Source: an uncultured bacterium (GTDB taxonomy: Bacteria; Bacillota; Clostridia; Lachnospirales; Lachnospiraceae). From it: 64,000 nt of DNA. Within the stretch, counting starts at the first letter, position 1, and each line of letters opens with the position of its first letter. The notes under the pieces are model-generated. The model did no database searches. It was not told where the DNA came from and worked only from the letters and a program-made list of their open reading frames with translations. Both the position numbers and the translations under genes were made by a program. The stretch lies in the NCBI GenBank assembly GCA_947383005.1, contig CANDBT010000005.1:62001-126000 (forward strand). Direction: 5' to 3'. Positions 1 through 64,000 of the stretch are shown here, piece after piece.

Positions 1-495
1 AAATATCATTCTAAAGTCAGCAGAGTTTGGTTTAAAAATAAGACTTTTGGTTGGAATTGTTTCAGCACAAAAATTGACTTTGAGAATGGGACATGCTATT
101 TAGAAGATCGCTTTCACGACACGTACATAAGAGGGTATATAGAAGAAAATCTATATATTCGTCCGTCTTGTTCTGACTGTAAGTTTAAGGGATTGCGGAG
201 GATTGCAGATATAACCTTGGCGGACTTTTGGGGTGTCCAGTTAGAAGAGGCCATGCAGGAAACAGATGGTGGAACATCAATGGTAATGGTACATACAGAA
301 AAAGGAAAGAGATTGTGGAATTCTATAAAACCAAAAGTTTTTTGGAAAGAAAAAAAACTGGAAGATGTGATTCCGGGAAATGATTGTTTTGAGCATTCAG
401 TAAAACCGGGTGTACATAGAGAACAGTTCTTTTTAGATTTAGATAATATGCCTGTCATTGAAAATATTGAACGTTTTTTGAAAAAACGGGAATAG
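1..495 (+). CDS. Coenzyme F420 hydrogenase/dehydrogenase beta-subunit-like protein, C-terminal part
   Basis: Frame 1 is open from the first base, so this is the last 164 residues of a gene that begins before the window. The segment RPSCSDCKFKG followed by RRIADITLADFWG is typical of the C-terminal domain of the F420-hydrogenase beta-subunit family, which often occurs in Clostridia polysaccharide loci near pyruvyltransferase-family genes (one lies at 14074-15228). The family has Fe-S and flavin-binding relatives; the Cys-x2-Cys pair is visible, but the cofactor domain would lie upstream. The role in glycan synthesis is unknown, perhaps a redox step on a sugar precursor. An internal TTG at 193 is not the start, because the family signature continues upstream of it. 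The next gene starts 28 bp downstream. Confidence 0.75.
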   Translation, partial: KYHSKVSRVWFKNKTFGWNCFSTKIDFENGTCYLEDRFHDTYIRGYIEENLYIRPSCSDCKFKGLRRIADITLADFWGVQLEEAMQETDGGTSMVMVHTEKGKRLWNSIKPKVFWKEKKLEDVIPGNDCFEHSVKPGVHREQFFLDLDNMPVIENIERFLKKRE

Positions 496-523
496 AAAGA
501 GGGAATAGGGAGGGAAGGAAAAT

Positions 524-1138
524 ATGGAACCAAATCCGGATAAACTGATTGATAAAGAAAAATATAATTTTATAAAGAAGCAATATCATCAGGAAAATCT
601 AATCCCATACAAAGGCACATATTTTGCGCTGGATCCCTCTGCCAAGTTAGACATTAAAGGAAAATTAAACTTAAATACAAACTGTTTTCAGGGAAACGGA
701 CGTGTCACGAATTTGCGGATGGATGCAGACTCTCAATTCCTTGTACATGGTAGTTTTGATATTTTTTATGGCGGAGATATTATCATTTTTGCCGGTGCGA
801 AACTGGAGATAAGAAGCGGCTTTTGCAACAGCAATCTTTTACTTCGCTGCACAAATTGTATATGGATAGGGGACGAGGTGGCGATTTCCCATAATGTTAC
901 AATTATGGATTCGGATGCTCACGAGATAGTGGAGAATGAACATGCGAAAACACAGCCGGTCAGAATCGGAAATCATGTATGGATCGGTTCCGGAGCCAAG
1001 GTCTTAAAAGGCGTAACGATTGGGAATGGCGCAGTGATTGCAGCTGGTGCTGTAGTTACACGGAATGTTCCTGATCGATGTATGGCGGCGGGAGTTCCAG
1101 CCAGAGTGGTAAAGAAAGATATTGACTGGAAACTGTGA
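524..1138 (+). CDS. Hexapeptide-repeat O-acyltransferase
   Basis: A 204-residue left-handed beta-helix acyltransferase of the maltose/galactoside O-acetyltransferase kind. Hexapeptide periodicity is clear in the C-terminal half (VRIGNHVWIGSGAKVLKGV, then TIGNGAVIAAGAVVTRNVP), ending with AAGVPARVVKK, the usual cap of the sugar O-acetyltransferases. A His in the DSDAHEI segment is the candidate catalytic base. It probably transfers acetyl from acetyl-CoA to a sugar or polyol of the surface glycan in the cytoplasm. The ATG at 524 is preceded by GGGAGGGAAGG. The gene sits between two glycan genes on the same strand. The acceptor cannot be told from sequence. Confidence 0.82.
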   Translation: MEPNPDKLIDKEKYNFIKKQYHQENLIPYKGTYFALDPSAKLDIKGKLNLNTNCFQGNGRVTNLRMDADSQFLVHGSFDIFYGGDIIIFAGAKLEIRSGFCNSNLLLRCTNCIWIGDEVAISHNVTIMDSDAHEIVENEHAKTQPVRIGNHVWIGSGAKVLKGVTIGNGAVIAAGAVVTRNVPDRCMAAGVPARVVKKDIDWKL

Positions 1139-1204
1139 TTTTAATTGTTGTTGAATTTGAAAACATAGAAAGAATTTAAAATCTGAGTCAGGTGAGTGAA
1201 GGAT

Positions 1205-2593
1205 ATGAAAAATAAAACACAGATGATCCTTCTTGCAGGGGGAAAAGGCGAACGGTTTGGTGGCGAATTGCCTAAGCAATTTGTAAAGATTGCGGGACGA
1301 ACAGTAATTGAGCATACCATTGACCAGATAGAAAAATCTGAATTTATCGATTCGATGATTATTGTAATTAACGGAAAGTTTTATGACTATATGAATGATT
1401 TATTATTGAAAAATCATTTTCGGAAAGTCAAAAATGTAGTAATTGGAGGAAAGACCAGACAGGAATCTTCTTATATGGGAATTTGCGCCTGCGATGAAGA
1501 TACCGATAAAATATTATTTCATGATGCGATCCGTCCGTTTGTATCCGGAAAAATACTGGAGGATGTAGTAAAAGCCTTGGATAGTTATGATGCGGTGGAT
1601 GTAGCTATAGAATGCGCAGATACAATCGTGCAGATTGATGATAAAAGGATTATCGATAATATTCCGAAACGAAAATATCTAAGACGAGGACAGACGCCAC
1701 AGGGGTTTCGTAAGAGTGTAATAGAAGAGGCGTATAGAAGATATTTTGCTGATGGCTCTTTGGAGGTAACTGATGATTGCGGAATTGTCAGAGAGTATGA
1801 TCTGGCGGATATTTATGTGGTAGATGGAAGCGAGCAGAATATAAAGCTTACTTATCAGGAAGATATATATTTGGCGGATAAGCTTTTTCAGATCCGCTCT
1901 GTCAGAGGAAATACCCAAAATGAAAGAGGACAAGATATCTATTGCGCTTTGAAAGCTAAAGTGGGGGTTATTATTGGGGCTGGCGGAGGAATCGGAGCCG
2001 ATATCCAGCGCCTTTTGGAAAAACATGGATGCACAGCCTATGGTTTTTCTCGCAAAAGCGGCTGCGACATTAATCACTATGAACAAATCGAGGCTGTGTT
2101 AAAGCAGGTATATGAAAAGGAACATAGAATTGATTATGTGATCAATACAGCGGGAGAACTTCGGATAGGAAAGCTGGAAAGCATATCGGCGGAGGAAATT
2201 GATGGGTTAATTGGCGTGGATTATGGGGGAGCGGTTAAGGTGACAAAGGCATCACTTCCCTATCTGCGGCAGACGAAAGGGAGCTTGCTGCTATTTGCTT
2301 CCAGTTCCTATACCAGAGGGCGGGCCATGTACAGTGTTTATTCTTCAGCGAAGGCTGCCATAGTGAATTTCACACAGGCGGTAGCAGAGGAGATGGCAGA
2401 GGAAGGTGTTCGCGTTAATGTGATCAATCCGGAACGGACAGATACGCCTATGAGGAGAAAAAATTTCGGAAAGGAAGATCCGGCCACTCTTTTATCAAGC
2501 AGTGTGGTGGCGGAAGCTGCCATAGAAGCAGTTTCTGCGAATTATACAGGGCAGGTTATTGATGTGAGAAGAGACAGAGGGGTGAGAAAATGA
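1205..2593 (+). CDS. Bifunctional CDP-ribitol-type pyrophosphorylase / pentulose-5-phosphate reductase (IspD-SDR fusion)
   Basis: 462 residues with two domains. Residues 1-225 are an IspD/TarI-type cytidylyltransferase (LLAGGKGERFG, LPKQF and the later FHDAIRPFV). Residues 250-462 are a short-chain dehydrogenase with the nucleotide-binding loop GAGGGIG (258-264) and the catalytic YSSAK (Tyr379, Lys383). This arrangement matches Haemophilus Bcs1, which reduces ribulose 5-phosphate to ribitol 5-phosphate and couples it to CTP to give CDP-ribitol. ATG at 1205 is preferred because AGGTGA lies 9 nt upstream; GTG at 1196 is an alternative. The stop overlaps the next start (ATGA). The Rpe-like protein at 15213 could supply the pentulose phosphate. 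The domain call is strong; the exact polyol is inferred. Confidence 0.85.
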   Translation: MKNKTQMILLAGGKGERFGGELPKQFVKIAGRTVIEHTIDQIEKSEFIDSMIIVINGKFYDYMNDLLLKNHFRKVKNVVIGGKTRQESSYMGICACDEDTDKILFHDAIRPFVSGKILEDVVKALDSYDAVDVAIECADTIVQIDDKRIIDNIPKRKYLRRGQTPQGFRKSVIEEAYRRYFADGSLEVTDDCGIVREYDLADIYVVDGSEQNIKLTYQEDIYLADKLFQIRSVRGNTQNERGQDIYCALKAKVGVIIGAGGGIGADIQRLLEKHGCTAYGFSRKSGCDINHYEQIEAVLKQVYEKEHRIDYVINTAGELRIGKLESISAEEIDGLIGVDYGGAVKVTKASLPYLRQTKGSLLLFASSSYTRGRAMYSVYSSAKAAIVNFTQAVAEEMAEEGVRVNVINPERTDTPMRRKNFGKEDPATLLSSSVVAEAAIEAVSANYTGQVIDVRRDRGVRK

Positions 2594-4131
2594 AGATTGA
2601 ATATATCGTGATTCAGGCCGGCGGACAGGGGACAAGGATGGGGAATCTGGCAAAGAACAGACCCAAGGCGCTGGTATCAGTGAAGAATCTTCCGATTATT
2701 TTTCATTTATTCCGAAAATTTTCCAATAAGAAATTTATTATTGTCAGTGATTATAAATCTGAAGTGTTGGAACGCTATCTCAGGACATTTGGAAAAGTGG
2801 AATATCTTTTAGTGAATACATCAAAAAAAGGAAATGCGGCAGGAATAACGGATGCGCTCAGATTCCTTCCAGAGCATACTCCGTTTATGCTGGTTTGGTC
2901 GGATATTTTATTTTCCAATAGATTTCAGATTCCTGAAGCGGATAAAGAATGTTATGTAGGGGTTTTTAACAATATACCTTGCAGCTGGCGGTTGGAGAAC
3001 GGACAACTGGAAAAGAGATCTGCAGTCGGTTCCGGGGTGGCAGGCTGTTTTGTGTTTGATAAAAAGGAACGTTTGGCGACTCTGCCTTCAGAAGGGAGTT
3101 TTACTTCGTGGCTGTCGAAAAGTGAGATCCCGTTAATGGCGATGGATATGCAGGAAAGTATGGAAATCGGAACCAGTGAAGCTTTATATCAAGTGGATTC
3201 TGGAGAAAATCGTTGCAGACCTTATAATCATATGGAATTTTCAGAAGATAAAGTGATAAAAACCGGGCTGACGGAAGAAGGAAAGAAATTGATTGAGAGG
3301 GAGGCACGGTGGTATGAGAAGGTATTGGAGTATGGTTTCCATGGAATTCCTCAAATATACAGCTTGTCTCCATTGACCATGGAACGGATTGACGGAGATA
3401 ATATATTTAAAGCAAAGTTAGATGAGGAGCAGAAGAAACAAACCATTTGTCGGCTTGTAGAGACCTTAGCAACCCTGCATAGTTACGAAAAGGTAGATTC
3501 CGATTATTTTGATCTCCAAAAAGACTATTATAAGAAGACTTTGGATCGTATTCAGGGAATCCGGGAAGTAATCCCATTGACTAATAGGGAATACATAACC
3601 ATCAATGGAATGAAGTGCAAGAATATTTTCTTCTTTGAAAAAGAATTAGAAGGTGCGGTGCGGAAGACATTGTTTGATACAGAGTTCGGTTTGATTCATG
3701 GAGACTGTACCCTGACCAATACCATGATCGATCAGGAAGGAAAGATCTATTTTATTGATGCCAGAGGATATTTTGGGGACAGCGAATTTTTTGGAGATGT
3801 GTATTATGACTGGGCAAAACTGTACTATTCCATTCACGGATGTTTTGATCAGTTCAATATCAAAAATTTTGAACTTGAGATTCTAGAAGGGGGAGGAGTA
3901 GAAAGGGAGGAAATACGATTTGCGATTGCTCCCAGCGGTTGGGCACATTTGACAGAATACTTTCTGGAACAGATTCCCCGGTACAATATTAGTAAGATCA
4001 AATTGATTCATGCGATTGTCTGGATGTCACTGGCCAGCCATTGCTGGGAAGATTATGATTCCATGTGTTTGGCCTTTTATAATGGCGTGTATTTGTGGAA
4101 TGAGTGGATGAAGGAATATGGTGGGAATTAA
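2590..4131 (+). CDS. Sugar-1-P/choline-P-type nucleotidyltransferase fused to an APH/choline-kinase-like kinase
   Basis: 513 residues. The N-terminal 220 residues are a LicC-like nucleotidyltransferase (IQAGGQGTRMG near residue 8, NRPKALVSV near 24). The C-terminal 290 residues are an aminoglycoside-phosphotransferase/choline-kinase fold with the catalytic loop HGDCTLTN (His370, Asp372, Asn377) and the metal-binding Asp390 in the FIDARG segment. One protein could therefore phosphorylate a small alcohol and activate the product with CTP or another NTP, as LicA plus LicC do for choline. No LicB-like importer or LicD-like transferase is visible here, so choline is only one possibility. It overlaps the upstream gene by 4 nt and is followed after 2 nt by a HAD gene. 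Confidence 0.78.
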   Translation: MKIEYIVIQAGGQGTRMGNLAKNRPKALVSVKNLPIIFHLFRKFSNKKFIIVSDYKSEVLERYLRTFGKVEYLLVNTSKKGNAAGITDALRFLPEHTPFMLVWSDILFSNRFQIPEADKECYVGVFNNIPCSWRLENGQLEKRSAVGSGVAGCFVFDKKERLATLPSEGSFTSWLSKSEIPLMAMDMQESMEIGTSEALYQVDSGENRCRPYNHMEFSEDKVIKTGLTEEGKKLIEREARWYEKVLEYGFHGIPQIYSLSPLTMERIDGDNIFKAKLDEEQKKQTICRLVETLATLHSYEKVDSDYFDLQKDYYKKTLDRIQGIREVIPLTNREYITINGMKCKNIFFFEKELEGAVRKTLFDTEFGLIHGDCTLTNTMIDQEGKIYFIDARGYFGDSEFFGDVYYDWAKLYYSIHGCFDQFNIKNFELEILEGGGVEREEIRFAIAPSGWAHLTEYFLEQIPRYNISKIKLIHAIVWMSLASHCWEDYDSMCLAFYNGVYLWNEWMKEYGGN

Positions 4132-4133
4132 CG

Positions 4134-4511
4134 ATGAAAGAAACGATAAGGTTATCAACATTATCCCATACCTGGATTTTGGATTTTGACGGTACATTGG
4201 TAGAGCATAATGGGTACAAAACAGGAGAGGATCATTGGCTGCCGGGTGCAAAGGAATTCCTTTCAAATATTCCGGAAACGGATTATGTGCTGATCTTGAC
4301 AGCGAGAGAAAAAGAGTCTGAAGAAAAAACAGTGGCATTTTTGAAGAAACATCATATCCGTTATGACGATATTAAGTTTGCGATGCCCATGGGGGAGAGA
4401 ATTTTACTAAATGACAGCAAACCTTCCGGTCTGAAAATGAGTTATGCGGTGGAGTGCGGAAGGAATGAGGGACTGCAAGGGCTGGAGGTTATCATTGATG
4501 AAAAGCTATAG
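4134..4511 (+). CDS. Small HAD-superfamily hydrolase
   Basis: 125 residues with the HAD motif I DFDGT (Asp17, Asp19), a motif II-like LILTARE near residue 50, and a C-terminal NDSKPSG loop that may carry the motif IV acidic residue. It lacks a large cap domain, as in other small phosphatases of nucleotide-polyol and capsule loci. It probably dephosphorylates a sugar or polyol phosphate, or a nucleotide intermediate, made by the two fusion enzymes upstream. The ATG at 4134 lies two bases after the previous stop and has GGTGGGA upstream; the longer frame from 4104 would run into the preceding gene. The end overlaps the next gene by 14 nt, indicating tight co-translation. Confidence 0.75.
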   Translation: MKETIRLSTLSHTWILDFDGTLVEHNGYKTGEDHWLPGAKEFLSNIPETDYVLILTAREKESEEKTVAFLKKHHIRYDDIKFAMPMGERILLNDSKPSGLKMSYAVECGRNEGLQGLEVIIDEKL

Positions 4512-5028
4512 TGAAATTGATCTGGAGGGGCATTTTGCCTTGGCTGATAAGGGAAAACAATTATGGGAAACTATCGATGAGAGATTTAACGCAGATTTAT
4601 ATATTCTTTTTCCTCATGTTAATGAAGAGTATAATTATTATGCGCTGCTTTATTTAGATGAGTATATTGTGGCGAAAAAGGCGGAAAAGGTTGTTTTAAT
4701 TACGATGGAGAGCGTGATAAAAAAGGCATTGCCTGTCTTTTCAAAATCAAAAGCAGAGGTTTATGAAGTAAGCAATGATGATATAAAAGCAATCATAAAA
4801 TATTATGCTTTATATGAGTTTTCCACCAGATTAACGATTATTTCACTAAAAGAACCGTATGACACTTGTGGCGAGAACTTGTTGGGGGTAAAAGGAGTTA
4901 CAAAAGAAGATTTGTTGTGTTTTGATATTTATCGATTTTTTGAGAATCCGCATAAGAATATACCAGCGTATGACGGGGAAGATGAACAGTTATTATGGTT
5001 TATGCAATTGGGAAGGAAGAAAAACTAA
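4498..5028 (+). CDS. Unrecognised 176-residue protein of the glycan locus
   Basis: I do not recognise this family. It starts at ATG 4498 with GGAGG about 9 nt upstream, inside the end of the HAD gene. The protein is soluble in appearance, with no signal peptide or membrane segment, and rich in acidic, Tyr and Ile residues. It seems to alternate beta strands and helices (VVLITMESVIKKALPVF; LTIISLKEPYDTCG), which would fit a Rossmann-like or GT-B-half fold, but no diagnostic motif is visible. It ends directly at the start of the next gene. Its fixed place between a phosphatase, a Rossmann-like protein and a glycyl radical enzyme makes a role in the same pathway likely. The region is clearly more A+T rich than the genes after 12.7 kb. 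Confidence 0.6.
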   Translation: MKSYSEIDLEGHFALADKGKQLWETIDERFNADLYILFPHVNEEYNYYALLYLDEYIVAKKAEKVVLITMESVIKKALPVFSKSKAEVYEVSNDDIKAIIKYYALYEFSTRLTIISLKEPYDTCGENLLGVKGVTKEDLLCFDIYRFFENPHKNIPAYDGEDEQLLWFMQLGRKKN

Positions 5029-5412
5029 ATGGCAAATGGATGGGATTGTTATGCAACAACAAAACGATGGCTGATTAATCGGAGTAAAGGGAAATATTTG
5101 TCAGATTATTTTAATCAATATCCGTATAAAAAAATAGCTATCTACGGCGTAGAAGATACAGGAAAACTCTTGTATGAAGAAATCAAAGATTCAAATTGTG
5201 AAATTGTTTGCTTTATTGATAAAAGCGCAGAAGGGCATAGAGAAGAGCAGGGGATACCAGTGATTTTATTGGATGAAAGAAAGTTATATGATGAAATTGA
5301 CGCTATTATCATATCTTCACTAGAAAATTATGATGAAGTCATAGAAGATTTAATAAAATGTGAGATCTTTCTTCCATTAGTATTGCTAAGAGATATTATA
5401 TATGAATTGTAG
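5029..5412 (+). CDS. Stand-alone small Rossmann-like domain protein
   Basis: 127 residues. The segment KIAIYGVEDTGKLLYEEI followed by VCFIDKS, and later a DAIIISS strand, has the pattern of a small dinucleotide-binding-like module (as in the N-terminal domain of PglD or the C-terminal domain of sugar C-methyltransferases): beta strand, G-x-x-x-(T/I)-G loop, helix, strand ending in I-D-K/R, then a strand before I(I/V)(S/T). The same module recurs in four nearby genes (8287, 9655, 10935 and 13656). The enzyme function is unknown; it may bind a nucleotide-activated substrate. The ATG follows the previous stop immediately, with GGAAGG about 14 nt upstream. Confidence 0.6.
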   Translation: MANGWDCYATTKRWLINRSKGKYLSDYFNQYPYKKIAIYGVEDTGKLLYEEIKDSNCEIVCFIDKSAEGHREEQGIPVILLDERKLYDEIDAIIISSLENYDEVIEDLIKCEIFLPLVLLRDIIYEL

Positions 5413-5426
5413 GAGGGTGTTGTCAG

Positions 5427-7412
5427 ATGTTTGAAATGGATGATAGAAGGATGTTTGAAAATAAAGGAAGTATGCAGTATCGCAAGGAAATCAGTAAAAT
5501 TCAGAATATGAAATTTCCTGAATTTGTTTGGTTAAATAAAAATGGTTCCTATTGTAAAAAGTTGACTTATATAATGGAGAATGTTCAAATAGAGATAGAT
5601 TCAGATAATCGATTTATTTATTTTATTGATATGCGTTTGATTCCAGATAATTTCAGAGGCGTTGTATTTGATAATATTTCTCTGGACTATCGTAAGATTA
5701 TTCAATTTGGTTTGGAAGAATTAAAGTATAAACAAGAGGAATGTACGAATAAGTTTACTGAGGATTATAATCAAGTTATTAATGCTTTGATATTACTTTC
5801 TAAACGAATTTATCTTGAATTATTACAGAGAAATGACGAAAGAACTAACTGGTTTTCTAATATGATTCAAAAAAAGGCGGATTCTTTTGAGGAGGCAGTA
5901 CAGAGAATTTTGTTCCTTAATATGATTCTTTGGCAAACAAATCATCCATTGATGGGATTTGGCCTTTTAGATACAATTTTGGAAGAAGTTTATGAAAAAG
6001 ACAAAGAATGCGGAATCCAGAATAAGGATAAAGTAATGTGTCCGATTATGGATTTTTACCGAACGCTTCATAAATATTATTGGTATAAAAGTCATGCGTT
6101 GGTAGGAGATACAGGTCAGCTTATTATCGTGGGAAGAACTGATTTTGAAGGAAATTATCATTATAATGACTTGACATATTGCTTTATTGATGGAATAAAA
6201 AAACTTCAGTTTCCAGATCCAAAGGTTCTTCTTCGCGTATCTAAAGATACTCCAAGAGATTTAATGAATTGTGCTATGGAATGCATTGCGACAGGTGTTG
6301 GATGTCCGGTTTTAGCTAATGACGATGTGATTATTCCTAAATTAATAAAAAATGGAATTGACCAAAAAGACGCTTATGATTATGCTACAGCTGCTTGCTG
6401 GGAACCACTAATTGCGTGGAAGTGTCCATTTAGCAATAACCTAACTGTTTTAAATTACATGAAATCTATGGAAAATATGTTCATAAGAGAACCATTAGAA
6501 AAAATTGATAGCTTTGATAGTTTTGTTGAACGGTATCTATTTTATTTAAAGCATAACTTAAAAGCAGTAAAAAATTCTCTTTGGAATCGAAGGTTCGCTT
6601 ATGATCCTTTAGTTTCAATATTTATCGGGAATTGTAAAGAAAGGAAGAAAGACGTTTCAGCTGGCGGGGCGGTTTATAATGATTATGGAATGACGACCAT
6701 AGCTTTGGGAAATGTAATAAATGCTATGTGCAATATAAAGGAATATGTTTTTGAAAAGAAAGTATACACTTTACAAGAAATAAGAAATATTTTGTTGACT
6801 GATTTTGATAAAGAAGAAGATTTGATTGAAATGTTAAAAAGAAATCCAGATAAATATGGAACGGATAGCCATTTAGCTCTTGATTTAACAAATAAAATTA
6901 TTGATATAACATGTCAAAACACATTAGATTTTACTAATTATATGGGAGGAAAGTTAAAATTTGGTCTTAGCTCACCTGCTTATGTGGATGTCGGAAAAGG
7001 TTCTATGGCATCGTTTGATGGAAGAAAAAAGGGGGAACCTTTTTGTGTGCATATTTCGTCTCCTAATGCGGAAGCATATACAGAATTGGTAAATTTCGCG
7101 ACATCGATAGAATTAAAAGAAAATAGTTATAATGGAAATGTAGTGGACTTTATAACAACGCCCTCATTTATCTCAGAAAATTTAGTTAAGTTTGTAGATT
7201 TTGTATATGGTGGTATTGAAAAAGGCTTTCTTGAAATGCAGATAGGAGTAACAAGCAGCGATATGCTTATTTCCGCGAGAGAACATCCAGAGAAATTTCC
7301 TAATTTAATTGTGCGTGTCTGGGGATTTAGCGCGTATTTTAATGATCTGCCTGAGGATTATAAAAATGTAATAATAAAAAGGGCGTTAGAAAATGAAGGT
7401 AAAAGCGCATGA
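5427..7412 (+). CDS. Glycyl radical enzyme, dehydratase/lyase-like, short form
   Basis: 661 residues with both hallmarks of the pyruvate formate-lyase superfamily: the active-site Cys324 in the segment AACWEP, and a C-terminal glycyl radical loop RVWGFSAYF with Gly633 as the expected radical site. The Cys-x-Glu-Pro pattern (Glu326) is that of the eliminases (glycerol/propanediol dehydratase, choline lyase, hydroxyproline dehydratase) and not the Cys-Cys of pyruvate formate-lyase. At 661 residues it is clearly shorter than usual members (about 760-850). AGGAGGG lies 9 nt before ATG 5427. The activase gene overlaps its stop by 4 nt. Lying inside a glycan locus, it probably performs a radical dehydration or C-X cleavage of a polyol or amino-alcohol precursor. 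The substrate is unknown. Activity would need strict anaerobiosis. Confidence 0.85.
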   Translation: MFEMDDRRMFENKGSMQYRKEISKIQNMKFPEFVWLNKNGSYCKKLTYIMENVQIEIDSDNRFIYFIDMRLIPDNFRGVVFDNISLDYRKIIQFGLEELKYKQEECTNKFTEDYNQVINALILLSKRIYLELLQRNDERTNWFSNMIQKKADSFEEAVQRILFLNMILWQTNHPLMGFGLLDTILEEVYEKDKECGIQNKDKVMCPIMDFYRTLHKYYWYKSHALVGDTGQLIIVGRTDFEGNYHYNDLTYCFIDGIKKLQFPDPKVLLRVSKDTPRDLMNCAMECIATGVGCPVLANDDVIIPKLIKNGIDQKDAYDYATAACWEPLIAWKCPFSNNLTVLNYMKSMENMFIREPLEKIDSFDSFVERYLFYLKHNLKAVKNSLWNRRFAYDPLVSIFIGNCKERKKDVSAGGAVYNDYGMTTIALGNVINAMCNIKEYVFEKKVYTLQEIRNILLTDFDKEEDLIEMLKRNPDKYGTDSHLALDLTNKIIDITCQNTLDFTNYMGGKLKFGLSSPAYVDVGKGSMASFDGRKKGEPFCVHISSPNAEAYTELVNFATSIELKENSYNGNVVDFITTPSFISENLVKFVDFVYGGIEKGFLEMQIGVTSSDMLISAREHPEKFPNLIVRVWGFSAYFNDLPEDYKNVIIKRALENEGKSA

Positions 7413-8272
7413 GTATCATATACACAAACATTCAACGCATGTGTGTACATGATGGACCAGGAGTCAGGACTACTGTTTTTTTAAAGGGGTGTAATTTGGC
7501 TTGTCCGTGGTGTTGCAATCCGGAAAATATGCGTCGGGAAGTTGAATATTATTTTCAGCGAGAAAAATGTGAAAGAATAAAAAATAGAAAACGATTTTGC
7601 AGTAAATGCAAAATTTCAACTGGAGAATTTCCTACAGTAGAAACGATGAAAAAATGTATATGTCCTTTTGGATATATAGGCAAATATGGAAAATGTATAA
7701 ATGCGGAACATATGATGGATGTTTTATATAAAGACAGGGGATACTGGGGCAGAGATGGAGGTGTGACTTTTTCTGGCGGCGAAGCGCTATTGCAAATAGA
7801 GAAATTGCTTCCAGTTCTTGAAGCATTAAATAGAGAAAAAATTTCTGTGGTTTTTGAAACAGCTTTACATGTTCCATGGGAAAATGTAAAATTAGCGAGT
7901 TTATATACCGATTGCTTTTTGGTAGATGTTAAAATTCTTGACGAAGACATGTGTAACAATATAATCCATGGAAATGTTCGTTTGTTTTTGAGTAATGTGG
8001 AAAAATTGGTTAAAACAGAGAAAAATATTAAATTTAGGGTTCCGTGTTGTGATGAATATACATTAACAAAGTGTAATCAGAAATTACTGTTAGATTTTTT
8101 TGCCAAGTATACAAATATCCCTATAGAAATATTTGCTATTCATTCTTTAGGTAAGAAAAAATATGAATCTTTAAATAGAAAATGTTTTGAAAATCCATCA
8201 AAAGAAAAAATGACTCATTTTTATGATAATCTGGTGAAACAAGGAAACCAAGTAGCGATTATTCACATTTAA
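7409..8272 (+). CDS. Glycyl-radical-enzyme activating enzyme (radical SAM)
   Basis: 287 residues. The N-terminus RMCVHDGPGVRTTVFLKGC is the standard activase signature, and Cys28, Cys32 and Cys35 (CNLACPWC) bind the SAM-coordinated 4Fe-4S cluster. An insert at about residues 50-95 carries more cysteines (CERIKNRKRFCSKC, later CICPFGYIGKYGKC), resembling the extra cluster domain of dehydratase-class activases, though with irregular spacing. A GGVTFSGGEALLQ segment is the conserved SAM-binding glycine motif. It would abstract hydrogen from Gly633 of the upstream GRE. The start ATG overlaps that gene's stop (ATGA), so the pair is translationally coupled. Confidence 0.92.
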   Translation: MSIIYTNIQRMCVHDGPGVRTTVFLKGCNLACPWCCNPENMRREVEYYFQREKCERIKNRKRFCSKCKISTGEFPTVETMKKCICPFGYIGKYGKCINAEHMMDVLYKDRGYWGRDGGVTFSGGEALLQIEKLLPVLEALNREKISVVFETALHVPWENVKLASLYTDCFLVDVKILDEDMCNNIIHGNVRLFLSNVEKLVKTEKNIKFRVPCCDEYTLTKCNQKLLLDFFAKYTNIPIEIFAIHSLGKKKYESLNRKCFENPSKEKMTHFYDNLVKQGNQVAIIHI

Positions 8273-8286
8273 AAGAGGATGAAATT

Positions 8287-9624
8287 GTGGAAAATCAGAA
8301 AATTGAAATAGGAGCTAAAGAAGAACTTCAAAAAATGATTTTAGGAAGAAAATTTCAAAACAAAGAAATTTTTGCTATGGGAAGCGTTTTAAATGTTGCT
8401 ATTTTAGATGATATTTTGCGAAAATCAAATATGACAATTAAGGCAATTGTTGATAATAATTCTCAAAAAACAGGATTTCATACTTATAATGGGAGAATTT
8501 ATGAAATTATAAGCGCTGATTCCTTTTTTAGCAATAGGAATAAAAATACTGTACTAATCATTTATTCCATTCGATTTTGGTGTGAAATGAAGGAACAAAT
8601 GATTCGCAATGGATTAAAAGAATTTATAGATTTTTATGTGCTGGAATCATTGACTTTAACAAAAAAGAAACAATATATTTGGAAAGGATATTATTTATTA
8701 AAAGATATTCGAAAAGAATATGGTGAGGATGCTTATATTTTAGGGTTTTATGGACCGATAGGTGATAACTATCTTTTCTCTTTGTTCTATAAACAATTTT
8801 TAAAAGAAAACCATATTGAAAATTTTGTTTGTCTTGGAACATCTGTGACGAAAAAAATAAGTAAACTTTTTGGGTTCTCAAGATTTAAAATGCTTGAACG
8901 AGAAGAATTTTTATCACTAGAATATCTTTATATGTTTTTGGGAAATGATTTGAAGGGAATTAAGTTTCTCCAAATCTGGGAATTTGCGTTTCATTTTAAT
9001 CGAAATAGAATTCGTTTTGATCAAAGATTCACTTTTATAGATACATACAGAGACTATGTATATCATTTACAAGATAACAGAGAGCCTATTTTACCAGTTT
9101 TTTGCACCGATATAAAAAAGATTAAAAATTCATTTAAGCGTATGGGACTGGAGAAAGGCAATACAATAATTATTTCCCCTTATGCGTATTCTATTCAGAA
9201 GCAACCCTCACGAGAATTTTGGATAGAATTATCAGAACAGTTAGTAAAAATGGGAAAGAGAGTTGCTGTAAATATTTGTCCTGAAGTTGAAGAAAATTTT
9301 ATTCCCTCTTCGCAAGTATTAGAATTTGCTATAGAGGATAGTGTTCCTTATTTGGAATACGCAGGAGGTTTTATAGGAATGAGAAGTGGTTTTTGTGATG
9401 TAATATCCTCAGCTTCTTGTAAAAAGCTTCTTTTATATCCAAAAGAAGATTTAACTACTATTGATTATGACCGACATAGGGCAGACAAAGCTTTTGGTGG
9501 CCTTCGAGAAATGGGTTTAACTGATCAGGCAACGGAATTGGAATTTGTTATGGAAGATTCTGCTCAATATTGGCATGGTTTTGTAGAATTAGTTATTGAA
9601 GAGTGGAAGAAAATCAAGCCATAA
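8287..9624 (+). CDS. Rossmann-module plus GT-B-like (GT9-type) protein
   Basis: 445 residues, GTG start at 8287 with AAGAGGATG upstream. Residues 25-125 form a small Rossmann-like module (EIFAMGSVLNVAILDDIL, IKAIVDNNS). Residues 145-440 resemble a GT-B glycosyltransferase with heptosyltransferase (GT9)-like features: a first half with FYGPIGDNYLFSLFYKQFL, a strand ISPYAYSIQKQPSREFW opening the second half, and GGFIGMRSGFCDVISSA, which matches the place of the nucleotide-sugar-binding GxxSGxxH region. The call as a glycosyltransferase is by overall pattern only. The following gene is a clear paralogue. Very A+T rich, like its neighbours. Confidence 0.58.
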   Translation: MENQKIEIGAKEELQKMILGRKFQNKEIFAMGSVLNVAILDDILRKSNMTIKAIVDNNSQKTGFHTYNGRIYEIISADSFFSNRNKNTVLIIYSIRFWCEMKEQMIRNGLKEFIDFYVLESLTLTKKKQYIWKGYYLLKDIRKEYGEDAYILGFYGPIGDNYLFSLFYKQFLKENHIENFVCLGTSVTKKISKLFGFSRFKMLEREEFLSLEYLYMFLGNDLKGIKFLQIWEFAFHFNRNRIRFDQRFTFIDTYRDYVYHLQDNREPILPVFCTDIKKIKNSFKRMGLEKGNTIIISPYAYSIQKQPSREFWIELSEQLVKMGKRVAVNICPEVEENFIPSSQVLEFAIEDSVPYLEYAGGFIGMRSGFCDVISSASCKKLLLYPKEDLTTIDYDRHRADKAFGGLREMGLTDQATELEFVMEDSAQYWHGFVELVIEEWKKIKP

Positions 9625-9654
9625 AAATTGAAACAATAGGAATCTGAAAATGAG

Positions 9655-10275
9655 GTGGCTAGATTACAAATGAATATGCTGGAAAAAGAACTGCAAAAAT
9701 TGGATAAAAAACAGTTACAAAATAAACAAATAATGTTAATGGGGAGGATAGAACATATCCGATTGATTGCAGAGTGGCTGCGCAATGAAGACATATCAAT
9801 TAAAGCAATTTTAGATAATGATAAAAAAAAGCAAGGATTAATTATAGATAATATTCCTATATTAGCGCCAGAACAGGCATTGCAGTCATATCAAAAAGAT
9901 TACTATATTATCATTTACTCGCCTAAATATTGGGAAGATATGTTTAATCAGGTGGTTCAGTATGGATACCAGGAAAATGCGCAAATTCATATTTTGGATA
10001 AACCGAATTTGAATAGGAATATCCATTTAATTAAGCTGGGAGTTTCTATCTATCAGAAATTACAGAATGACTATGGGAAGGATGTCCAGATATTTTTAGC
10101 GAACTGCCCTTTAGGAGATTTCTATTTATTGGGATTGTATTTTCATCAATATTGCAAATATAATCAAATCGATAATTATGTAATTGTAGGAATGTCGCAA
10201 GGCATTGAAAAATTGTCTTCACTTTTTTGTTTAAAAGCGGTAAAGCGGCTACTGAAGAAGAAAGTAGTGCTTTAA
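9655..10275 (+). CDS. Paralogue of the 8287 protein, 5' part of a frameshifted gene
   Basis: This frame encodes 206 residues that parallel the first half of the 8287 protein: a Rossmann-like module (QNKQIMLMGRIEHIR, IKAILDND, YYIIIYSPKYW), then NCPLGDFYLLGLYFHQYCKY and NYVIVGMSQGIEKLSSLF. After about residue 194 the similarity continues in the -1 frame (10236-10934), and this frame ends with a Lys-rich tail at 10275. GTG at 9655 gives the best length match with the paralogue; ATG at 9670 is an alternative. The gene may be naturally broken, hold a one-base error in the T6 run at 10223-10228, or use -1 ribosomal frameshifting at the TTTAAAA heptamer 10230-10236. Confidence 0.6.
   Translation: MARLQMNMLEKELQKLDKKQLQNKQIMLMGRIEHIRLIAEWLRNEDISIKAILDNDKKKQGLIIDNIPILAPEQALQSYQKDYYIIIYSPKYWEDMFNQVVQYGYQENAQIHILDKPNLNRNIHLIKLGVSIYQKLQNDYGKDVQIFLANCPLGDFYLLGLYFHQYCKYNQIDNYVIVGMSQGIEKLSSLFCLKAVKRLLKKKVVL
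10230..10236 (+). other. Candidate -1 slippery heptamer (T TTA AAA)
   Basis: In the upstream frame the codons are TGT-TTA-AAA-GCG, so positions 10230-10236 read T TTA AAA, which fits the X XXY YYZ rule for -1 slippage. After slipping, decoding continues AGC GGT AAA GCG in exactly the frame that keeps the similarity. A short stem (CTACT 10249-10253 with AGTAG 10263-10267) follows 12 nt later, but it is weak. A T6 run just before (10223-10228) gives the simpler alternative of a lost base. Confidence 0.35.
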
Positions 10276-10934
10276 TTCGTGCCTGGATATTCTTGCGCAA
10301 TGAGAAAATTCGATTAAAACCTTTAACTATCTGGCAGGGTGCGTTTCGATTTAATCCATGCCAGGTAAGACAAAAGGATGGTTTTTCCTTTTTAGATACT
10401 TTTACAAAAATGATTTATTCTCTAAATAAGCCGATTCCTTACTATCCGGATATGAATGGAAATCAGAAATCAGTTGAAGAAGTTTTTGTCCAAAATGGTT
10501 TACAACGGGATAAAACAGTAATTCTTTCTCCTTTTTCTTATTCGCTTCAGCCGCTGCCTGTAGGGTTTTGGACAAAGATAACTGCCACCTTAAAAGAAAA
10601 AGGATATTCAATTGCTGTAAATGTGGGAGAAGAGAGAGAATGTAATTTTATTAAAGAGAGCGTAACTTTGCACATGAATTTTATAGAGATTATGATTGCT
10701 ATGGAAATGGCGGGTACAGTTATTGGGATGCGAAGTGGATTCTTTGATATTACCGCCCAGGCAAAATGCAGAAGGATCGTACTCTATCCCCCATCTATAG
10801 CAGAAAATGTAGTGTGGAATTCTACGGATATTAAATTTTGCGGTTTAAGAAATATGGGATTGTGTAAAGATGCCAATGAATGGGAAGTAAATGATCCAGA
10901 GGAGATTTATAAAAAAATTATGGAGGTCTTGTAA
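10236..10934 (+). CDS. Paralogue of the 8287 protein, 3' part in the -1 frame
   Basis: This frame continues the similarity to the 8287 protein: TIWQGAFRFNPCQVRQKDGF parallels its IWEFAFHFNR segment, ILSPFSYSLQPLPVGFW parallels IISPYAYSIQKQPSREFW, and AGTVIGMRSGFFDITAQA parallels GGFIGMRSGFCDVISSA. Together the two frames give a protein of about 425 residues, close to the paralogue's 445. No ribosome binding site precedes any start codon near 10227, so independent translation of this half is unlikely; it needs a frameshift or is dead. The end is joined to the next gene, whose GTG begins directly after its stop. Probable glycosyltransferase half. Confidence 0.55.
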   Translation, partial: SGKAATEEESSALIRAWIFLRNEKIRLKPLTIWQGAFRFNPCQVRQKDGFSFLDTFTKMIYSLNKPIPYYPDMNGNQKSVEEVFVQNGLQRDKTVILSPFSYSLQPLPVGFWTKITATLKEKGYSIAVNVGEERECNFIKESVTLHMNFIEIMIAMEMAGTVIGMRSGFFDITAQAKCRRIVLYPPSIAENVVWNSTDIKFCGLRNMGLCKDANEWEVNDPEEIYKKIMEVL

Positions 10935-12668
10935 GTGATTAGTGTCATTATTCCTGTGTATAATGGGGAGAGATACATTGAGGACTGCCTGCAGAGTGTT
11001 CTTACACAGGAAAACGCGGAGTTTGAAGTAATTATCGTCAATGACGGTTCGACAGACCGCACAGCTGAATTGTGTAAAACATGTCTTAGAAATTACAAAA
11101 ATATTCAGTATATAGAACAAGAAAATCAAGGTCAAGGTTCCGCCAGAAATTATGGGATCCGCCAAGCCAGTGGTGAGTGGTTAGTATTTTTAGACGCAGA
11201 TGATGAATTAGTGCCAGGGGCATTACATAAACTTCAGGAAGTACCAGTAGAAGGGGCAGATATCATATGCTATGAGTTTTTTCTCAAGCGTCGCTTTGGC
11301 AGAGATGAACATGTTCGTTTGTTTGATGGAGTATGTAGGTCAAATAGTGATTTGATAAGAGTGTCCTCTTCTTATCTCTGGGATAAAATGTTTCGTATGG
11401 ATTTTTGGAGAAAAGAAGAGATTGTATTAGAAGATGTTTATGGTGAAGATCTTGAAGCAGTTTATTTATTGGAAGCTTTATGTACTCGATTTGTCTTTCT
11501 AAAAGAACCATTAGTTTGTCATTATGAACGTGAAAGTAATCTGTCGGCTAATTCTGAAAAAGTAATGGAAATTACCAGAGCCGTTGAAGGAATGCTTAAT
11601 GAATTTATCCGTAGAGGACTATTTGAACGTTATAAAGCATCGTTATTTTATATTGTACGCAGACAATGTAAAATATATCAGCTTTCAAATTTTTCTGCAC
11701 TTGAAATAAAACAACAGAAGATAATTTGCGAGGGCGTGGAGAATATTTTAAATACTTATTTTATCGCATATTGTGATTGGCTAAAGATATTGCAAAAAAC
11801 GGAATTGGTTTTGATTGGTTATCAATGTAGATTTTGGTATGAAGATGAATTACTGTTTAAACAAATTACCTTTTTTCCGGAACTCGAGAGATTTGTTATG
11901 GAAGATTGGAAAAGTACAAAAGAATTTGTGCTTTATATGATAGATTTGTCCCAGGAGGGAAGATGTCAACGCTTTGGAACACGTACAAATAAGTGGCAGA
12001 AACATAGATGGAAAGACTTGATTAAAAAATTTACTCATGCGCTACATCAGTCAGGGAAATTGCTGAAACTATTTGTCTTTGAAGGAGAGGTTTCAGATAA
12101 TCGGGAATTATTTGAGCTAATGATAAGACAGGAAAATTGTTGTATGATTCAAAAAGATGTGCCTGTATTGGAAATGCTGGTTTCAAAAGAAATATTATCT
12201 AAAAGCAGACAAGAAGAAAAACTATTCGAATTCGAAGAAGTGAAAACAGTTGAAGATTTTTGGAATAAAGGCGAACAGTATAGATTGCAATTCAATGAAA
12301 ATATTTTGAACGCATGGCTAATTGCAAAAAATCAAAATAAAAATTTTGAAGATTTTTTTGTAAAAAGAGGATATCGAAATATTGCTGTGTATGGCATGGG
12401 TTATTTAGGAGACCGGCTTTTAGAAGAGTTAGAAGACAGTAAAGTAAAAGTAAAGTATGGAATTGATCGGGATATGATAGAGAAAGGAGAACTTTCGGTA
12501 TATACTATAGAAGATGAATTTCCAAAGGCAGATGTAATTATTGTGACAGTGGTACATCTGTTTTTCGATATTCGATATGAATTAAGAAAGAGGACAGACA
12601 TTCCGGTAGTATCGTTGGAGGAAATCCTTGAAAGTCTATTATCTGTCAAAGAAAAAAGTAGAATTTAA
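10935..12668 (+). CDS. GT2 glycosyltransferase with C-terminal Rossmann-like module
   Basis: 577 residues. Residues 1-110 are a GT-A family 2 core: ISVIIPVYNGERYI, VIIVNDGSTDRT, and the metal-binding DAD in VFLDADDEL. The middle (about 220-470) is without recognised motifs. Residues 475-577 repeat the small Rossmann-like module (NIAVYGMGYLGDRLLEEL, VKYGIDRD, DVIIVTVVH), very similar to the one at 13656-14090. The GTG start at 10935 has GGAGG 8 nt upstream and directly follows the preceding stop. It should transfer a sugar from a nucleotide donor to the growing glycan on the cytoplasmic side of the membrane. Fusion of a GT2 with this module is unusual and suggests the module handles a ligand of the same pathway. 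Confidence 0.85.
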   Translation: MISVIIPVYNGERYIEDCLQSVLTQENAEFEVIIVNDGSTDRTAELCKTCLRNYKNIQYIEQENQGQGSARNYGIRQASGEWLVFLDADDELVPGALHKLQEVPVEGADIICYEFFLKRRFGRDEHVRLFDGVCRSNSDLIRVSSSYLWDKMFRMDFWRKEEIVLEDVYGEDLEAVYLLEALCTRFVFLKEPLVCHYERESNLSANSEKVMEITRAVEGMLNEFIRRGLFERYKASLFYIVRRQCKIYQLSNFSALEIKQQKIICEGVENILNTYFIAYCDWLKILQKTELVLIGYQCRFWYEDELLFKQITFFPELERFVMEDWKSTKEFVLYMIDLSQEGRCQRFGTRTNKWQKHRWKDLIKKFTHALHQSGKLLKLFVFEGEVSDNRELFELMIRQENCCMIQKDVPVLEMLVSKEILSKSRQEEKLFEFEEVKTVEDFWNKGEQYRLQFNENILNAWLIAKNQNKNFEDFFVKRGYRNIAVYGMGYLGDRLLEELEDSKVKVKYGIDRDMIEKGELSVYTIEDEFPKADVIIVTVVHLFFDIRYELRKRTDIPVVSLEEILESLLSVKEKSRI

Positions 12669-12706
12669 AAAGCAAATGAAAAATTAACAGAAATGAGGAT
12701 ATCAAG

Positions 12707-13594
12707 ATGTTGATATTAAAAAAGGTAGCACATGAGACGGTCTGGGGAGGAGAAAAGCTGATTCCTTATTCTGACGGCCAGGTGAAAAAAATTGGCCATT
12801 TATATTCCCTGTGTGGGGAGGAAGGGCTGGAGACAGTAATTTTGAATGGAAAATATCAAAATAGACCATTCCGTCTTTGGTTTAAGGAACATAAAGAACA
12901 ATTTGGTTTGGGACATTATGAAGAATTTCCATTGATTATCGCCTTGGTAGAAGCCTGTGACAATTTAAGTATACAAGTACATCCGGATGATAAAATCGCA
13001 AAGGAGGAAGAAGGGGCATCTTATGGTAAAAACGAGTCATGGTTTTTCCTGAATGCGCCAAAGCATGGCGTGATTTACAATGGATGTCTGGCTAACAGTA
13101 ATGAAGAAGTATTGACACAGCTTCAAGCTGGAAAGATGTTATCTGTTGTAGATACATTGCCTGTAGAGGCAGGGGATTATGTATATGTAGAGGCAGGTAC
13201 GCTTCATGCGCTGACAGCAGGTTCTTTTTTATATGAAATTGAAGAGAACAGTCCATGGACATATAGACTATATGATTATAATCGGACAGACGCGCAGGGA
13301 AAGCAGAGAGAACTCCATATAGATAAGGCAATGAAAGCATTAAAACCACAGCTTAAATCAAAAGCCTGCAGGATGGGCGAAAATTGTCAGGATGAACGCC
13401 GTTATTTGCTGAAAAAGCTCAAGGATGTACAGGAGTACATAAATGAGAGTTCAACATTGGAGTGTGTCACTTTATTGAGGGGCAGTTGTAAGGCAGATGG
13501 GATTTCTGTTACCATAGGGACAACGATTGTGCTTGAACCGGGAGAAAGGCTGGAGGGAGAGTTTAAGCTGGCGATGATGGCCCGGCCTAAGTAG
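12707..13594 (+). CDS. manA: Class I mannose-6-phosphate isomerase-like protein
   Basis: 295 residues, short bacterial ManA type. The cupin metal-binding features are present: LSIQVHPDD near residue 87, the Glu in NESWFFL, and the later EAGTLHALTAGS with a His ligand; the start VAHETVWGGEKL is typical. It interconverts fructose 6-phosphate and mannose 6-phosphate, the first step toward GDP-mannose or related sugars, in the cytoplasm. Its place in the glycan locus suggests a dedicated supply of mannose-6-phosphate, or a related aldose-ketose isomerisation. ATG 12707 is preceded by AATGAGGATATC. Base composition starts to rise here compared with the A+T-rich genes before it. Confidence 0.88.
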   Translation: MLILKKVAHETVWGGEKLIPYSDGQVKKIGHLYSLCGEEGLETVILNGKYQNRPFRLWFKEHKEQFGLGHYEEFPLIIALVEACDNLSIQVHPDDKIAKEEEGASYGKNESWFFLNAPKHGVIYNGCLANSNEEVLTQLQAGKMLSVVDTLPVEAGDYVYVEAGTLHALTAGSFLYEIEENSPWTYRLYDYNRTDAQGKQRELHIDKAMKALKPQLKSKACRMGENCQDERRYLLKKLKDVQEYINESSTLECVTLLRGSCKADGISVTIGTTIVLEPGERLEGEFKLAMMARPK

Positions 13595-13655
13595 AAACAA
13601 GCATCCCTCTTGCGATAGACAGACTTTGTGTGAGGGGGTGTGGAAGGAGGACGGA

Positions 13656-14090
13656 ATGAGATTAGGGAAAAAACATAATTTGGAGCCGGATTTTTTTCCA
13701 TGGGGGTTTCATATTTTTGATGAATGGCTGCAGTTAAAATATATGGGCGGTTCATTAAAGCCGTATTTTGAAGATAATCAAATTACAAGTGTAGCTGTTT
13801 ATGGAATGGGAGCTATAGGAAGAAGGCTCTGCGAAGAATTCCGGGAGCAGAAGATTAATATGAAATACGCAATTGACAGAAACGCGGCCAATATTCATAT
13901 CGACGGATTGAGGGTGAAAACGCTGGAGGAAGAACTTCCTGAGGTGGATGTTGTGATTGTGACGCCTATCGCCTTTTATGAGATTGAGAAAAAACTGTAT
14001 GAAAAGATGGGCAGTAAAGTAAATGTAGTTTTTATTGAGGATATTGTAGATTATTGTTTGAGGAAAAGAAAAAATGAACAGGAGAAATAG
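13656..14090 (+). CDS. Stand-alone small Rossmann-like domain protein
   Basis: 144 residues. The core SVAVYGMGAIGRRLCEEF, MKYAIDRN and DVVIVTPIAFY, followed by VVFIEDIVD, closely parallels the C-terminal domain of the GT2 protein at 10935 (AVYGMGYLGDRLLEEL, KYGIDRD, DVIIVTVVH) and more distantly the 5029 protein. It is therefore a freestanding copy of the recurring module. The G-x-G-x-x-G loop suggests binding of NAD(P) or a nucleotide, but no catalytic residues can be named. ATG 13656 has GGAAGGAGG upstream. Its end overlaps the next gene by 17 nt. Confidence 0.6.
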   Translation: MRLGKKHNLEPDFFPWGFHIFDEWLQLKYMGGSLKPYFEDNQITSVAVYGMGAIGRRLCEEFREQKINMKYAIDRNAANIHIDGLRVKTLEEELPEVDVVIVTPIAFYEIEKKLYEKMGSKVNVVFIEDIVDYCLRKRKNEQEK

Positions 14091-15228
14091 GCGGGAAAAG
14101 GCGGCGCTGCTGACCTGGTGCTATAATAATGGCAAAACAAATTATGGTCAGATCCTTCAATGTTATGCAATGCAGACAATGATACAGCGATTGGGTTATG
14201 AGGTAAAGCTGATCCGGTACAGGAGAAAAATGCCGGAAGAGAAGATGAAAAATGGCATTTGTTCTGTACATATAAATAATTTATACGAACTATGGTATCG
14301 TCTGAAGACAGTGGAGGGCAAAGTTGATATCCGGATTATCCGGTTTATCCGCTTTATCAAAAGGTATATTCATTTATCCAGACAGTGCTATACGAAGGAG
14401 CAGGTGGAAACCGTATGTAAGGATTGCGGGGTGCTGTTTTGCGGAAGCGATCAGATATGGAATCCTTTATGGTTTGATGAGGTGTACGCGCTGAACTTCG
14501 GAAGAGAGGATCAGAAAAGGATTGCCTATGCGCCCAGCGGTGTTTTAATTGAAAATGATCAGAGTCAGGAGGTATACCGGGATATTGGAAAATACCTGGA
14601 GCGTTTTGACTGGGTTGCTGTACGTGAAAAGAAAAGCGTGGAAATCTTAAAAAAGTATACGAAAAAACTTGTTATGGATACGGTAGACCCGACATTACTG
14701 TTATCCAGAAAAGACTGGAACAAGGTAGCCGCGGGCAGGCAGTCAAAAGAGTCCTATATTTTCTGTTACTCACTTGGGCGTTTAAGGCCAAATAAATTAT
14801 TAGTGAAGCGGATCATGGAAAAATATGGCGCAAAAAAGGTCTTGTTTATTACATCCGGACATTATGAAAATGAGAGTGAGCAGGAAAAGGGAGGATGCTT
14901 CTTTTCTGTTGATACAGCGGGACCTTCAGAATTTCTGGCACTAATCCGGGATGCGGAAGCGGTGTGTACAGATTCCTTTCATGGTTTGGCATTATCACTG
15001 ATTTTTAAAAAACAGTTTTATATTTTTGAACGTAATGATCCGGATGTCGCGATATGGGCCAGCATGTTGCGGCAGAAAAATCTGCTGGAAAAGGTTGGAG
15101 TTAGCCATAAGAGAGTGATGAAGAATATAAAAGATATAGAAGAAATGGAACCGATTGATTATCAGGAGGTGAGAACTACCGGATATTGGAAAAAGATAAA
15201 GGAGCAATTGAGATGGATTTTGAATTGA
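14074..15228 (+). CDS. Polysaccharide pyruvyltransferase family protein
   Basis: 384 residues. The N-terminal ALLTWCYNNGKTNYGQILQCYA and LIRYRRK, the central LFCGSDQIWNP, and the C-terminal CTDSFHGLALSL are the hallmarks of the PF04230 family. Members transfer pyruvate from phosphoenolpyruvate to sugars as a ketal, or act as related GT-B-fold transferases. Proteins of this kind are often paired with the F420-hydrogenase-beta-like family, as at position 1 of this window. It probably decorates the glycan in the cytoplasm. Start at ATG 14074 within the end of the previous gene; its own end overlaps the next start by 16 nt. Confidence 0.85.
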   Translation: MNRRNRREKAALLTWCYNNGKTNYGQILQCYAMQTMIQRLGYEVKLIRYRRKMPEEKMKNGICSVHINNLYELWYRLKTVEGKVDIRIIRFIRFIKRYIHLSRQCYTKEQVETVCKDCGVLFCGSDQIWNPLWFDEVYALNFGREDQKRIAYAPSGVLIENDQSQEVYRDIGKYLERFDWVAVREKKSVEILKKYTKKLVMDTVDPTLLLSRKDWNKVAAGRQSKESYIFCYSLGRLRPNKLLVKRIMEKYGAKKVLFITSGHYENESEQEKGGCFFSVDTAGPSEFLALIRDAEAVCTDSFHGLALSLIFKKQFYIFERNDPDVAIWASMLRQKNLLEKVGVSHKRVMKNIKDIEEMEPIDYQEVRTTGYWKKIKEQLRWILN

Positions 15229-15875
15229 CAGCATCCATGATGTGCGCTGATTTTGGAAATTTGCAAAAAGAGGTAAGAGCGCTTGAGGCAGCAGGGATAG
15301 ATTCGTTTCATATTGATATTATGGACGGAAGATATGTTCCTAATTTTGCCATGTCACTGAATGATTTGAAATATATTGCCCGGATAACGGAAAAACCTGT
15401 GGATGTACATTTGATGATTGAACATCCCCTTAATCATATTGGATTATTTTTGTCGAACCTACGACAGGGAGACACAGTGTACATTCATCCAGAAGCAGAA
15501 TATCATCCGTCAACTACATTGCAGGAAATTATTAATGCGGGAATGATACCAGGAATCGCCATCAATCCAGGAACCAGTATTGAATCTGTAGCAGAGATGC
15601 TGCGGATTGTAAAGAAGGTTCTGGTCATGTCAGTTAATCCAGGTAATGCAGGGCAAATGTATTTATCCTATGTAGGAGAGAAAATCGAACGGTTACTGAC
15701 GATGAGAAAAAGAATGGATTTTATGGTATACTGGGATGGTGCATGCAGTGCAGAAAAGGTATTGGAATTTGCACCTAAAGGGGTAAAGGGATTCGTATTG
15801 GGAACTACGCTTCTTTTTGGAAAAAACAGAGCGTATGGAGATATATTAAAAGATATACGCTGCATGAAATTTTGA
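15213..15875 (+). CDS. Ribulose-phosphate 3-epimerase-like protein
   Basis: 220 residues of a TIM barrel with family motifs: TASMMCADFGNL at the N-terminus, FHIDIMDGRYVPN (metal and proton-transfer Asp), DVHLMIEHP, and MSVNPGNAGQ in place of the common VNPGFGGQ. It should epimerise C3 of a ketose phosphate, either ribulose/xylulose 5-phosphate or an allulose-6-phosphate-like substrate. Being in the locus with a pentulose-phosphate reductase/CDP-polyol fusion, it could tune the pentulose pool for CDP-polyol synthesis. ATG 15213 is chosen because AAAGGAG lies about 9 nt upstream; it overlaps the previous stop. Confidence 0.85.
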   Translation: MDFELTASMMCADFGNLQKEVRALEAAGIDSFHIDIMDGRYVPNFAMSLNDLKYIARITEKPVDVHLMIEHPLNHIGLFLSNLRQGDTVYIHPEAEYHPSTTLQEIINAGMIPGIAINPGTSIESVAEMLRIVKKVLVMSVNPGNAGQMYLSYVGEKIERLLTMRKRMDFMVYWDGACSAEKVLEFAPKGVKGFVLGTTLLFGKNRAYGDILKDIRCMKF

Positions 15876-15982
15876 TCAGATGAAGGATTAAACGAAAATC
15901 AAAGGAAGAAACATATAGATGTTATGATTTTGGGTAAATAGGGAAATAGAACGAAGGGATACTTGAAGAGAAGATAAAAGGG

Positions 15983-16321
15983 ATGATGGAAAATTTAATT
16001 AAAGCACAGGCAAAAGATTTTATATCAATTATACAGCATATACATACAACCATAAGAAGGCTATTGGAGGCTGGGAATTATCCGTTGGCTATGCTACAAT
16101 TAGAGCAGTGCCAGAGTTATGCGATTTCATTTGGACGGCAACTGGAAGCGGCAGAAGGAGAGAATTCCATTACTGTTGCTTTATTAGAAGATTATTGTGA
16201 ATTGATTTATCAGATATATGAAAAGCTTCGTTGTTTTTTGCCGGTAGATTCCAATTACATTCATAATTCTCTGGCCGAACAAATGATCCGTATCAGAAAC
16301 AGTATTAAAAATATTAACTAA
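15983..16321 (+). CDS. Small helical protein of unknown function
   Basis: 112 residues, predicted almost entirely helical (IIQHIHTTIRRLLEAGNY, LLEDYCELIYQIYEKLRCF), without signal peptide or membrane segment. I do not recognise the family. ATG 15983 or 15986 may be used; AAAAGGG lies close upstream. It closes the run of plus-strand glycan genes after a 107-bp gap and is followed by a change in gene content, so it may mark the end of the locus. It could be an adaptor or regulator. The composition resembles the glycan genes and not the downstream secreted-protein gene. Confidence 0.55.
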   Translation: MMENLIKAQAKDFISIIQHIHTTIRRLLEAGNYPLAMLQLEQCQSYAISFGRQLEAAEGENSITVALLEDYCELIYQIYEKLRCFLPVDSNYIHNSLAEQMIRIRNSIKNIN

Positions 16322-16403
16322 GAGACTGTTTTTATAAAATCATATAAGATGTTTGCTTCACAAAATAACCATAGTAGGCCAGCGGAATAGCGGAGGAGAA
16401 TCC

Positions 16404-17798
16404 ATGAGTAAAAAAGCAAAGAATTATTTGTTGATGATATTATCTGTTTTCGTTCTGTTTCCGCGATCCTTTTCCGCCGCTGCTTCTCCTGGGATAGCAA
16501 CGGCCAGTACAGCGGATTGGGGAGAAATACAGAGCGTAAGGACAGATTCCCCAGAAAGAAATGCTGGGCAGGGAGATACAGCGGAGACAAATATAGTGAA
16601 AACCGATACCGAAGAAAACAGCGGCAGGAGTGGCATTGTTCAGGTGGTTATGCCAGTGAACACGGAGCATGTATTTGACTTTATCATGGATCCCCAGGAG
16701 CTGATCAGGAAAACAGATGCCGCGGCTTACAGCGGAAGCCGGTTCGAAGAGGATGCTACTCTGTTTTTTCGGCGTTCGGATGACGGGACGGAGGTAGATT
16801 ACAGCAGCTCCAGCGATGCCCTTGAGATTGTGAATAAAGGGGAAAGGGAGGTAAAGGTTACCCTGACTGCCAGGGTTTTTCCTGATTCCATTGCAGGAAT
16901 TACCATGAGCGAGGATCCGGAATTCCCGGGTAATGCAGATGCCAGCCTGTATCTTGCCCTGACAGATGGGGAAGCTACGGTGCCTGTGGACGGTGAAGAC
17001 GGCGCAGTTATTGAAACCGTGATTCCTGGAGTTCTTAAGGGAGAGGAGCCTAATGAATATGCGTTTCAGCTTATCGGGGCAGTGAATAAGGAAGGAGATT
17101 GGTCGGAGATGGTTGATATTGCCCCGAAGGTAACCGTTACCTGGATGGTCAGTATGGACGAAGAGACCATATTGAGTGATGAGGAGATATGGGATGAAGA
17201 CATACTGGATGAAGATATATTGGATGAAGATATACTGGACGAGGATGAGATAAAAGGGGAAGATAGTCAATCAGAAAAGGAAAAAACGAAAGAAGAAGGC
17301 AGGACAGATCCAGGAAAGAGCGGCGGAACGGAAAAAGGCAACCCGGAGGGAAAATCTGAAGGTGGAGAAGGGGATGCCGTATTCCCAGGAAGCAGCCCTG
17401 GGGGAAATAAACCAGAGGAAGAAAGTAGTGGGGCAGTGGGGCAGGAACGGCCAGAAGAAGACAGTACTCCCGGGCAGGAACCGGAAGGAGAGGAAGGAAG
17501 CGATTTCCCAGAAGGCTCTGGAACAGAGGAGGACGATATTTTAAGAGAAGAAAAAAGTGGTATTTTGGGGGATGAATCCAGGGATGGGGAAGGAGATGCT
17601 TCCGGGGCAACCTCCGGAAATGGGGAAAGAGATGCTTTTGGGGAGGCATCCCCGGGGGAGGAAGGTGAAGTTTTCGGGAAGGACTCTGAAGACAGGGAAA
17701 TTGATGCTTCCGAAGAGGAACTCCAAGAGACGCAAACCGAACATGGTATTTCAATAAGCTCTGGAAGAAATTATGAATGTTTTTGGATTTTCTCTTGA
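16404..17798 (+). CDS. Secreted acidic repeat-containing protein
   Basis: 464 residues. A signal peptide is clear (SKKAKNYLLMILSVFVLFP, then cleavage near FSAAAS). Residues 80-250 look like a beta-rich extracellular domain of the kind seen in Lachnospiraceae surface proteins, ending with KVTVTWMVS. From about residue 255 the sequence becomes low-complexity: DEDIL is repeated (17193-17252) and the rest is rich in Glu, Gly, Pro and Ser. No LPXTG motif, cell-wall binding repeat or C-terminal membrane anchor is seen; the protein ends abruptly in ECFWIFS, so a frameshift that removed an anchor is possible. ATG 16404 has GGAGGAG upstream. The function is unknown, probably at the cell surface. Confidence 0.65.
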   Translation: MSKKAKNYLLMILSVFVLFPRSFSAAASPGIATASTADWGEIQSVRTDSPERNAGQGDTAETNIVKTDTEENSGRSGIVQVVMPVNTEHVFDFIMDPQELIRKTDAAAYSGSRFEEDATLFFRRSDDGTEVDYSSSSDALEIVNKGEREVKVTLTARVFPDSIAGITMSEDPEFPGNADASLYLALTDGEATVPVDGEDGAVIETVIPGVLKGEEPNEYAFQLIGAVNKEGDWSEMVDIAPKVTVTWMVSMDEETILSDEEIWDEDILDEDILDEDILDEDEIKGEDSQSEKEKTKEEGRTDPGKSGGTEKGNPEGKSEGGEGDAVFPGSSPGGNKPEEESSGAVGQERPEEDSTPGQEPEGEEGSDFPEGSGTEEDDILREEKSGILGDESRDGEGDASGATSGNGERDAFGEASPGEEGEVFGKDSEDREIDASEEELQETQTEHGISISSGRNYECFWIFS

Positions 17799-17828
17799 AT
17801 CCATGTCATACATAAAAGGAATGAAGGG

Positions 17829-17978
17829 ATGGCAAGACAAAGAAGCACACAAACTAAAGCGTCTTTTCCATCCCCACCTGTCACGCATACTTGGCAGGCG
17901 CCGTCGGAAACCGAAGAGGAGGCGGTGGCTCTCCTTGCCGCTCTTAGGAAACAATTAGAGCAGTACAGAGATTCATAA
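17829..17978 (+). CDS. Possible 49-residue protein
   Basis: An open frame from ATG 17829 with AAAGGA about 9 nt upstream. The N-terminal half is rich in Ser, Thr and Pro; the C-terminal half has a regular helical pattern (TEEEAVALLAALRKQLEQY) that looks like real coding sequence. It lies 30 bp after the secreted protein gene and could also be the displaced end of a larger decayed gene. I do not recognise it. Confidence 0.35.
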   Translation: MARQRSTQTKASFPSPPVTHTWQAPSETEEEAVALLAALRKQLEQYRDS

Positions 17979-18472
17979 CAAGAGAGCAGCCTTTTATGAC
18001 ATTATTTAATATGATGTGTTATAATTTGCTTAGTTGGATTAGAGTGAGTAGGGATATAGTTTATGGTTGTTTTTCACGGAAACGGAAAAATCTATTGCTC
18101 TGTTCCGGCAGCTTCTTTAGAATCCAAAGACAATTTGAATGGGCATATGAGGTTACGTTCACAAGGTACTTGTGAACATAACCTCATTTTTGTGGACAAA
18201 TTAATGCCCCTTGAGGATATTTGTTAGTAATAGTTTACAGGAGTGGGAATAGACGAATAATCATTGACATTGAACTGCCAAAATAGTACTATAAAATTTA
18301 TAATTCAACTCAGGCATCTACAGAGAATTATATTAAGGTTGTTCATAAAAATAACGCTGATTGCTCCAGTCAAAAGAAGTGTCATTACAGATATAAAGGG
18401 AAAAAACTTTAGCTGTAGAACCGATTAAAAATATGGTCACACAAATGATGGTTGACAATATGATCAACCCTG
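17979..18472. other. Gene-poor stretch
   Basis: About 490 bp without a convincing gene. It contains one copy of the TTCACA palindromic repeat (18141-18187). A 54-codon open frame (18063-18227) runs through that palindrome, but it has no ribosome binding site that I trust. The rest is A+T rich and shows nothing recognisable. Confidence 0.5.
18141..18187. repeat. TTCACA-type palindromic repeat, copy 1
   Basis: GGGCATATG leads into a long hairpin: ATGAGGTTA-C-GTTCACA (18147-18163), loop AGGTACT, TGTGAAC-A-TAACCTCAT (18171-18187), with one mismatch. A short T-run follows, so it may also terminate transcription. Related copies lie at 27439, 35157 and 44877. Confidence 0.7.
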
Positions 18473-18567
18473 TATTTATGCACAGGCCCGCACAGAGGAA
18501 TATGTCGCTAAAGCGGCGTGCGGGCCGCGCGGCGAGTAGGGGAAGATGGCTCTTCCCTACTCGATTA
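18473..18567. repeat. Two-hairpin intergenic repeat, copy A
   Basis: Stem 1 pairs GGCCCGCAC (18485-18493) with GTGCGGGCC (18518-18526) around an inner stem closing on TAAA. Stem 2 pairs CGAGTAGGGGAAGA (from 18533) with TCTTCCCTACTCG (to 18563), leaving one unpaired G. Other copies are at 43046, 52765 and, partly, 58621. Confidence 0.85.
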
Positions 18568-18734
18568 TCTAAAATCGCAGGGCTTACACTTTCTATGATA
18601 GAAGCGACTTATTATCCCAAAGATTGGAATGTGAAATATGAAGAAGATATAAATAAGTGCATCAATAAAAGCATTGCACAAAATGATTATTATTGTTATG
18701 TATAAAATGCGTTAAAAATAAGGAGCATATAGGT

Positions 18735-20333
18735 ATGGGAATTTATTTAAATCCAGGAAATGAACAGTTTGCCGTTTCTGTCAATTCTGAATTGTATGTG
18801 GACAAGACAGAACTTATAAAATATACAAATAGCCGTATAGGAAAAGACAGGGCATTAATTTGTTCTAGCAGGCCAAGAAGATTTGGAAAAACGATGGCTG
18901 TTAATATGTTGGCGGCATATTATAGCCGGGGATGTCATTCAGAAGAGTTATTTGCGAATCTTAAAATTAGTAAAAATGAACTTTTTCGGCTACATTTAAA
19001 CAAATATGCGGTTATTTTTTTGGATATCCAATGGATGTATGGAAATGCTCTTGAGGAAATGAGAAGAAATTCTGCTGTTAAAGTGGTGAGTTATATTCAG
19101 GATCAGGTAATTGCCGAGTTAAAGACAGAATATCCGGAATATGTTAAGGATACAGATATTTCACTGCCATCCGTATTGGCAAAAATTAATGCGTATACAA
19201 AAGAACAGTTTATCATTATTATTGATGAATGGGACTGCCTGTTCCGCGAGGATAAAAATAATGAAAAACTCCAAAAGGAGTATCTTAACCTGCTAAGGGG
19301 ATTGTTTAAAGGGGCTCCGTCAGGGGCATTTTTAAAGCTGGCTTATATTACGGGAATTTTGCCAATAAAAAAATATGGTACTCAGTCAGCGCTGAATAAT
19401 TTCAGGGAGCATACAATGGTCAGTGCCAGGCAAATGGCGGAGTATGTTGCTTTTACGGAAACAGAAGTAAAGATTTTGTGCGAAGAATATAATGTTCCGT
19501 TTAAAGAAATGCAGAAATGGTATGATGGGTACTATTTTGACAAGATCGGACATATTTACAGCCCTAACTCTGTAGTTGAGGCGATAGATAGCGGAGAATT
19601 TGGAAATTATTGGTCGGGGACAGAAACGTACGAGTCTTTGATGACGTATATTGCGATGGATTTTAAAGGATTAAGGCAATTGATTGTGGATATGCTGGGG
19701 GGGGCAAGATGCAGTATTGATGTAGAATCCTTTCAAAATGATATTACTTCTTTTAATTCAGCGGATGATGTGGTTACGTTATTGATCCATATGGGATATT
19801 TAGCCTATGATAATAAAGCGAAAGAAGTTTTTATCCCAAATGAGGAAGTGAGGAGTGTTTTCCTGCGGGCTATTAAAAATGATGGATGGGATGAAGTAAT
19901 AAAAGCGGTAAATGCGTCAGAGGCACTACTTAGGGCTACCTTGAATATGGATGAAAGAGCAGTGGAAGAAATGATACAAGAAGTCCATATGCAAAACACA
20001 TCCAGCCTTGTTTACAATAACGAGATTTCGCTGGGCAGCGTGATTGTATTGGCATATTACAGCGCATGTAAAGATTATGTCCTTATAAGAGAAATGCCGG
20101 CGGGTAATGGATTTTCAGATATGGTTTTTCTTCCGAAGCGGACTTCTTTAAAGCCAGCTTTGCTCTTGGAGTTAAAATGGGATAAGACTGCCGAAGGAGC
20201 AATCAGCCAGATTAAAAACAGAAGGTATATATCTGCCCTGGACGAGTACAAAGGAAATGTTTTGCTTGTTGGGATTAATTACGAAAAGAAAAGCAAAAAA
20301 CATCAATGCAGAATAGAGAAATTTGAAATGTGA
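18735..20333 (+). CDS. AAA-ATPase / PD-(D/E)XK nuclease-like protein (DUF1703 type)
   Basis: 532 residues. The N-terminus FAVSVNSELYVDKTELI with the Walker A variant SRPRRFGKTMAVNML and Walker B IIIDEWD defines the AAA-ATPase-like family common in gut Clostridia and Bacteroidetes. The C-terminal 150 residues end with a PD-(D/E)XK core in which LLELKWD supplies the Glu-x-Lys. Members are usually multicopy and of unknown function; they are suspected to be defence or selfish elements. ATG 18735 has AAGGAG 10 nt upstream; longer frames upstream would read into the two-hairpin repeat and are rejected. It stands alone between repeats and a recombinase gene, consistent with accessory DNA. Confidence 0.88.
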   Translation: MGIYLNPGNEQFAVSVNSELYVDKTELIKYTNSRIGKDRALICSSRPRRFGKTMAVNMLAAYYSRGCHSEELFANLKISKNELFRLHLNKYAVIFLDIQWMYGNALEEMRRNSAVKVVSYIQDQVIAELKTEYPEYVKDTDISLPSVLAKINAYTKEQFIIIIDEWDCLFREDKNNEKLQKEYLNLLRGLFKGAPSGAFLKLAYITGILPIKKYGTQSALNNFREHTMVSARQMAEYVAFTETEVKILCEEYNVPFKEMQKWYDGYYFDKIGHIYSPNSVVEAIDSGEFGNYWSGTETYESLMTYIAMDFKGLRQLIVDMLGGARCSIDVESFQNDITSFNSADDVVTLLIHMGYLAYDNKAKEVFIPNEEVRSVFLRAIKNDGWDEVIKAVNASEALLRATLNMDERAVEEMIQEVHMQNTSSLVYNNEISLGSVIVLAYYSACKDYVLIREMPAGNGFSDMVFLPKRTSLKPALLLELKWDKTAEGAISQIKNRRYISALDEYKGNVLLVGINYEKKSKKHQCRIEKFEM

Positions 20334-20455
20334 TTTTTAGGTCTGAGTCATATTCCGCCAAACAAATGCCATATTATCAAAAAAGAAAAAATCTGGAGTT
20401 GCTGACGTGCAGGGGGCGGAAATAGCGAGTGCCGGATTCTCCGGAATTTCCGTAA

Positions 20456-20473
20456 CGCTGTACTAGTACAGCG
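20456..20473. repeat. 18-bp perfect palindrome before the recombinase gene
   Basis: CGCTGTACTAGTACAGCG is fully self-complementary and ends about 10 bp before the start of the serine recombinase at 20483, overlapping its leader. It shares the core AGTACTAG/CTAGTACT with the inverted repeat at the end of the second recombinase (37040-37103). It could be an operator or recombinase site; neither is shown. Confidence 0.55.
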
Positions 20474-20482
20474 AGGGGGATA

Positions 20483-21643
20483 ATGGCACAGAAAAGCAAG
20501 AAAGGCGAAGAAAGCGGGAAGAATAAGAAAAACGGGGAAAGAAACGAAAACAGGAAAAGCGCAGAAAACAAAAAAAGTTGGGGAAACAAGAATAACGGGG
20601 AAGACAGTAGCGAAACAACAGCACAGGCGCAGGCAATACCGCCTCCTTCTGCCGTTTACGCCACGGCGATTTATGCAAGGCTGTCCGTGGAGAATGGCGG
20701 GAGACAGGATGGGGGCGGTTCCCTCAAAGATCAGATAGATGTATGCCGGGATTATATCGCGAAATGCCCCGGCCTGGAGCTAAAAGAGGTATATTCCGAT
20801 AATGGCAGGACGGGGACGGTTTTTGACCGGCCCGCATGGAACCGTCTTATGGGCGACGCGCAGTCGGGAAAGATACAGGCGATTGTAGTCCGTGACTTGA
20901 GCCGCTTTGGGCGCAACTATATCGAAACGGGCAATTATCTGGAGAAGATATTCCCTGCTCTCGGCGTCAGATTCATCTCCGTAAAGGAAAACTTCGACAG
21001 CATGGACTGCGGCGGCTCTCTGGAGACGTTTTTTGTCCGATTGCAGACAGCAGATATGTTTCCCCTCCATCTAAAAAACTTGTTCAATGATTTTTATGCC
21101 CGTGATATCTCGGCAAAAACAGGTTTGATTTTGCGCGAAAAACAGGAGCGGGGACAGTTTATTGGGACGTGGGCGGCTTATGGCTACCGGAAATCCGAAG
21201 ACGGCCATTGCCTTGTACCGGATGAGAAAACAGCGCGGGTTGTCCGGGATATTTTTGCCTGGCGGGCAGAAAATCTTAGTTTTCGGGAGATTGTCAGACG
21301 GCTTAAGGGCCAGGATATTCCTTCTCCTGGCCGTTACCGCTACCGGGAAGGGCTGGTGAGGGATGAACGCTTTGCCTCGGCTTCATGGAGGCCGCAAACC
21401 GTAAAAGAAATTGTGGAAAATCCTGTATATCTGGGGCATATGGTACAGGGAAAACAGAGAAAATCCCTGCTGTACGGACAGAAGCGGGCGGCGGTTCCTA
21501 AAGAAGAGTGGATTATTATTAAAAATACTCATAAGGCGATTATTGACCAGGATATTTTTGAGAAAGTTCAGCAAATCAATAAGAAAAAGTGTGATAAACG
21601 CTTGACAAACAGCAACGAAAACGAACCAAAGAATGACAAATAG
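20483..21643 (+). CDS. Large serine recombinase, shortened, with Lys-rich N-terminal tail
   Basis: 386 residues. After a charged tail of about 55 residues (Lys, Asn, Glu, Gly) the resolvase domain begins at AIYARLSVENGG, with the catalytic Ser in the GSLKDQID segment and VVRDLSRFGRNYIETGNYL. The recombinase domain follows (GYRKSEDGHCLVPDE to NPVYLGHMVQGK). It stops after the SHEAI-equivalent region (NTHKAIIDQDIFEKVQ) and lacks the zinc ribbon and coiled coil that the 35543 protein has, so it is either a natural short form or truncated. ATG 20483 has GCGAGGGGG upstream. A strong terminator follows at 21661. No other mobile-element genes adjoin it. Confidence 0.85.
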   Translation: MAQKSKKGEESGKNKKNGERNENRKSAENKKSWGNKNNGEDSSETTAQAQAIPPPSAVYATAIYARLSVENGGRQDGGGSLKDQIDVCRDYIAKCPGLELKEVYSDNGRTGTVFDRPAWNRLMGDAQSGKIQAIVVRDLSRFGRNYIETGNYLEKIFPALGVRFISVKENFDSMDCGGSLETFFVRLQTADMFPLHLKNLFNDFYARDISAKTGLILREKQERGQFIGTWAAYGYRKSEDGHCLVPDEKTARVVRDIFAWRAENLSFREIVRRLKGQDIPSPGRYRYREGLVRDERFASASWRPQTVKEIVENPVYLGHMVQGKQRKSLLYGQKRAAVPKEEWIIIKNTHKAIIDQDIFEKVQQINKKKCDKRLTNSNENEPKNDK

Positions 21644-21660
21644 AGGTTGATAATTTTAAG

Positions 21661-21706
21661 AGAAGGAAGTATGATATTGCATATCATAGATATCCTTCTT
21701 TTTTTC
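21661..21706 (+). terminator. Rho-independent terminator after the recombinase gene
   Basis: AGAAGGA and TATGATAT pair with ATATCATA and TCCTTCT around a short TGC loop, followed by a run of eight T. It lies 17 bp after the recombinase stop. Confidence 0.8.
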
Positions 21707-21977
21707 TTCAGTTCTTGCATACGTATCCGTTACTGTCCATGCCACGGCTAGTCTTTCTGCCGATAAGCCTGAGCCAATTCAGTAATGGGGCTAAAGCATA
21801 TGCTCCCCGTATACAGTAACGATTTGCCAAATGCCCGGGCACGTTTTAAGGAAATATGGGAAACGCTTTGGTAAATCATTTGGCTCACAGGTATACATAA
21901 CCGGGAAAACTTTGGGGTTTACTTGAGCGGGAAACAGAAATAAAGAGGAAAGCAGCAGGAAAGGGGAAACAGGTTTT
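21707..21977. other. Intergenic leader before the MMPL gene
   Basis: About 270 bp without a gene. Short inverted pieces are present (GGGGC...GCTCCCC near 21786-21807; GCCAAATG near 21826 with CATTTGGC near 21879), which could fold into a leader. I recognise no known riboswitch consensus. A ribosome binding site AAAGGGG lies before ATG 21978. Confidence 0.4.
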
Positions 21978-24386
21978 ATGGAACACAAGACTGATCGCGG
22001 AAATTTTATGATGCAGCTGGCGACATTCGTGGTAAATAAACGGAATGCGTTTGTGGTATTGTTTGCGATTGCCTGTATTTATTGCCTGACTACTTTAAAC
22101 AAGGCGAAAGTGAATACGGAATTGACGGATTATCTGTCGGATACGACAGAGACGAGGCAGGGTCTGGATATTATGGACCGTGAGTTTACCACTTTTGGCT
22201 CGGCAAAAATCCTGGTGACGAATATTACTTATGAAAATGCATTGAAAGAGGCACAGGATCTGGAAGAGATCCGGGGGATTTCTACGGTTCGTTTTTTTGA
22301 TTGGGATGACGAGGACGGGACATATGATGATGAAGAATTGTCTGATTATTATAAAGATGCTTGTGCATTGTATACATTGACGTTTGAGGAAGAGGAAGAT
22401 ACGGAATTGTCCCAGAGGGCTATCAGCCGTGTGCGGGAGCAATTGAAAGATTATCAAACATTTTTTTACACGACGGTGGATAAGGATGACAATGCGGCGC
22501 TGAAACAGGATATGAAGGGGATTCTGGCTGTGGCGGCAGCGATCATTTTGCTGGTGCTGCTGTTCACTTCCAATACTTATATGGAAATCATAATTTTCAT
22601 GATGACCTTTATTGTGGCGATCATTTTAAATACAGGGACAAATTTCTGGTTTGGCGAGATATCTTTTGTGACCAATGCCGTGGCCGCGGTGCTGCAGTTG
22701 GCTTTGTCAATTGATTATGCGATTATTTTGTTTCACCGTTTTATGGAGGAACATGAGACAAAAGAAACCGTTGAGGCGGTTACCGTGGCTTTGAGCAAGG
22801 CTATCCCGGAGATTTCGTCCAGCAGCCTGACCACGGTCTCGGGTATGGTGGCGCTGATGCTGATGCAGTTTGGCATAGGGATGGATTTGGGACGTGTTTT
22901 GACAAAGGCGATTGTTTTTAGTTTGATTACGGTTTTTTTCCTGATGCCGGCCATGATTGTGATGATGTCCAAATGGATAGAAAAGACGGTGCACCGCAGT
23001 TTTGTGCCGTCTATTGAGATTTGGGGCAAACTGGTGGTAAAGACGCGGTATTTGGTTCTGCCGGTTTTTGCAGTGGTCATGGTTGGGGGCTGCATCCTTT
23101 CAAGCCGGTGTGAATATGTATATGATCATGGCTCGATTGAGGCAGATAAGATGAATGAATATATGACTTCCAAGGTGCGGATCGAAAAGACTTTTGAAGT
23201 GACCAATACGATGGCGGTAGTGGTGCCAAAGGGGGATTATCAAAAAGAAGCAAAGATTATTGAAGGTCTGGAACAGGTGGAGCGGGTAGATACCGTCCTG
23301 GGCCTCAGCAATGTGGAGGTGGATGACGAGGGGAAATATATTTTGGTCAATGAGCTGAATCCCCGGGAATTTGCGGAGGTTTCCGATGTCGATCTGGATT
23401 TGGTGCGTCTTTTATACCAGTTTTATGCGATTGATAAAGAACAGTACGGGGCGTTTATGAAAAATCTGGACGAATACCGAGTGCCGATTATCGATATGGT
23501 CGATTTTATCTATGACCAAAAAGAAAAAGGAGCCATCGACCTGGATGACGACTTGTCTCAGGATGTGGATGATCTTCATGATGCGTTGAGCGATGCCAGA
23601 CAGCAGTTAGAGGGTGAATCTTATTCGCGGATTGTCTTTACGATGACCGGACCTGTCGAGGGAGAGGAAACGTTCCGGGTTATTGATCAGATCCGGAATA
23701 TTGCCGCACAGTATTATGACGAGGTTTATGTGGTCGGCGATTCTACCAGCGATTACGATTTGAGCAAATCGTTTCGCGTGGACAATGTAAAGATCAGTGT
23801 GCTGACGGCTTTGTTTGTAGGGATTATTTTGCTGTTTACTTTCCAGTCGGCAGGGCTTCCGATTATGCTGGTGTTTACGATTCAGAGCAGCATATGGATT
23901 AATTTTTCCATACCTCCGTTAAAAGGCGGCACCATGTTTTTCCTCAGCTACTTGATTGTGAGCGCGATTCAAATGGGGGCAACGATTGATTATGCTATTG
24001 TGATAACCAGCCGCTATATGGCTTTGCGCAAGCAGATTGACGACCGCAAGCAGGTCGTGGTGACGGCTTTGAACCAGGCGTTTCCTACGGTGGCCACTTC
24101 CGGTACGATTCTTACCTGTGCCGGATTTGCCGTGGGGCGGCTGACCTCCAACGCGATTATTGCTTCCCTGGGAAAGGCTCTGGGGGCAGGTACGCTGATT
24201 TCCATTATCTTGGTTATGACGGTGCTGCCGCAGCTTTTGCTGGTATTTGACAGGGTGATTGAGCGAACGGAATTTAACCGTGGTGCAAAGCCGGATGAGC
24301 AGTCAAAAAACGGGGCGGACAGCCAGACCGGTGTCCAGCCGGCAGAAACAGAAGGAGGTGCGGATAATGAAAAAGAGGAGAATTAG
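21978..24386 (+). CDS. MMPL/RND-family transporter
   Basis: 802 residues with the two-repeat layout of MMPL proteins: an N-terminal membrane helix (AFVVLFAIACIYCL), a first extracellular domain (about 40-170), a bundle of five or six helices (about 175-340) containing ALSIDYAIILFHRFMEE, a second extracellular domain (about 380-590) and a second bundle (about 600-780) with QMGATIDYAIVITSRYM. The Asp in each SIDYA/TIDYA segment is the likely proton-relay site. It probably exports a lipid or hydrophobic molecule, driven by the proton gradient. Its end overlaps by 20 nt the next gene, a surface GLUG protein, which suggests that the two act together. The ATG start is preceded by AAAGGGG. Confidence 0.88.
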   Translation: MEHKTDRGNFMMQLATFVVNKRNAFVVLFAIACIYCLTTLNKAKVNTELTDYLSDTTETRQGLDIMDREFTTFGSAKILVTNITYENALKEAQDLEEIRGISTVRFFDWDDEDGTYDDEELSDYYKDACALYTLTFEEEEDTELSQRAISRVREQLKDYQTFFYTTVDKDDNAALKQDMKGILAVAAAIILLVLLFTSNTYMEIIIFMMTFIVAIILNTGTNFWFGEISFVTNAVAAVLQLALSIDYAIILFHRFMEEHETKETVEAVTVALSKAIPEISSSSLTTVSGMVALMLMQFGIGMDLGRVLTKAIVFSLITVFFLMPAMIVMMSKWIEKTVHRSFVPSIEIWGKLVVKTRYLVLPVFAVVMVGGCILSSRCEYVYDHGSIEADKMNEYMTSKVRIEKTFEVTNTMAVVVPKGDYQKEAKIIEGLEQVERVDTVLGLSNVEVDDEGKYILVNELNPREFAEVSDVDLDLVRLLYQFYAIDKEQYGAFMKNLDEYRVPIIDMVDFIYDQKEKGAIDLDDDLSQDVDDLHDALSDARQQLEGESYSRIVFTMTGPVEGEETFRVIDQIRNIAAQYYDEVYVVGDSTSDYDLSKSFRVDNVKISVLTALFVGIILLFTFQSAGLPIMLVFTIQSSIWINFSIPPLKGGTMFFLSYLIVSAIQMGATIDYAIVITSRYMALRKQIDDRKQVVVTALNQAFPTVATSGTILTCAGFAVGRLTSNAIIASLGKALGAGTLISIILVMTVLPQLLLVFDRVIERTEFNRGAKPDEQSKNGADSQTGVQPAETEGGADNEKEEN

Positions 24387-27300
24387 AACGAAAGCATTTT
24401 TTCTGGCGATAGGGTTTTTGACTGCTTCTATGCCGATGTATCCGGCGGATGTCCGGGCAGAAGAAACGGTAATAACCATCCGCACGGCTGAAGAATTGCA
24501 GGAATTGAGCCAGGCATGCATTTCCGAAAGCTACTCGGAAGGAAAGAGGATCAGCCTGGAGGAAGATATTGACCTGACCGGCAAAAAATTCCAGCCGATT
24601 CCTGTGTTTTGCGGGATATTCGAGGGAAACGGCCATACCGTCAGCGGAATATCCTTTGTACAGCCGGGTTCTCATCTGGGGCTGTTCCGTTATCTTGAAG
24701 AGGAAGCAGTGGTGCAAAACCTTAACGTCGAGGGGGATTTGAAGCCGGGGGGGAGCAGAAAGATTGCAGGCGGTATAGCCGGGACAAATAAAGGGGTGAT
24801 TAAAAACTGCACGTTTTCCGGTTCGGGTGAAGCGTTGGAAAGCCTTGGCGGCATAGCCGGCGTGAACGAAGAAACCGGCCTTATCGAGAACTGTACAAAC
24901 CGGGCGGAGCTGACAGGAAACAGAAAAGTAGGCGGTATAGCCGGAGAAAATGCGGGTACGATATTATCCTCTCACAATGAAGGGGAAATTAATGCCGCTT
25001 CGGAAGGGATTGATGAGGAATCAGGAGAAAAGAACGGTATTTCCGTAAACCGCGAAGATATTCAGACAACGATTGTCAGAGAAAAAGTCAATGATGTGGG
25101 CGGTATCGCCGGACTTTCCCAGGGGACTATCCGTCAGTGCAGCAATAAAGGAAAGATTGGGTTTGAACATACCGGATACAATATCGGCGGTATCGCCGGA
25201 CGTCAGAACGGGCTTTTGGTTTTGTGTGAGAATGAAGGGACAGTGACCGGACGGAAAGATGTCGGCGGCATTGTCGGGCAGTTGGAACCGTTTTTGATGA
25301 TTGAATACGGTAAGGACACTTTTGACCGGATTAATGATCAGGTTGACCAGATCAGCGGCACTACCGACGCGATGAGCCAGGAGCTTCGCGATACTGCCGA
25401 CGCTTCCATCGGCAACCTCGACCGGGTTGACGAGATTATTAAGCAGATCCGGGATATTACCCGGGACAAGAAGGATGAACGGAGGGTAAAACGGGGCGAT
25501 TACGAGGACAAAGCGGGAAGGCAGTTGGATTCTATTGACGAGATATTGGCCAATATTGAGCTTGATTTGGGCAGCAGTTCGGCAGACCGGGCGCAGGGGC
25601 GTGTGCGGAATAATATAAACCAGGCCAGAAAATTGCTGGAGAGTTTGAAGGATCAAGGTGTGACCCCGCCCGACGATTATATTTTTGATGAAGACGAAGG
25701 CGCTTTGGGGCAGCTTCAGTATCTGTATCAGGTGTTGTCCGAGTTGCAGGAATGTGCGCAAAATATTACCGACGATACGCAAATTATGATTGAAGACCGC
25801 ATAGATGGGGTGGTGGACGGTGTTCGGGATTTTGAAGGGGAATTGGATACCCTGCGCATTGCCTCCAAGGAATTTCTTGATCTGACCCGTGATTATAAAG
25901 ATCAGCTTTTTGAAGATATCGACGAGGTGGATGAGGATCTGACCGGGCAGTTGGATCAATTGTATGATGAATTGGATTTCTTGTCTGACAACATAAAATC
26001 GGGCAAGGATCAGCTTCGTGCGGAAAAAGACCGTCTGGACGGTCAGCTTGACGAGATGCAGGATATTCTTGTACAGGGGAAAGAACGGATTGAGTCGGAG
26101 CGGGAGCGGGTGGAGAATGATGATGAGCCTTTGTTTGAGGATATTTCCGAGATGGCTGCTGACCTGACTAACGGAATGGTGATCGGATGCTCAAATCAGG
26201 GTGATATTTTTTCCGATTTTCAGGCGGGCGGAGTTACCGGGACCATAGGGATAGAGCTGGGAATGGACCCGGAAGAAGATATTGAAACCTATGGAAACAG
26301 TTCTCTTTATATGAACCGTTATGCCCAGGCATCTGTGAGGGGATGCCGCAACGGGGGCAGTATTATCGTGCAGCAGGATTATGCCGGAGGAATTGCCGGG
26401 ATGGTTCGCATCGGTACATTGGCAGCTAATCAGAATTACGGGGATATCTGTACGGTTGACGGTGATTATGCTGGTGGAATTGCCGGGAGCAGCGAGTCGG
26501 TAATCAGCGGAAGCTATGCGATGTGTGAAGTCGATGGAAATGATTATGCCGGAGGAATCGCTGGCATAGGCAAAAGCCTGGTAGGAAACTGCTCCATGGT
26601 GAATATTGTGGATAACGGCGGAGAATGGCAGGGCAGTATTGCCGGAAGCCGCGATGGGGATGGGGAAGTCAAAGAAAATATATATGTAGCAGACAGCCTG
26701 GGCGCTGTTGACGGGATTACGTTTTGTCAGGAGGCAGAGGGGATTTCCTATGAAAACCTGCTGCAAAAAGAGGGGTTGCCCCTGGAGTTTCATCATCTTT
26801 CCGTGATTTTTCTGGCTGACGGACAGGTGGTTGAACAGAAATACTGCCAGTATGGACAGTCTTTGACGATAGAAGATATGCCCGAGATTCCGGAAAAAGC
26901 GGGTTTTTTTGCTAACTGGGAGACAGAAAGCTTATCGGATATTCGCAAGAATTACAAAATCCATGCCGTTTATTTGCCCTGGACGACGGTTATTGCCGAT
27001 TCGCAGGAAGCTAAGCCCCGGCTTTTGGCAGAGGCTGCTTTCTATCCGGAGGCGCAGCTTTACGTGCAGGAAATCAACAAGGAGGAAAGCGCTGCTGCGG
27101 GAACGTCTTTTCCTTTGGGAAGCCGTTGGATAAGGGCGTATCGTTATGAAATCCGTGACCCTCAAAATCCGTTGTTCCCGGATAAGGTAAAACTCCACAT
27201 CCTGCGTGATAAGGCGGATTGGGCAGGAGTGATACGGGAAGGGAAAATAGAGAAAATTGAGGCCGTAAAAGACGGGGAATATTTGATTTTTGAAGCAGGG

Positions 27301-27435
27301 ACATCGGGAGAACTCGTACTGATAAAATCAAATCGGAACTGGCTTGTATGTTTTGCGGTTGTCCTTACGGCAGGGATATTAATTATAATAGGTAAAAAAG
27401 CAACAGGGAAGAGACTGAAGGCGAAGGCAATTTAA
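24367..27435 (+). CDS. GLUG-repeat surface protein with coiled-coil centre and C-terminal membrane anchor
   Basis: 1022 residues. Signal peptide at 1-30 (AFFLAIGFLTASMPMYPADV). Residues 40-320 hold GLUG-type repeats (GGIAGTNKG, GGIAGVNEE, GGIAGENAG, GGIAGLSQG, GGIAGRQNG). Residues 320-600 form a strongly acidic helical region with phased Asp, Gln and Leu, probably a coiled coil. More GLUG units follow at about 610-790, then a beta-rich domain, and a membrane helix near the end (LVCFAVVLTAGILIIIG) with a Lys/Arg tail. This is like the accessory proteins of MMPL or YhgE/Pip systems, where a helical stalk carries beta domains. ATG 24367 has AGGAGGTG upstream and lies inside the end of the transporter gene, so coupled expression is likely. 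Confidence 0.78.
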   Translation: MKKRRIRTKAFFLAIGFLTASMPMYPADVRAEETVITIRTAEELQELSQACISESYSEGKRISLEEDIDLTGKKFQPIPVFCGIFEGNGHTVSGISFVQPGSHLGLFRYLEEEAVVQNLNVEGDLKPGGSRKIAGGIAGTNKGVIKNCTFSGSGEALESLGGIAGVNEETGLIENCTNRAELTGNRKVGGIAGENAGTILSSHNEGEINAASEGIDEESGEKNGISVNREDIQTTIVREKVNDVGGIAGLSQGTIRQCSNKGKIGFEHTGYNIGGIAGRQNGLLVLCENEGTVTGRKDVGGIVGQLEPFLMIEYGKDTFDRINDQVDQISGTTDAMSQELRDTADASIGNLDRVDEIIKQIRDITRDKKDERRVKRGDYEDKAGRQLDSIDEILANIELDLGSSSADRAQGRVRNNINQARKLLESLKDQGVTPPDDYIFDEDEGALGQLQYLYQVLSELQECAQNITDDTQIMIEDRIDGVVDGVRDFEGELDTLRIASKEFLDLTRDYKDQLFEDIDEVDEDLTGQLDQLYDELDFLSDNIKSGKDQLRAEKDRLDGQLDEMQDILVQGKERIESERERVENDDEPLFEDISEMAADLTNGMVIGCSNQGDIFSDFQAGGVTGTIGIELGMDPEEDIETYGNSSLYMNRYAQASVRGCRNGGSIIVQQDYAGGIAGMVRIGTLAANQNYGDICTVDGDYAGGIAGSSESVISGSYAMCEVDGNDYAGGIAGIGKSLVGNCSMVNIVDNGGEWQGSIAGSRDGDGEVKENIYVADSLGAVDGITFCQEAEGISYENLLQKEGLPLEFHHLSVIFLADGQVVEQKYCQYGQSLTIEDMPEIPEKAGFFANWETESLSDIRKNYKIHAVYLPWTTVIADSQEAKPRLLAEAAFYPEAQLYVQEINKEESAAAGTSFPLGSRWIRAYRYEIRDPQNPLFPDKVKLHILRDKADWAGVIREGKIEKIEAVKDGEYLIFEAGTSGELVLIKSNRNWLVCFAVVLTAGILIIIGKKATGKRLKAKAI

Positions 27436-27438
27436 AAT

Positions 27439-27482
27439 GGGCATATGCGGTTACGTTCACAGGGTACCTGTGAACAGTAACA
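27439..27482. repeat. TTCACA-type palindromic repeat, copy 2
   Basis: GGGCATATG is followed by a hairpin whose core GTTCACAGG-GTA-CCTGTGAAC (27455-27475) is perfect, flanked by GTTAC/GTAAC. It sits 4 bp after the GLUG gene stop and may act as its terminator. Confidence 0.7.
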
Positions 27483-27520
27483 AGGCATAAGTAGGACAGA
27501 ACGAGTTTTGTTCAAAATTA

Positions 27521-27549
27521 TTGACATTGCTTCTTACACTTGTTAGAAT
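27521..27549 (+). promoter_or_regulatory. Sigma-A promoter of the hybrid kinase gene
   Basis: TTGACA (27521-27526), 17-bp spacer, TAGAAT (27544-27549). Transcription would begin near 27556 and give a leader of about 125 nt before ATG 27681. Confidence 0.8.
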
Positions 27550-27598
27550 AATATTAATGCAGTCTGAGTTAATAACCGTTGTCGGATGACATCTGAGC

Positions 27599-27645
27599 TT
27601 CTTGTCCGGCGTAGACGGGCAGGAAGAGGCCCCGTCCGGACTGTT
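27599..27645 (+). other. Structured leader of the hybrid kinase mRNA
   Basis: GTCCG and GACGGG on the left pair with CCCGTC and CGGAC on the right, giving a two-part G+C-rich stem with a bulge and a purine-rich loop (CAGGAAGAGG). It is not followed by a T-run, so it is not an obvious terminator. I do not recognise a riboswitch consensus. Confidence 0.45.
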
Positions 27646-27680
27646 ACCAATAATACACAAAACGCAGGGGGAGACAGGAA

Positions 27681-30600
27681 ATGTATCATTGCCACATTCA
27701 TTTCTATTTAATTGGCTATTCATGTGAGATTTTCGAAACCATTAAGGGAATGTCCCCATTTAAAGATTTTACCCATAAATTTTCCGAAAGCGATCGGCCG
27801 GAGGAGATGCTGACGGCTCAGGCAGATGTGATTCTGATAGATTTGCGGGATATGGATGTAGAAGAGACGCTGCATGCCTTGATATCATGGAAGAAAAAAG
27901 AGGCTGAGCTGATTTTGATGGCTGAGAGGGAGCAGATTTCGGTTTTGACAGATGAATGGCCGGATATCAAGGATATATGGATAATGCCGATGTCGCTTAA
28001 AGAGGTTCGGTTTCGATTTTTCCGCTGGCAGCAGACTTGTAAAATGAGTAAGGACTATTGGCAGACCAATCACTTTTTTGAGGCTACGATCAACAATATT
28101 CCCAATCTTATTTGGTATAAAGATAAAGACGGGATTCATGAGAAGGTAAATGACAGTTTTTGTAAGACGGTTAATAAGACCAAAAAGCAAGTGGAAGGCC
28201 GCGGCCATGCGTATATCTGGAATGTCGACCATGATGATCCTGCCTGTATAGAATCGGAACAGGAAGTTATGACGACGAGAAAGACTTGTGTTTCCGAGGA
28301 GATTGTCAAGACAGGAGACGGGATAAGGCTGCTGACCACTTACAAATCCCCGCTGTATGATTTTGACGGAAGCGTCATGGGAACCGTGGGCGTGGCTATT
28401 GATGTGACCCAGGAGCGGGCTTATGAGCAGGAGATTATCAAAAAGAACCATACTCTGGAGACAATTTTTACTACCATCGATTGCGGGGTGATGCGCCATA
28501 GCGTTGACGGGAGCAGGATTTACAGCATTAACCGCGCCGCGTTGAAAATTTTGGGCTATGAGTCCATAGACGAACTTATGGACGCAGGCTTTAATACGGT
28601 CGCCGCTTCCGTTATAGACGAGGATAAAATAAAGCTTCGGAATGCCATTCAGGAGTTAAAAAAGGAAGGGGACAGCGTTAGCGTAGAATACCGCGTGCAG
28701 CATAAGGACGGGGAAATTCTGCATGTGATGGGGAATGTTAAACTTTTGCGGGAAAACGGGGAACTGCTTTACCAGCGTTTCCTGCTGGATTGTACTGCAC
28801 AGAAGCTTCAGGAAAAACAGGATAGGCAGTACCAGATGGAACTGGTTCAGGCGTTGAGTATTGACTACAATGTGGTCTGCTATTTTGATTTGGACACAGG
28901 AAAGGGCAACTCAATCAGGAATGACGAGAATAAGAAGCATTTTTTCGGTATGATTTTTGAAGGGGAGATATTGTTTCAGGACAGCATGGAAGAATATGTC
29001 CGGCAGTTTGTTTATGAGGAGGACAGGGAGGCGCTGCAACAGGCATTTTCTTTAGAACATCTCAGAAGCGAACTGGAAGAGAAAAACCAGCATTATATGA
29101 ATTACCGTGCCATCAATGGAAATGAAATCAAATATTATCAGATGAAGGTGGTCCGTGCGGGGTCGTGGAACGAAAACCATGGCATTGTTTTGGGATTTCG
29201 CAGCGTGGATGAGGAAACACGCAGGGAGATGGAAAAGAAGAGCATATTGGAAGATGCCCTTATGCAGGCAAATCGGGCAAGCAGGGCGAAAAGCGCGTTT
29301 CTTTCCAATATGTCCCATGATATCCGTACCCCGATGAACGCGATTGTCGGTTTTACGGCTTTGGCCATTACCCATATTGATCGGAAGGAGCAGGTACAGG
29401 AGTATTTAAAGAAGATTATGACGTCTGGGAATCACCTTCTGAGCCTGATTAACGACGTGTTGGATATGAGCCGGATTGAGAGCGGCAAAATTCGTTTAGA
29501 GGAGAAATTGTGCAGCCTGCCGGAGATCCTTCATGGACTGAGAAATATTTTACAGGCCGAGGTTCATGCCAAGCAGTTGGAGCTGTATATTGATGCGGTA
29601 GATGTTGTGGATGAAGAGATTTATTGTGACCGGCTCCGTTTAAACCAGGTGCTTTTAAATTTGCTGAGCAATTCGGTGAAATACACCGGCGCTGGCGGCA
29701 CGGTCAATATGCGGATTATCGAGAAAGGCGGAGCGCCTGCCGGTTATGCCAACTATGTGTTTTATATCAAAGATACCGGAATCGGCATGAGCGAGGAGTT
29801 TGTCGATCATATTTTTGAACCTTTTGAGCGGGAAAAAACGACAACAATCAGCGGTATACCAGGAACCGGCCTTGGCATGGCAATTACCAAAAATATTATT
29901 GACATGATGAACGGAAATATTGAGGTGAAAAGCGTGCAGGGAGTAGGCACGGAGTTTATCGTTTCCTTGTGTTTCCGTGTAAATCCGGAAATAAAGGAAT
30001 CTCCGGATATCCTTCAGTTGAAAAACAGCAGAGTGCTGGTCGTGGATGATGATTTTAATACCTGCGACAGCGTATCGTATATGCTGCAGCAAATGGGCAT
30101 GCGGGCGGAATGGACTTTATCGGGCAAGGAAGCGGTATTGCGTACCCGTCAGGCTGCTATGCGGGGAGATAATTACAGCGTATATATTATTGACTGGCTG
30201 CTGCCGGATATCAACGGCGTTGAAGTCACCCGTCGGATACGCAAGGAAAGGGGAGACGATGTGCCGGTGATTGTGCTGACTGCCTATGACTGGTCCGATA
30301 TTGAGGAGGAAGCAAAAGAAGCCGGGGTTACGGCGTTTTGCAGCAAGCCGTTGTTTATGTCGGAGCTGAGGGAGTGCCTGTATTCCATTGTCAATACGGA
30401 AAAGGAAGAGGAATCAGAATTGGGTCAGCAAAAGGCTATCCATACAGGCCGTATTTTGCTGGCAGAGGATAATGAATTGAATCAGGAGATTGCGGTGGAA
30501 ATCTTAAACGAGGCCGGATTTGTCACGGAAGTGGCTCAGGATGGACAGACGGCTGTGGATATGCTGGCCAAATCCGAACCGGGTTATTATCAATTGATTC

Positions 30601-30821
30601 TTATGGATATTCAGATGCCGGTGATGAACGGTTATGAAGCGACAAAGAAGATCCGCAATATGGAAAATAAAGAATTGTCTTCGATACCGATATTGGCCAT
30701 GACGGCCAATGCTTTCGAGGAAGACCGGCAGGAAGCGTTGAGATCCGGAATGAACGGACATATAGCAAAACCTATCGATATCAATAATTTATTGAATACA
30801 TTGGGCAAGATATTGGAGTAA
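27681..30821 (+). CDS. Multi-PAS hybrid histidine kinase with two receiver domains
   Basis: 1046 residues, no membrane segment seen. A degenerate receiver-like region (1-120) is followed by PAS domains at about 130-255, 260-385 and 395-520. Then come the HisKA domain with His546 in NMSHDIRTPMNA, the ATPase domain (LNLLSNSVKYT; DTGIGMS; GTGLGMA), receiver 1 (VLVVDDD, Asp838 in IIDWLLPD) and receiver 2 (LLAEDNELN, Asp976 in LMDIQMPVMNG). It phosphorylates itself on His546 and passes phosphate to one or both receivers. There is no output domain or neighbouring response-regulator gene, so its targets are elsewhere. Its own promoter and structured leader precede it. Confidence 0.9.
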   Translation: MYHCHIHFYLIGYSCEIFETIKGMSPFKDFTHKFSESDRPEEMLTAQADVILIDLRDMDVEETLHALISWKKKEAELILMAEREQISVLTDEWPDIKDIWIMPMSLKEVRFRFFRWQQTCKMSKDYWQTNHFFEATINNIPNLIWYKDKDGIHEKVNDSFCKTVNKTKKQVEGRGHAYIWNVDHDDPACIESEQEVMTTRKTCVSEEIVKTGDGIRLLTTYKSPLYDFDGSVMGTVGVAIDVTQERAYEQEIIKKNHTLETIFTTIDCGVMRHSVDGSRIYSINRAALKILGYESIDELMDAGFNTVAASVIDEDKIKLRNAIQELKKEGDSVSVEYRVQHKDGEILHVMGNVKLLRENGELLYQRFLLDCTAQKLQEKQDRQYQMELVQALSIDYNVVCYFDLDTGKGNSIRNDENKKHFFGMIFEGEILFQDSMEEYVRQFVYEEDREALQQAFSLEHLRSELEEKNQHYMNYRAINGNEIKYYQMKVVRAGSWNENHGIVLGFRSVDEETRREMEKKSILEDALMQANRASRAKSAFLSNMSHDIRTPMNAIVGFTALAITHIDRKEQVQEYLKKIMTSGNHLLSLINDVLDMSRIESGKIRLEEKLCSLPEILHGLRNILQAEVHAKQLELYIDAVDVVDEEIYCDRLRLNQVLLNLLSNSVKYTGAGGTVNMRIIEKGGAPAGYANYVFYIKDTGIGMSEEFVDHIFEPFEREKTTTISGIPGTGLGMAITKNIIDMMNGNIEVKSVQGVGTEFIVSLCFRVNPEIKESPDILQLKNSRVLVVDDDFNTCDSVSYMLQQMGMRAEWTLSGKEAVLRTRQAAMRGDNYSVYIIDWLLPDINGVEVTRRIRKERGDDVPVIVLTAYDWSDIEEEAKEAGVTAFCSKPLFMSELRECLYSIVNTEKEEESELGQQKAIHTGRILLAEDNELNQEIAVEILNEAGFVTEVAQDGQTAVDMLAKSEPGYYQLILMDIQMPVMNGYEATKKIRNMENKELSSIPILAMTANAFEEDRQEALRSGMNGHIAKPIDINNLLNTLGKILE

Positions 30822-30850
30822 AAAATCGGGAAAGGCAGAGGGAGAGGAAC

Positions 30851-31312
30851 ATGCTGCAGGAGGGGACAAAGGCTCCGGCATTTAAGCTGCCGGATCAGGA
30901 CGGAAAAGTACATACGCTGGATGAATACCGGGGAAAGAAAATTATTTTATATTTTTATCCCAGGGATAATACTTCCGGCTGTACCAAACAGGCATGTGGG
31001 TTTGGGGAGCTTTATCCTCAGATCAGGGAAAAAGGAGCGGTGGTTCTGGGAGTGAGCAAGGACACGGTAGCTTCCCATAAGCGGTTTGAGGAGAAGTATG
31101 GGCTTCCGTTTACGCTGCTGTCGGATACGGAGCTTACGGTTATCAAGGCATATGATGTGTGGCAGGAAAAGAAAAATTACGGCAAGGTGTCTATGGGGGT
31201 TGTGCGTACGACTTACCTTATCGATGAGGAGGGCATGATTGTCAAAGCGTTTGATAAGGTAAAGGCGGCAGACAACCCGCAGCAGATGCTTGATGAACTA
31301 GTACTGCATTAA
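30851..31312 (+). CDS. bcp: Peroxiredoxin, BCP/PrxQ type
   Basis: 153 residues. LYFYPRDNTSGCTKQACGF carries the peroxidatic Cys44 and the resolving Cys49, the spacing of the PrxQ/BCP class. APAFKLPDQDGKVHTL at the N-terminus is the family opening. It reduces hydroperoxides with thioredoxin as electron donor, in the cytoplasm; this fits oxidative defence in an anaerobe. ATG 30851 is preceded by GAGGGAGAGG. The C-terminal codons CTAGTACTGCAT (ELVLH) share a sequence found at the end of the recombinase gene at 37040, which may show that a repeat inserted at the gene end. A GntR gene follows on the same strand. Confidence 0.92.
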   Translation: MLQEGTKAPAFKLPDQDGKVHTLDEYRGKKIILYFYPRDNTSGCTKQACGFGELYPQIREKGAVVLGVSKDTVASHKRFEEKYGLPFTLLSDTELTVIKAYDVWQEKKNYGKVSMGVVRTTYLIDEEGMIVKAFDKVKAADNPQQMLDELVLH

Positions 31313-31372
31313 TCTTGAAGTAAAACGTGCTTGATTTTCGCTTATAAGGCAATACCGGATAGGAAGGCATAT

Positions 31373-32092
31373 ATGTATAAATATGAACAAATCGCAGAAG
31401 ATATTCAGCGGAAAATCAATGCGGGGGAGTATCAGGCCGATGAGAAGCTTCCACAGGAACTGGAGTTATGCAGGCAATATGACGCTTCCCGGATTACTAT
31501 CCGGGAAGCGTTGGATTTGCTGGTAAACCGGGGATTGATTACCAGAAGGCGAGGGGCAGGGACTTATGTGAAAGCGATAGCGGGAGAGGCGTCAGATTCT
31601 GAGGGATTTGCCCGATCACAGCAGTTTGGGGGCTTCAGCAGGGACATGCAGGGAAGGGATGTGCGGTCAGTGGTCCATCAGTTTTCTCTTCTCAGGGCGC
31701 CCGGGAATGTGTCGGAAAGGCTCCAGGTGCCGGATACGGCTTTTGTGTGCTATATCTGCCGGACCCGTATTGTGGATGGAAAGCCTTGTGTGGTAGAATA
31801 TACGTATATGCCTACGGATTTTATCACAGGTATTACGGAAGAGGTAGTGGAAAATTCCATATATGACTATATTGAACAGAAATTAAAGCTGAAAATCAAA
31901 AGCGCCCACCGGACGGCACGCGCCGATATGCCTACGGAGGAGGAACGTCGGTGGCTGGGGATCGGGGATGAGATGATTCCCATATTTGAAGTGGAGCAGA
32001 CGGCGTATCTTGATGACGGAAGGATTTTTGAATACTCCAAGTCGCGCCATCGGGCGGACTGTTTTGTTTTGCATAGCGTGAGTTTGCGGTGA
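31373..32092 (+). CDS. GntR/HutC-family transcription regulator
   Basis: 239 residues. The N-terminal 75 residues form a winged helix-turn-helix (YEQIAEDIQRKINAGEY, ELCRQYDASRITIREALDLLVNRG, RRRGAGTYV). Residues 90-239 are a UTRA effector domain (VCYICRTRIVDGKP, YTYMPTDF, TARADMPTEEE), which usually binds sugar phosphates. It likely represses the glycosidase gene 265 bp downstream, whose promoter contains a palindrome. ATG 31373 is preceded by AGGAAGG. A terminator at 32148 separates it from the glycosidase. Confidence 0.9.
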   Translation: MYKYEQIAEDIQRKINAGEYQADEKLPQELELCRQYDASRITIREALDLLVNRGLITRRRGAGTYVKAIAGEASDSEGFARSQQFGGFSRDMQGRDVRSVVHQFSLLRAPGNVSERLQVPDTAFVCYICRTRIVDGKPCVVEYTYMPTDFITGITEEVVENSIYDYIEQKLKLKIKSAHRTARADMPTEEERRWLGIGDEMIPIFEVEQTAYLDDGRIFEYSKSRHRADCFVLHSVSLR

Positions 32093-32147
32093 AAAAGGGC
32101 GCTTATTAGGGCGGCACTCATAAGACAATATTAGAAATGTTTTCGGA

Positions 32148-32179
32148 AACGGCGTAGCTTGCGGGCTATGCCGTTTTTT
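32148..32179 (+). terminator. Rho-independent terminator after the GntR gene
   Basis: AACGGCGTAGC (32148-32158) pairs with GCTATGCCGTT (32165-32175), with a T-run to 32179. The repeat hairpin 32181-32209 follows directly. Confidence 0.8.
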
Positions 32180-32180
32180 C

Positions 32181-32209
32181 GCTTTATAGGAAAGTGCGTC
32201 CTATAAAGC
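32181..32209. repeat. AAGTGCG-loop hairpin repeat, copy 1
   Basis: GCTTTATAGGA (32181-32191), loop AAGTGCG, TCCTATAAAGC (32199-32209), a perfect 11-bp stem. A second copy with the same loop but a changed, still perfectly paired stem lies at 62903-62929. Confidence 0.7.
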
Positions 32210-32286
32210 AAAAGCCCTCCGGGCAGGATCGCCTGCGGCGGAAAGGGGGGAAAGCCTCCTCTGCTCATCAAATCAAGCTTGGCCTG

Positions 32287-32314
32287 TTGACAAACGGGAG
32301 ATATGTGTTATAAT
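32287..32314 (+). promoter_or_regulatory. Promoter of the GH1 gene
   Basis: TTGACA (32287-32292), 16-bp spacer, TATAAT (32309-32314), about 43 bp before ATG 32358. Both hexamers match the sigma-A consensus exactly. Confidence 0.85.
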
Positions 32315-32336
32315 TATTAAAAAATTAGTTATAACA
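32306..32336. promoter_or_regulatory. Candidate operator over the GH1 promoter
   Basis: TGTTATAA (32306-32313) and TTATAACA (32329-32336) form an inverted repeat with a 15-bp spacer; the left half covers the -10 box. Repression by the adjacent GntR protein is inferred. Confidence 0.5.
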
Positions 32337-32357
32337 TATATAAAAAGGAGGAAAGTT

Positions 32358-33749
32358 ATGGGTATTCACTTGCCTGAGGGTTTTTTTATGGGAGCAGCAA
32401 TGTCGGGGCCTCAGACGGAGGGGGCTTACCGGACAGGGGGGAAGCTGGAAAACATCTGGGATACCTGGTCGGATCGGTCAATTTCCGATTTTTATAATAA
32501 GGTTGGAAGCTATGTGGGGAATAATTTTTATGAAAAATATGAGGAAGATATCCGTCTGCTGAAAAATCTGGGGATGGATTCTTTCCGCACATCGATTCAG
32601 TGGAGCAGATTATTGGATCAGGACGGGAATTTGAACCCGGAAGGCGCCGATTTTTATCATCGGGTATGCGCCTGTGCGAAAGAACAGCAGATTGAGCTGT
32701 TTATGAATCTATATCATTTTGATATGCCTGCTTTTTTGTTCAGGCGGGGCGGATGGGAAAACCGGGAGGTGGTGGAAGCTTATGCTTTATATGCCAGGGC
32801 GGCCTTTCGGGAGTTCGGGAAAGAGATAAAATATTGGTTCACCTTTAATGAACCGATTGTAGAACCGGATCAGAGATATCGCAACGGTGTTTGGTATCCC
32901 TTTATCCGGGATGCGAAGCGGGGCATGACGGTACAATATCATTTGTCTTTGGCCCATTGCCTGGCAGTCCGGGAATTCAGAAAAGCGAAAGAGGACGGAT
33001 ATCTTTTCCCAGATGCGCAGATTGGCTTGATTAATTGCTTTGCTCCGCCTTATACGAAGGAAAATCCCACTCCGGAAGATTTGGAAGCCCTTCGCATGGA
33101 AGATGGGATACACAATCGCTGGTGGTTGGATTTGGTAGCCAAGGGAACACTCCCTCAGGATGTGCTGGAAACTCTGGCAAGTTGCGGGCTGTTGCCGGAT
33201 ATCCGCCCCGGTGATAAAGAAATCTGGGCTTTGGGAAAAGTGGACTGGCTGGGATTTAATTATTATCAGCCTTCCCGTGTCCAGGCGCCGAAAGAAAAGG
33301 AAGATGAAAACGGCTATCCAAAGTTTTCCGATCCCTATCGATGGCCGGAAGCGAAGATGAACATTTATCGGGGATGGGAAATTTATCCTAAGGGAATCTA
33401 TGATTTCGGCATGAAGATGAAAAAAGAATATCCGGACTTGAAATTTTTTATTTCAGAAAACGGCATGGGTGTCGAGCATGAAGAGCGGTTCCGCGATGAA
33501 TCGGGAGAAATCCAGGACGACTACCGGATTGAGTTTATCACTGAACATTTGGAATGGATCTTGAAGGCAATCGAAGAAGGTGCACAATGCAAGGGATATC
33601 ATTATTGGGGAGTGATTGACAACTGGTCCTGGAATAATGCCTTTAAGAACCGTTACGGAATGATTGAAGTGGATTTGGCCGGGAATTATAAGCGCAGAGG
33701 CAAAAAATCAGCCCGCTGGATTCAGGAGCTGATTCGTGAGAGAAGCTGA
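32358..33749 (+). CDS. Glycoside hydrolase family 1, probable 6-phospho-beta-glucosidase
   Basis: 463 residues of a GH1 barrel. The acid/base Glu165 lies in FTFNEP and the nucleophile Glu367 in ISENGMG. The C-terminal RRGKKSARWI stretch resembles the phosphate-binding Lys-Ser loop of 6-phospho-beta-glycosidases, and DNWSWNNAFKNRYG is the usual aglycone-site segment. It would split phosphorylated beta-glucosides in the cytoplasm. No PTS gene is next to it, so the substrate must enter through a transporter encoded elsewhere, or the enzyme acts on unphosphorylated beta-glucosides. AAAAGGAGG precedes ATG 32358. It overlaps the convergent MATE gene by 28 bp. Confidence 0.9.
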   Translation: MGIHLPEGFFMGAAMSGPQTEGAYRTGGKLENIWDTWSDRSISDFYNKVGSYVGNNFYEKYEEDIRLLKNLGMDSFRTSIQWSRLLDQDGNLNPEGADFYHRVCACAKEQQIELFMNLYHFDMPAFLFRRGGWENREVVEAYALYARAAFREFGKEIKYWFTFNEPIVEPDQRYRNGVWYPFIRDAKRGMTVQYHLSLAHCLAVREFRKAKEDGYLFPDAQIGLINCFAPPYTKENPTPEDLEALRMEDGIHNRWWLDLVAKGTLPQDVLETLASCGLLPDIRPGDKEIWALGKVDWLGFNYYQPSRVQAPKEKEDENGYPKFSDPYRWPEAKMNIYRGWEIYPKGIYDFGMKMKKEYPDLKFFISENGMGVEHEERFRDESGEIQDDYRIEFITEHLEWILKAIEEGAQCKGYHYWGVIDNWSWNNAFKNRYGMIEVDLAGNYKRRGKKSARWIQELIRERS

Positions 33750-35089
33750 TTTTTCCGAGTCAGATAATAAAGAAGTCCGAAAGCATCTGCCAGAAACCAG
33801 CCGATGGGTACCGACCACCAGATGCCGACGACCTCGATGGAGGGAATGGCGGAGAGCACATAAGCCAAGATAACCCGGGTTCCCAGGGAAATGGCCGTGA
33901 GGATGACTGACATCCCTGGTTTCCCTAAGGCCCGGTACAATCCATACAATAAAAACAGGCAGCCAATGCCGCAGTAAAACGCCCCTTCAATGTGCAGATA
34001 ACGTATTCCTTCCCCAATAACTTCTGTTTCTCCCGGTTCGATGAACAGCTCCATAAGAGGTTTGGCGAAAAGCCAGACTATGGCAGAGATGAGAAGGCAA
34101 AAAATGATTACGGTAATTACCGCTGCCTTCAGGCCCGCGCGAATGCGGGCTTCTTTTTTTGCCCCATAGTTCTGGGCGATAAAAGTGGAAAATGCGTTGC
34201 CGAAATCCTGTACGGGCATATAAGCGAAAGCATCGATTTTGACAGCGGCGGCAAAAGCCGCCATAATGGTTGCGCCAAAGCTGTTGACCAGACCTTGAAC
34301 CATAAGAATTCCCAGGTTCATCACTGACTGCTGGATGCAGGTTAGGATAGAAAAACCGGCAATTTCCCCTATACAGGCTTTTCGAATGGGGTGACGGCCA
34401 AGACCGGAGCGCAGATTGGGAAAGCTGGCCAGGGTATATCCGGTAATGCCGATTCCTGAAATGTATTGGGCAATAACGGTAGCTTCCGCCGCTCCGGCTA
34501 CGCCTCTGTGAAGTCCGAGGACAAACCAGAGATCCAGAATGATATTGAGTATGGCGGAAACGGCAAGAAATACCAAAGGCATCAGGGAATTGCCGATGGC
34601 CCGCAGGAAAGAGGAAAAGTAATTGTATAAGAAGGTAGCGAAAATCCCGCAGAAAATAATTGTTAAATATTCCCGCATCAATCCCCATACTTCTTCCGGT
34701 ACACGAAGGAAAACCCGAATTCCGTCAAGAAAGAAAAAAACCAGGCCGTTGAGCAAAAGAGTCAGCGTAAAGATCAGCGCAAAAGAAGCATATACACTTT
34801 CCAGCAGGCCTTTTTCGTCTTGTTGCCCGAAGCGGATAGAGAAAACGGCTCCGCTTCCCATACAGAGCCCAAGCAGAATGGAAGTCAGAAAGGTCATCAA
34901 AGTAAATGCGGATCCTACGGCAGCCAGGGCGTTTTTCCCCAGATATTGCCCGACAATGAGCGTATCGGCGATGTTGTAACATTGCTGGAGAAGATTGCCC
35001 AGAATCATAGGAATGGCAAAGTACAGCATGGAGGATGTAACCGGGCCGTCGGTCAGGTCTGTATTGGATGCTTTTCGTAACTTGTACAT
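33722..35089 (-). CDS. MATE-family multidrug/Na+ antiporter
   Basis: 455 residues, twelve predicted membrane helices in two similar halves. The N-terminus is typical: MLYFAIPMILGNLLQQCYNI, then DTLIVGQYLGKNALAAVG; the second half opens with GFSILTCIQQSVMNLGILMV. It exports cationic compounds in exchange for Na+ or protons. It is the first minus-strand gene of the window and runs toward the GH1 gene, with the two coding ends overlapping by 28 bp and no terminator between them. Start codon at 35089; GGAGAATCC lies just before it on the minus strand. Confidence 0.92.
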   Translation of the reverse strand: MYKLRKASNTDLTDGPVTSSMLYFAIPMILGNLLQQCYNIADTLIVGQYLGKNALAAVGSAFTLMTFLTSILLGLCMGSGAVFSIRFGQQDEKGLLESVYASFALIFTLTLLLNGLVFFFLDGIRVFLRVPEEVWGLMREYLTIIFCGIFATFLYNYFSSFLRAIGNSLMPLVFLAVSAILNIILDLWFVLGLHRGVAGAAEATVIAQYISGIGITGYTLASFPNLRSGLGRHPIRKACIGEIAGFSILTCIQQSVMNLGILMVQGLVNSFGATIMAAFAAAVKIDAFAYMPVQDFGNAFSTFIAQNYGAKKEARIRAGLKAAVITVIIFCLLISAIVWLFAKPLMELFIEPGETEVIGEGIRYLHIEGAFYCGIGCLFLLYGLYRALGKPGMSVILTAISLGTRVILAYVLSAIPSIEVVGIWWSVPIGWFLADAFGLLYYLTRKNQLLSRISS

Positions 35090-35156
35090 ATTGGATTCTC
35101 CTTTGTCTTGTTCGTACTTTCAGTATAAAATATTTCTGGCCTAAAAACAATCCCCT

Positions 35157-35175
35157 TCACAGGGTACTTGTGAAC
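35157..35175. repeat. TTCACA-type palindromic repeat, copy 3 (core only)
   Basis: TTCACAGGGTACTTGTGAA lacks the GGGCATATG lead of the other copies. Its right arm supplies TTGTGA (35168-35173), which with TACAAT (35191-35196) at 17-bp spacing makes a possible promoter for the genes at 35320. Confidence 0.6.
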
Positions 35176-35196
35176 AGCAACTATCTGTGATACAAT
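35168..35196 (+). promoter_or_regulatory. Possible promoter of the DUF6870-like and recombinase genes
   Basis: TTGTGA (35168-35173), 17 bp, TACAAT (35191-35196). The -35 box is provided by the palindromic repeat. Each box deviates from consensus, so the call is moderate. Confidence 0.4.
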
Positions 35197-35319
35197 ATGC
35201 TGAAATGCAGCCATTTTCGCAGAAAAATGTGGAACCTGCAAAAACAGTTATAGGAGGGGCAGCCAGGGCATATATTGAAGAAAACCAATGGCGGGCACAG
35301 ACGGGGCCGGGGAGTCGGG

Positions 35320-35550
35320 ATGGATTTTGGCTTGACGAGAGCAGAAGAAGAAGCATTGAAAAAGGTTGATGTGAGAACGGTGGATTTGGAGGATTTAGTG
35401 GATATCCGGGAAATTGAAATCGACAAAGCTTTGCCGGAAGAACAAAGAATCGCCCAATTTGTCAGACAAATCAAGAATCCTTACTGTTTTAAAATGGGGA
35501 AAATCGCGGTAAGCGTAGAATTTGCAGCATCGGAAGCGGCAGATGATTGA
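35320..35550 (+). CDS. Small DUF6870-type protein upstream of a recombinase
   Basis: 76 residues. The segment VDVRTVDLEDLVDIREIEID, then LPEEQRI and IKNPYCFKMGKIAVSVEF, matches what I recall of a small family (DUF6870) found directly upstream of serine recombinases in Lachnospiraceae mobile elements. The function is unknown. ATG 35320 has GGGGAG upstream; a longer frame from TTG 35275 is possible but has no good ribosome binding site. The stop overlaps the recombinase start (ATGATTGA). Confidence 0.65.
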   Translation: MDFGLTRAEEEALKKVDVRTVDLEDLVDIREIEIDKALPEEQRIAQFVRQIKNPYCFKMGKIAVSVEFAASEAADD

Positions 35551-37081
35551 AAAAGCGGGACAAGAGTACTGTGCCGATCTTTATCTTCGCCTTTCCAAGG
35601 AGGAGGAAGGCAGGGACGAGAGCGCCAGCATTGCGAATCAGCGTGATTTTTTGATGGGGTTTTTGGCGTCTCATCCGGAAATCCGTCTTCATCAGGTAAG
35701 AGTAGATGACGGGTATTCCGGAGTGGATTTTGAACGTCCGGCTTTTAGCGAGATGATGGAGGCGGCCAGAAAAAAGGAAATCAACTGTATTATCGTGAAA
35801 GATTTTTCCCGTCTCGGAAGAAATTTTATTGAGACAGGCAAGTATATAGAGAGGGTATTTCCCCTGTTGGGCGTACGGCTGATTTCGGTCATTGACGGTT
35901 ATGACAGCAGCCGGCCACAGACGCCCTCAGACAGGCTGCTTATCCCGGTGAAAAATTTGATTAATGATGCGTACTGCCGGGATATTTCGCTGAAGGTCCG
36001 CAGCCATTTGGAGATAAAACGTAAAACAGGGCAATGTGTTGCTCCTTTCTCCGTCTATGGATATATGAAAGACCCTCAAAATAAGAACAGGCTGGTAGTA
36101 GATGACAAGGCGGCGGCCGTGGTTCGGGATATCTTTAAAAAGAAATTGGAAGGCTATTCAGCTACGGCCATTGCCGGCTGGCTGAACGAGCGGGGAATCC
36201 TTTCTCCGATGGAGCATAAGCAGTTTGCCGGAAGCCTGTATTTCAGTTCTTTTAAGACAAAGGCGACAGCGGGATGGACGGCAGAGGCGGTATTGCGTAT
36301 TTTAGAGAACCCGGTTTATATGGGGATATTGGTCCAGGGGAAACGGAGCAGGCCCAATTATAAAGTGAAAAAGCCGGTGGATTTGCCCAGGGAAAACTGG
36401 ATAAGCGTACCAGGCAGTCATGAAGCGATAATCAGCAAAGAGGTTTTCACACGGGTGGAAGCCTTGCTTTTGTCCGATATCCGGACGGCGCCGGGACAGG
36501 ATCGGGCATATTTCCTTTCAGGATTGCTTTTTTGCGGTGATTGCGGGAGAAGTATGATCAGGAAAAATAATTCCGGCAAAAACCGGCCTTATATTTATTA
36601 TATCTGTTCCGGACATAAGAATAAAAAGGGATGCCGGAGCAGCCATAGTATACGGGATACGGCGCTGGAGCAGACGGTAGCCGCCGTTCTTCAGACATAT
36701 CTGCTTATAGGGGCAGCAAAGCCGCCGTTGTTTCTTTGGCAGGAAAATAACGGTATAATACAGCAAATGCAAATCAAACGGCAGGAAATAGTAAAATATC
36801 GAAAATACCAGGCCATGATGGATGAGGACTATCGGGAAGGGCTGTTGTCGAATGAGGAATATCTGGCTTTCCGTAAACGTTATCAAGAGAAGCTTTGCAG
36901 GGCGCAGGAGGCTTTGGAACTTATGGAATATGAGTGTGAAGGTGAGAAAAAGGAAAGACCAGCCGTCACCGGCAGGGAGTTGGCTGTGATGACAATTCGG
37001 CGAATAGATGTTTATGAAGGGACAAGAATCCATATAGAGCTAGTACTGCATTGCGGAAATAATGGTGAATACAGTGCTTGA
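35543..37081 (+). CDS. Large serine recombinase (TnpX/resolvase type), complete
   Basis: 512 residues. Resolvase domain at 1-150 (DLYLRLSKEEEG, catalytic Ser in the DESASIANQR segment, VKDFSRLGRNFIETGKYI). Recombinase domain at 155-310 with GYMKDPQNKNRLVVDD and NPVYMGILVQGK. Zinc ribbon at about 330-370 (FCGDCGRSM, then YICSGHKNKKGC). A C-terminal coiled coil follows. It catalyses site-specific insertion and excision through a Ser-DNA intermediate. No transposon cargo or conjugation genes adjoin, so the element is either minimal or decayed. The last codons and the stop lie in a 21-bp perfect inverted repeat (37040-37103). It differs clearly from the shorter recombinase at 20483. Confidence 0.92.
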   Translation: MIEKAGQEYCADLYLRLSKEEEGRDESASIANQRDFLMGFLASHPEIRLHQVRVDDGYSGVDFERPAFSEMMEAARKKEINCIIVKDFSRLGRNFIETGKYIERVFPLLGVRLISVIDGYDSSRPQTPSDRLLIPVKNLINDAYCRDISLKVRSHLEIKRKTGQCVAPFSVYGYMKDPQNKNRLVVDDKAAAVVRDIFKKKLEGYSATAIAGWLNERGILSPMEHKQFAGSLYFSSFKTKATAGWTAEAVLRILENPVYMGILVQGKRSRPNYKVKKPVDLPRENWISVPGSHEAIISKEVFTRVEALLLSDIRTAPGQDRAYFLSGLLFCGDCGRSMIRKNNSGKNRPYIYYICSGHKNKKGCRSSHSIRDTALEQTVAAVLQTYLLIGAAKPPLFLWQENNGIIQQMQIKRQEIVKYRKYQAMMDEDYREGLLSNEEYLAFRKRYQEKLCRAQEALELMEYECEGEKKERPAVTGRELAVMTIRRIDVYEGTRIHIELVLHCGNNGEYSA

Positions 37082-37103
37082 TATTTCCGCAATGCAGTAC
37101 TAG
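37040..37103. repeat. 21-bp perfect inverted repeat at the recombinase 3' end
   Basis: Left arm 37040-37060 (CTAGTACTGCATTGCGGAAA and one more T), 22-nt loop, right arm 37083-37103 exactly complementary. The left arm and loop encode the last residues of the recombinase, and the stop codon is within the loop. It may be a terminator without a T-run, an insertion end, or a recombinase target. Confidence 0.75.
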
Positions 37104-37131
37104 GATATTGAAGTCACAAGGGGGGAGAATT

Positions 37132-38523
37132 ATGGAAAAGGGAGTGGATGCGGCAGAGAAAACAAAATATCCCCGGCTTTTATTTTCCGCTCCGGCAAGC
37201 GGCAGCGGAAAAACCATGATTACCTGCGGTTTTTTAGAAATTTTGAGAAAGCGGGAGATTTCCTGTATATCCTGTAAATGCGGGCCGGATTATATCGATC
37301 CTCTGTTCCATCGATATGTGTTGGGGATTTGGGGGTATAATTTGGACAGCTTTTTTTTGCCGCCGGAACAGGTGAGAGCGCTGTTTTTTGAAAAGGCACA
37401 AAAAGGCAAAATGGCCGTTATTGAAGGCGCAATGGGATATTATGACGGCGTGGCCGGAATTTCTACGCATGCCAGCGCTTATGAAATCGCACAGATTACC
37501 GATACGCCGTCCGTTCTGATTGTGGATGGAAAAAAAAGCAGTTTGTCGCTGGTGGCGTTGGTGAAGGGATTTTTGGAATATCAAAAAGACAGCCGGATAA
37601 GCGGGGTGATTCTGAACCGGACTTCGGCTTCCATGGCCGGGAGGCTTAAACCTTTTTTTGAACAATTGGGGCTCCGTTTTTTTGGCGCTGTACCGGAGTG
37701 CAAAGAAGCAATGCTGGAAAGCCGTCATTTGGGGCTGACTCTTCCGGGGGAGCAGATTAAGCTGCGGGAGAAAATAGAAGCCCTGGCTTGCCGTCTGGAA
37801 TCCTGTCTGGATGTGGAAGGGCTTCTGGATTTGGCGGGAAACGTACCGGAGGCGGAAAACATGTGTCCAATGGATGAAGGCTTCTTCAAAGGGAGGAAAA
37901 AGAGCCGGGAAAAGAAGAAAGGCCGGATTGCCATTGCATCCGACGAAGCTTTTTGTTTTTATTATCAGGAAAATTGCGAATTTTTAGAGCAGGAAGGCTG
38001 GGAATTGGTACCGTTCAGTCCCATTCATGACAGGACGCTGCCGCAAGGAGTGTCGGCGCTGCTGCTGGGAGGAGGATATCCGGAGGTTTATGCCAGGCAA
38101 TTGTCGGAGAACCGGTCTATGCTGGAAGAAATCCGGGCAGCAGAAGAATATGGGATAAAAATTTTGGCAGAATGCGGGGGATTCCTCTATCTGCATCAGA
38201 CTTTAGAGGGCGAAGACGGAAATATTTATCCTATGGCCGGAGTGATTAGGGCTCACGGATACCGGGCAGGGAAGCTCTCACGTTTCGGTTATGTGGTTTT
38301 GTATGATAAAAGCGGCAGGGCAATCATCCGCGGCCATGAATTCCATTATTGGGACAGCACAATGCCGGGAAGTGACTGGCGGGCAGTAAAACCGCTGAGT
38401 AGCATCGGATGGGATTGTATGGTTGTGACGGACAAGCTGCTAGCAGGCTTCCCTCATTTGTATTACTTATCCAGGCCCGGATGGGTCCGCAGCTTTTTGG
38501 AAAATCGCCCATATCATGGCTAA
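37132..38523 (+). CDS. cbiA: Cobyrinate a,c-diamide synthase
   Basis: 463 residues. The N-terminal dethiobiotin-synthetase-like ATPase domain has LLFSAPASGSGKTMITCGF (P-loop) and CKCGPDYIDPLFH; the C-terminal class I glutamine amidotransferase-like domain has LLLGGGYPEVYA and ILAECGGFLYL with the catalytic Cys. It amidates the a and c side chains of cobyrinate (or the cobalt form) with glutamine and ATP. It opens the cobamide gene run. ATG 37132 has GGGGGAG upstream. No B12-box-like riboswitch is visible in the 50 bp before it. Confidence 0.93.
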   Translation: MEKGVDAAEKTKYPRLLFSAPASGSGKTMITCGFLEILRKREISCISCKCGPDYIDPLFHRYVLGIWGYNLDSFFLPPEQVRALFFEKAQKGKMAVIEGAMGYYDGVAGISTHASAYEIAQITDTPSVLIVDGKKSSLSLVALVKGFLEYQKDSRISGVILNRTSASMAGRLKPFFEQLGLRFFGAVPECKEAMLESRHLGLTLPGEQIKLREKIEALACRLESCLDVEGLLDLAGNVPEAENMCPMDEGFFKGRKKSREKKKGRIAIASDEAFCFYYQENCEFLEQEGWELVPFSPIHDRTLPQGVSALLLGGGYPEVYARQLSENRSMLEEIRAAEEYGIKILAECGGFLYLHQTLEGEDGNIYPMAGVIRAHGYRAGKLSRFGYVVLYDKSGRAIIRGHEFHYWDSTMPGSDWRAVKPLSSIGWDCMVVTDKLLAGFPHLYYLSRPGWVRSFLENRPYHG

Positions 38524-38637
38524 ACGCTCCGCTGCGCCGGACGCCTTGTCCGATTCACCGGGATAACGCCGGACGGTTTGACTGAACTTACGGGGCAGGC
38601 TGCCGGGCAAAAAAGGAAAAGACAGAGGAGGCAGGTT

Positions 38638-39159
38638 ATGTTGAGTTTGATTACCGGAGGCAGCGGCAGCGGCAAATCCGCCTATGCCGAAAGGCTGGTG
38701 CAGGAAGGGGGGGGTTCCCGACGTTATTATCTGGCGACAATGGCGCCATCGGGAGAGGAAGCCAGGAAGAGGATTGCCAGGCATCGCGCTATGCGGGCAG
38801 ATAAGGGGTTTGAGACAATTGAGGTTTACGAGCATCTGGAACGGGTCATCTTGCCCGGCAAGGCAAAGAATACCGTCGTCCTTTTGGAATGTATGTCTAA
38901 CCTGGTGGCGAATGAACAGTTTGGGGTCGGAGGAGAGGATGCAGATATCGTGAGGCGTGTCCTTGCGGGGATTGCCCATTTGCAAAGCTGTGCCGGCAAT
39001 TTGTTTATTGTCACGAACGAAGTGTTTTCCGACGGAAATATTTATGATCGGGAAAGCATGAGATATTTAGATATTTTGGGAAAAATTAACCGGGAATTGT
39101 CAAAGACGGCAGACCGGGTGATTGAAGTGGTTTATGGGATTCCGCTGGAGTTAAAGTAG
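38638..39159 (+). CDS. cobU: Adenosylcobinamide kinase/guanylyltransferase
   Basis: 173 residues. LITGGSGSGKSAYAERL is the P-loop; the His in KRIARHRAM matches the guanylylated His of CobU; the VTNEVF segment and the end GKINRELSKTADRVIEVVYG match the family. It phosphorylates adenosylcobinamide and then attaches GMP to give adenosylcobinamide-GDP. ATG 38638 has AGAGGAGG upstream. A structured 187-bp gap separates it from cobS. A shorter second CobU-like protein is encoded at 40153. Confidence 0.92.
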   Translation: MLSLITGGSGSGKSAYAERLVQEGGGSRRYYLATMAPSGEEARKRIARHRAMRADKGFETIEVYEHLERVILPGKAKNTVVLLECMSNLVANEQFGVGGEDADIVRRVLAGIAHLQSCAGNLFIVTNEVFSDGNIYDRESMRYLDILGKINRELSKTADRVIEVVYGIPLELK

Positions 39160-39177
39160 TCAAAAGCAGGGGGTTAT

Positions 39178-39298
39178 GGTATAATATCGTCAGATATTAT
39201 ACCCGCGCCAGTTCGCGTCCGCCCAAAGGGAGGACAAATTCCCAAGCGAACTGTGCGCATCCCCCCGGAGGGAGCATGTGCGGAGTACATGCTATACT
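39178..39298. other. Cluster of three inverted repeats between cobU and cobS
   Basis: (1) GGTATAATATC-GTCA-GATATTATACC, a perfect 11-bp stem at 39178-39203. (2) CAGTTCGC (39209-39216) with GCGAACTG (39246-39253), enclosing GTCC/GGAC and a CCC/GGG pair. (3) GCATGT/ACATGC near 39273-39291. None has a T-run. This may be an inserted palindromic element or a folded leader for cobS. It is not a recognisable cobalamin riboswitch. Confidence 0.55.
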
Positions 39299-39346
39299 AA
39301 AGGCGGCTTTTCCGTTTCAGATAAAATTTCAAAGGAAAAATAATCC

Positions 39347-40150
39347 ATGGAGCAACAGAAAAAAAACAACAAGACAGCAGGTAAGGGAAGCGGGCTGCTG
39401 ATTGCCTTTTCTTTATATTCCCGTATTCCCGTTCCCCAGACTTCATGGACAGAGGCGGGGATGAGATATGCTCTTTGCTTTTTCCCTTTGGTAGGTGCGG
39501 TGATCGGCGGAACTGTGTACGGATTTGTCCGGCTGGCGGAGCTGGCCGGGTTAAACGAGTTTGCGCGGGCCTGCATCGGGACGGCGCTGCCTTTGATGAT
39601 TACCGGAGGGATACATATGGACGGTTTTTTGGATACCGTGGATGCACGCAGTTCCTGCCAGGCCAGGGAAAAAAAGCTGGAAATATTAAAGGACCCTCAT
39701 ACCGGGGCGTTTGCCATTATCGGCTGCGGCATTTATCTTTTGCTTTATTTGGCGGTATTCAGCCAATTGACGCAGGACGCGTTTCCGGCGGCAGCCGGCG
39801 TGTATGTGATGGCACGGGCGCTGAGCGGCTGGTCCGTGGTGTTTTTCCCCAAAGCAAAAAAAGACGGATTGGCCTATACTTTTGCGGAGGAAGCCAGAAA
39901 GCGGGCGGCGGGGGGGGCCATGGTGTTCTGGTGGGCGTCGGCCGCCGCGCTTTTGCTTTGGGCCGGCGGGATTGCCGGCGGATTGGCAATATTGGCAGCC
40001 GTAATGATTTTTATTTGGTATTACCGGATGGCGGTGAGGGAATTTGGCGGGGTTACGGGAGATTTGGCGGGATATTTTTTGCAGATATGTGAGCTGGGCA
40101 TGTTGGCGGTGTTCGCGGCGGCGGGTCTGGCAGAAAAACTCGGAGGGTAA
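39347..40150 (+). CDS. cobS: Adenosylcobinamide-GDP ribazoletransferase (cobalamin synthase)
   Basis: 267 residues with several membrane helices. IAFSLYSRIPVP near the N-terminus, the signature GGIHMDGFLDTVDARSS (metal-binding Asp residues), ILKDPHTGAFAIIGCG and the late FGGVTGDLAGYFLQ segments are all typical of CobS. It joins adenosylcobinamide-GDP with alpha-ribazole (or its phosphate) at the membrane. ATG 39347; no strong Shine-Dalgarno beyond AAAGGAAAA. The next gene begins 2 bp after its stop. Confidence 0.94.
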   Translation: MEQQKKNNKTAGKGSGLLIAFSLYSRIPVPQTSWTEAGMRYALCFFPLVGAVIGGTVYGFVRLAELAGLNEFARACIGTALPLMITGGIHMDGFLDTVDARSSCQAREKKLEILKDPHTGAFAIIGCGIYLLLYLAVFSQLTQDAFPAAAGVYVMARALSGWSVVFFPKAKKDGLAYTFAEEARKRAAGGAMVFWWASAAALLLWAGGIAGGLAILAAVMIFIWYYRMAVREFGGVTGDLAGYFLQICELGMLAVFAAAGLAEKLGG

Positions 40151-40152
40151 CG

Positions 40153-40542
40153 ATGATTTTGATAATCGGGGGAGCTTATCAAGGCAAAGGGGAATATGCT
40201 TATGCTTTATCGGGATTGACCCGGGAAGAGTTTTTGAAAAATCTGGCGGACGGCAGGAAAGACCGGTTGGAAGAAGCGGCAAAAAAGCCTTTTTTACTGG
40301 GATTCCATGGCTGGATCAGGCAGGTTTTGGATCAGGGGGGAAGTCCGGAGGCTTTTGTAAAGCAGGTTTTGGCGGCTAATCCTCAGATTGTGACGATGGA
40401 TGAGGTGGGCTGCGGGTTGGTTCCCATCGAACGGAAGGAGCGGGAGTACCGGGAGACGGCAGGACGTGCCGGTCAAATGCTGGCTGCCCATGCCCAAAGC
40501 GTATGCCGCGTTGTCTGCGGCATTCCGGTAAGAATCAAGTGA
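40153..40542 (+). CDS. Short CobU-like protein
   Basis: 129 residues. The N-terminus LIIGGAYQGKGEYAYAL resembles the CobU P-loop but has Gly where Ser/Thr normally follows the Lys. The C-terminal part (VTMDEVGCGLVPIERKERE, then AGRAGQMLAAHAQSVCRVV, ending in CGIPVRIK) matches the end of CobU well. The central stretch carrying the guanylylated His is missing, so it probably cannot carry out the guanylyltransfer. It might be a stand-alone kinase, a regulatory subunit or a decaying copy. It lies 2 bp after cobS with GGAGGG upstream of ATG 40153. Confidence 0.75.
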   Translation: MILIIGGAYQGKGEYAYALSGLTREEFLKNLADGRKDRLEEAAKKPFLLGFHGWIRQVLDQGGSPEAFVKQVLAANPQIVTMDEVGCGLVPIERKEREYRETAGRAGQMLAAHAQSVCRVVCGIPVRIK

Positions 40543-40626
40543 TAACCGTTTCCCATCGGATGGACATTCGCTGATTCTGGCAGGAAGATGTTTTGCCTGA
40601 ATGGTTATCAGAAAAGGAAAGAAAAA

Positions 40627-41613
40627 ATGTCGGTTGGGATGGAAAAGCTGCTGGCATTGGCGGCAGCTATCGGTTTTTTGCTGGACTTGCTGATCGGGGA
40701 TCCGGAGAACTGGTGGCATCCGGTGAGAGGAATTGGCTGGTTAATCAAATATTTGGAGAAGAAGTTGCGGAAAATATTTCCCGCAACGCCGAAAGGGGAA
40801 CTGGCTGCCGGAGGAATATTGGCAGCGACTGTACTCTTTGCTGTGTGGAGGGTAAGCGAGGGGGTCTTGCGGATAGCCAGCCGGATTCATCCGATAGCGC
40901 TGCTGGCGTTTATGAGCGTAATGAGCTGGCAGATATTGGCGGCAAAATCGTTGAAAACGGAAAGCATGAAAGTATATTATGCCTTGCGGGAAGGGGATCT
41001 TAAGAAGGCCAGAAGCGCGGTTTCGATGATTGTGGGGCGGGATACAGACGGGCTGTCAGAGGAAGGAGTGATCAAGGCGGCTGTGGAAACCGTAGCAGAA
41101 AACACTTCCGACGGGGTGATTGCCCCTCTGTTTTATTTGCTGGTTTTTGGCCCGGCAGGCGCTTTCGTTTATAAAGCCATCAATACGATGGATTCCATGG
41201 TGGGATATAAAAATTCGCGTTATCTGTATTTCGGACGGACGGCTGCCAGGCTGGATGATTGGGCAAACTGGCTGCCGTCCCGTTTGACTGCGTTGCTGCT
41301 GATTGGCACGGCCTGGCTGCTGCCCGGTTTTGACGGAGCGGGGGCATGGCGGATTTGGCGCAGGGACCGCCGCTGCCATAAGAGTCCCAATTCTGCCCAG
41401 GGTGAAGCTGCCTGTGCCGGAGCGCTGGGGATCCGGTTGGCGGGAGACGCGTTTTATTTTGGCATATTGCAGAAAAAGCCTACAATTGGAGATGACGGGC
41501 GGCCGGTCGAGCCGGAAGATATCCCGAAAGCAAATCGGCTGATGTATGGGGCTGCGCTGCTGGCTTTGGCTGCCGGCCTTATTATTTCTGTTGCGGGCAG
41601 GAATGTGCCGTGA
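40627..41613 (+). CDS. cbiB: Adenosylcobinamide-phosphate synthase
   Basis: 328 residues, about five membrane helices. The N-terminal LLDLLIGDPENWWHPVRGIGWLI is the family signature; further matches are VSMIVGRDTDGLSEEGVIKA and TVAENTSDGVIAPLFY, then KAINTMDSMVGYKN. It attaches the aminopropanol arm to adenosylcobyric acid in the membrane. ATG 40627 (or 40639) after AAAGGAAAG. The last codons and stop are formed by the first unit of a tandem repeat that continues to about 41830. Gene order with cobD suggests one operon. Confidence 0.94.
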   Translation: MSVGMEKLLALAAAIGFLLDLLIGDPENWWHPVRGIGWLIKYLEKKLRKIFPATPKGELAAGGILAATVLFAVWRVSEGVLRIASRIHPIALLAFMSVMSWQILAAKSLKTESMKVYYALREGDLKKARSAVSMIVGRDTDGLSEEGVIKAAVETVAENTSDGVIAPLFYLLVFGPAGAFVYKAINTMDSMVGYKNSRYLYFGRTAARLDDWANWLPSRLTALLLIGTAWLLPGFDGAGAWRIWRRDRRCHKSPNSAQGEAACAGALGIRLAGDAFYFGILQKKPTIGDDGRPVEPEDIPKANRLMYGAALLALAAGLIISVAGRNVP

Positions 41614-41830
41614 GGGGGAACGTGCTGTGAGGGGGAACGTGCTGTGACGGGAATGCGCCGTGAGGGGGAACGTGCTGTGACGGGAATGCGCCGTAAGGGG
41701 GAACGTGCCGTGACGGGAATGCGCCGTAAGGGGAAATGTGCTGTGAGGGGGAACGTGCCGTGACAGGAACGTGCCGTGACGGGAATGTGCCGTGAGAGGG
41801 AACGTGCCATGACGGAGACGTGCTTTGCGG
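41599..41830. repeat. Degenerate 16-17 bp tandem repeat
   Basis: About 13 units of the form GGGGAACGTGCCGTGAC/G, varying mainly C/T and the number of G. The array starts within the last codons of cbiB and fills two thirds of the gap to cobD. Units alternate loosely between GGGGAACGTGCTGTGAC and GGGAATGCGCCGTAAG, giving a higher-order period of about 33 bp. The rest of the gap, to 41967, holds nothing recognisable apart from the cobD ribosome binding site. Confidence 0.85.
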
Positions 41831-41967
41831 GGGAAACGGATATTGTCTGTCGGAGGAATAAGGCGGGGCGTTGCCAAAATGGCAGGGATATGCTTTGCAG
41901 GAAAATGTAATTTCTGGAATCGGGCAGAAAGTGCGTCACTGAACAGCAATCAGAAAGGAGCCGCACA

Positions 41968-43032
41968 ATGAATGATAGAGGCCATGGCGGAGATATTTAT
42001 GATAAGGAGATTATTTTTGATTTTTCCGTTAATGTAAACCCTCTGGGCATCCCGGCAGGAGTGCAGGAGGCGGTATGCCAGGCGGTAAAATACTGCAGCC
42101 GTTATCCGGATACGGAATGCAGAAAACTGGTAAGCGCTTTGTCCCTCTATCATCAGGTGGATGAGGAGGACATTGTCTGCGGCAACGGGGCGGCAGATTT
42201 GATTTATCGGCTTGTGCAGACCATCCGGCCGAAAAAGGCCCTGGTGCTGGCGCCGACTTTTTCGGAGTATCAGCAGGCTTTGCAGGAGTCAGGCTGCGAG
42301 GTCAGCCATTATTGCCTGAGTCAGGAAAGGGGATTTTTGCCGGAGGAAGAAAAATTGGCTTCTCTGCTGCCGGGTATGGATATGTTGTTTTTATGCAATC
42401 CCAACAATCCCACCGGTCTGGCCATCACCAGGGAGCAAGTGGAAAAGCTGGCTGCGGCATGTCGGCTAAACCGGACATTTTTGGTGGTGGATGAATGCTT
42501 TTGCGATTTTTTGGATGAGCCGGAGAAGTATACGTTTATCGGAAATATGCGGCAGTATCCGGAAGTTTTGATCCTTCGGGCATTTACCAAAACGTATGCC
42601 ATGGCTGGTTTACGGCTGGGATATATTATGGGGAAAGATGCCGGATTGATGAAAAAACTCCGTCATAGCGGGCAGCCATGGAGCGTATCGCTTTTAGCGC
42701 AGGAAGCCGGGATGGCGGCGCTTAGGGAGCAGGAATATCTGGATAAGGCGAGGAAATTGATTGCCGTGGAGCGGGAACGCCTGCGGCGGGGATTGACGGA
42801 ATTGGGATTTTTTGTCTTTCCCTCCCAAGTGAATTTTCTTCTGTTTAAAGTTTTGGATGTGGGACGGTACGGGAATTTGTGGGAACGGTGCAGGGATAAA
42901 AAAATTCTCATACGGGATTGCGGGAATTTTTGCGGGCTGTCAGGAACCTATCGCGTTTGTGTGGGACAGGAGGCGGAAAACCGCTATTTGCTGAAGCAAT
43001 TGGCGATTATCGGCGGCGGACAGGAACAGTAA
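41968..43032 (+). CDS. cobD: Threonine-phosphate decarboxylase (CobD-like, PLP)
   Basis: 354 residues, aminotransferase fold type I. HGGDIY and DFSVNVNPLG at the N-terminus are characteristic of CobD as against HisC. FLCNPNNPTG, VDECFCDF and the PLP-Lys segment LRAFTKTYAMAGLRLGY are present. It decarboxylates L-threonine O-3-phosphate to aminopropanol phosphate for the CbiB reaction, in the cytoplasm. HisC-type activity cannot be excluded by sequence, but the location after cbiB supports CobD. ATG 41968 has AAAGGAG upstream. A two-hairpin repeat follows 13 bp after the stop. Confidence 0.88.
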   Translation: MNDRGHGGDIYDKEIIFDFSVNVNPLGIPAGVQEAVCQAVKYCSRYPDTECRKLVSALSLYHQVDEEDIVCGNGAADLIYRLVQTIRPKKALVLAPTFSEYQQALQESGCEVSHYCLSQERGFLPEEEKLASLLPGMDMLFLCNPNNPTGLAITREQVEKLAAACRLNRTFLVVDECFCDFLDEPEKYTFIGNMRQYPEVLILRAFTKTYAMAGLRLGYIMGKDAGLMKKLRHSGQPWSVSLLAQEAGMAALREQEYLDKARKLIAVERERLRRGLTELGFFVFPSQVNFLLFKVLDVGRYGNLWERCRDKKILIRDCGNFCGLSGTYRVCVGQEAENRYLLKQLAIIGGGQEQ

Positions 43033-43045
43033 ATCCCCGAACTGT

Positions 43046-43140
43046 TATTTATGCACAGGCCCGCACAGAGGAATATGCCGCTAAAGCGGCGTGCGGGCCG
43101 CGCGGCGAGCAGGGGAAGATGGCTCTTCCCTACTCGATTA
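43046..43140. repeat. Two-hairpin intergenic repeat, copy B
   Basis: Nearly identical to copy A. Stem 1: GGCCCGCAC (43058-43066) with GTGCGGGCC (43091-43099). Stem 2: CGAGCAGGGGAAGA (from 43106) with TCTTCCCTACTCG (to 43136), again with one extra G on the left. It ends 22 bp before the response regulator start. Confidence 0.85.
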
Positions 43141-43161
43141 GAAGGAAAGGATGGCAGGACA

Positions 43162-44775
43162 ATGAGCTTGTATCGCATAATACTGGCGGATGATGAGGAG
43201 GAAGTGCGCAAGGGGATTATTCGGAAGATAGACTGGACAGGATTGGGGTTTGAGGTGGTAGGCGATGCGGGCAACGGGCAGGATGCCTGGGAAATGATTG
43301 AGCAGTTAGAGCCGGATGTAGTGATGACGGATATCCGTATGCCTTATATGGACGGATTGACGCTGTCGGCCAAAATCCGGAAAAAATATCCGTCCATGAA
43401 AATCCTTATTTTTTCCGGCTATGATGATTTCGAATATGCCAAACAGGCAATTAAGCTGAAAGTGACGGAATATATCTTAAAGCCGGTAAATATGGAGGAG
43501 CTGACGGAAATCTTAAGCCGGGTGAAAGACAGCCTGGATGACGAGATTGAACAACGGCGTAATGTAAACCTGCTCAGGGAAAATTATCGGAAAAATTTGC
43601 CGATTATCCGGGAATTGTTTTTTAATGACCTGGTGAGGGGAAGCGTGCCGGAGGAATCTGCCCGTTTAAAACTGCAGGAATATGAGGTGGACATCTTGGG
43701 AGCCAGGAAATGGGTGGCAGCGGTGGTTCATGTGGAAGCAGAGGAGTCAAAAGAGGGACAAGCGATTTCCTTTCATCAGGAACAGGAGCTGATTCCCATA
43801 TCCGTGAAGCAATTGGTGGAAGACAGCCTGAATGGCTATTTCCGGTTTGCTGTTTTTAATTCTACGGTCGGTATTACTATCATTGCGGCTATCGACGAAG
43901 GAAATACGCAGACAGGGTTTATCGATCTCTTGGGAGAAATATGCAAGGAAGCCCGGCGGATTCTGGAGGTAACGGTGACTATCGGTGTGGGCCACAGCGG
44001 CCAGACTCTGGAGGAAATACAAAAATCTTACCAGTCGGCGGTAGATGCCCTGGGATATAAGTCCATTGCCGGTAAAGGGGGCACCATCTATATTAACGAT
44101 ATGGAACCGGTGAATCGGGGGAAACTGCAGTTGGATGAGAAAGAAGAGGCAGAGCTGGTTTCGGCGATTAAATTCGGCACACAGGCAACGATAGAGGAGG
44201 CAGTACGCAGGATTGCGGAACGGATGGATGATGCCCGTGTCCACGCCAACCAATACCGGATCTACATGCTGTCGATTATGAATTCCCTTGCCCGTCTGAC
44301 ACAGCAGTATGATATGGATTTGGGGCAGATTTTCGGCGTGGAAGATTACAGCCTGCAGTTGATGCCGGACGGGCAGGAACGGGATGAATTTACTTCGTGG
44401 CTGATTTCTGCGGCGTGCCGGATGAATAAAGCAATGAACTGGCAGAGGGACAATACCACCCGAAATGTGATTTCCAAAGCAAAACGGTACATTCAGGAGA
44501 ATTACCGGAATCCGGATTTGTCGGTAGAGATGATTTGCCGTGAGCTGCATTTGAGCCAGGCTTATTTTTCTACGATGTTTAAAAAAGAAACCGGCCAGAC
44601 TTATATTGCCTATCTGACGGAGATCCGGCTGAATAGGGCCGTAGAGCTGCTGAATGAGACAAATGACAAAACTTATGTGATAGCTCAGAAAGTAGGTTAT
44701 CAGGAACAAAATTATTTCAGCTATGTATTTAAAAAACGATTCGGGGTATCCCCGACAAAATTCAGAGGAGCCTGA
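43162..44775 (+). CDS. YesN-type response regulator with AraC DNA-binding domain
   Basis: 537 residues. Receiver domain 1-125 (RIILADDEEEVRKGI; Asp57 in VVMTDIRMPYMDG; KPVNMEE). The middle 130-420 is the variable linker usual in this class. The C-terminal 100 residues are an AraC/XylS double helix-turn-helix (MICRELHLSQAYFSTMFKK, VGYQEQNYFSYVFKKRFGVSPTKF). It should activate the sugar ABC transporter genes downstream when phosphorylated by the kinase at 44945. ATG 43162 is used because upstream codons belong to the two-hairpin repeat; GGAAAGGATGGCAGG lies just before. Confidence 0.92.
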   Translation: MSLYRIILADDEEEVRKGIIRKIDWTGLGFEVVGDAGNGQDAWEMIEQLEPDVVMTDIRMPYMDGLTLSAKIRKKYPSMKILIFSGYDDFEYAKQAIKLKVTEYILKPVNMEELTEILSRVKDSLDDEIEQRRNVNLLRENYRKNLPIIRELFFNDLVRGSVPEESARLKLQEYEVDILGARKWVAAVVHVEAEESKEGQAISFHQEQELIPISVKQLVEDSLNGYFRFAVFNSTVGITIIAAIDEGNTQTGFIDLLGEICKEARRILEVTVTIGVGHSGQTLEEIQKSYQSAVDALGYKSIAGKGGTIYINDMEPVNRGKLQLDEKEEAELVSAIKFGTQATIEEAVRRIAERMDDARVHANQYRIYMLSIMNSLARLTQQYDMDLGQIFGVEDYSLQLMPDGQERDEFTSWLISAACRMNKAMNWQRDNTTRNVISKAKRYIQENYRNPDLSVEMICRELHLSQAYFSTMFKKETGQTYIAYLTEIRLNRAVELLNETNDKTYVIAQKVGYQEQNYFSYVFKKRFGVSPTKFRGA

Positions 44776-44790
44776 TATTGTTGTTCACAC

Positions 44791-44818
44791 CATGGCTAAT
44801 CACTCTGCTGATTAGCCA
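44791..44818. terminator. Hairpin between response regulator and kinase
   Basis: ATGGCTAATCA-CTCTGC-TGATTAGCCAT is an 11-bp perfect stem 15 bp after the response regulator stop. It lacks a T-run, so it may only reduce readthrough. Confidence 0.45.
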
Positions 44819-44876
44819 TAGGCAAATACAGTTACAGAGCAAAGGCATATGCCCATTGCCGCAGGCAATTGAAGAT

Positions 44877-44913
44877 GGGCATATGCTGTACTGTTCACAA
44901 GGAGTCTGTGAAC
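44877..44913. repeat. TTCACA-type palindromic repeat, copy 4
   Basis: GGGCATATG (44877-44885), then GTTCACA-AGGAGTC-TGTGAAC (44893-44913). GCATATGCCCAT at 44845-44856 pairs with the ATGGGCATATGC around the lead, so the copy sits in a larger fold. Confidence 0.65.
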
Positions 44914-44944
44914 AATACAGCCTGACAGAGAAGGAGGCGCGTCA

Positions 44945-46735
44945 GTGCGGAAAAGAAAACGCCGTTTTCCTAAGGCCAGCATCCGGTATACGATATTTAC
45001 CTATTTTACCGTCAGTGCGCTGGTGATGATTTTTTTGATTGGGATTTTTATGTATGGGAGGCTGGCCGGGCAGACGGCTGCTACTATCCGGGAAGAAAAT
45101 CAGATGGTCATTAACCAAGTCACGCTTTCGGTGGATTCTTATTTGCGGACCATCATGAAGCTGTCGGATTCCCTGTATTACGGGGTAATAAAAAATGCCG
45201 ATTTGTCTACGGGGGCGGAAACCGTAAACAGTGAATTTTCGCTATTGTACGATAATAATAAGGATTCCATTTCCAATATCGCCCTTCTTTCCAAAGACGG
45301 GGAATTGCTGACTGCCATACCTGCCGCCCGCCTGAAAAGCGATATGGATGTGACAGGGGAGGAGTGGTTTAAAAACGCTCTTGGGCGGCCGGATAATTTA
45401 TATTTTTCCATGCCTCATGTCCAGTATATTTTTGATAACAGCGAAAATCAGTACCGTTGGGTGATTACCCTGACCCGTGCGGTGGAGATCACCGAAGGGA
45501 CATCTACGGACCAGGGAGTTTTGCTGATTGATATCACTTATGGAAGCCTTCAATACATGTTGGATAATCTTGTTTTGGGAAATCAGGGTTATCTGTATTT
45601 GGTCAGCAGCGGAGGCGGGCTGATCTATCATCCAAGGATGCAGATGATCGATGCGAATCTGGAAACAGAAAATCTCGAGGCGGCTGCCGGATATCGCGAT
45701 GGTAACTACCAGGAGATATTTGAAGGAGAGAAACGCGACGTTGTAGTGAAATCCGTGGGTTATACCGGTTGGAAAATTATCGGGGTGACGCCGGCTGGGG
45801 GTTTTTCCTTAAGCGGGATGAAGACCAAACTGTTCCTGATTTTTGTGGTTGCCTTTTTTTTGTTTCTCCTTGCCATTGTTAATGCTTTTATTTCCACGAA
45901 GATTACCGCTCCGATACAAGAGCTGGAAAAATCGGTCAATGCGCTGGAGGCGGGGGAGCTGGATGCGGAAATTTATATGGGAGGTTCCTACGAAATCCAC
46001 CACCTGGGCCGTTCTATTGATGATATGGCCAAGCGGATACAAACATTGATGGACGATATTGTGGCTGAACACGAGTCCAAGCGAAAGAGGGAGTTTGATA
46101 CCCTTCAGTCCCAGATTAACCCTCATTTTTTGTATAATACTTTGGATATTATCGTGTGGATGATTGAGAACGAACAGAAACAAGAGGCGGTGAAGGTGGT
46201 TACTGCCCTGGCACGGTTTTTTCGCATCAGTCTCAGCAAAGGTAAAAGCATTATCCCGGTAAGGGATGAGCTGGAACATGTGAGAAATTACCTGATGATT
46301 CAGCAGATGCGGTTTAAGAATAAGTTTATTTATCGGATTGAGGCAAAAGAAGAGGTATTGGGGCTGGCTTCCTTAAAGCTGATGCTGCAGCCTTTGGTGG
46401 AAAATGCCATTTATCATGGTATGGAGTTTATGGATGGAGACGGAGAGATTGTGGTAAAAGCCTACAAGGAACAGGGACAGCTTCATTACAAGGTTGAGGA
46501 TAACGGGCTGGGTATGACTAAGGAACAGACAGAAAGCCTGATGACGGAAAAAAATCACGTAGCTTCCGGCCGGGGTTCGGGTATAGGCGTAAAAAATGTC
46601 AACGAGCGGATACGTTTGTATTTTGGTGAAGAGTATGGCTTGTCCATTGAGTCGGAGCCTGACGAGGGCACGGTCATTGAGATTTGCCTGCCAGCCATAT
46701 CGTATCAGGAATTGATGGAAAAGGAGCAGGCATGA
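44945..46735 (+). CDS. LytS/YesM-type sensor histidine kinase
   Basis: 596 residues. Membrane helix near 25-45, extracellular Cache-like domain 50-280, second helix about 290-312 (LFLIFVVAFFLFLLAIVNAF), HAMP domain 313-365, and a His_kinase domain with FDTLQSQINPHFLYNTLD (His394). The ATPase domain has VENAIYHGM, VEDNGLGM and GIGVKNVNERI. It pairs with the response regulator upstream. The GTG start at 44945 has AAGGAGG upstream. Its stop overlaps the next gene (ATGA), which encodes a membrane-anchored sugar-binding-like protein, so the extracellular signal is probably a sugar presented by that protein. Confidence 0.92.
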   Translation: MRKRKRRFPKASIRYTIFTYFTVSALVMIFLIGIFMYGRLAGQTAATIREENQMVINQVTLSVDSYLRTIMKLSDSLYYGVIKNADLSTGAETVNSEFSLLYDNNKDSISNIALLSKDGELLTAIPAARLKSDMDVTGEEWFKNALGRPDNLYFSMPHVQYIFDNSENQYRWVITLTRAVEITEGTSTDQGVLLIDITYGSLQYMLDNLVLGNQGYLYLVSSGGGLIYHPRMQMIDANLETENLEAAAGYRDGNYQEIFEGEKRDVVVKSVGYTGWKIIGVTPAGGFSLSGMKTKLFLIFVVAFFLFLLAIVNAFISTKITAPIQELEKSVNALEAGELDAEIYMGGSYEIHHLGRSIDDMAKRIQTLMDDIVAEHESKRKREFDTLQSQINPHFLYNTLDIIVWMIENEQKQEAVKVVTALARFFRISLSKGKSIIPVRDELEHVRNYLMIQQMRFKNKFIYRIEAKEEVLGLASLKLMLQPLVENAIYHGMEFMDGDGEIVVKAYKEQGQLHYKVEDNGLGMTKEQTESLMTEKNHVASGRGSGIGVKNVNERIRLYFGEEYGLSIESEPDEGTVIEICLPAISYQELMEKEQA

Positions 46736-47709
46736 TCACCAAAAGAGAAAAACTTTTATGGATATTTTATGGAATTGCGCTGCTGGTCCTGTTTTTGCTG
46801 TCCTCGACCAATTTGATTATCAAGGAAAAAGAACCGGAGATCTATTCGTTTTCGGTAATTGTTGAAGATACTACCGATGAGTATTATGTGAACTTCCGAA
46901 AAGGGGTGGAGAGGGCGGCTATAGAACTGAATGCGGATGTCAGTTTTATAACTTTGTATGAAGCGGATAATCAGGAGCAGCAGACGGAACTGATGCTGCG
47001 GGAGCAGCAGGATGGCAGCCGCGGCCTGATTGTATCGCCGGTTGAGCAGGAGACGGTAGTCCGCTTGCTGTCGGAAAAACGGATTGTCATTCCGCTTGTT
47101 TTTATCAATTCGGAAGCCAGCCTCGTCGGTGAAGGAGTTTCAACAAGGATTGCTTTTGATTATCATACCATGGGGAAACAGTTGGCAGAGCAGGTTTTGA
47201 CGGAACAGGGGAGGGGAGCGACGGTATATCTGCTTGGACAAAAATCCCCGGATATGGTCAGCCGTCAATTTATGGACGGCATTTGCAGCGTTTTGGATAC
47301 CGGTTTGTGCCGTTTGATTGCTTGTCAGGGGGCACAGGAAGGGGAGGTGGCCGATACGGTAAAAAAGCTGTCCGAAGGCCGCCGGGAAGGCGTGGTAATT
47401 ATTGCGTTGGATCCGGGGATTTTGACAGAAGCCGCACAATTTTTGTCTGATCATGATGAGGACAGGGCGTCGGTTGCCCTATATGGAAGAGGCACAACCG
47501 TGCGGATTTTAAATTACCTGGATAAGGAGATTATCGAGGGGCTGTGCATTACCGATGATTTTAGCGCCGGTTATCTGAGCGTAAAAAAGGCGGTAGAGCT
47601 GTCGGACAGCAAGTTTACCGCACAGGCGGAATTTTTGAAAAGCGATTATATCAAAAAGGAAGACCTGCGGGATGAAAATTATGAGAAATTATTGTATCCT
47701 ATTGAATAG
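46732..47709 (+). CDS. Membrane-anchored periplasmic-binding-protein-like sensor component
   Basis: 325 residues. One N-terminal membrane helix (LLWIFYGIALLVLFLL) without a lipobox Cys, then a type I sugar-binding-protein fold: FSVIVEDTTDEYYVNFRKG, GLIVSPVEQ, VPLVFINSEA-like strand and FDYHTMGKQLAEQVL. It overlaps the kinase gene by 4 nt. Proteins like this present a sugar to LytS-type kinases. It probably binds a ligand outside the membrane and modulates the kinase. GGAGCAGG precedes ATG 46732. Confidence 0.8.
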   Translation: MITKREKLLWIFYGIALLVLFLLSSTNLIIKEKEPEIYSFSVIVEDTTDEYYVNFRKGVERAAIELNADVSFITLYEADNQEQQTELMLREQQDGSRGLIVSPVEQETVVRLLSEKRIVIPLVFINSEASLVGEGVSTRIAFDYHTMGKQLAEQVLTEQGRGATVYLLGQKSPDMVSRQFMDGICSVLDTGLCRLIACQGAQEGEVADTVKKLSEGRREGVVIIALDPGILTEAAQFLSDHDEDRASVALYGRGTTVRILNYLDKEIIEGLCITDDFSAGYLSVKKAVELSDSKFTAQAEFLKSDYIKKEDLRDENYEKLLYPIE

Positions 47710-47725
47710 TTGGGAGAGAACGGAT

Positions 47726-48766
47726 ATGGGTATTTCTTTTAACGGGAAATTACGGTTAAAAAAGGGGGAAAAGGCCGTTCTTTTGTGTTTGGCGGCATTG
47801 CTGCTGGCCGGCTGCACAGGAGAGAAGCAGGAAAAGGAAAAGAATTCCATCCGGATTGGCGTCAGTTTGTACCGGGGAGACGATACGTTTATTAATAATA
47901 TTCGCGGAGAGCTGGAAAACTGCGCGAAAAAGTATGAACAGGAGCACGGAGTGAAAATAACTTTGGATATCCAGGATGCAAAAGGAAGCCAAAATACGCA
48001 AAATAACCAGGTAGACCGGTTTATCTCTTTGGGATGTGACGCTATGTGCATTAATCTTGTGGACAGGATGGATGCTTCTTTTATTATCGATAAAGCCATG
48101 GCGGCAGGAATTCCCCTGGTGTTTTTTAACCGGCAGCCGGTGGAAGAAGATATGAACCGCTGGGACCAACTGTACTATGTGGGAGCCGTAGCCAAGGAAT
48201 CCGCTGTGCTGCAGGGCAGTATAGTGGTTGACGAATACCGCAAAAACCCGCGGGCGATTGATCTTAACGGGGACGGGGTGGTCAGCTATGTGCTGCTGGA
48301 AGGGGAGACAAGCCATCAGGATTCCCTGATTCGCACAGAGTGGTCTATCCAGACACTGAAAGACGGCGGGGTGCCGATTGAAAAAATTACCGGTGGAATA
48401 GCAAACTGGGAAAAAAGTCAGGCATCTGCCCTGATGGAACAATGGCTGGTTCAGTATCCGGATACGATTGAGCTGGTAATCTGCAATAATGACGATATGG
48501 CTTTGGGAGCCATTGACGCATTGGAGAGGGCTCAGGCGGATAAGATTAACCTGGTAGGCATCGATGCGACTACCCCGGGCATGGAAGCCATTCGGACAGG
48601 GAAACTTTTGGGTACGGTGTCTGCCGATAAGGAACAGTATGCAGGTGCTATTTTCGCCATCGCTTCGGCTAAGGCCCTTGGGGAGGAGATTAATTCGGAT
48701 ATTGTGCTGGAAAATGGAAAATATTATTGGTGCCCTCAGGTGATTGTGATGAAAGAACAGCAGTAA
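47726..48766 (+). CDS. Galactose-type sugar-binding lipoprotein, first copy
   Basis: 346 residues. N-terminal signal with lipobox (LLLAGC, Cys near 30). MglB-like body: IRIGVSLYRGDDTFINNI, CINLVDRMDA, a calcium-loop-like DLNGDGVVSYVLLEGE, CNNDDMALGAIDALE. It binds a hexose outside the cell. It is placed with the two-component genes and not with the transporter, so it may serve in sensing; it also resembles the MglB at 48915. ATG 47726 after GGGAGAG. The gap to the next gene holds a possible promoter. Confidence 0.85.
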   Translation: MGISFNGKLRLKKGEKAVLLCLAALLLAGCTGEKQEKEKNSIRIGVSLYRGDDTFINNIRGELENCAKKYEQEHGVKITLDIQDAKGSQNTQNNQVDRFISLGCDAMCINLVDRMDASFIIDKAMAAGIPLVFFNRQPVEEDMNRWDQLYYVGAVAKESAVLQGSIVVDEYRKNPRAIDLNGDGVVSYVLLEGETSHQDSLIRTEWSIQTLKDGGVPIEKITGGIANWEKSQASALMEQWLVQYPDTIELVICNNDDMALGAIDALERAQADKINLVGIDATTPGMEAIRTGKLLGTVSADKEQYAGAIFAIASAKALGEEINSDIVLENGKYYWCPQVIVMKEQQ

Positions 48767-48815
48767 ATCATTATAATAATCAAAGAAATTTTATAAAAAA
48801 TCTAAAAAAATCATA

Positions 48816-48844
48816 TGGAATAATGTTCAAAAATTAGGTATAAT
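48816..48844 (+). promoter_or_regulatory. Possible promoter of the mgl-type operon
   Basis: TATAAT at 48839-48844 is a perfect -10; the -35 at 17-bp spacing (TGGAAT, 48816-48821) is poor, as expected for an activator-dependent promoter. It lies 70 bp before ATG 48915. Confidence 0.45.
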
Positions 48845-48914
48845 AACAGAGTCAGTAAGGCAATGTAGCCAAAGCTGAATAATTCAATTCCATATAAAAG
48901 GGAGGATTTGAGAC

Positions 48915-50045
48915 ATGAGATTAACAAAAAAGATGATCGCCATGGCACTGATATCCGGTATGGTATTGTCCACGGCAGCCTGCGGAGGCGGCTCCTCAAC
49001 AACAGAAACCACCACGGCTGCTACTGAGGCGGCTCCTGCCAAGGAAGAGACAACTGCAGCCGGTGAGGCGGAGACGACGGCCGAGACTGCAGCGGAAGCG
49101 GTAGAAGGAAAAGATATGTCAGAAGTTAAAGTGGGTATTTCCATTTACCAGTTCGCGGATAACTTCATGACGCTTTACCGTGAAGAGCTGCAGAAATATC
49201 TGACCGAAGAGCTTGGCGTGAAATCTGAGAACATTTCCATCATGGATGGTAAGAATGACCAGGGCGAGCAGATGAACCAGATCAGAAACTTCATTACCCA
49301 GGGTTATGATGTCATGATTATCAACCTGGTTCAGGCTTCTTCCGAGCCGACCGTTACCGAAGAGTGCAATGCGGCAGGCATTCCGGTAGTGTATATCAAC
49401 CGTGAGCCCGAAGCAGACAGAGAGCAGGCTTGGGTAGACGAAGGAATCAAAGCTACATATGTTGGGGCGGATGCCAGACAGTCCGGAACCTATCAGGGCG
49501 AAGAGATTGTGGAACTGGAAAACAAGGGTGATGCTGACGGTGACGGCGTAGTTCGTTATATCATGGTTCAGGGCGACCCGGAGAACGTAGATGCTCAGTA
49601 CAGAACAGAATTTTCCGTTAAGGCTCTGACCGATGCCGGTGTGGAAGTGGAAGAGCTGGTTAAGATGCGTGGTGACTGGGATCAGACCAAAGGCCAGGAG
49701 ATCACGGCTAACGCATTGTCACAGCATGGCGACAAGATTGATGTAGTATTCTGCAACAATGACGCAATGGCTCTTGGTGCCCTTCAGGCAATCGAAGCAG
49801 CCGGAAGAAAAGTCAATGAAGATATTTATCTGGTAGGCGTTGACGCATTGGTTGAGGTTGTAGAGCATGTGACCAACGGCAATATGACCGGTACCGTATT
49901 CAACGATTATTTTGGCCAGGCCCACACGGCAGCCGATAAGGCAATGGATTTCGTCAATGGCGCGGATGTCGACAATGTGTACATGGTTGACTATGTAAAG
50001 GTTACTCCGGATAACGCGGCTGAGATTCTTGAGAAGATCAAATAA
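48915..50045 (+). CDS. mglB: Galactose/methylgalactoside ABC transporter substrate-binding lipoprotein
   Basis: 376 residues. Signal peptide with lipobox (STAACGGGSS), a Thr/Glu/Ala-rich linker to about residue 65, then a type I sugar-binding fold (VKVGISIYQFADNFMTLYR, INLVQASSEP, a calcium-loop-like DADGDGVVRYIMVQGD, CNNDAMALGALQAIE). It captures the sugar at the cell surface for the ABC transporter encoded next. GGGAGG precedes ATG 48915. A hairpin after the stop (50092-50123) probably reduces expression of the downstream genes relative to this one. Confidence 0.92.
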   Translation: MRLTKKMIAMALISGMVLSTAACGGGSSTTETTTAATEAAPAKEETTAAGEAETTAETAAEAVEGKDMSEVKVGISIYQFADNFMTLYREELQKYLTEELGVKSENISIMDGKNDQGEQMNQIRNFITQGYDVMIINLVQASSEPTVTEECNAAGIPVVYINREPEADREQAWVDEGIKATYVGADARQSGTYQGEEIVELENKGDADGDGVVRYIMVQGDPENVDAQYRTEFSVKALTDAGVEVEELVKMRGDWDQTKGQEITANALSQHGDKIDVVFCNNDAMALGALQAIEAAGRKVNEDIYLVGVDALVEVVEHVTNGNMTGTVFNDYFGQAHTAADKAMDFVNGADVDNVYMVDYVKVTPDNAAEILEKIK

Positions 50046-50091
50046 TGGTTTTCTAAATTTAAAGAACTGGCAGAAATAAGACAGGAAAGCG

Positions 50092-50123
50092 TCGGGTGTG
50101 CCTTAAAGGGCACGCCCGATTTT
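50092..50123 (+). terminator. Attenuating terminator between mglB and mglA
   Basis: TCGGGTGTGCC (50092-50102) pairs with GGCACGCCCGA (50109-50119, one G-T step) and is followed by TTTT. A partial terminator after the binding-protein gene is common in ABC operons. Confidence 0.7.
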
Positions 50124-50141
50124 GTGAAAGGAGAGAATGGG

Positions 50142-51650
50142 ATGGCAGAGTATAGATTGGAAATGCTTGGGATTTCCAAAAGCTTCCCTGGAGTGAAGGC
50201 CCTGGATAAGATTAACCTTAAAGTGCGCCCCGGCACGGTCCATGCCCTTATGGGGGAGAACGGCGCGGGAAAGTCCACATTGATGAAATGCCTTTTCGGA
50301 ATCTATCACAGGGATGAGGGAGAAGTATATCTGGATGGGGAAAAGGTGGAAATCCATAACCCCGATGAGGCTTTGCAAAAAGGCCTGGCAATGGTGCATC
50401 AGGAGCTGCAGCCCATACCGGAGAGGACGGTTGCGGAAAACATGTATGCCGGCCGATATCCGGTGAAGCATTTCGGCCCTCTGCAGGTGGTTGACCATAA
50501 AAAAATGTTTGAAGAGACGGCAAAGTGGCTGGATGACGTGAAGATGCCCTACAATCCCAAGGCAAAGCTGGGAACCATGTCCATCGCCCAGATGCAGTCC
50601 GTAGAGATTGCCAAAGCGGTATCTCTTCAGGCCAGAGTGGTTATTCTCGATGAGCCTACCTCCTCCCTGACGGATAATGAAGTGGAAGCCCTCTTCAGGA
50701 TTATCCGGGATTTGAAAGCCCGCGGGGTATCCCTGATATATATTTCTCATAAAATGGCAGAGATCCGCGAGATTAGCGATGATATTACGATCATGCGTGA
50801 CGGCACTTACGTGGGTACATGGGCCATGGATGAGATCTCGGACGATGAGATCGTCAAACAAATGGTGGGCCGTGAGCTGACGAATATCTATCCGCCGAAA
50901 AATGACGCGGAAACCGGAGAAGTCCTGCTGGATGTGCAGGGTTATTCCAGCATCCATCCCCGTTCTTTCCAGGATTGCTCCTTCCAGCTCAGGCGCGGGG
51001 AAATTCTGGGATTCGGCGGCCTGGTAGGCGCACAGAGGACGGAATTGATGGAAGCGATTTTTGGCATGCGCCATATCAGCAGCGGCCAGGTTTTTATCCG
51101 GGGGAAGAAAACCAGAATCCGCCGTCCCCAGGACGCTATCCGCGGTGGCATCGGCATGATTACCGAAGACCGCCGGGGAACAGGAATTTTAGGTTGTCTC
51201 TCTATTGCTGACAATGTATCTATCTCCTCTCTGGATCAATATGTAGATTTGGGAGTAAAGCTGAATAAGGGCAAGATCGAACAGCTGGTAAAAGACAATG
51301 TGGCAAAGCTTTCGATCAAGACTCCCAGCAGCAAGACTTTGATCCAGTCCCTGTCCGGCGGCAATCAGCAGAAAGTATTGATTTCCCGCTGGCTGGCCAA
51401 CAATCCGGATATTTTGATTATGGATGAGCCTACCCGTGGTATCGACGTAGGGGCGAAATATGAGATTTATCAGATTATGATTGATTTGGCGAAGCAGGGA
51501 AAGGGCATCATCATGATTTCTTCGGAAATGCCCGAATTAATCGGTATGTCCAACCGGATATTGGTGATGTGCAATGGCCATATTACCGGCGAGGTGCAGG
51601 GAGACGAAGCAACTCAGGAACGTATTATGAGTTATGCGACTCAATTCTAG
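50142..51650 (+). CDS. mglA: Sugar ABC transporter ATPase (two nucleotide-binding domains)
   Basis: 502 residues with two ABC domains. The first has the P-loop GENGAGKSTLMK, a diverged signature MSIAQMQSVEIAKA and Walker B VVILDEPTSSL. The second lacks a normal P-loop (GFGGLVGAQRTELM) but has the signature LSGGNQQKVLISRWL and Walker B ILIMDEPTRGID. This asymmetry is normal for MglA/RbsA. It powers hexose import. ATG 50142 (AAAGGAGAG upstream); GTG 50124 is less likely. Confidence 0.94.
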   Translation: MAEYRLEMLGISKSFPGVKALDKINLKVRPGTVHALMGENGAGKSTLMKCLFGIYHRDEGEVYLDGEKVEIHNPDEALQKGLAMVHQELQPIPERTVAENMYAGRYPVKHFGPLQVVDHKKMFEETAKWLDDVKMPYNPKAKLGTMSIAQMQSVEIAKAVSLQARVVILDEPTSSLTDNEVEALFRIIRDLKARGVSLIYISHKMAEIREISDDITIMRDGTYVGTWAMDEISDDEIVKQMVGRELTNIYPPKNDAETGEVLLDVQGYSSIHPRSFQDCSFQLRRGEILGFGGLVGAQRTELMEAIFGMRHISSGQVFIRGKKTRIRRPQDAIRGGIGMITEDRRGTGILGCLSIADNVSISSLDQYVDLGVKLNKGKIEQLVKDNVAKLSIKTPSSKTLIQSLSGGNQQKVLISRWLANNPDILIMDEPTRGIDVGAKYEIYQIMIDLAKQGKGIIMISSEMPELIGMSNRILVMCNGHITGEVQGDEATQERIMSYATQF

Positions 51651-51668
51651 GAAGAGGAGGAAGAGAGA

Positions 51669-52727
51669 GTGAACAGCAAAAAAGTCAATGTGGCTGATAC
51701 AAAGGGCGCAAACGCCAACGAGGTCGTGACGGTCGGCAAAACAAGAATGAATGTCGTTGATCTGCTGATTAACAACGGTATTGTGATCCTGATCCTTATC
51801 ATGGTATTATGGGTGGGGATTACTAAGGACAACTTTTTCAGCATGAGCAATTTCAACAATATTTCCATCAACGTAGCCTGCCGGTTTATTATCGCTGTCG
51901 GCGTTTCCGGCTGTCTGATTACCAAAGGTACGGACCTTTCGGCAGGGCGCGCGGTCGGGCTTTCTGCCTGTATTGCCGGTACGTTGCTGCAGAGGGCGGA
52001 TTACAGCGGGCGTTTTGAGCTGACCCAGAATTTCCCGGAACTGAATGTCTGGTTGATCCTTTTAGTCTGTATCGCCATCTGCTGTGTTTTCGGCCTGATT
52101 AACGGCGTGGTGGTTTCTTACCTGAGTGTACCGGCATTTATCGGGACGCTGGGTATGCAGATGATCATTTATGGTATCAACCTGGTTTACACCAAGTCCG
52201 TGCCGCTGGGCGGCTACCGCACGGATTATACGGTAATTGCAAACGGAAAACTGTTTGGCTTGCTGCCGTACTTATTTATTATTGCGATTGTCATCGGGGT
52301 ATTTATGTGGTTCATTTATAATTATACCCGTCATGGAAAATATATGTATGCCATCGGTGGAAACGAAGCCGCCGCAGAGGTTGCCGGCGTAAATGTAAAA
52401 AGGACAAAAATCATTATTTATGTGTCGGCTGCCGCTCTGTATGCTATCGCTGGTTTCCTGTTGGGCGCCAAGTCCGGCGGCGCCGGTGTAAATACCGGCA
52501 GCGGATATGAGCTGGAAGCCATCGCCGCATGTACTATCGGCGGCGTATCAGTTAATGGTGGTATCGGACGGGTATCCGGTATCGTTATCGGTGTGTTGGT
52601 GTTTGAGCTTCTGAAGACTTGTTTGCAGTTTTTGGGCATCGACCCCAACTACCAGTATATTGCCCAAGGTATCGTTATCGTGGTAGCTATTGCCCTGGAT
52701 ATTCGGAAATATATTGCCAAGAAGTAA
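51669..52727 (+). CDS. mglC: Sugar ABC transporter permease
   Basis: 352 residues, about ten membrane helices, of the MglC/RbsC family: GCLITKGTDLSAGRAVGLSA, VPAFIGTLGMQMIIYGI, TRHGKYMYAIGGNEAAAEVAGV, then GAKSGGAGVNTGSGYELEAIA. It forms the membrane channel with MglA and MglB. The GTG start at 51669 has GGAAGAGGAGG upstream. A G+C-rich hairpin (52738-52761) follows the stop and ends the operon. Confidence 0.94.
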   Translation: MNSKKVNVADTKGANANEVVTVGKTRMNVVDLLINNGIVILILIMVLWVGITKDNFFSMSNFNNISINVACRFIIAVGVSGCLITKGTDLSAGRAVGLSACIAGTLLQRADYSGRFELTQNFPELNVWLILLVCIAICCVFGLINGVVVSYLSVPAFIGTLGMQMIIYGINLVYTKSVPLGGYRTDYTVIANGKLFGLLPYLFIIAIVIGVFMWFIYNYTRHGKYMYAIGGNEAAAEVAGVNVKRTKIIIYVSAAALYAIAGFLLGAKSGGAGVNTGSGYELEAIAACTIGGVSVNGGIGRVSGIVIGVLVFELLKTCLQFLGIDPNYQYIAQGIVIVVAIALDIRKYIAKK

Positions 52728-52737
52728 GGCTTGTCGA

Positions 52738-52761
52738 AGCCCCGCTGCCTGCAGCGGGGCT
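52738..52761 (+). terminator. Hairpin after mglC
   Basis: AGCCCCGCTGC and GCAGCGGGGCT pair with a tiny loop, 10 bp after the mglC stop. There is no T-run. The two-hairpin repeat begins directly after it. Confidence 0.55.
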
Positions 52762-52764
52762 GAT

Positions 52765-52857
52765 TATGTATGTACAGGCCCGCATAAGGAAGTTTGCTGC
52801 TGGCGCAGCATGCGGGCCGCACGGCGAGTAGGGAAAGTAGCCTTTCCTACTCGATTT
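52765..52857. repeat. Two-hairpin intergenic repeat, copy C
   Basis: Stem 1: GGCCCGCAT (52777-52785) with ATGCGGGCC (52810-52818), a compensated change from copies A and B; the inner stem is TGCTGC/GCAGCA in place of GCCGC/GCGGC. Stem 2: CGAGTAGGGAAAG with CTTTCCTACTCG, again leaving one unpaired G. Confidence 0.85.
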
Positions 52858-52904
52858 CCCGAAATTTCCTTTGCAACAGCTTTTTGTCTAAAAAGGAGGA
52901 CACG

Positions 52905-53432
52905 ATGTTTCAAAAAATGAATTTGCATCAGATACGATACCTGATTGAACACCGTTTATTGCCGAATTTTTTCTATACGGAGAAAGAGGCGTTTATCGGA
53001 ATGCTTCTTAATGACAAAGAAAGCCTTTACAAAATGGCCGACTCCGTTTTCCGGCAGGAAAAGGTAAAAAATCCATATTCAAGCGAGCAGTTTGTCGTGG
53101 AATCAGGTAAGATTGATGAAGAAACGTTTATGGTAAAGCTTACCTATCCGGAGCCGGAGGAGGAACCGCTGTGTTACTGCAGCTATCTGTTTTTTGATTC
53201 TTCGTTTCAGTATCCGTTTTTCTTTACTCTTGAAAAAGGCTATAACCAACCCAGCGATCAGGTGATGGTCTGTGCGTGGACACCGAACAGCCATCTAAAT
53301 TACGGACAGTGTTCACGCAAAGATAATGCCGCTTTCCTGCGTTGTCTGGAGAATTATCAAAATCAAAAGAAAGAAAATCAAAAGAAAGAAAATCAAAAGA
53401 AAGAAAATCAAAAGAAAGGCCGCATAAGGTAG
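52905..53432 (+). CDS. Unrecognised 175-residue protein with NQKKE repeats
   Basis: I do not recognise the family. Residues 1-150 are a globular soluble domain (MNLHQIRYLIEHRLLPNFFY, EEPLCYCSYLFFDSSFQYP); it has no membrane segment. The end consists of NQKKE units encoded by four 15-bp direct repeats (53361-53420), a stretch that could vary in copy number. ATG 52905 has AAAAGGAGGA 5-14 bases upstream. A small membrane protein gene follows after 7 bp, so the two are probably co-expressed. Confidence 0.65.
   Translation: MFQKMNLHQIRYLIEHRLLPNFFYTEKEAFIGMLLNDKESLYKMADSVFRQEKVKNPYSSEQFVVESGKIDEETFMVKLTYPEPEEEPLCYCSYLFFDSSFQYPFFFTLEKGYNQPSDQVMVCAWTPNSHLNYGQCSRKDNAAFLRCLENYQNQKKENQKKENQKKENQKKGRIR
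53361..53420 (+). repeat. Four in-frame 15-bp direct repeats
   Basis: Unit AATCAAAAGAAAGAA, three exact copies and a fourth that ends in GGC. They encode NQKKE-NQKKE-NQKKE-NQKKG. Slippage by whole units would keep the frame. Confidence 0.85.
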
Positions 53433-53439
53433 GACAGAT

Positions 53440-53664
53440 ATGGATGAGAAAGGTCAGGAGAGAGAAACTTTATCAGAATTGAAAGAAGAAAATGAGCGGC
53501 TCCGTCAGGAAAATGAGCTGCTGAAAGAGTACCGGGCAAGCCTGCCGCTGAAAGAAAGGCTTTATGATCACATACCGATGACGGTAAAGCAGTTGGATTG
53601 GATTATCGGAGGCTTGCTGGCACTTTTGGCTATGGTGATTATCCTGGGGCTGCTTGACCGATAA
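53440..53664 (+). CDS. Small coiled-coil membrane protein
   Basis: 74 residues. A heptad-like charged helix (LSELKEENERLRQENELLKEY) is followed by one C-terminal membrane helix (WIIGGLLALLAMVIILGLL). It would be anchored in the membrane with the coiled coil in the cytoplasm. The function is unknown; it may tether the upstream protein. ATG 53440 has AAGGTAGGACAG upstream. It converges with the CYTH gene, with 10 bp between the stops. Confidence 0.65.
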   Translation: MDEKGQERETLSELKEENERLRQENELLKEYRASLPLKERLYDHIPMTVKQLDWIIGGLLALLAMVIILGLLDR

Positions 53665-53674
53665 TGGATATCGG

Positions 53675-54142
53675 TTATTGTTTTGCCCCCTTGCTTAAGC
53701 GGCTGTTCTGGTATTCCCCGCTGAAAGTCACATCTTCCCCAAACCAGTCTGGCGGTGTGAAAGAGAGGGCTTCTTCCTCGGTGGGGAATTCCACTTCCGC
53801 CAGCATAAGCCCTTTGTAAACGCCGGAAAATATGTCCAGCTCGATTGTCAATCCGGCATGTCCGGTTTCTTCGGGGCAAGGGATCAGATACCGTGTTTTG
53901 GAGAGGATAATGCCGTCTGTTTTGGGCATCAGATGCCAGTAAGCTTCTTTTGTCAGGGGCAGGTTGTATTCTTCCCGCACCAGAAGCCCTTTGGATTTAT
54001 AGGTCATATAGTATTCGTTGTCCTGCCGGCGGATGCGGACTACAGGTTCCGTACACAGATAAGCCTGTTCAATGATATGGCAGGGATATGAGGCATAGTC
54101 TGCAGGCGGGGCGATAATTTTATATTTGCGTTCGATTTCCAT
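53675..54142 (-). CDS. CYTH-domain protein (triphosphate tunnel enzyme family)
   Basis: 155 residues. The N-terminus MEIERKYKI is the ExExK signature of the CYTH superfamily; further charged strand pairs (VVRIRRQDNEYYMTYKSKG, LTIELDIFSG, MLAEVEFPTEEEAL) line the tunnel. Members hydrolyse inorganic triphosphate, thiamine triphosphate or related compounds, with metal ions in the tunnel; some are adenylate cyclases. Here a small stand-alone phosphatase is the most likely form. It is one of only two minus-strand genes. GGAATTCC is the only weak ribosome site before the start. Confidence 0.88.
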   Translation of the reverse strand: MEIERKYKIIAPPADYASYPCHIIEQAYLCTEPVVRIRRQDNEYYMTYKSKGLLVREEYNLPLTKEAYWHLMPKTDGIILSKTRYLIPCPEETGHAGLTIELDIFSGVYKGLMLAEVEFPTEEEALSFTPPDWFGEDVTFSGEYQNSRLSKGAKQ

Positions 54143-54336
54143 GGGAATTCCTTTCTTTTGGGAGGTGATAATCTATTAGGATGCCATCACGTGCAGGTGA
54201 GCGGCATTATTTCTGGCAGGAATGGCATATCCTTATCAGGATTATACCATTTCTGTTTTATTTATTCCATAGGAAAATAAAAGCCCTCCGGGCAAGATGC
54301 CGGAGCAGTTTTTGAGAGCAGTTTTTGTGCTTTGTA

Positions 54337-54365
54337 TTGCTCTTTTTTATTGGATATATTACAAT
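54337..54365 (+). promoter_or_regulatory. Possible promoter of the CAP-domain gene
   Basis: TTGCTC (54337-54342), 17 bp, TACAAT (54360-54365), 41 bp before ATG 54406. It follows a stretch beginning AAAAGCCCTCCGGGCA that is also found after the hairpin at 32210. Confidence 0.45.
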
Positions 54366-54405
54366 AGGAAAGGACAGTACAGATAAAAGGGGAGCAAAGA
54401 TAAAG

Positions 54406-55086
54406 ATGAGGAAAAAGGAAGAAAAGGCAGTAATGAGGAAAAAGGCGATTGGGTGCGGCGCTTTTATGCTGCTTGCGGCGGGAATGGTTTTGGGAACGGC
54501 AGTAAAATTTGGCGGGCTGCACGGAAGAAACATCGGGGAAGAAGCAAGTATTTTGACTCCGGTGTGGGAAGATGCAGAAGAACTGATGCAGGAGGGAGAA
54601 GTTTTTGTGAAGATTGCCGATGATAAAGTGCCTTTGTCCGCCGGTCCCGGTATGTTGGGGGCAGAGGGCGCGGATGTCTCGGAATATGCCCAGCCGGCGG
54701 TTCAGGAAAGCCCTTATATCCGCCAGGTAGTCCGTTTGGTGAATGAAGAGAGGGCGAAGGAGGGCCTGCCGCCATTGGAAAAGGCGGATGATATTTCATC
54801 TGCGGCAGCGGTGCGTGCCCGGGAGCTTACCGCCAGCTTTTCCCATACCCGTCCGGACGGGAGCGCTTACCGCACGGTGCTGGAGCAGAACGGGATTTGT
54901 TTTCGCAGTTGCGGAGAAAATGTGGCTTACGGATATGCGACGCCGGAGGCGGTAATGTCTGCCTGGATGACCAGCGAGGGACACAGGGCAAATATTTTAA
55001 ACGAGGGATATACCGATATCGGAGTGGGATATTTTACCGACGGCGGACGAGGCTATTGGGTACAGGTTTTTACGATGAAAAAATAA
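54406..55086 (+). CDS. Secreted CAP (SCP/YkwD)-domain protein
   Basis: 226 residues. Signal or anchor helix at about 12-35 (GCGAFMLLAAGMVLGTAV). The CAP domain occupies about 105-226: RQVVRLVNEERAKEGLPPL, AAAVRARELTASFSHTRPDG (His), GENVAYGYATPEAVMSAWM, SEGHRANILNEGYTDIGVG and GRGYWVQVF. It is a typical YkwD-like secreted protein of Firmicutes; molecular activity is uncertain (lipid binding or proteolysis in other members). ATG 54406 is preceded by GGGGAG; ATG 54433 is also possible. Confidence 0.88.
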   Translation: MRKKEEKAVMRKKAIGCGAFMLLAAGMVLGTAVKFGGLHGRNIGEEASILTPVWEDAEELMQEGEVFVKIADDKVPLSAGPGMLGAEGADVSEYAQPAVQESPYIRQVVRLVNEERAKEGLPPLEKADDISSAAAVRARELTASFSHTRPDGSAYRTVLEQNGICFRSCGENVAYGYATPEAVMSAWMTSEGHRANILNEGYTDIGVGYFTDGGRGYWVQVFTMKK

Positions 55087-55089
55087 TGC

Positions 55090-55118
55090 TGGCAATTAGC
55101 AAAAGACTATGTTATAAT
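55090..55118 (+). promoter_or_regulatory. Probable extended -10 promoter of tig
   Basis: TGTTATAAT gives an extended -10 (TATAAT 55113-55118 with TG one base before). The -35 region (TGGCAA, 55090-55095) is poor. It lies between the CAP gene stop and ATG 55182. Confidence 0.5.
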
Positions 55119-55181
55119 GTTATACTAAGTGTGGCTTACCGCCAAAACGGCCATATATCGATTTAAGGAGGACTCTCTATT

Positions 55182-56468
55182 ATGAGTATACAAGTGGAAA
55201 AATTGGAAAAGAACATGGCGAAATTGACCGTAGAAGTACCGGCAGAGCAATTTGAAAAAGCTCTCAAAACTTCTTATAACAAAAATAAAAACAGATTCAA
55301 TATCCCGGGTTTTCGCAGAGGCAAAGCTCCCCAGGCCCTTATTGAGAAAATGTATGGCCCGGACGTGCTGTATGAGGATGCCGTGAACAGCGCAATCAAT
55401 GAAACCTGCAGCGATGCGATGAAGGAAAGCGGCCTGGATATTGTGTCCCGCCCCCATGTCAGTGTAGAGCAGGTAGAAAAAGGCAAGTCCTTTATCTATA
55501 GCTTTGAGGTGGCAGTAAAGCCGGAAGTGACCTTGGGTGAGTACAAGGGCATCGAGGTGGAGCGTGCACGGCCGGAGGTGACAGACGCGGATATCGAAGC
55601 GGAGTTAAAGAAAGTACAGGATCAGAACTCCCGCCTGATTTCTGCCGATGACCGGCCGGTTCAGGATGGCGATCAGGTAGTGGTTGATTTTGAAGGCTTC
55701 ATAGATGGAGAAACCTTTGAAGGCGGAAAGGCGGAGGCTTATCCTCTGACGATCGGTTCCCATTCTTTTGTTGACACCTTTGAGGAGCAGTTGATCGGAA
55801 AGGCCGTTGATGAAGAGACGGAAGTGAATGTGACCTTCCCTGAAAATTATCATGCCAAGGATCTGGCGGGGAAACCGGCTATGTTCAAAGTAGTGGTTCG
55901 GGAGATTAAGGTGAAAGAACTTCCGGAGCTGGATGATGAGTTTGCCAGCGAAGTTTCTGAGTTTGACACTTTAGATGAATATAAGGCGGATATCAAGGCA
56001 AAGCTTTCAGAGACGAAACAAAAGCAGGCTACCACGGAAAACGAGAATAATGTTGTGGAAAAGGTTGTTGAGAATGCGTCCATGGAAATCCCGGATGCTA
56101 TGATTGACGAGCAGGTGGATAATATGGTGGAAAGCTATGGCCGCCGTATGTTGAATCAGGGCCTGACCATTGAACAATATCTGCAGTTCACAAATTCTAC
56201 TATGGATAAGATGAAAGAAGATTTGCGTCCTCAGGCAGTAAAACGTATTCGCACCCGCCTGGTATTGGAGGCCGTAGTAGCTCAGGAGAACATTGAAGTT
56301 GATGACGAAGCGGTAGAGGAAGAGATTAAGAAAATGGCTGCCAGCTATAAGATGGAGCCGGAGGAACTGAAAAACTATATGGGTGAGACAGAGCTGAAAC
56401 ATATGAAAGAAGATATGGCAGTACAGGAAGCAGTCGATTTCCTGGTGGCTGAGGCAAAATTAGTATAA
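55182..56468 (+). CDS. tig: Trigger factor
   Basis: 428 residues. Ribosome-binding domain at 1-110 with FNIPGFRRGKAPQALIEKM (the ribosome-contact loop is normally GFRxGKxP). PPIase/FKBP domain at about 150-245 (GDQVVVDFEGFIDGETFEGG). C-terminal chaperone arms to 428. It binds nascent chains at the ribosome exit and isomerises prolyl bonds. It heads the classic tig-clpP-clpX-lon order. AAGGAGG lies before ATG 55182. Confidence 0.96.
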   Translation: MSIQVEKLEKNMAKLTVEVPAEQFEKALKTSYNKNKNRFNIPGFRRGKAPQALIEKMYGPDVLYEDAVNSAINETCSDAMKESGLDIVSRPHVSVEQVEKGKSFIYSFEVAVKPEVTLGEYKGIEVERARPEVTDADIEAELKKVQDQNSRLISADDRPVQDGDQVVVDFEGFIDGETFEGGKAEAYPLTIGSHSFVDTFEEQLIGKAVDEETEVNVTFPENYHAKDLAGKPAMFKVVVREIKVKELPELDDEFASEVSEFDTLDEYKADIKAKLSETKQKQATTENENNVVEKVVENASMEIPDAMIDEQVDNMVESYGRRMLNQGLTIEQYLQFTNSTMDKMKEDLRPQAVKRIRTRLVLEAVVAQENIEVDDEAVEEEIKKMAASYKMEPEELKNYMGETELKHMKEDMAVQEAVDFLVAEAKLV

Positions 56469-56590
56469 AGCAGCTGTGAAGTGCAGGTTTCTGATAATTG
56501 GGAAATCTGCGTATTAGAGCGTGTCTGAAGATTGCGGGGATGGATTTTCAGCACACGCTCGGACGCCGTGTGCTGAAAAGGAGGAAGATT

Positions 56591-57172
56591 ATGCCGTTAG
56601 TACCTTATGTAATTGAGCAGACCAGCAGAGGAGAACGTTCTTATGATATTTATTCCCGCCTGCTGAAGGAGAGGATCATTTTTCTCGGGGAAGAAGTGAC
56701 GGATGTCTCTGCCAGTGTGGTTGTAGCGCAGTTGCTGTTTTTGGAGTCTGAAGATCCGGGGAAGGATATTAATTTATATATCAACAGCCCGGGAGGCTCG
56801 GTGACTGCGGGGATGGCGATTTATGATACGATGAATTATATTAAGTGCGATGTGTCTACCGTATGTATCGGCATGGCGGCCAGCATGGGAGCGTTTTTGC
56901 TGTCCGGAGGGACAAAGGGCAAGCGTTTTGCCCTGCCGAATGCAGAAGTGATGATTCACCAGCCTTCCGGCGGAGCCAGGGGCCAGGCTACGGAGATACA
57001 GATTGTAGCAGAGAATATTTTACGGACAAAAGAAAAATTGAACAGGATTCTTGCCGCGAATACAGGACAGCCTTATGAGGTGATCTGTCGGGATACGGAA
57101 CGGGATCATTATATGACAGCGGAGGAGGCCAAAGCTTATGGCCTGATAGACGGAATCCTTGTAAACCATTAA
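56591..57172 (+). CDS. clpP: ATP-dependent Clp protease proteolytic subunit
   Basis: 193 residues. Catalytic Ser98 in GMAASMGAF and His123 in [12 protein letters not shown]; the triad Asp lies in the [14 protein letters not shown] segment. [18 protein letters not shown] forms the substrate-binding strand. It assembles as a 14-subunit barrel and works with ClpX encoded next. ATG 56591 has AAAAGGAGGAAG upstream; the longer frame from 56498 is not needed. Confidence 0.96.
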
Positions 57173-57271
57173 ATCGAAAGAGACTCTTTGAAAGCTGTGT
57201 GCCGCTTGCCCGGCGATGGGCGATGCCGTCAGCTTTCGGATGTGCTCGGGAAAGGATAGAGGTGTGCAGTT

Positions 57272-58576
57272 ATGCCGAACAGGATGGATGACCGAGTCAG
57301 GTGTTCCTTCTGCGGAAAGAGCCAGGACCAGGTGAGGAAACTGATTGCCGGCACCAGTAATGTATTTATTTGTGATGAGTGTGTTGATCTTTGTGCAGAG
57401 ATTTTAGAAGAAGAGTTTGACGAGTCCGAGGATATGGGTGTGGATATGGGTGGGATTAACCTGCTTAAACCCAAGGAGATTAAGGCGTTTTTGGATGAAT
57501 ATGTGATCGGCCAGGATGCGGCCAAGCGCGTGCTGTCCGTGGCTGTCTACAATCATTATAAACGGATTACCACCAAAAAAGATATGGACGTGGACATCCA
57601 GAAAAGCAATATTTTGATGATCGGCCCTACTGGTTCAGGAAAGACATACCTGGCTCAGGTCTTGGCAAAAGTGCTGAATGTGCCCTTTGCCATTGCCGAT
57701 GCTACGGCGCTGACCGAGGCCGGTTATGTGGGTGAAGATGTGGAAAATATTCTGCTGAAGCTGATTCAGGCGGCAGATTACGATATTTCCCTGGCTGAGT
57801 ACGGGATTGTTTATATTGATGAGATTGATAAGATTACCAAAAAGTCGGAGAATGTATCCATTACCCGTGATGTGTCGGGAGAAGGTGTCCAGCAGGCGCT
57901 TCTCAAGATTCTGGAGGGTTCCGTGGCCAGCGTTCCGCCCCAGGGAGGCAGAAAGCATCCGCATCAGGAATTATTACAGATTGATACGACCAACATTTTG
58001 TTCATTTGCGGCGGGGCCTTTGACGGCTTGGAAAAGATTGTCGAACGGCGGCTCAGCGCAGGTTCAATTGGTTTTAACGCGGAGGTAGTAGACAAGAACA
58101 AACAGAATATCGATGAACTGCTGCGTCAGACCGAACCGCAGGATTTGGTAAAATATGGTTTGATTCCAGAGTTTATCGGCCGGGTGCCGGTAAATGTATT
58201 TTTGGAGTTGCTGAGCGAGGAGGCTTTGGTCAAAATTTTGACCGAACCGAAAAATGCTTTGACGAAGCAGTATCAAAAGCTTTTTGAGCTGGATGACGTC
58301 AAATTGGAATTTACCGAGGAAGCATTGTTGGAGATTGCCCATCTTGCCTCTAACCGGAAAACCGGCGCAAGAGGGCTTCGTTCCATTATGGAAATGGCGG
58401 TAATGGATTTGATGTATGAAATTCCTTCGGATAATACCATAGGAATTTGCACCGTAACTAAAGATGTTATCGACAAGACCGGAGAGCCTGAATTGGTTTA
58501 TCGTGATACCGCTGTACCACGAAAAACCTTCTCTCAAAAGAGGATGAAGAAGGAACGGCCGGGAGAAATTGCTTAA
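57272..58576 (+). CDS. clpX: ATP-dependent Clp protease ATP-binding subunit
   Basis: 434 residues. N-terminal zinc-binding domain ([13 protein letters not shown], then CDECVDLC). AAA+ domain with Walker [14 protein letters not shown], Walker [11 protein letters not shown] and sensor region [10 protein letters not shown]; the pore loop is GYVGED, and the ClpP-docking IGF-type loop is in the same segment (SIGFNAE). It unfolds substrates and feeds them to ClpP. A terminator-like hairpin follows at 58594. Confidence 0.96.
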
Positions 58577-58593
58577 GAAGGAAACATAAACAT

Positions 58594-58622
58594 AAAATGG
58601 GGGCACCAAGCTCCCATTTTTA
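58594..58622 (+). terminator. Terminator after clpX
   Basis: AAAATGGGGGC-ACCA-AGCTCCCATTTTT forms a stem with one mismatch and a T-run. It is 18 bp after the clpX stop. The two-hairpin repeat copy D overlaps its end. Confidence 0.7.
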
Positions 58623-58655
58623 TGTATGTACAGGCCCGCACAGAGGAATATGCCG
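58621..58655. repeat. Two-hairpin intergenic repeat, copy D (partial)
   Basis: Only the first 35 bp match the other copies (TATGTATGTACAGGCCCGCA, then CAGAGGAATATGCCGC). The right-hand part is replaced by other hairpins at 58684-58754, so it is a truncated or rearranged copy. Confidence 0.65.
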
Positions 58656-58683
58656 CATGATGCATTCGCTAAGTGAGCCAATG

Positions 58684-58754
58684 CCTGCGGCGGAAAGGAA
58701 TGATGTCGCTGAAGCGACCCGCCGCAGGTGGAGAATCCTGCGGAGCAGGATTCT
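58684..58754. other. Two further hairpins in the lon leader
   Basis: CCTGCGGCGG (58684-58693) pairs with CCGCCGCAGG (58719-58728) around an inner GTCGC-TGAA-GCGAC. AGAATCCTG (58732-58740) pairs with CAGGATTCT (58746-58754). The layout of two hairpins in a row is like the repeat family, but with a different sequence. Confidence 0.6.
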
Positions 58755-58870
58755 TTATGACCGATGTTGTGAGATGGTTTTCGCCAAACGTGCATGTGTT
58801 GGCAAATCAGCCGCAAAGGCAGGTGTGAGAGAGAGTCCGAGAATGCATTCATACGACGAAGGAGGAAAAT

Positions 58871-61180
58871 ATGGAAATTATGGTTAAAACAATGCCGGTA
58901 ATCGCGCTGAGAGCTTTAACAATACTGCCCAAAATGACCATAAGTTTTGATATCAGCCGGGCGAAATCCATCGCGGCTGTGGAAAAGGCGATGACTGACG
59001 ATCAGAAAATTTGCGTGATTACCCAGAAAGACCCGGACGAAGCGAATCCGGGTCAGGAGCAGCTTTATCATATCGGAGTGATTGTCCGGGTAAAACAGTT
59101 GGTAAAAATGCCCAACAATGTGATTCGGATGATGGTAGAGGGCATCGAACGGGCAGAATTATTGATGCTGGATGCAGAGGAGCCGGTTTTGATCGGCGAA
59201 GTAATGCCATCCCCCTGGCAGATGGATGATGTGGATACTCTGACTGCGGAGGCTATGGTGCGCATACTGCAGGAAAAAGTGGAAGAATATGGCCGTCAGA
59301 ATCTTAAGTTTGCCCGGGAGGTGATGCCAAATCTGCTGATTGCCGGAGGATTGGAAGAGCTGATGCAGCAGATTGTGACGCAGATTCCCTGGGATTATAC
59401 TATCCGTCAGGACTATCTGAATGCAAAAGACGCGGTTACCCGGTATGAAGTGCTGATTAGCAACATGGTAAAAGAAATTGAAATTTCCCGTATCCGCCGT
59501 GAATTTCAGGAAAAAGTAAAAGCGGCAGTAGACAAAAATCAGAAGGATTACATTTTGCGTGAGCAAATGAAAGTCATTCGTCAGGAATTAGGGGACGATC
59601 CTGCTTCGGACGCCGATGAGTATGAAAAAAAGGTGGATGCTTTAAAAGCCGACAAAGAGGTAAAGGAGAAACTGAGAAAAGAAATCAGCCGTTTTAAAAC
59701 GATGCCGTCTGGCAGTCAGGAAGGAAATGTGCTGCGGACATATATCGAAACCTTGTTGGAATTGCCGTGGAATAAGACATCTAAAGACGACAATGACATA
59801 AAAAGGGCAGAGAGAATATTAGAAGAAGATCATTATGGGTTAGAGAAAGTAAAGGAAAGGGTGTTGGAATATCTGGCAGTTCGCATGCTGACAAAAAAAG
59901 GTGACAGCCCTATCCTTTGTCTGGTAGGCCCTCCGGGAACCGGCAAAACTTCCATTGCCAAATCCGTGGCCCGCGCCCTCAATAAGAAATATGTGCGTAT
60001 CAGTCTTGGAGGCGTCCGGGACGAGGCGGAAATCCGAGGCCATAGAAAAACTTATGTGGGAGCTATGCCGGGGCGCCTGGCAGAGGGGCTGAGGCAGGCA
60101 GGAGTGTCAAATCCGCTGATGCTGTTGGATGAGATTGACAAGGTCAGCAGCGACTACAAAGGAGACACCTCATCGGCGCTTTTGGAGGTGCTGGACGGGG
60201 AGCAGAATATGCGTTTTCGTGATCATTATATCGAAGTGCCGGTCAATCTGTCCCATGTATTGTTTATCGCTACGGCCAACACTACACAGACGATTCCCCG
60301 TCCTCTGTTGGATCGAATGGAAATTATCGAAATCAGCAGTTACACGGAAAGCGAAAAATTTCATATTGCCAGGGATTTTTTGCTGGAAAAGCAGCTTAAA
60401 AAAAATGGTTTGGCGGGGGAAAAGGTGACGATTTCCGATGGGGCATTGAAGAGGATCATTCATAATTATACACGGGAAGCGGGAGTGCGGAATCTTGAAC
60501 GCCGGATTGGCGATATTTTGAGGAAAGCGGCCAGGGAGTTTTTGGAGGATAAAAAGAAAACTATCCGGGTCGGGGAATCCAGCTTGGAGAAGTATCTGGG
60601 AAAGGAAAAATATACCTTTGAAAATGCTAACGAGGAAGATCAGGTAGGGATTGTCCGGGGACTTGCCTGGACCAGCGTGGGCGGAGATACCCTCCAGATT
60701 GAAGTGAACGTGATGCCTGGAAAAGGTGAACTGAAGCTGACGGGACAAATGGGTGATGTGATGAAGGAGTCTGCTCAGACAGCGCTTACTTATGTACGGT
60801 CGGTTTGTCCCCAATATCGGGTTGCCGACGATTATTTTGAAAAACATGATATCCATATTCATATTCCGGAGGGAGCAGTACCAAAAGATGGCCCGTCTGC
60901 CGGGATAACCATGGCAGTTGCCATGTTGTCCGCAGTAGTCGGACGGAAAGTATCGGCGAAAGTGGCCATGACTGGCGAAATTACGCTGAGAGGCCGGGTG
61001 CTGCCGATAGGCGGGCTGAAGGAGAAGATACTGGCAGCGAAGATGGCCCATATACAAAAAGTGCTGGTACCAGATAAAAACAGGCCGGATATTGCCGAGC
61101 TTTCAAAAGAAATTACCAGGGGCCTGAAAATCGTTTATGTTAAAAATATGGAAGAGGTATTGGCGGAGGTTTTTGTGTGA
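58871..61180 (+). CDS. lon: ATP-dependent protease La
   Basis: 769 residues. N-terminal LAN domain to about 200 ([18 protein letters not shown]), coiled-coil region, AAA+ domain with Walker [16 protein letters not shown] and Walker [12 protein letters not shown], and a C-terminal protease domain with Ser676 in [10 protein letters not shown] and the Lys about 43 residues later ([13 protein letters not shown]). It degrades misfolded and regulatory proteins. ATG 58871 has AGGAGG upstream. The 3' end lies 12 bp before engB, so the two are likely one transcript. Confidence 0.96.
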
Positions 61181-61192
61181 GGAGGGGAAGCT

Positions 61193-61816
61193 ATGGTAAT
61201 CAAGACAGTGGAATTGGAAACGGTTTGCGGAGTGACCAGCAGATTGCCGGATAACGACTGTCCGGAGTTTGCGTTTTCCGGAAAATCCAATGTAGGAAAA
61301 TCTTCTCTGATTAATGCGCTGATGAACCGGAAGGCATTCGCCAGAACCTCGGCCCAGCCGGGGAAAACGCAAACCATCAATTTTTACCGGATAAACGGAG
61401 AATGGTACTATGTGGATTTGCCTGGTTACGGTTATGCCAAAGTACCGGTGGAAGAAAAAGCCCGGTGGGGGAAAATGATTGAAGGTTATTTAAAAAGATC
61501 TTCCATGCTGAAATGTGTGTTCTTGTTGGTGGATATCCGTCATGAGCCATCCGCCAACGATAAAGTGATGTATGACTGGATTGTAGCCAATGGTTATGAC
61601 CCGGTCATTATTGCCACAAAGCTGGACAAGTTAAAGCGGAGCCAGGTGCCTAAGCATATCAGACAGATAAGGGAAGGGCTGGGAATAAAAAAAGACGGCC
61701 TGGTGATTCCTTTTTCGGCAGAAACAAAGCAGGGGAGGGAAGAAATATGGGGGCTGATTGAACAGATAAGACAACAGCCGATGCAGCCGGAAAAAGATAA
61801 AAACATACATGAATAG
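61193..61816 (+). CDS. engB: Ribosome biogenesis GTPase YsxC/EngB
   Basis: 207 residues. G1 FSGKSNVGKSSLINALM, G3 DLPGYGYAKV, G4 ATKLDKL, and G5-like IPFSAET. It assists large ribosomal subunit assembly. Lon followed by EngB is a conserved order in Firmicutes. GGAGGGG lies before ATG 61193. Confidence 0.95.
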   Translation: MVIKTVELETVCGVTSRLPDNDCPEFAFSGKSNVGKSSLINALMNRKAFARTSAQPGKTQTINFYRINGEWYYVDLPGYGYAKVPVEEKARWGKMIEGYLKRSSMLKCVFLLVDIRHEPSANDKVMYDWIVANGYDPVIIATKLDKLKRSQVPKHIRQIREGLGIKKDGLVIPFSAETKQGREEIWGLIEQIRQQPMQPEKDKNIHE

Positions 61817-61872
61817 GCTAAAGCAAGGAATATACTGGCAGAAAAAGCGTGCCGGGAAAGGGGCAAAGAGGA

Positions 61873-62877
61873 ATGAAAGTAGCCGATATGCACTGTGATA
61901 CGATTTCTGAATTGTATAATCATCAACAGAATGGGGAAAAGGTATCTATTGGGGAAAACGAAGGCCATGTTGATTTAAAAAAAATGCGCAGGGGAGATTA
62001 TCTGCTGCAGAATTTTGCCTTGTTTGTCCATTTAAAGCGGACACAAGAGCCGTTTGCTTATGCCATGAAGCTGGTGGATGCTTTTTATCGGGAAATAGAA
62101 GCATATCCGGAACAAATCGGGGCTGTCAGGAGTTGGAAAGATATTGAGAAAAATATGCAAAGCGGCCGTATATCGGCGCTTCTTACTATAGAAGAGGGAG
62201 GCGTTTGCCAGGGGGAGCTCGCTTATTTGAGGGATTTTTACCGGGTGGGTGTCAGAATGATGACGTTGACCTGGAATTTTAAGAACGAGTTGGCTTTTCC
62301 GAATATTATGCCGGAAAAGCAGCAATCGTCCGACCGCCCGCTGCGGTTTTTACCAGATACGACGCATGGCCTGACGGAAAAGGGCATTGCTTTTGTGGAG
62401 GAAATGGAACGTCTGGGCATGATTATTGATGTTTCGCATTTGGGAGACGCCGGCATTTGGGATGTTATCCGGTATACGAAGAAACCTTTTGTTGCCAGTC
62501 ATTCCAATGCCCGGGCGTTGGCTTCCCATCCCCGGAATCTGACGGATGAGATGATTCGTGCCCTGGCCGAGCGAGGCGGAGTGGCGGGGATTAATTATTG
62601 TGCGGCATTCCTCAGAGATACGGAGAACGGGCAAGAGCCAAAGAACAGCTACTGCCGTCATATGGTAGCTCATATGAAGCATATGAAGGCAATCGGCGGT
62701 ATTGGCTGTGTCGGCTTGGGCAGCGATTTTGACGGTATTGTCAGTACGGTGGAGATGGGGGATTGTTCCGGCATGCAGCTTTTAGCCGATGAGATGGATC
62801 GGCAAGGTTTTACAGACAGCGAGATAGAAGCCGTTTTTTCCGGCAATGTGCTGCGGCTTTACCGGGAGCTTTTGTGA
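61873..62877 (+). CDS. Membrane dipeptidase family protein (M19)
   Basis: 334 residues of a TIM-barrel zinc peptidase: DMHCDTI (His and Asp zinc ligands) at the N-terminus, TIEEGG with the bridging Glu, DVSHLG, ASHSNARAL and GLGSDFDGI near the C-terminus. It hydrolyses dipeptides, perhaps with D-residues at the second position. No signal peptide is present. ATG 61873 has GCAAAGAGG upstream. It ends the housekeeping block. Confidence 0.93.
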   Translation: MKVADMHCDTISELYNHQQNGEKVSIGENEGHVDLKKMRRGDYLLQNFALFVHLKRTQEPFAYAMKLVDAFYREIEAYPEQIGAVRSWKDIEKNMQSGRISALLTIEEGGVCQGELAYLRDFYRVGVRMMTLTWNFKNELAFPNIMPEKQQSSDRPLRFLPDTTHGLTEKGIAFVEEMERLGMIIDVSHLGDAGIWDVIRYTKKPFVASHSNARALASHPRNLTDEMIRALAERGGVAGINYCAAFLRDTENGQEPKNSYCRHMVAHMKHMKAIGGIGCVGLGSDFDGIVSTVEMGDCSGMQLLADEMDRQGFTDSEIEAVFSGNVLRLYRELL

Positions 62878-62902
62878 GTCTGGGTGATATATTTCTTTTT
62901 CA

Positions 62903-62929
62903 TATCATAGGAAAGTGCGTCCTATGATA
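62903..62929. repeat. AAGTGCG-loop hairpin repeat, copy 2
   Basis: TATCATAGGA (62903-62912), loop AAGTGCG, TCCTATGATA (62920-62929). The loop and the adjoining AGGA/TCCT are the same as at 32181, while the outer stem differs but still pairs perfectly. Confidence 0.7.
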
Positions 62930-63001
62930 CAAAACGCTCCGCGTGGATGCCGCACTCCGCGCAAAGGAAGATGGCTGCTGGCATAGCCGCGCTCCGGCGC
63001 G

Positions 63002-63025
63002 AGAGTCCGGCAAGCCGGACTCTTT
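63002..63025 (+). terminator. Hairpin terminator after the dipeptidase gene
   Basis: AGAGTCCGG-CAAG-CCGGACTCT followed by TTGTTCT. It belongs to a G+C-rich, repeat-like stretch (62930-63030) with no gene. Confidence 0.6.
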
Positions 63026-63080
63026 GTTCTCCCTAGTACTTTACTGCTTTAAATTCCTAAAAAAATAACCGGTGATATCG

Positions 63081-63109
63081 TTGACGCAAGGAAAAAATTG
63101 TAGTATGAT
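63081..63109 (+). promoter_or_regulatory. Promoter of the final substrate-binding-protein gene
   Basis: TTGACG (63081-63086), 17-bp spacer, TATGAT (63104-63109). It gives a leader of about 120 nt. Confidence 0.75.
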
Positions 63110-63150
63110 ACCTAATGTGTTCCTGCGTTTTATACATAAGTAGGGATAAG

Positions 63151-63206
63151 GCAACCGTTCAGACGACGAAAATCCATGCCAAATACCATGTTGCCTGAAC
63201 GGTTGC
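63151..63206 (+). other. Long leader hairpin before the substrate-binding-protein gene
   Basis: GCAACCGTTCAG (63151-63162) and CTGAACGGTTGC (63195-63206) pair perfectly over 12 bp around a 32-nt loop with further small complementarity (CATG). It lacks a T-run and the T-box consensus. It could be a regulatory leader or mRNA-stabilising structure. Confidence 0.55.
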
Positions 63207-63236
63207 GGAATAATTATAGGAAAGGGAGAAATAATT

Positions 63237-64000
63237 ATGAGAAAATCAGGAAAATTACTGGCTATGATTCTGGCCGGAACGATGGTGCTGTCTATGGCTG
63301 CATGCTCCGGAGGCGGCAGCGAAGCTACGACGGCTGCCGACGGTACAGAGGCAGAGGTGACGGAAGCGACGAAGGCCGATGATACAAAAGCCGACGCTGG
63401 TGCGGACGAGGCTTCTGCCGACAGCTATACGGTAGGTATCTGCCAGTTAGTGCAGCATGATGCCCTGGATGCGGCTACTCAGGGTTTTAAAGATGCCTTG
63501 ACGGATGCGTTCGGAGATAAGGTTACGTTTGACGAACAGAATGCTCAGGGAGATTCCAATACCTGTTCTACTATCGTCAACAGTTTTGTATCCAACAATG
63601 TGGATTTAATCCTTGCCAATGCCACTCCTGCCTTGCAGGCAGCCCAGGCGGGGACCAGCGAGATCCCGATTTTGGGTACTTCCGTGACCGAATATGGCGT
63701 GGCTCTTGGTATTGACGATTTTGACGGGACGGTCGGCGGAAATATTTCCGGTACTTCCGATCTGGCTCCATTGGATGAACAGGCGGCTATGCTTTTGGAG
63801 TTGTTCCCGGATGCGAAAACCGTCGGGCTTTTGTACTGTTCTGCCGAGGCGAATTCCCAATATCAGGTAGATACGGTAAAGGCAGCTTTGGAAGAGGCCG
63901 GCTGTACCTGTGAATATTATGCTTTTTCTGATTCCAATGATTTGTCGGCTATCGTTACCAGCGCAGCCGATGCCTGTGATGTGATTTATGTTCCTACAGA
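63237..64000 (+). CDS. ABC transporter substrate-binding lipoprotein (TrpX-like), truncated by the window
   Basis: The visible 254 residues start with a signal peptide and lipobox (VLSMAACSGG), a Thr/Ala/Asp/Glu-rich linker, and then a PF04392-type binding domain (YTVGICQLVQHDALDAATQGF, VDLILANATPALQA, PILGTSVTEYG, TVGLLYCSAEANS). Members bind amino acids such as Trp or Tyr, or other small ligands, and work with a permease and ATPase that would follow beyond the end. ATG 63237 has AAAGGGAG upstream. A sigma-A promoter and a 12-bp leader hairpin precede it. Confidence 0.9.
   Translation, partial: MRKSGKLLAMILAGTMVLSMAACSGGGSEATTAADGTEAEVTEATKADDTKADAGADEASADSYTVGICQLVQHDALDAATQGFKDALTDAFGDKVTFDEQNAQGDSNTCSTIVNSFVSNNVDLILANATPALQAAQAGTSEIPILGTSVTEYGVALGIDDFDGTVGGNISGTSDLAPLDEQAAMLLELFPDAKTVGLLYCSAEANSQYQVDTVKAALEEAGCTCEYYAFSDSNDLSAIVTSAADACDVIYVPT

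Follow-up and report, generated by a model that had tools for sequence, protein, structure and literature searches.

What does a glycyl radical enzyme (GRE) do among genes for surface-glycan assembly? To our knowledge, GREs of known role are catabolic, fermentative or deoxynucleotide-making, and we know of no GRE that acts on a glycan precursor; among the titles and abstract openings listed by searches of open-access literature, none reported a GRE in a glycan locus. The question is raised by a 64,000-nucleotide stretch of clostridial DNA (the window), for which the initial annotation proposed that radical chemistry makes a deoxy- or amino-polyol for a glycan. On balance, we favor the view that the window GRE is a member of a distinct GRE clade that serves surface-glycan assembly in anaerobic Clostridia by eliminase-type chemistry. 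Taken by themselves, the role in surface-glycan assembly is very likely and the eliminase-type chemistry is likely. The genes of the locus are given below, with amino acid identities to their counterparts in L075, the locus of the nearest relative, which comes from another genus of the same family.

524–1138, + strand: hexapeptide-repeat acyltransferase
1196–2593, + strand: IspD-type cytidylyltransferase/short-chain dehydrogenase fusion (PF01128 and adh_short), candidate Bcs1-like CDP-polyol synthase; 70% identity
2590–4131, + strand: NTP_transferase nucleotidyltransferase/APH-type kinase fusion (Pfam); 65% identity
4104–4511, + strand: HAD-type phosphatase-like protein (weak family matches); 82% identity
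4444–5028, + strand: conserved cassette protein, 194 aa, no Pfam match; 60% identity
5029–5412, + strand: small partner, 127 aa, weak match to a NeuD/PglD-type model; 50% identity
5427–7412, + strand: GRE, ATG start, 661 aa, with Cys324, Glu326 and Gly633; 60% identity
7409–8272, + strand: radical-SAM activase, ATG start, 287 aa, 4-base overlap with the GRE ORF; 48% identity
8287–9624, + strand: conserved cassette protein, 445 aa, no Pfam match; 49% identity
9655–10934, + strand: cassette gene in two frames, 206 and 235 aa; 48 and 59% identity
10935–12668, + strand: GT2 glycosyltransferase
12707–13594, + strand: phosphomannose-isomerase-like protein; 62% identity
14074–15228, + strand: polysaccharide pyruvyl transferase
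15186–15875, + strand: ribulose-phosphate 3-epimerase family protein; 67% identity

The glycan-locus partners reported initially are thus found, as an IspD-SDR fusion, an NTP_transferase-APH fusion, a GT2 enzyme, a pyruvyl transferase and a ribulose-phosphate 3-epimerase. Eleven genes of L075 have relatives in the window cassette, and this shared 11-gene cassette is a defined pathway module. The L075 counterpart of the gene at 9655–10934 is a single 418-aa ORF, and the two-frame reading in the window is due either to a frameshift or to an assembly error. As in Bcs1-type proteins, the fusion at 1196–2593 holds an IspD-type cytidylyltransferase and a reductase in one chain, in the same domain order as Bcs1. 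It misses the D-ribitol-5-phosphate model NF001183 (154 bits, cut-off 166), and narrowly also the ispD model TIGR00453. Bcs1 is described as a CDP-ribitol synthase from a capsule locus with cytidylyltransferase and reductase functions (PMC10299916).

The window genome comprises 4.99 Mb in 136 contigs and has three PF02901 genes, encoding a full PFL-type protein, the window GRE and a 47%-identical paralogue, the last on another contig where it adjoins a small-partner-like gene, an activase and a DUF4422 gene. Upstream of the window, a gene that appears CDP-glycerol-phosphotransferase-like by eye (L029:9211–10608) is found together with an SDR gene. After the glycan locus, positions 18693–21643 encode an AAA-ATPase-like/PDDEXK_9 protein and a serine recombinase, and the only inverted repeats in window positions 15800–22000 are short (14–22 nt).

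The enzyme, its activase and its relatives

The window GRE passes two Pfam cut-offs, with 220 bits (E 7e-65) for PF02901 (PFL-like) and 39 bits for PF01228 (Gly_radical), and has the features that delimit the GRE superfamily, i.e., these two domains, a catalytic cysteine and a C-terminal glycyl loop. The residues assigned initially are all present, in the motif Cys324-Trp325-Glu326-Pro327 and, for Gly633, within VRVWGFSAYF. The remark that 661 residues is short for a GRE also holds, since the GRE chains matched in the PDB run to 759–897 residues; the exceptions are a CutC construct of 1150 residues and GrcA with 127. Relative to PflD, the shortening is mostly a single gap of ~70 residues, placed by MAFFT between strand 58–63 and segment 80–88.

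A scan of 84,980 species genomes gave 29 loci with relatives, mostly in metagenome-assembled Clostridia, several of them labelled rumen or omasum. Among further genomes, relatives were found at E 1e-150 in 11 of 397 genomes of the family and 3 of 391 of the class (window genome counted in each), and at E 1e-100 in 11 of 392 genomes of the order (window genome included); three of these 11 order matches, at 366–377 bits, resemble short ABC-type GREs, and L081 and L082 are two of them. After merging contigs met twice (L037 with L024; L080 with L048), 44 distinct family loci are available. Identity to the window GRE is 35–47% for 25 aligned members. An unrooted tree built from 26 full-length members together with 18 other GREs puts the family in one clade (support 100/100), with four short ABC-type GREs nearest to it and CutC, HypD, PflD and YbiW farther out. 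The clade is kept in a tree with 39 members that omits five short or disrupted ones and one long-branch reference (SH-aLRT 100), and there the window GRE belongs to a five-member sub-branch (support 100). No NCBIfam GRE model is passed by the window GRE, the best being TIGR01774 with 215 bits against a cut-off of 678. A grouping with a characterised GRE, which would have spoken against the initial reading, is therefore not seen. Judged by sequence, the window GRE is inside the GRE superfamily and eliminase-like, and passes none of the tests applied for a characterised GRE family.

Cys324 and Gly633 are invariant in all 26 aligned members, the CWE motif is conserved at every one of the 44 loci, and 41 of them have RV[WC]GFS as the radical loop; of the remaining three, L050 and L051 run into a contig end and the gene in L048 is disrupted. 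The cognate radical-SAM activase adjoins the GRE at 39 of the 44 loci, and the window activase passes TIGR02494 (217 bits, cut-off 174). The one disrupted relative (G414/L048) could be cited in favor of a gene in decay, a spare radical domain or a relative with a regulatory or otherwise non-catalytic role, but the retained CWE motif, radical loop and adjoining activase make this extremely improbable. In the 70 residues that follow CX3CX2C, the window activase has 7 cysteines; a count that leaves out L075 and L087–L094 gave 0–2 for 19 of 20 other family activases, 3 for the exception (L046), and 4–10 for activases of other GREs (n = 12). A basic N-terminal leader, with a net charge of at least +4 in the first 40 residues, is present in 22 of 26 family members versus 3 of 18 other GREs, and is absent from the window's own branch.

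Some relatives depart from this general picture. L042:3–1217 and L054 each hold two GRE genes, arranged in tandem in the former and facing each other in the latter; every one of these genes except one is cut short. The family GRE of L035 is on a 3.5-kb contig binned as Methanobrevibacter, and is either a real archaeal copy or a binning error. On viral contigs, no relative was confirmed. Plasmid records gave 22 matches, and the five matches listed are at 23–27% identity, three of them being named as other GREs and two lacking annotation.

Glycan context and glycosyltransferase coupling

At least one glycan-assembly gene class (GT2, GT4, Wzx, Wzy, Glf, LicD, WbaP, DUF4422 and similar) was detected at 41 of the 44 family loci versus none of eight control loci (tblastn, self-hits excluded). 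The controls, L025–L028, L081, L082, L096 and L098, are other-GRE loci with long flanks; L095, which has another GRE with LicD and GT2, was left out, and counting it in gives one of nine. Because the classes were named from family loci and the controls are a non-random sample, the test gives a contrast rather than an unbiased rate. The three family loci with no scored class are L047, L035, whose contig spans only 3.5 kb, and L075, although the last carries a WbsX glycosyltransferase by Pfam. By Pfam, the 130 neighbours within three genes of the GRE at 31 loci include GT2 (27), Polysacc_synt (Wzx; 15), Wzy_C (5) and GLF (4), and the 25 commonest of the 66 neighbour families include no catabolic-type transporters, dehydrogenases or shell proteins. 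Locus by locus, a Wzx flippase is present at 21 of 36, a GlfT1-like GT2 at 14, Glf at 10 and an IspD-type gene at 8.

A GT2 gene with the motif N-x-GG-[AS]-x-GF is directly upstream of the GRE at 11 of 40 loci versus 2.1 expected from random placement among same-strand ORFs, with a nominal P of 2.6e-7 for a motif chosen post hoc and loci that are related. An earlier, stricter pattern gave 9 observed versus 1.6 expected. Four of the 44 loci stand outside this count, three with the GRE at a contig end and one with the GRE fused. The loci with the upstream GT2 are scattered across several branches of the tree. In L090, GT2 and GRE are fused in one frame of 988 aa, and in L088 GT2 and activase are fused in one frame of 746 aa. 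Nothing speaks more strongly for a GRE that acts on, or in concert with, glycan building blocks than the GT2 adjacency and the fusions taken together, and the fusions add independent evidence to the glycan context that was expected of close relatives and is found in them. For eight separate upstream GT2s, the best NCBIfam match is GlfT1 (NF050113), at 64–88 bits and thus below the cut-off of 330, and a rhamnosyltransferase model is the top match for the activase-fused GT2. In L023, L040, L050, L075 and L088, the gene immediately before the GRE encodes a relative of the small partner, which has the same position in the window.

A catabolic GRE for polyol or sugar fermentation might also lie in a glycan locus by chance, and the nearest outside group, the short GREs of mostly 669–700 aa, is partly found in sugar-ABC-transporter operons. 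The context at 41 of 44 loci, the GT2 fusions and the lack of catabolic-type families among the 25 commonest neighbour families largely refute this alternative, which we consider very improbable. Because this branch of oxygen-sensitive GREs sits in, and is rarely fused to, sugar-joining machinery, its radical chemistry probably builds an unusual surface sugar.

Two further kinds of loci were observed. In the window's genus, L095:7200–9782 encodes an unrelated 860-aa GRE whose glycan locus includes LicD, GT2 and, by eye, TagF-, TagD- and Kdo-type genes; the nearest relative found, in L098, adjoins sugar-ABC-type genes. GREs may thus have been recruited to glycans twice. The idea that the small partner corresponds to the N-terminal domain of the L095 GRE was dropped, as profile comparison put the probability at 11.5%, with E 0.0026 for one pair. 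L024:295–4566 and L053:10380–16154 carry a PEP mutase/cytidylyltransferase fusion with LicD near, and phosphonopyruvate-decarboxylase-like genes by eye, so that phosphonate-decorated glycans are perhaps made beside the GRE. As a general role, phosphonate handling was dropped since PEP mutase occurs at only two of 36 loci.

Proposed chemistry and substrate

Both the CxE motif of the Cys loop and the predicted fold, which is nearer to eliminases and dehydratases than to PFL or RNR, agree with the initial assignment to the eliminase class. By homology, the activase and SAM would generate a radical on Gly633, which would in turn give a thiyl radical on Cys324. The thiyl radical would abstract a hydrogen from a carbinol carbon within a sugar or polyol building block, Glu326 would act as a base on the substrate hydroxyl, and the neighbouring C–O bond would break to give a deoxy-carbonyl unit. 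The linked glycosyltransferase would place this unit in the glycan before export, or would just have placed it. In the window branch, the conserved module of CDP-polyol, kinase-nucleotidyltransferase and HAD proteins would supply the substrate. This polyol module suits the window branch as a candidate substrate source; among the remaining members, Glf and the GlfT1-like transferases suit some. More tentatively, the clade may perform a tailoring step in surface-polysaccharide assembly, with the GRE and a glycosyltransferase acting jointly at the membrane on a sugar linked to a nucleotide or a lipid.

Asn83 and Asn338 (Cys+14) align with two positions that are acidic in known dehydratases, the match of Asn83 to a histidine being a by-eye reading of an alignment block in which MAFFT has a gap in the reference rows. 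With Asn at both acid positions, a simple dehydration cannot be taken for granted. The family lacks the b3 aromatic that other GREs have, which MAFFT aligns with a gap and HMMER with Gly230, and in the predicted model loop 222–229 has pLDDT below 50. These pocket assignments come from sequence alignments and suggest that the pocket may have been opened by loss of an aromatic lid and of ~70 N-terminal residues.

The two asparagines, with Cys324, Glu326 and Gly633 retained, would also suit a radical epimerase or isomerase that removes a hydrogen at a sugar carbon and restores it from the opposite face without bond cleavage, to give an unusual glycan stereoisomer. The lack of an aldehyde or alcohol dehydrogenase among the 25 commonest of the 66 families of the 130 neighbours agrees with this, but the retained CxE glutamate and a predicted fold closest to that of eliminases speak against it, and we therefore regard it as improbable; we know of no GRE with epimerase activity.

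As for the product, the proposed deoxy- or amino-polyol finds no support across the family. The CDP-polyol module is common to the window and L075, but an IspD-type gene is present at only 8 of 36 loci, against 21 for the Wzx flippase and 14 for the GlfT1-like GT2. The initial reading is thus supported in part: its glycan context holds in close relatives, its eliminase class is consistent with motif and fold, and its product is unsupported. Galactofuranose as GRE substrate was not retained as more than a lead: Glf and a GlfT1-like GT2 are both absent from the five window-branch loci examined, and the GT2s tested are also far below the GlfT1 cut-off. The window genome has Glf on another contig.

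If eliminase-type GREs do serve surface-glycan assembly, the glycan structures they build would be possible only without oxygen. A clade devoted to the cell surface would add radical chemistry to the toolkit of glycan biosynthesis and would lead one to expect surface sugars whose synthesis is confined to anaerobes, with the GT2 fusions pointing to the partner. With an activase, a GT2 and the 11-gene cassette of the window branch at hand, the substrate question is directly testable.

Comparison with known glycyl radical enzymes

Propanediol and glycerol dehydratase (5i2a, 1r8w) share 24–25% identity with the window GRE. The strand b1 histidine is Asn83 in the window GRE by the same alignment reading, and the b3 aromatic is missing. 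In glycerol dehydratase, we take the functional sites to be the b1 histidine and the aspartate at Cys+14, and the window GRE has neither of these residues that mark the B12-independent glycerol and propanediol dehydratases. Against the CutC model, the window GRE scores 158.6 bits (cut-off 1050); Asp216 of CutC is replaced by Asn, and no microcompartment family is among the 25 commonest of the 66 neighbour families at the family loci. More generally, the NCBIfam equivalogs for CutC, HypD, HpfG/HpsG, IAD and HPAD give 97–160 bits versus cut-offs of 1000–1150.

PflD and YbiW are catabolic enzymes for anhydrohexitol phosphates, described as 1,5-anhydromannitol-6-phosphate lyase and 1,5-anhydroglucitol-6-phosphate lyase, respectively (PMC12441222). 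They resemble the window GRE in the GRE fold, the CxE motif and the radical loop, and both have sugar-like substrates. PflD with bound 1,5-anhydromannitol-6-phosphate (8id0) is the best PDB sequence match (172 bits, 285 with a profile), and 8yjo is also among the best. On this likeness, and on the Gly in place of an aromatic at the b3 site in both PflD and the family (HMMER alignment), one could propose YbiW/PflD-type C–O cleavage, in which the ring of a cyclic sugar or anhydro-polyol would be opened to a methyl-ketone or deoxy-ketose glycan unit. Identity is 21–24% over the predicted model, PflD has Asp at Cys+14 and the loop RVAGYS where the window GRE has Asn and RVWGFS, and in the trees PflD and YbiW cluster with other classical GREs, apart from the separate clade of the family; PRK09983 gives 179 bits versus a cut-off of 1109. 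E. coli pflD also lies between PTS genes, unlike the window GRE in its glycan locus. The tree position and the Cys+14 difference speak against such ring opening, which we consider unlikely, and eliminase-type chemistry on a glycan building block is preferred.

The closest outside group is formed by the short GREs (L025, L026, L027, L008/L028, L081 and L082), a further uncharacterised GRE group of which several loci adjoin sugar-ABC genes. A galactofuranose importer at L026 was considered; the YtfR/YtfT/YjfF importer has one ATPase and two permeases, but the L026 ATPase scores higher as RbsA (514 bits) than as YtfR (459 bits), and ribose or arabinose types rank first for the permeases, so the assignment was dropped. 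Compared with the window GRE, the short GREs show ~28–30% identity, and none of their six loci has a glycan-assembly match, whereas the four that were aligned share CWE, VRVWG, DPK, GDxGQ and the two asparagines with the family.
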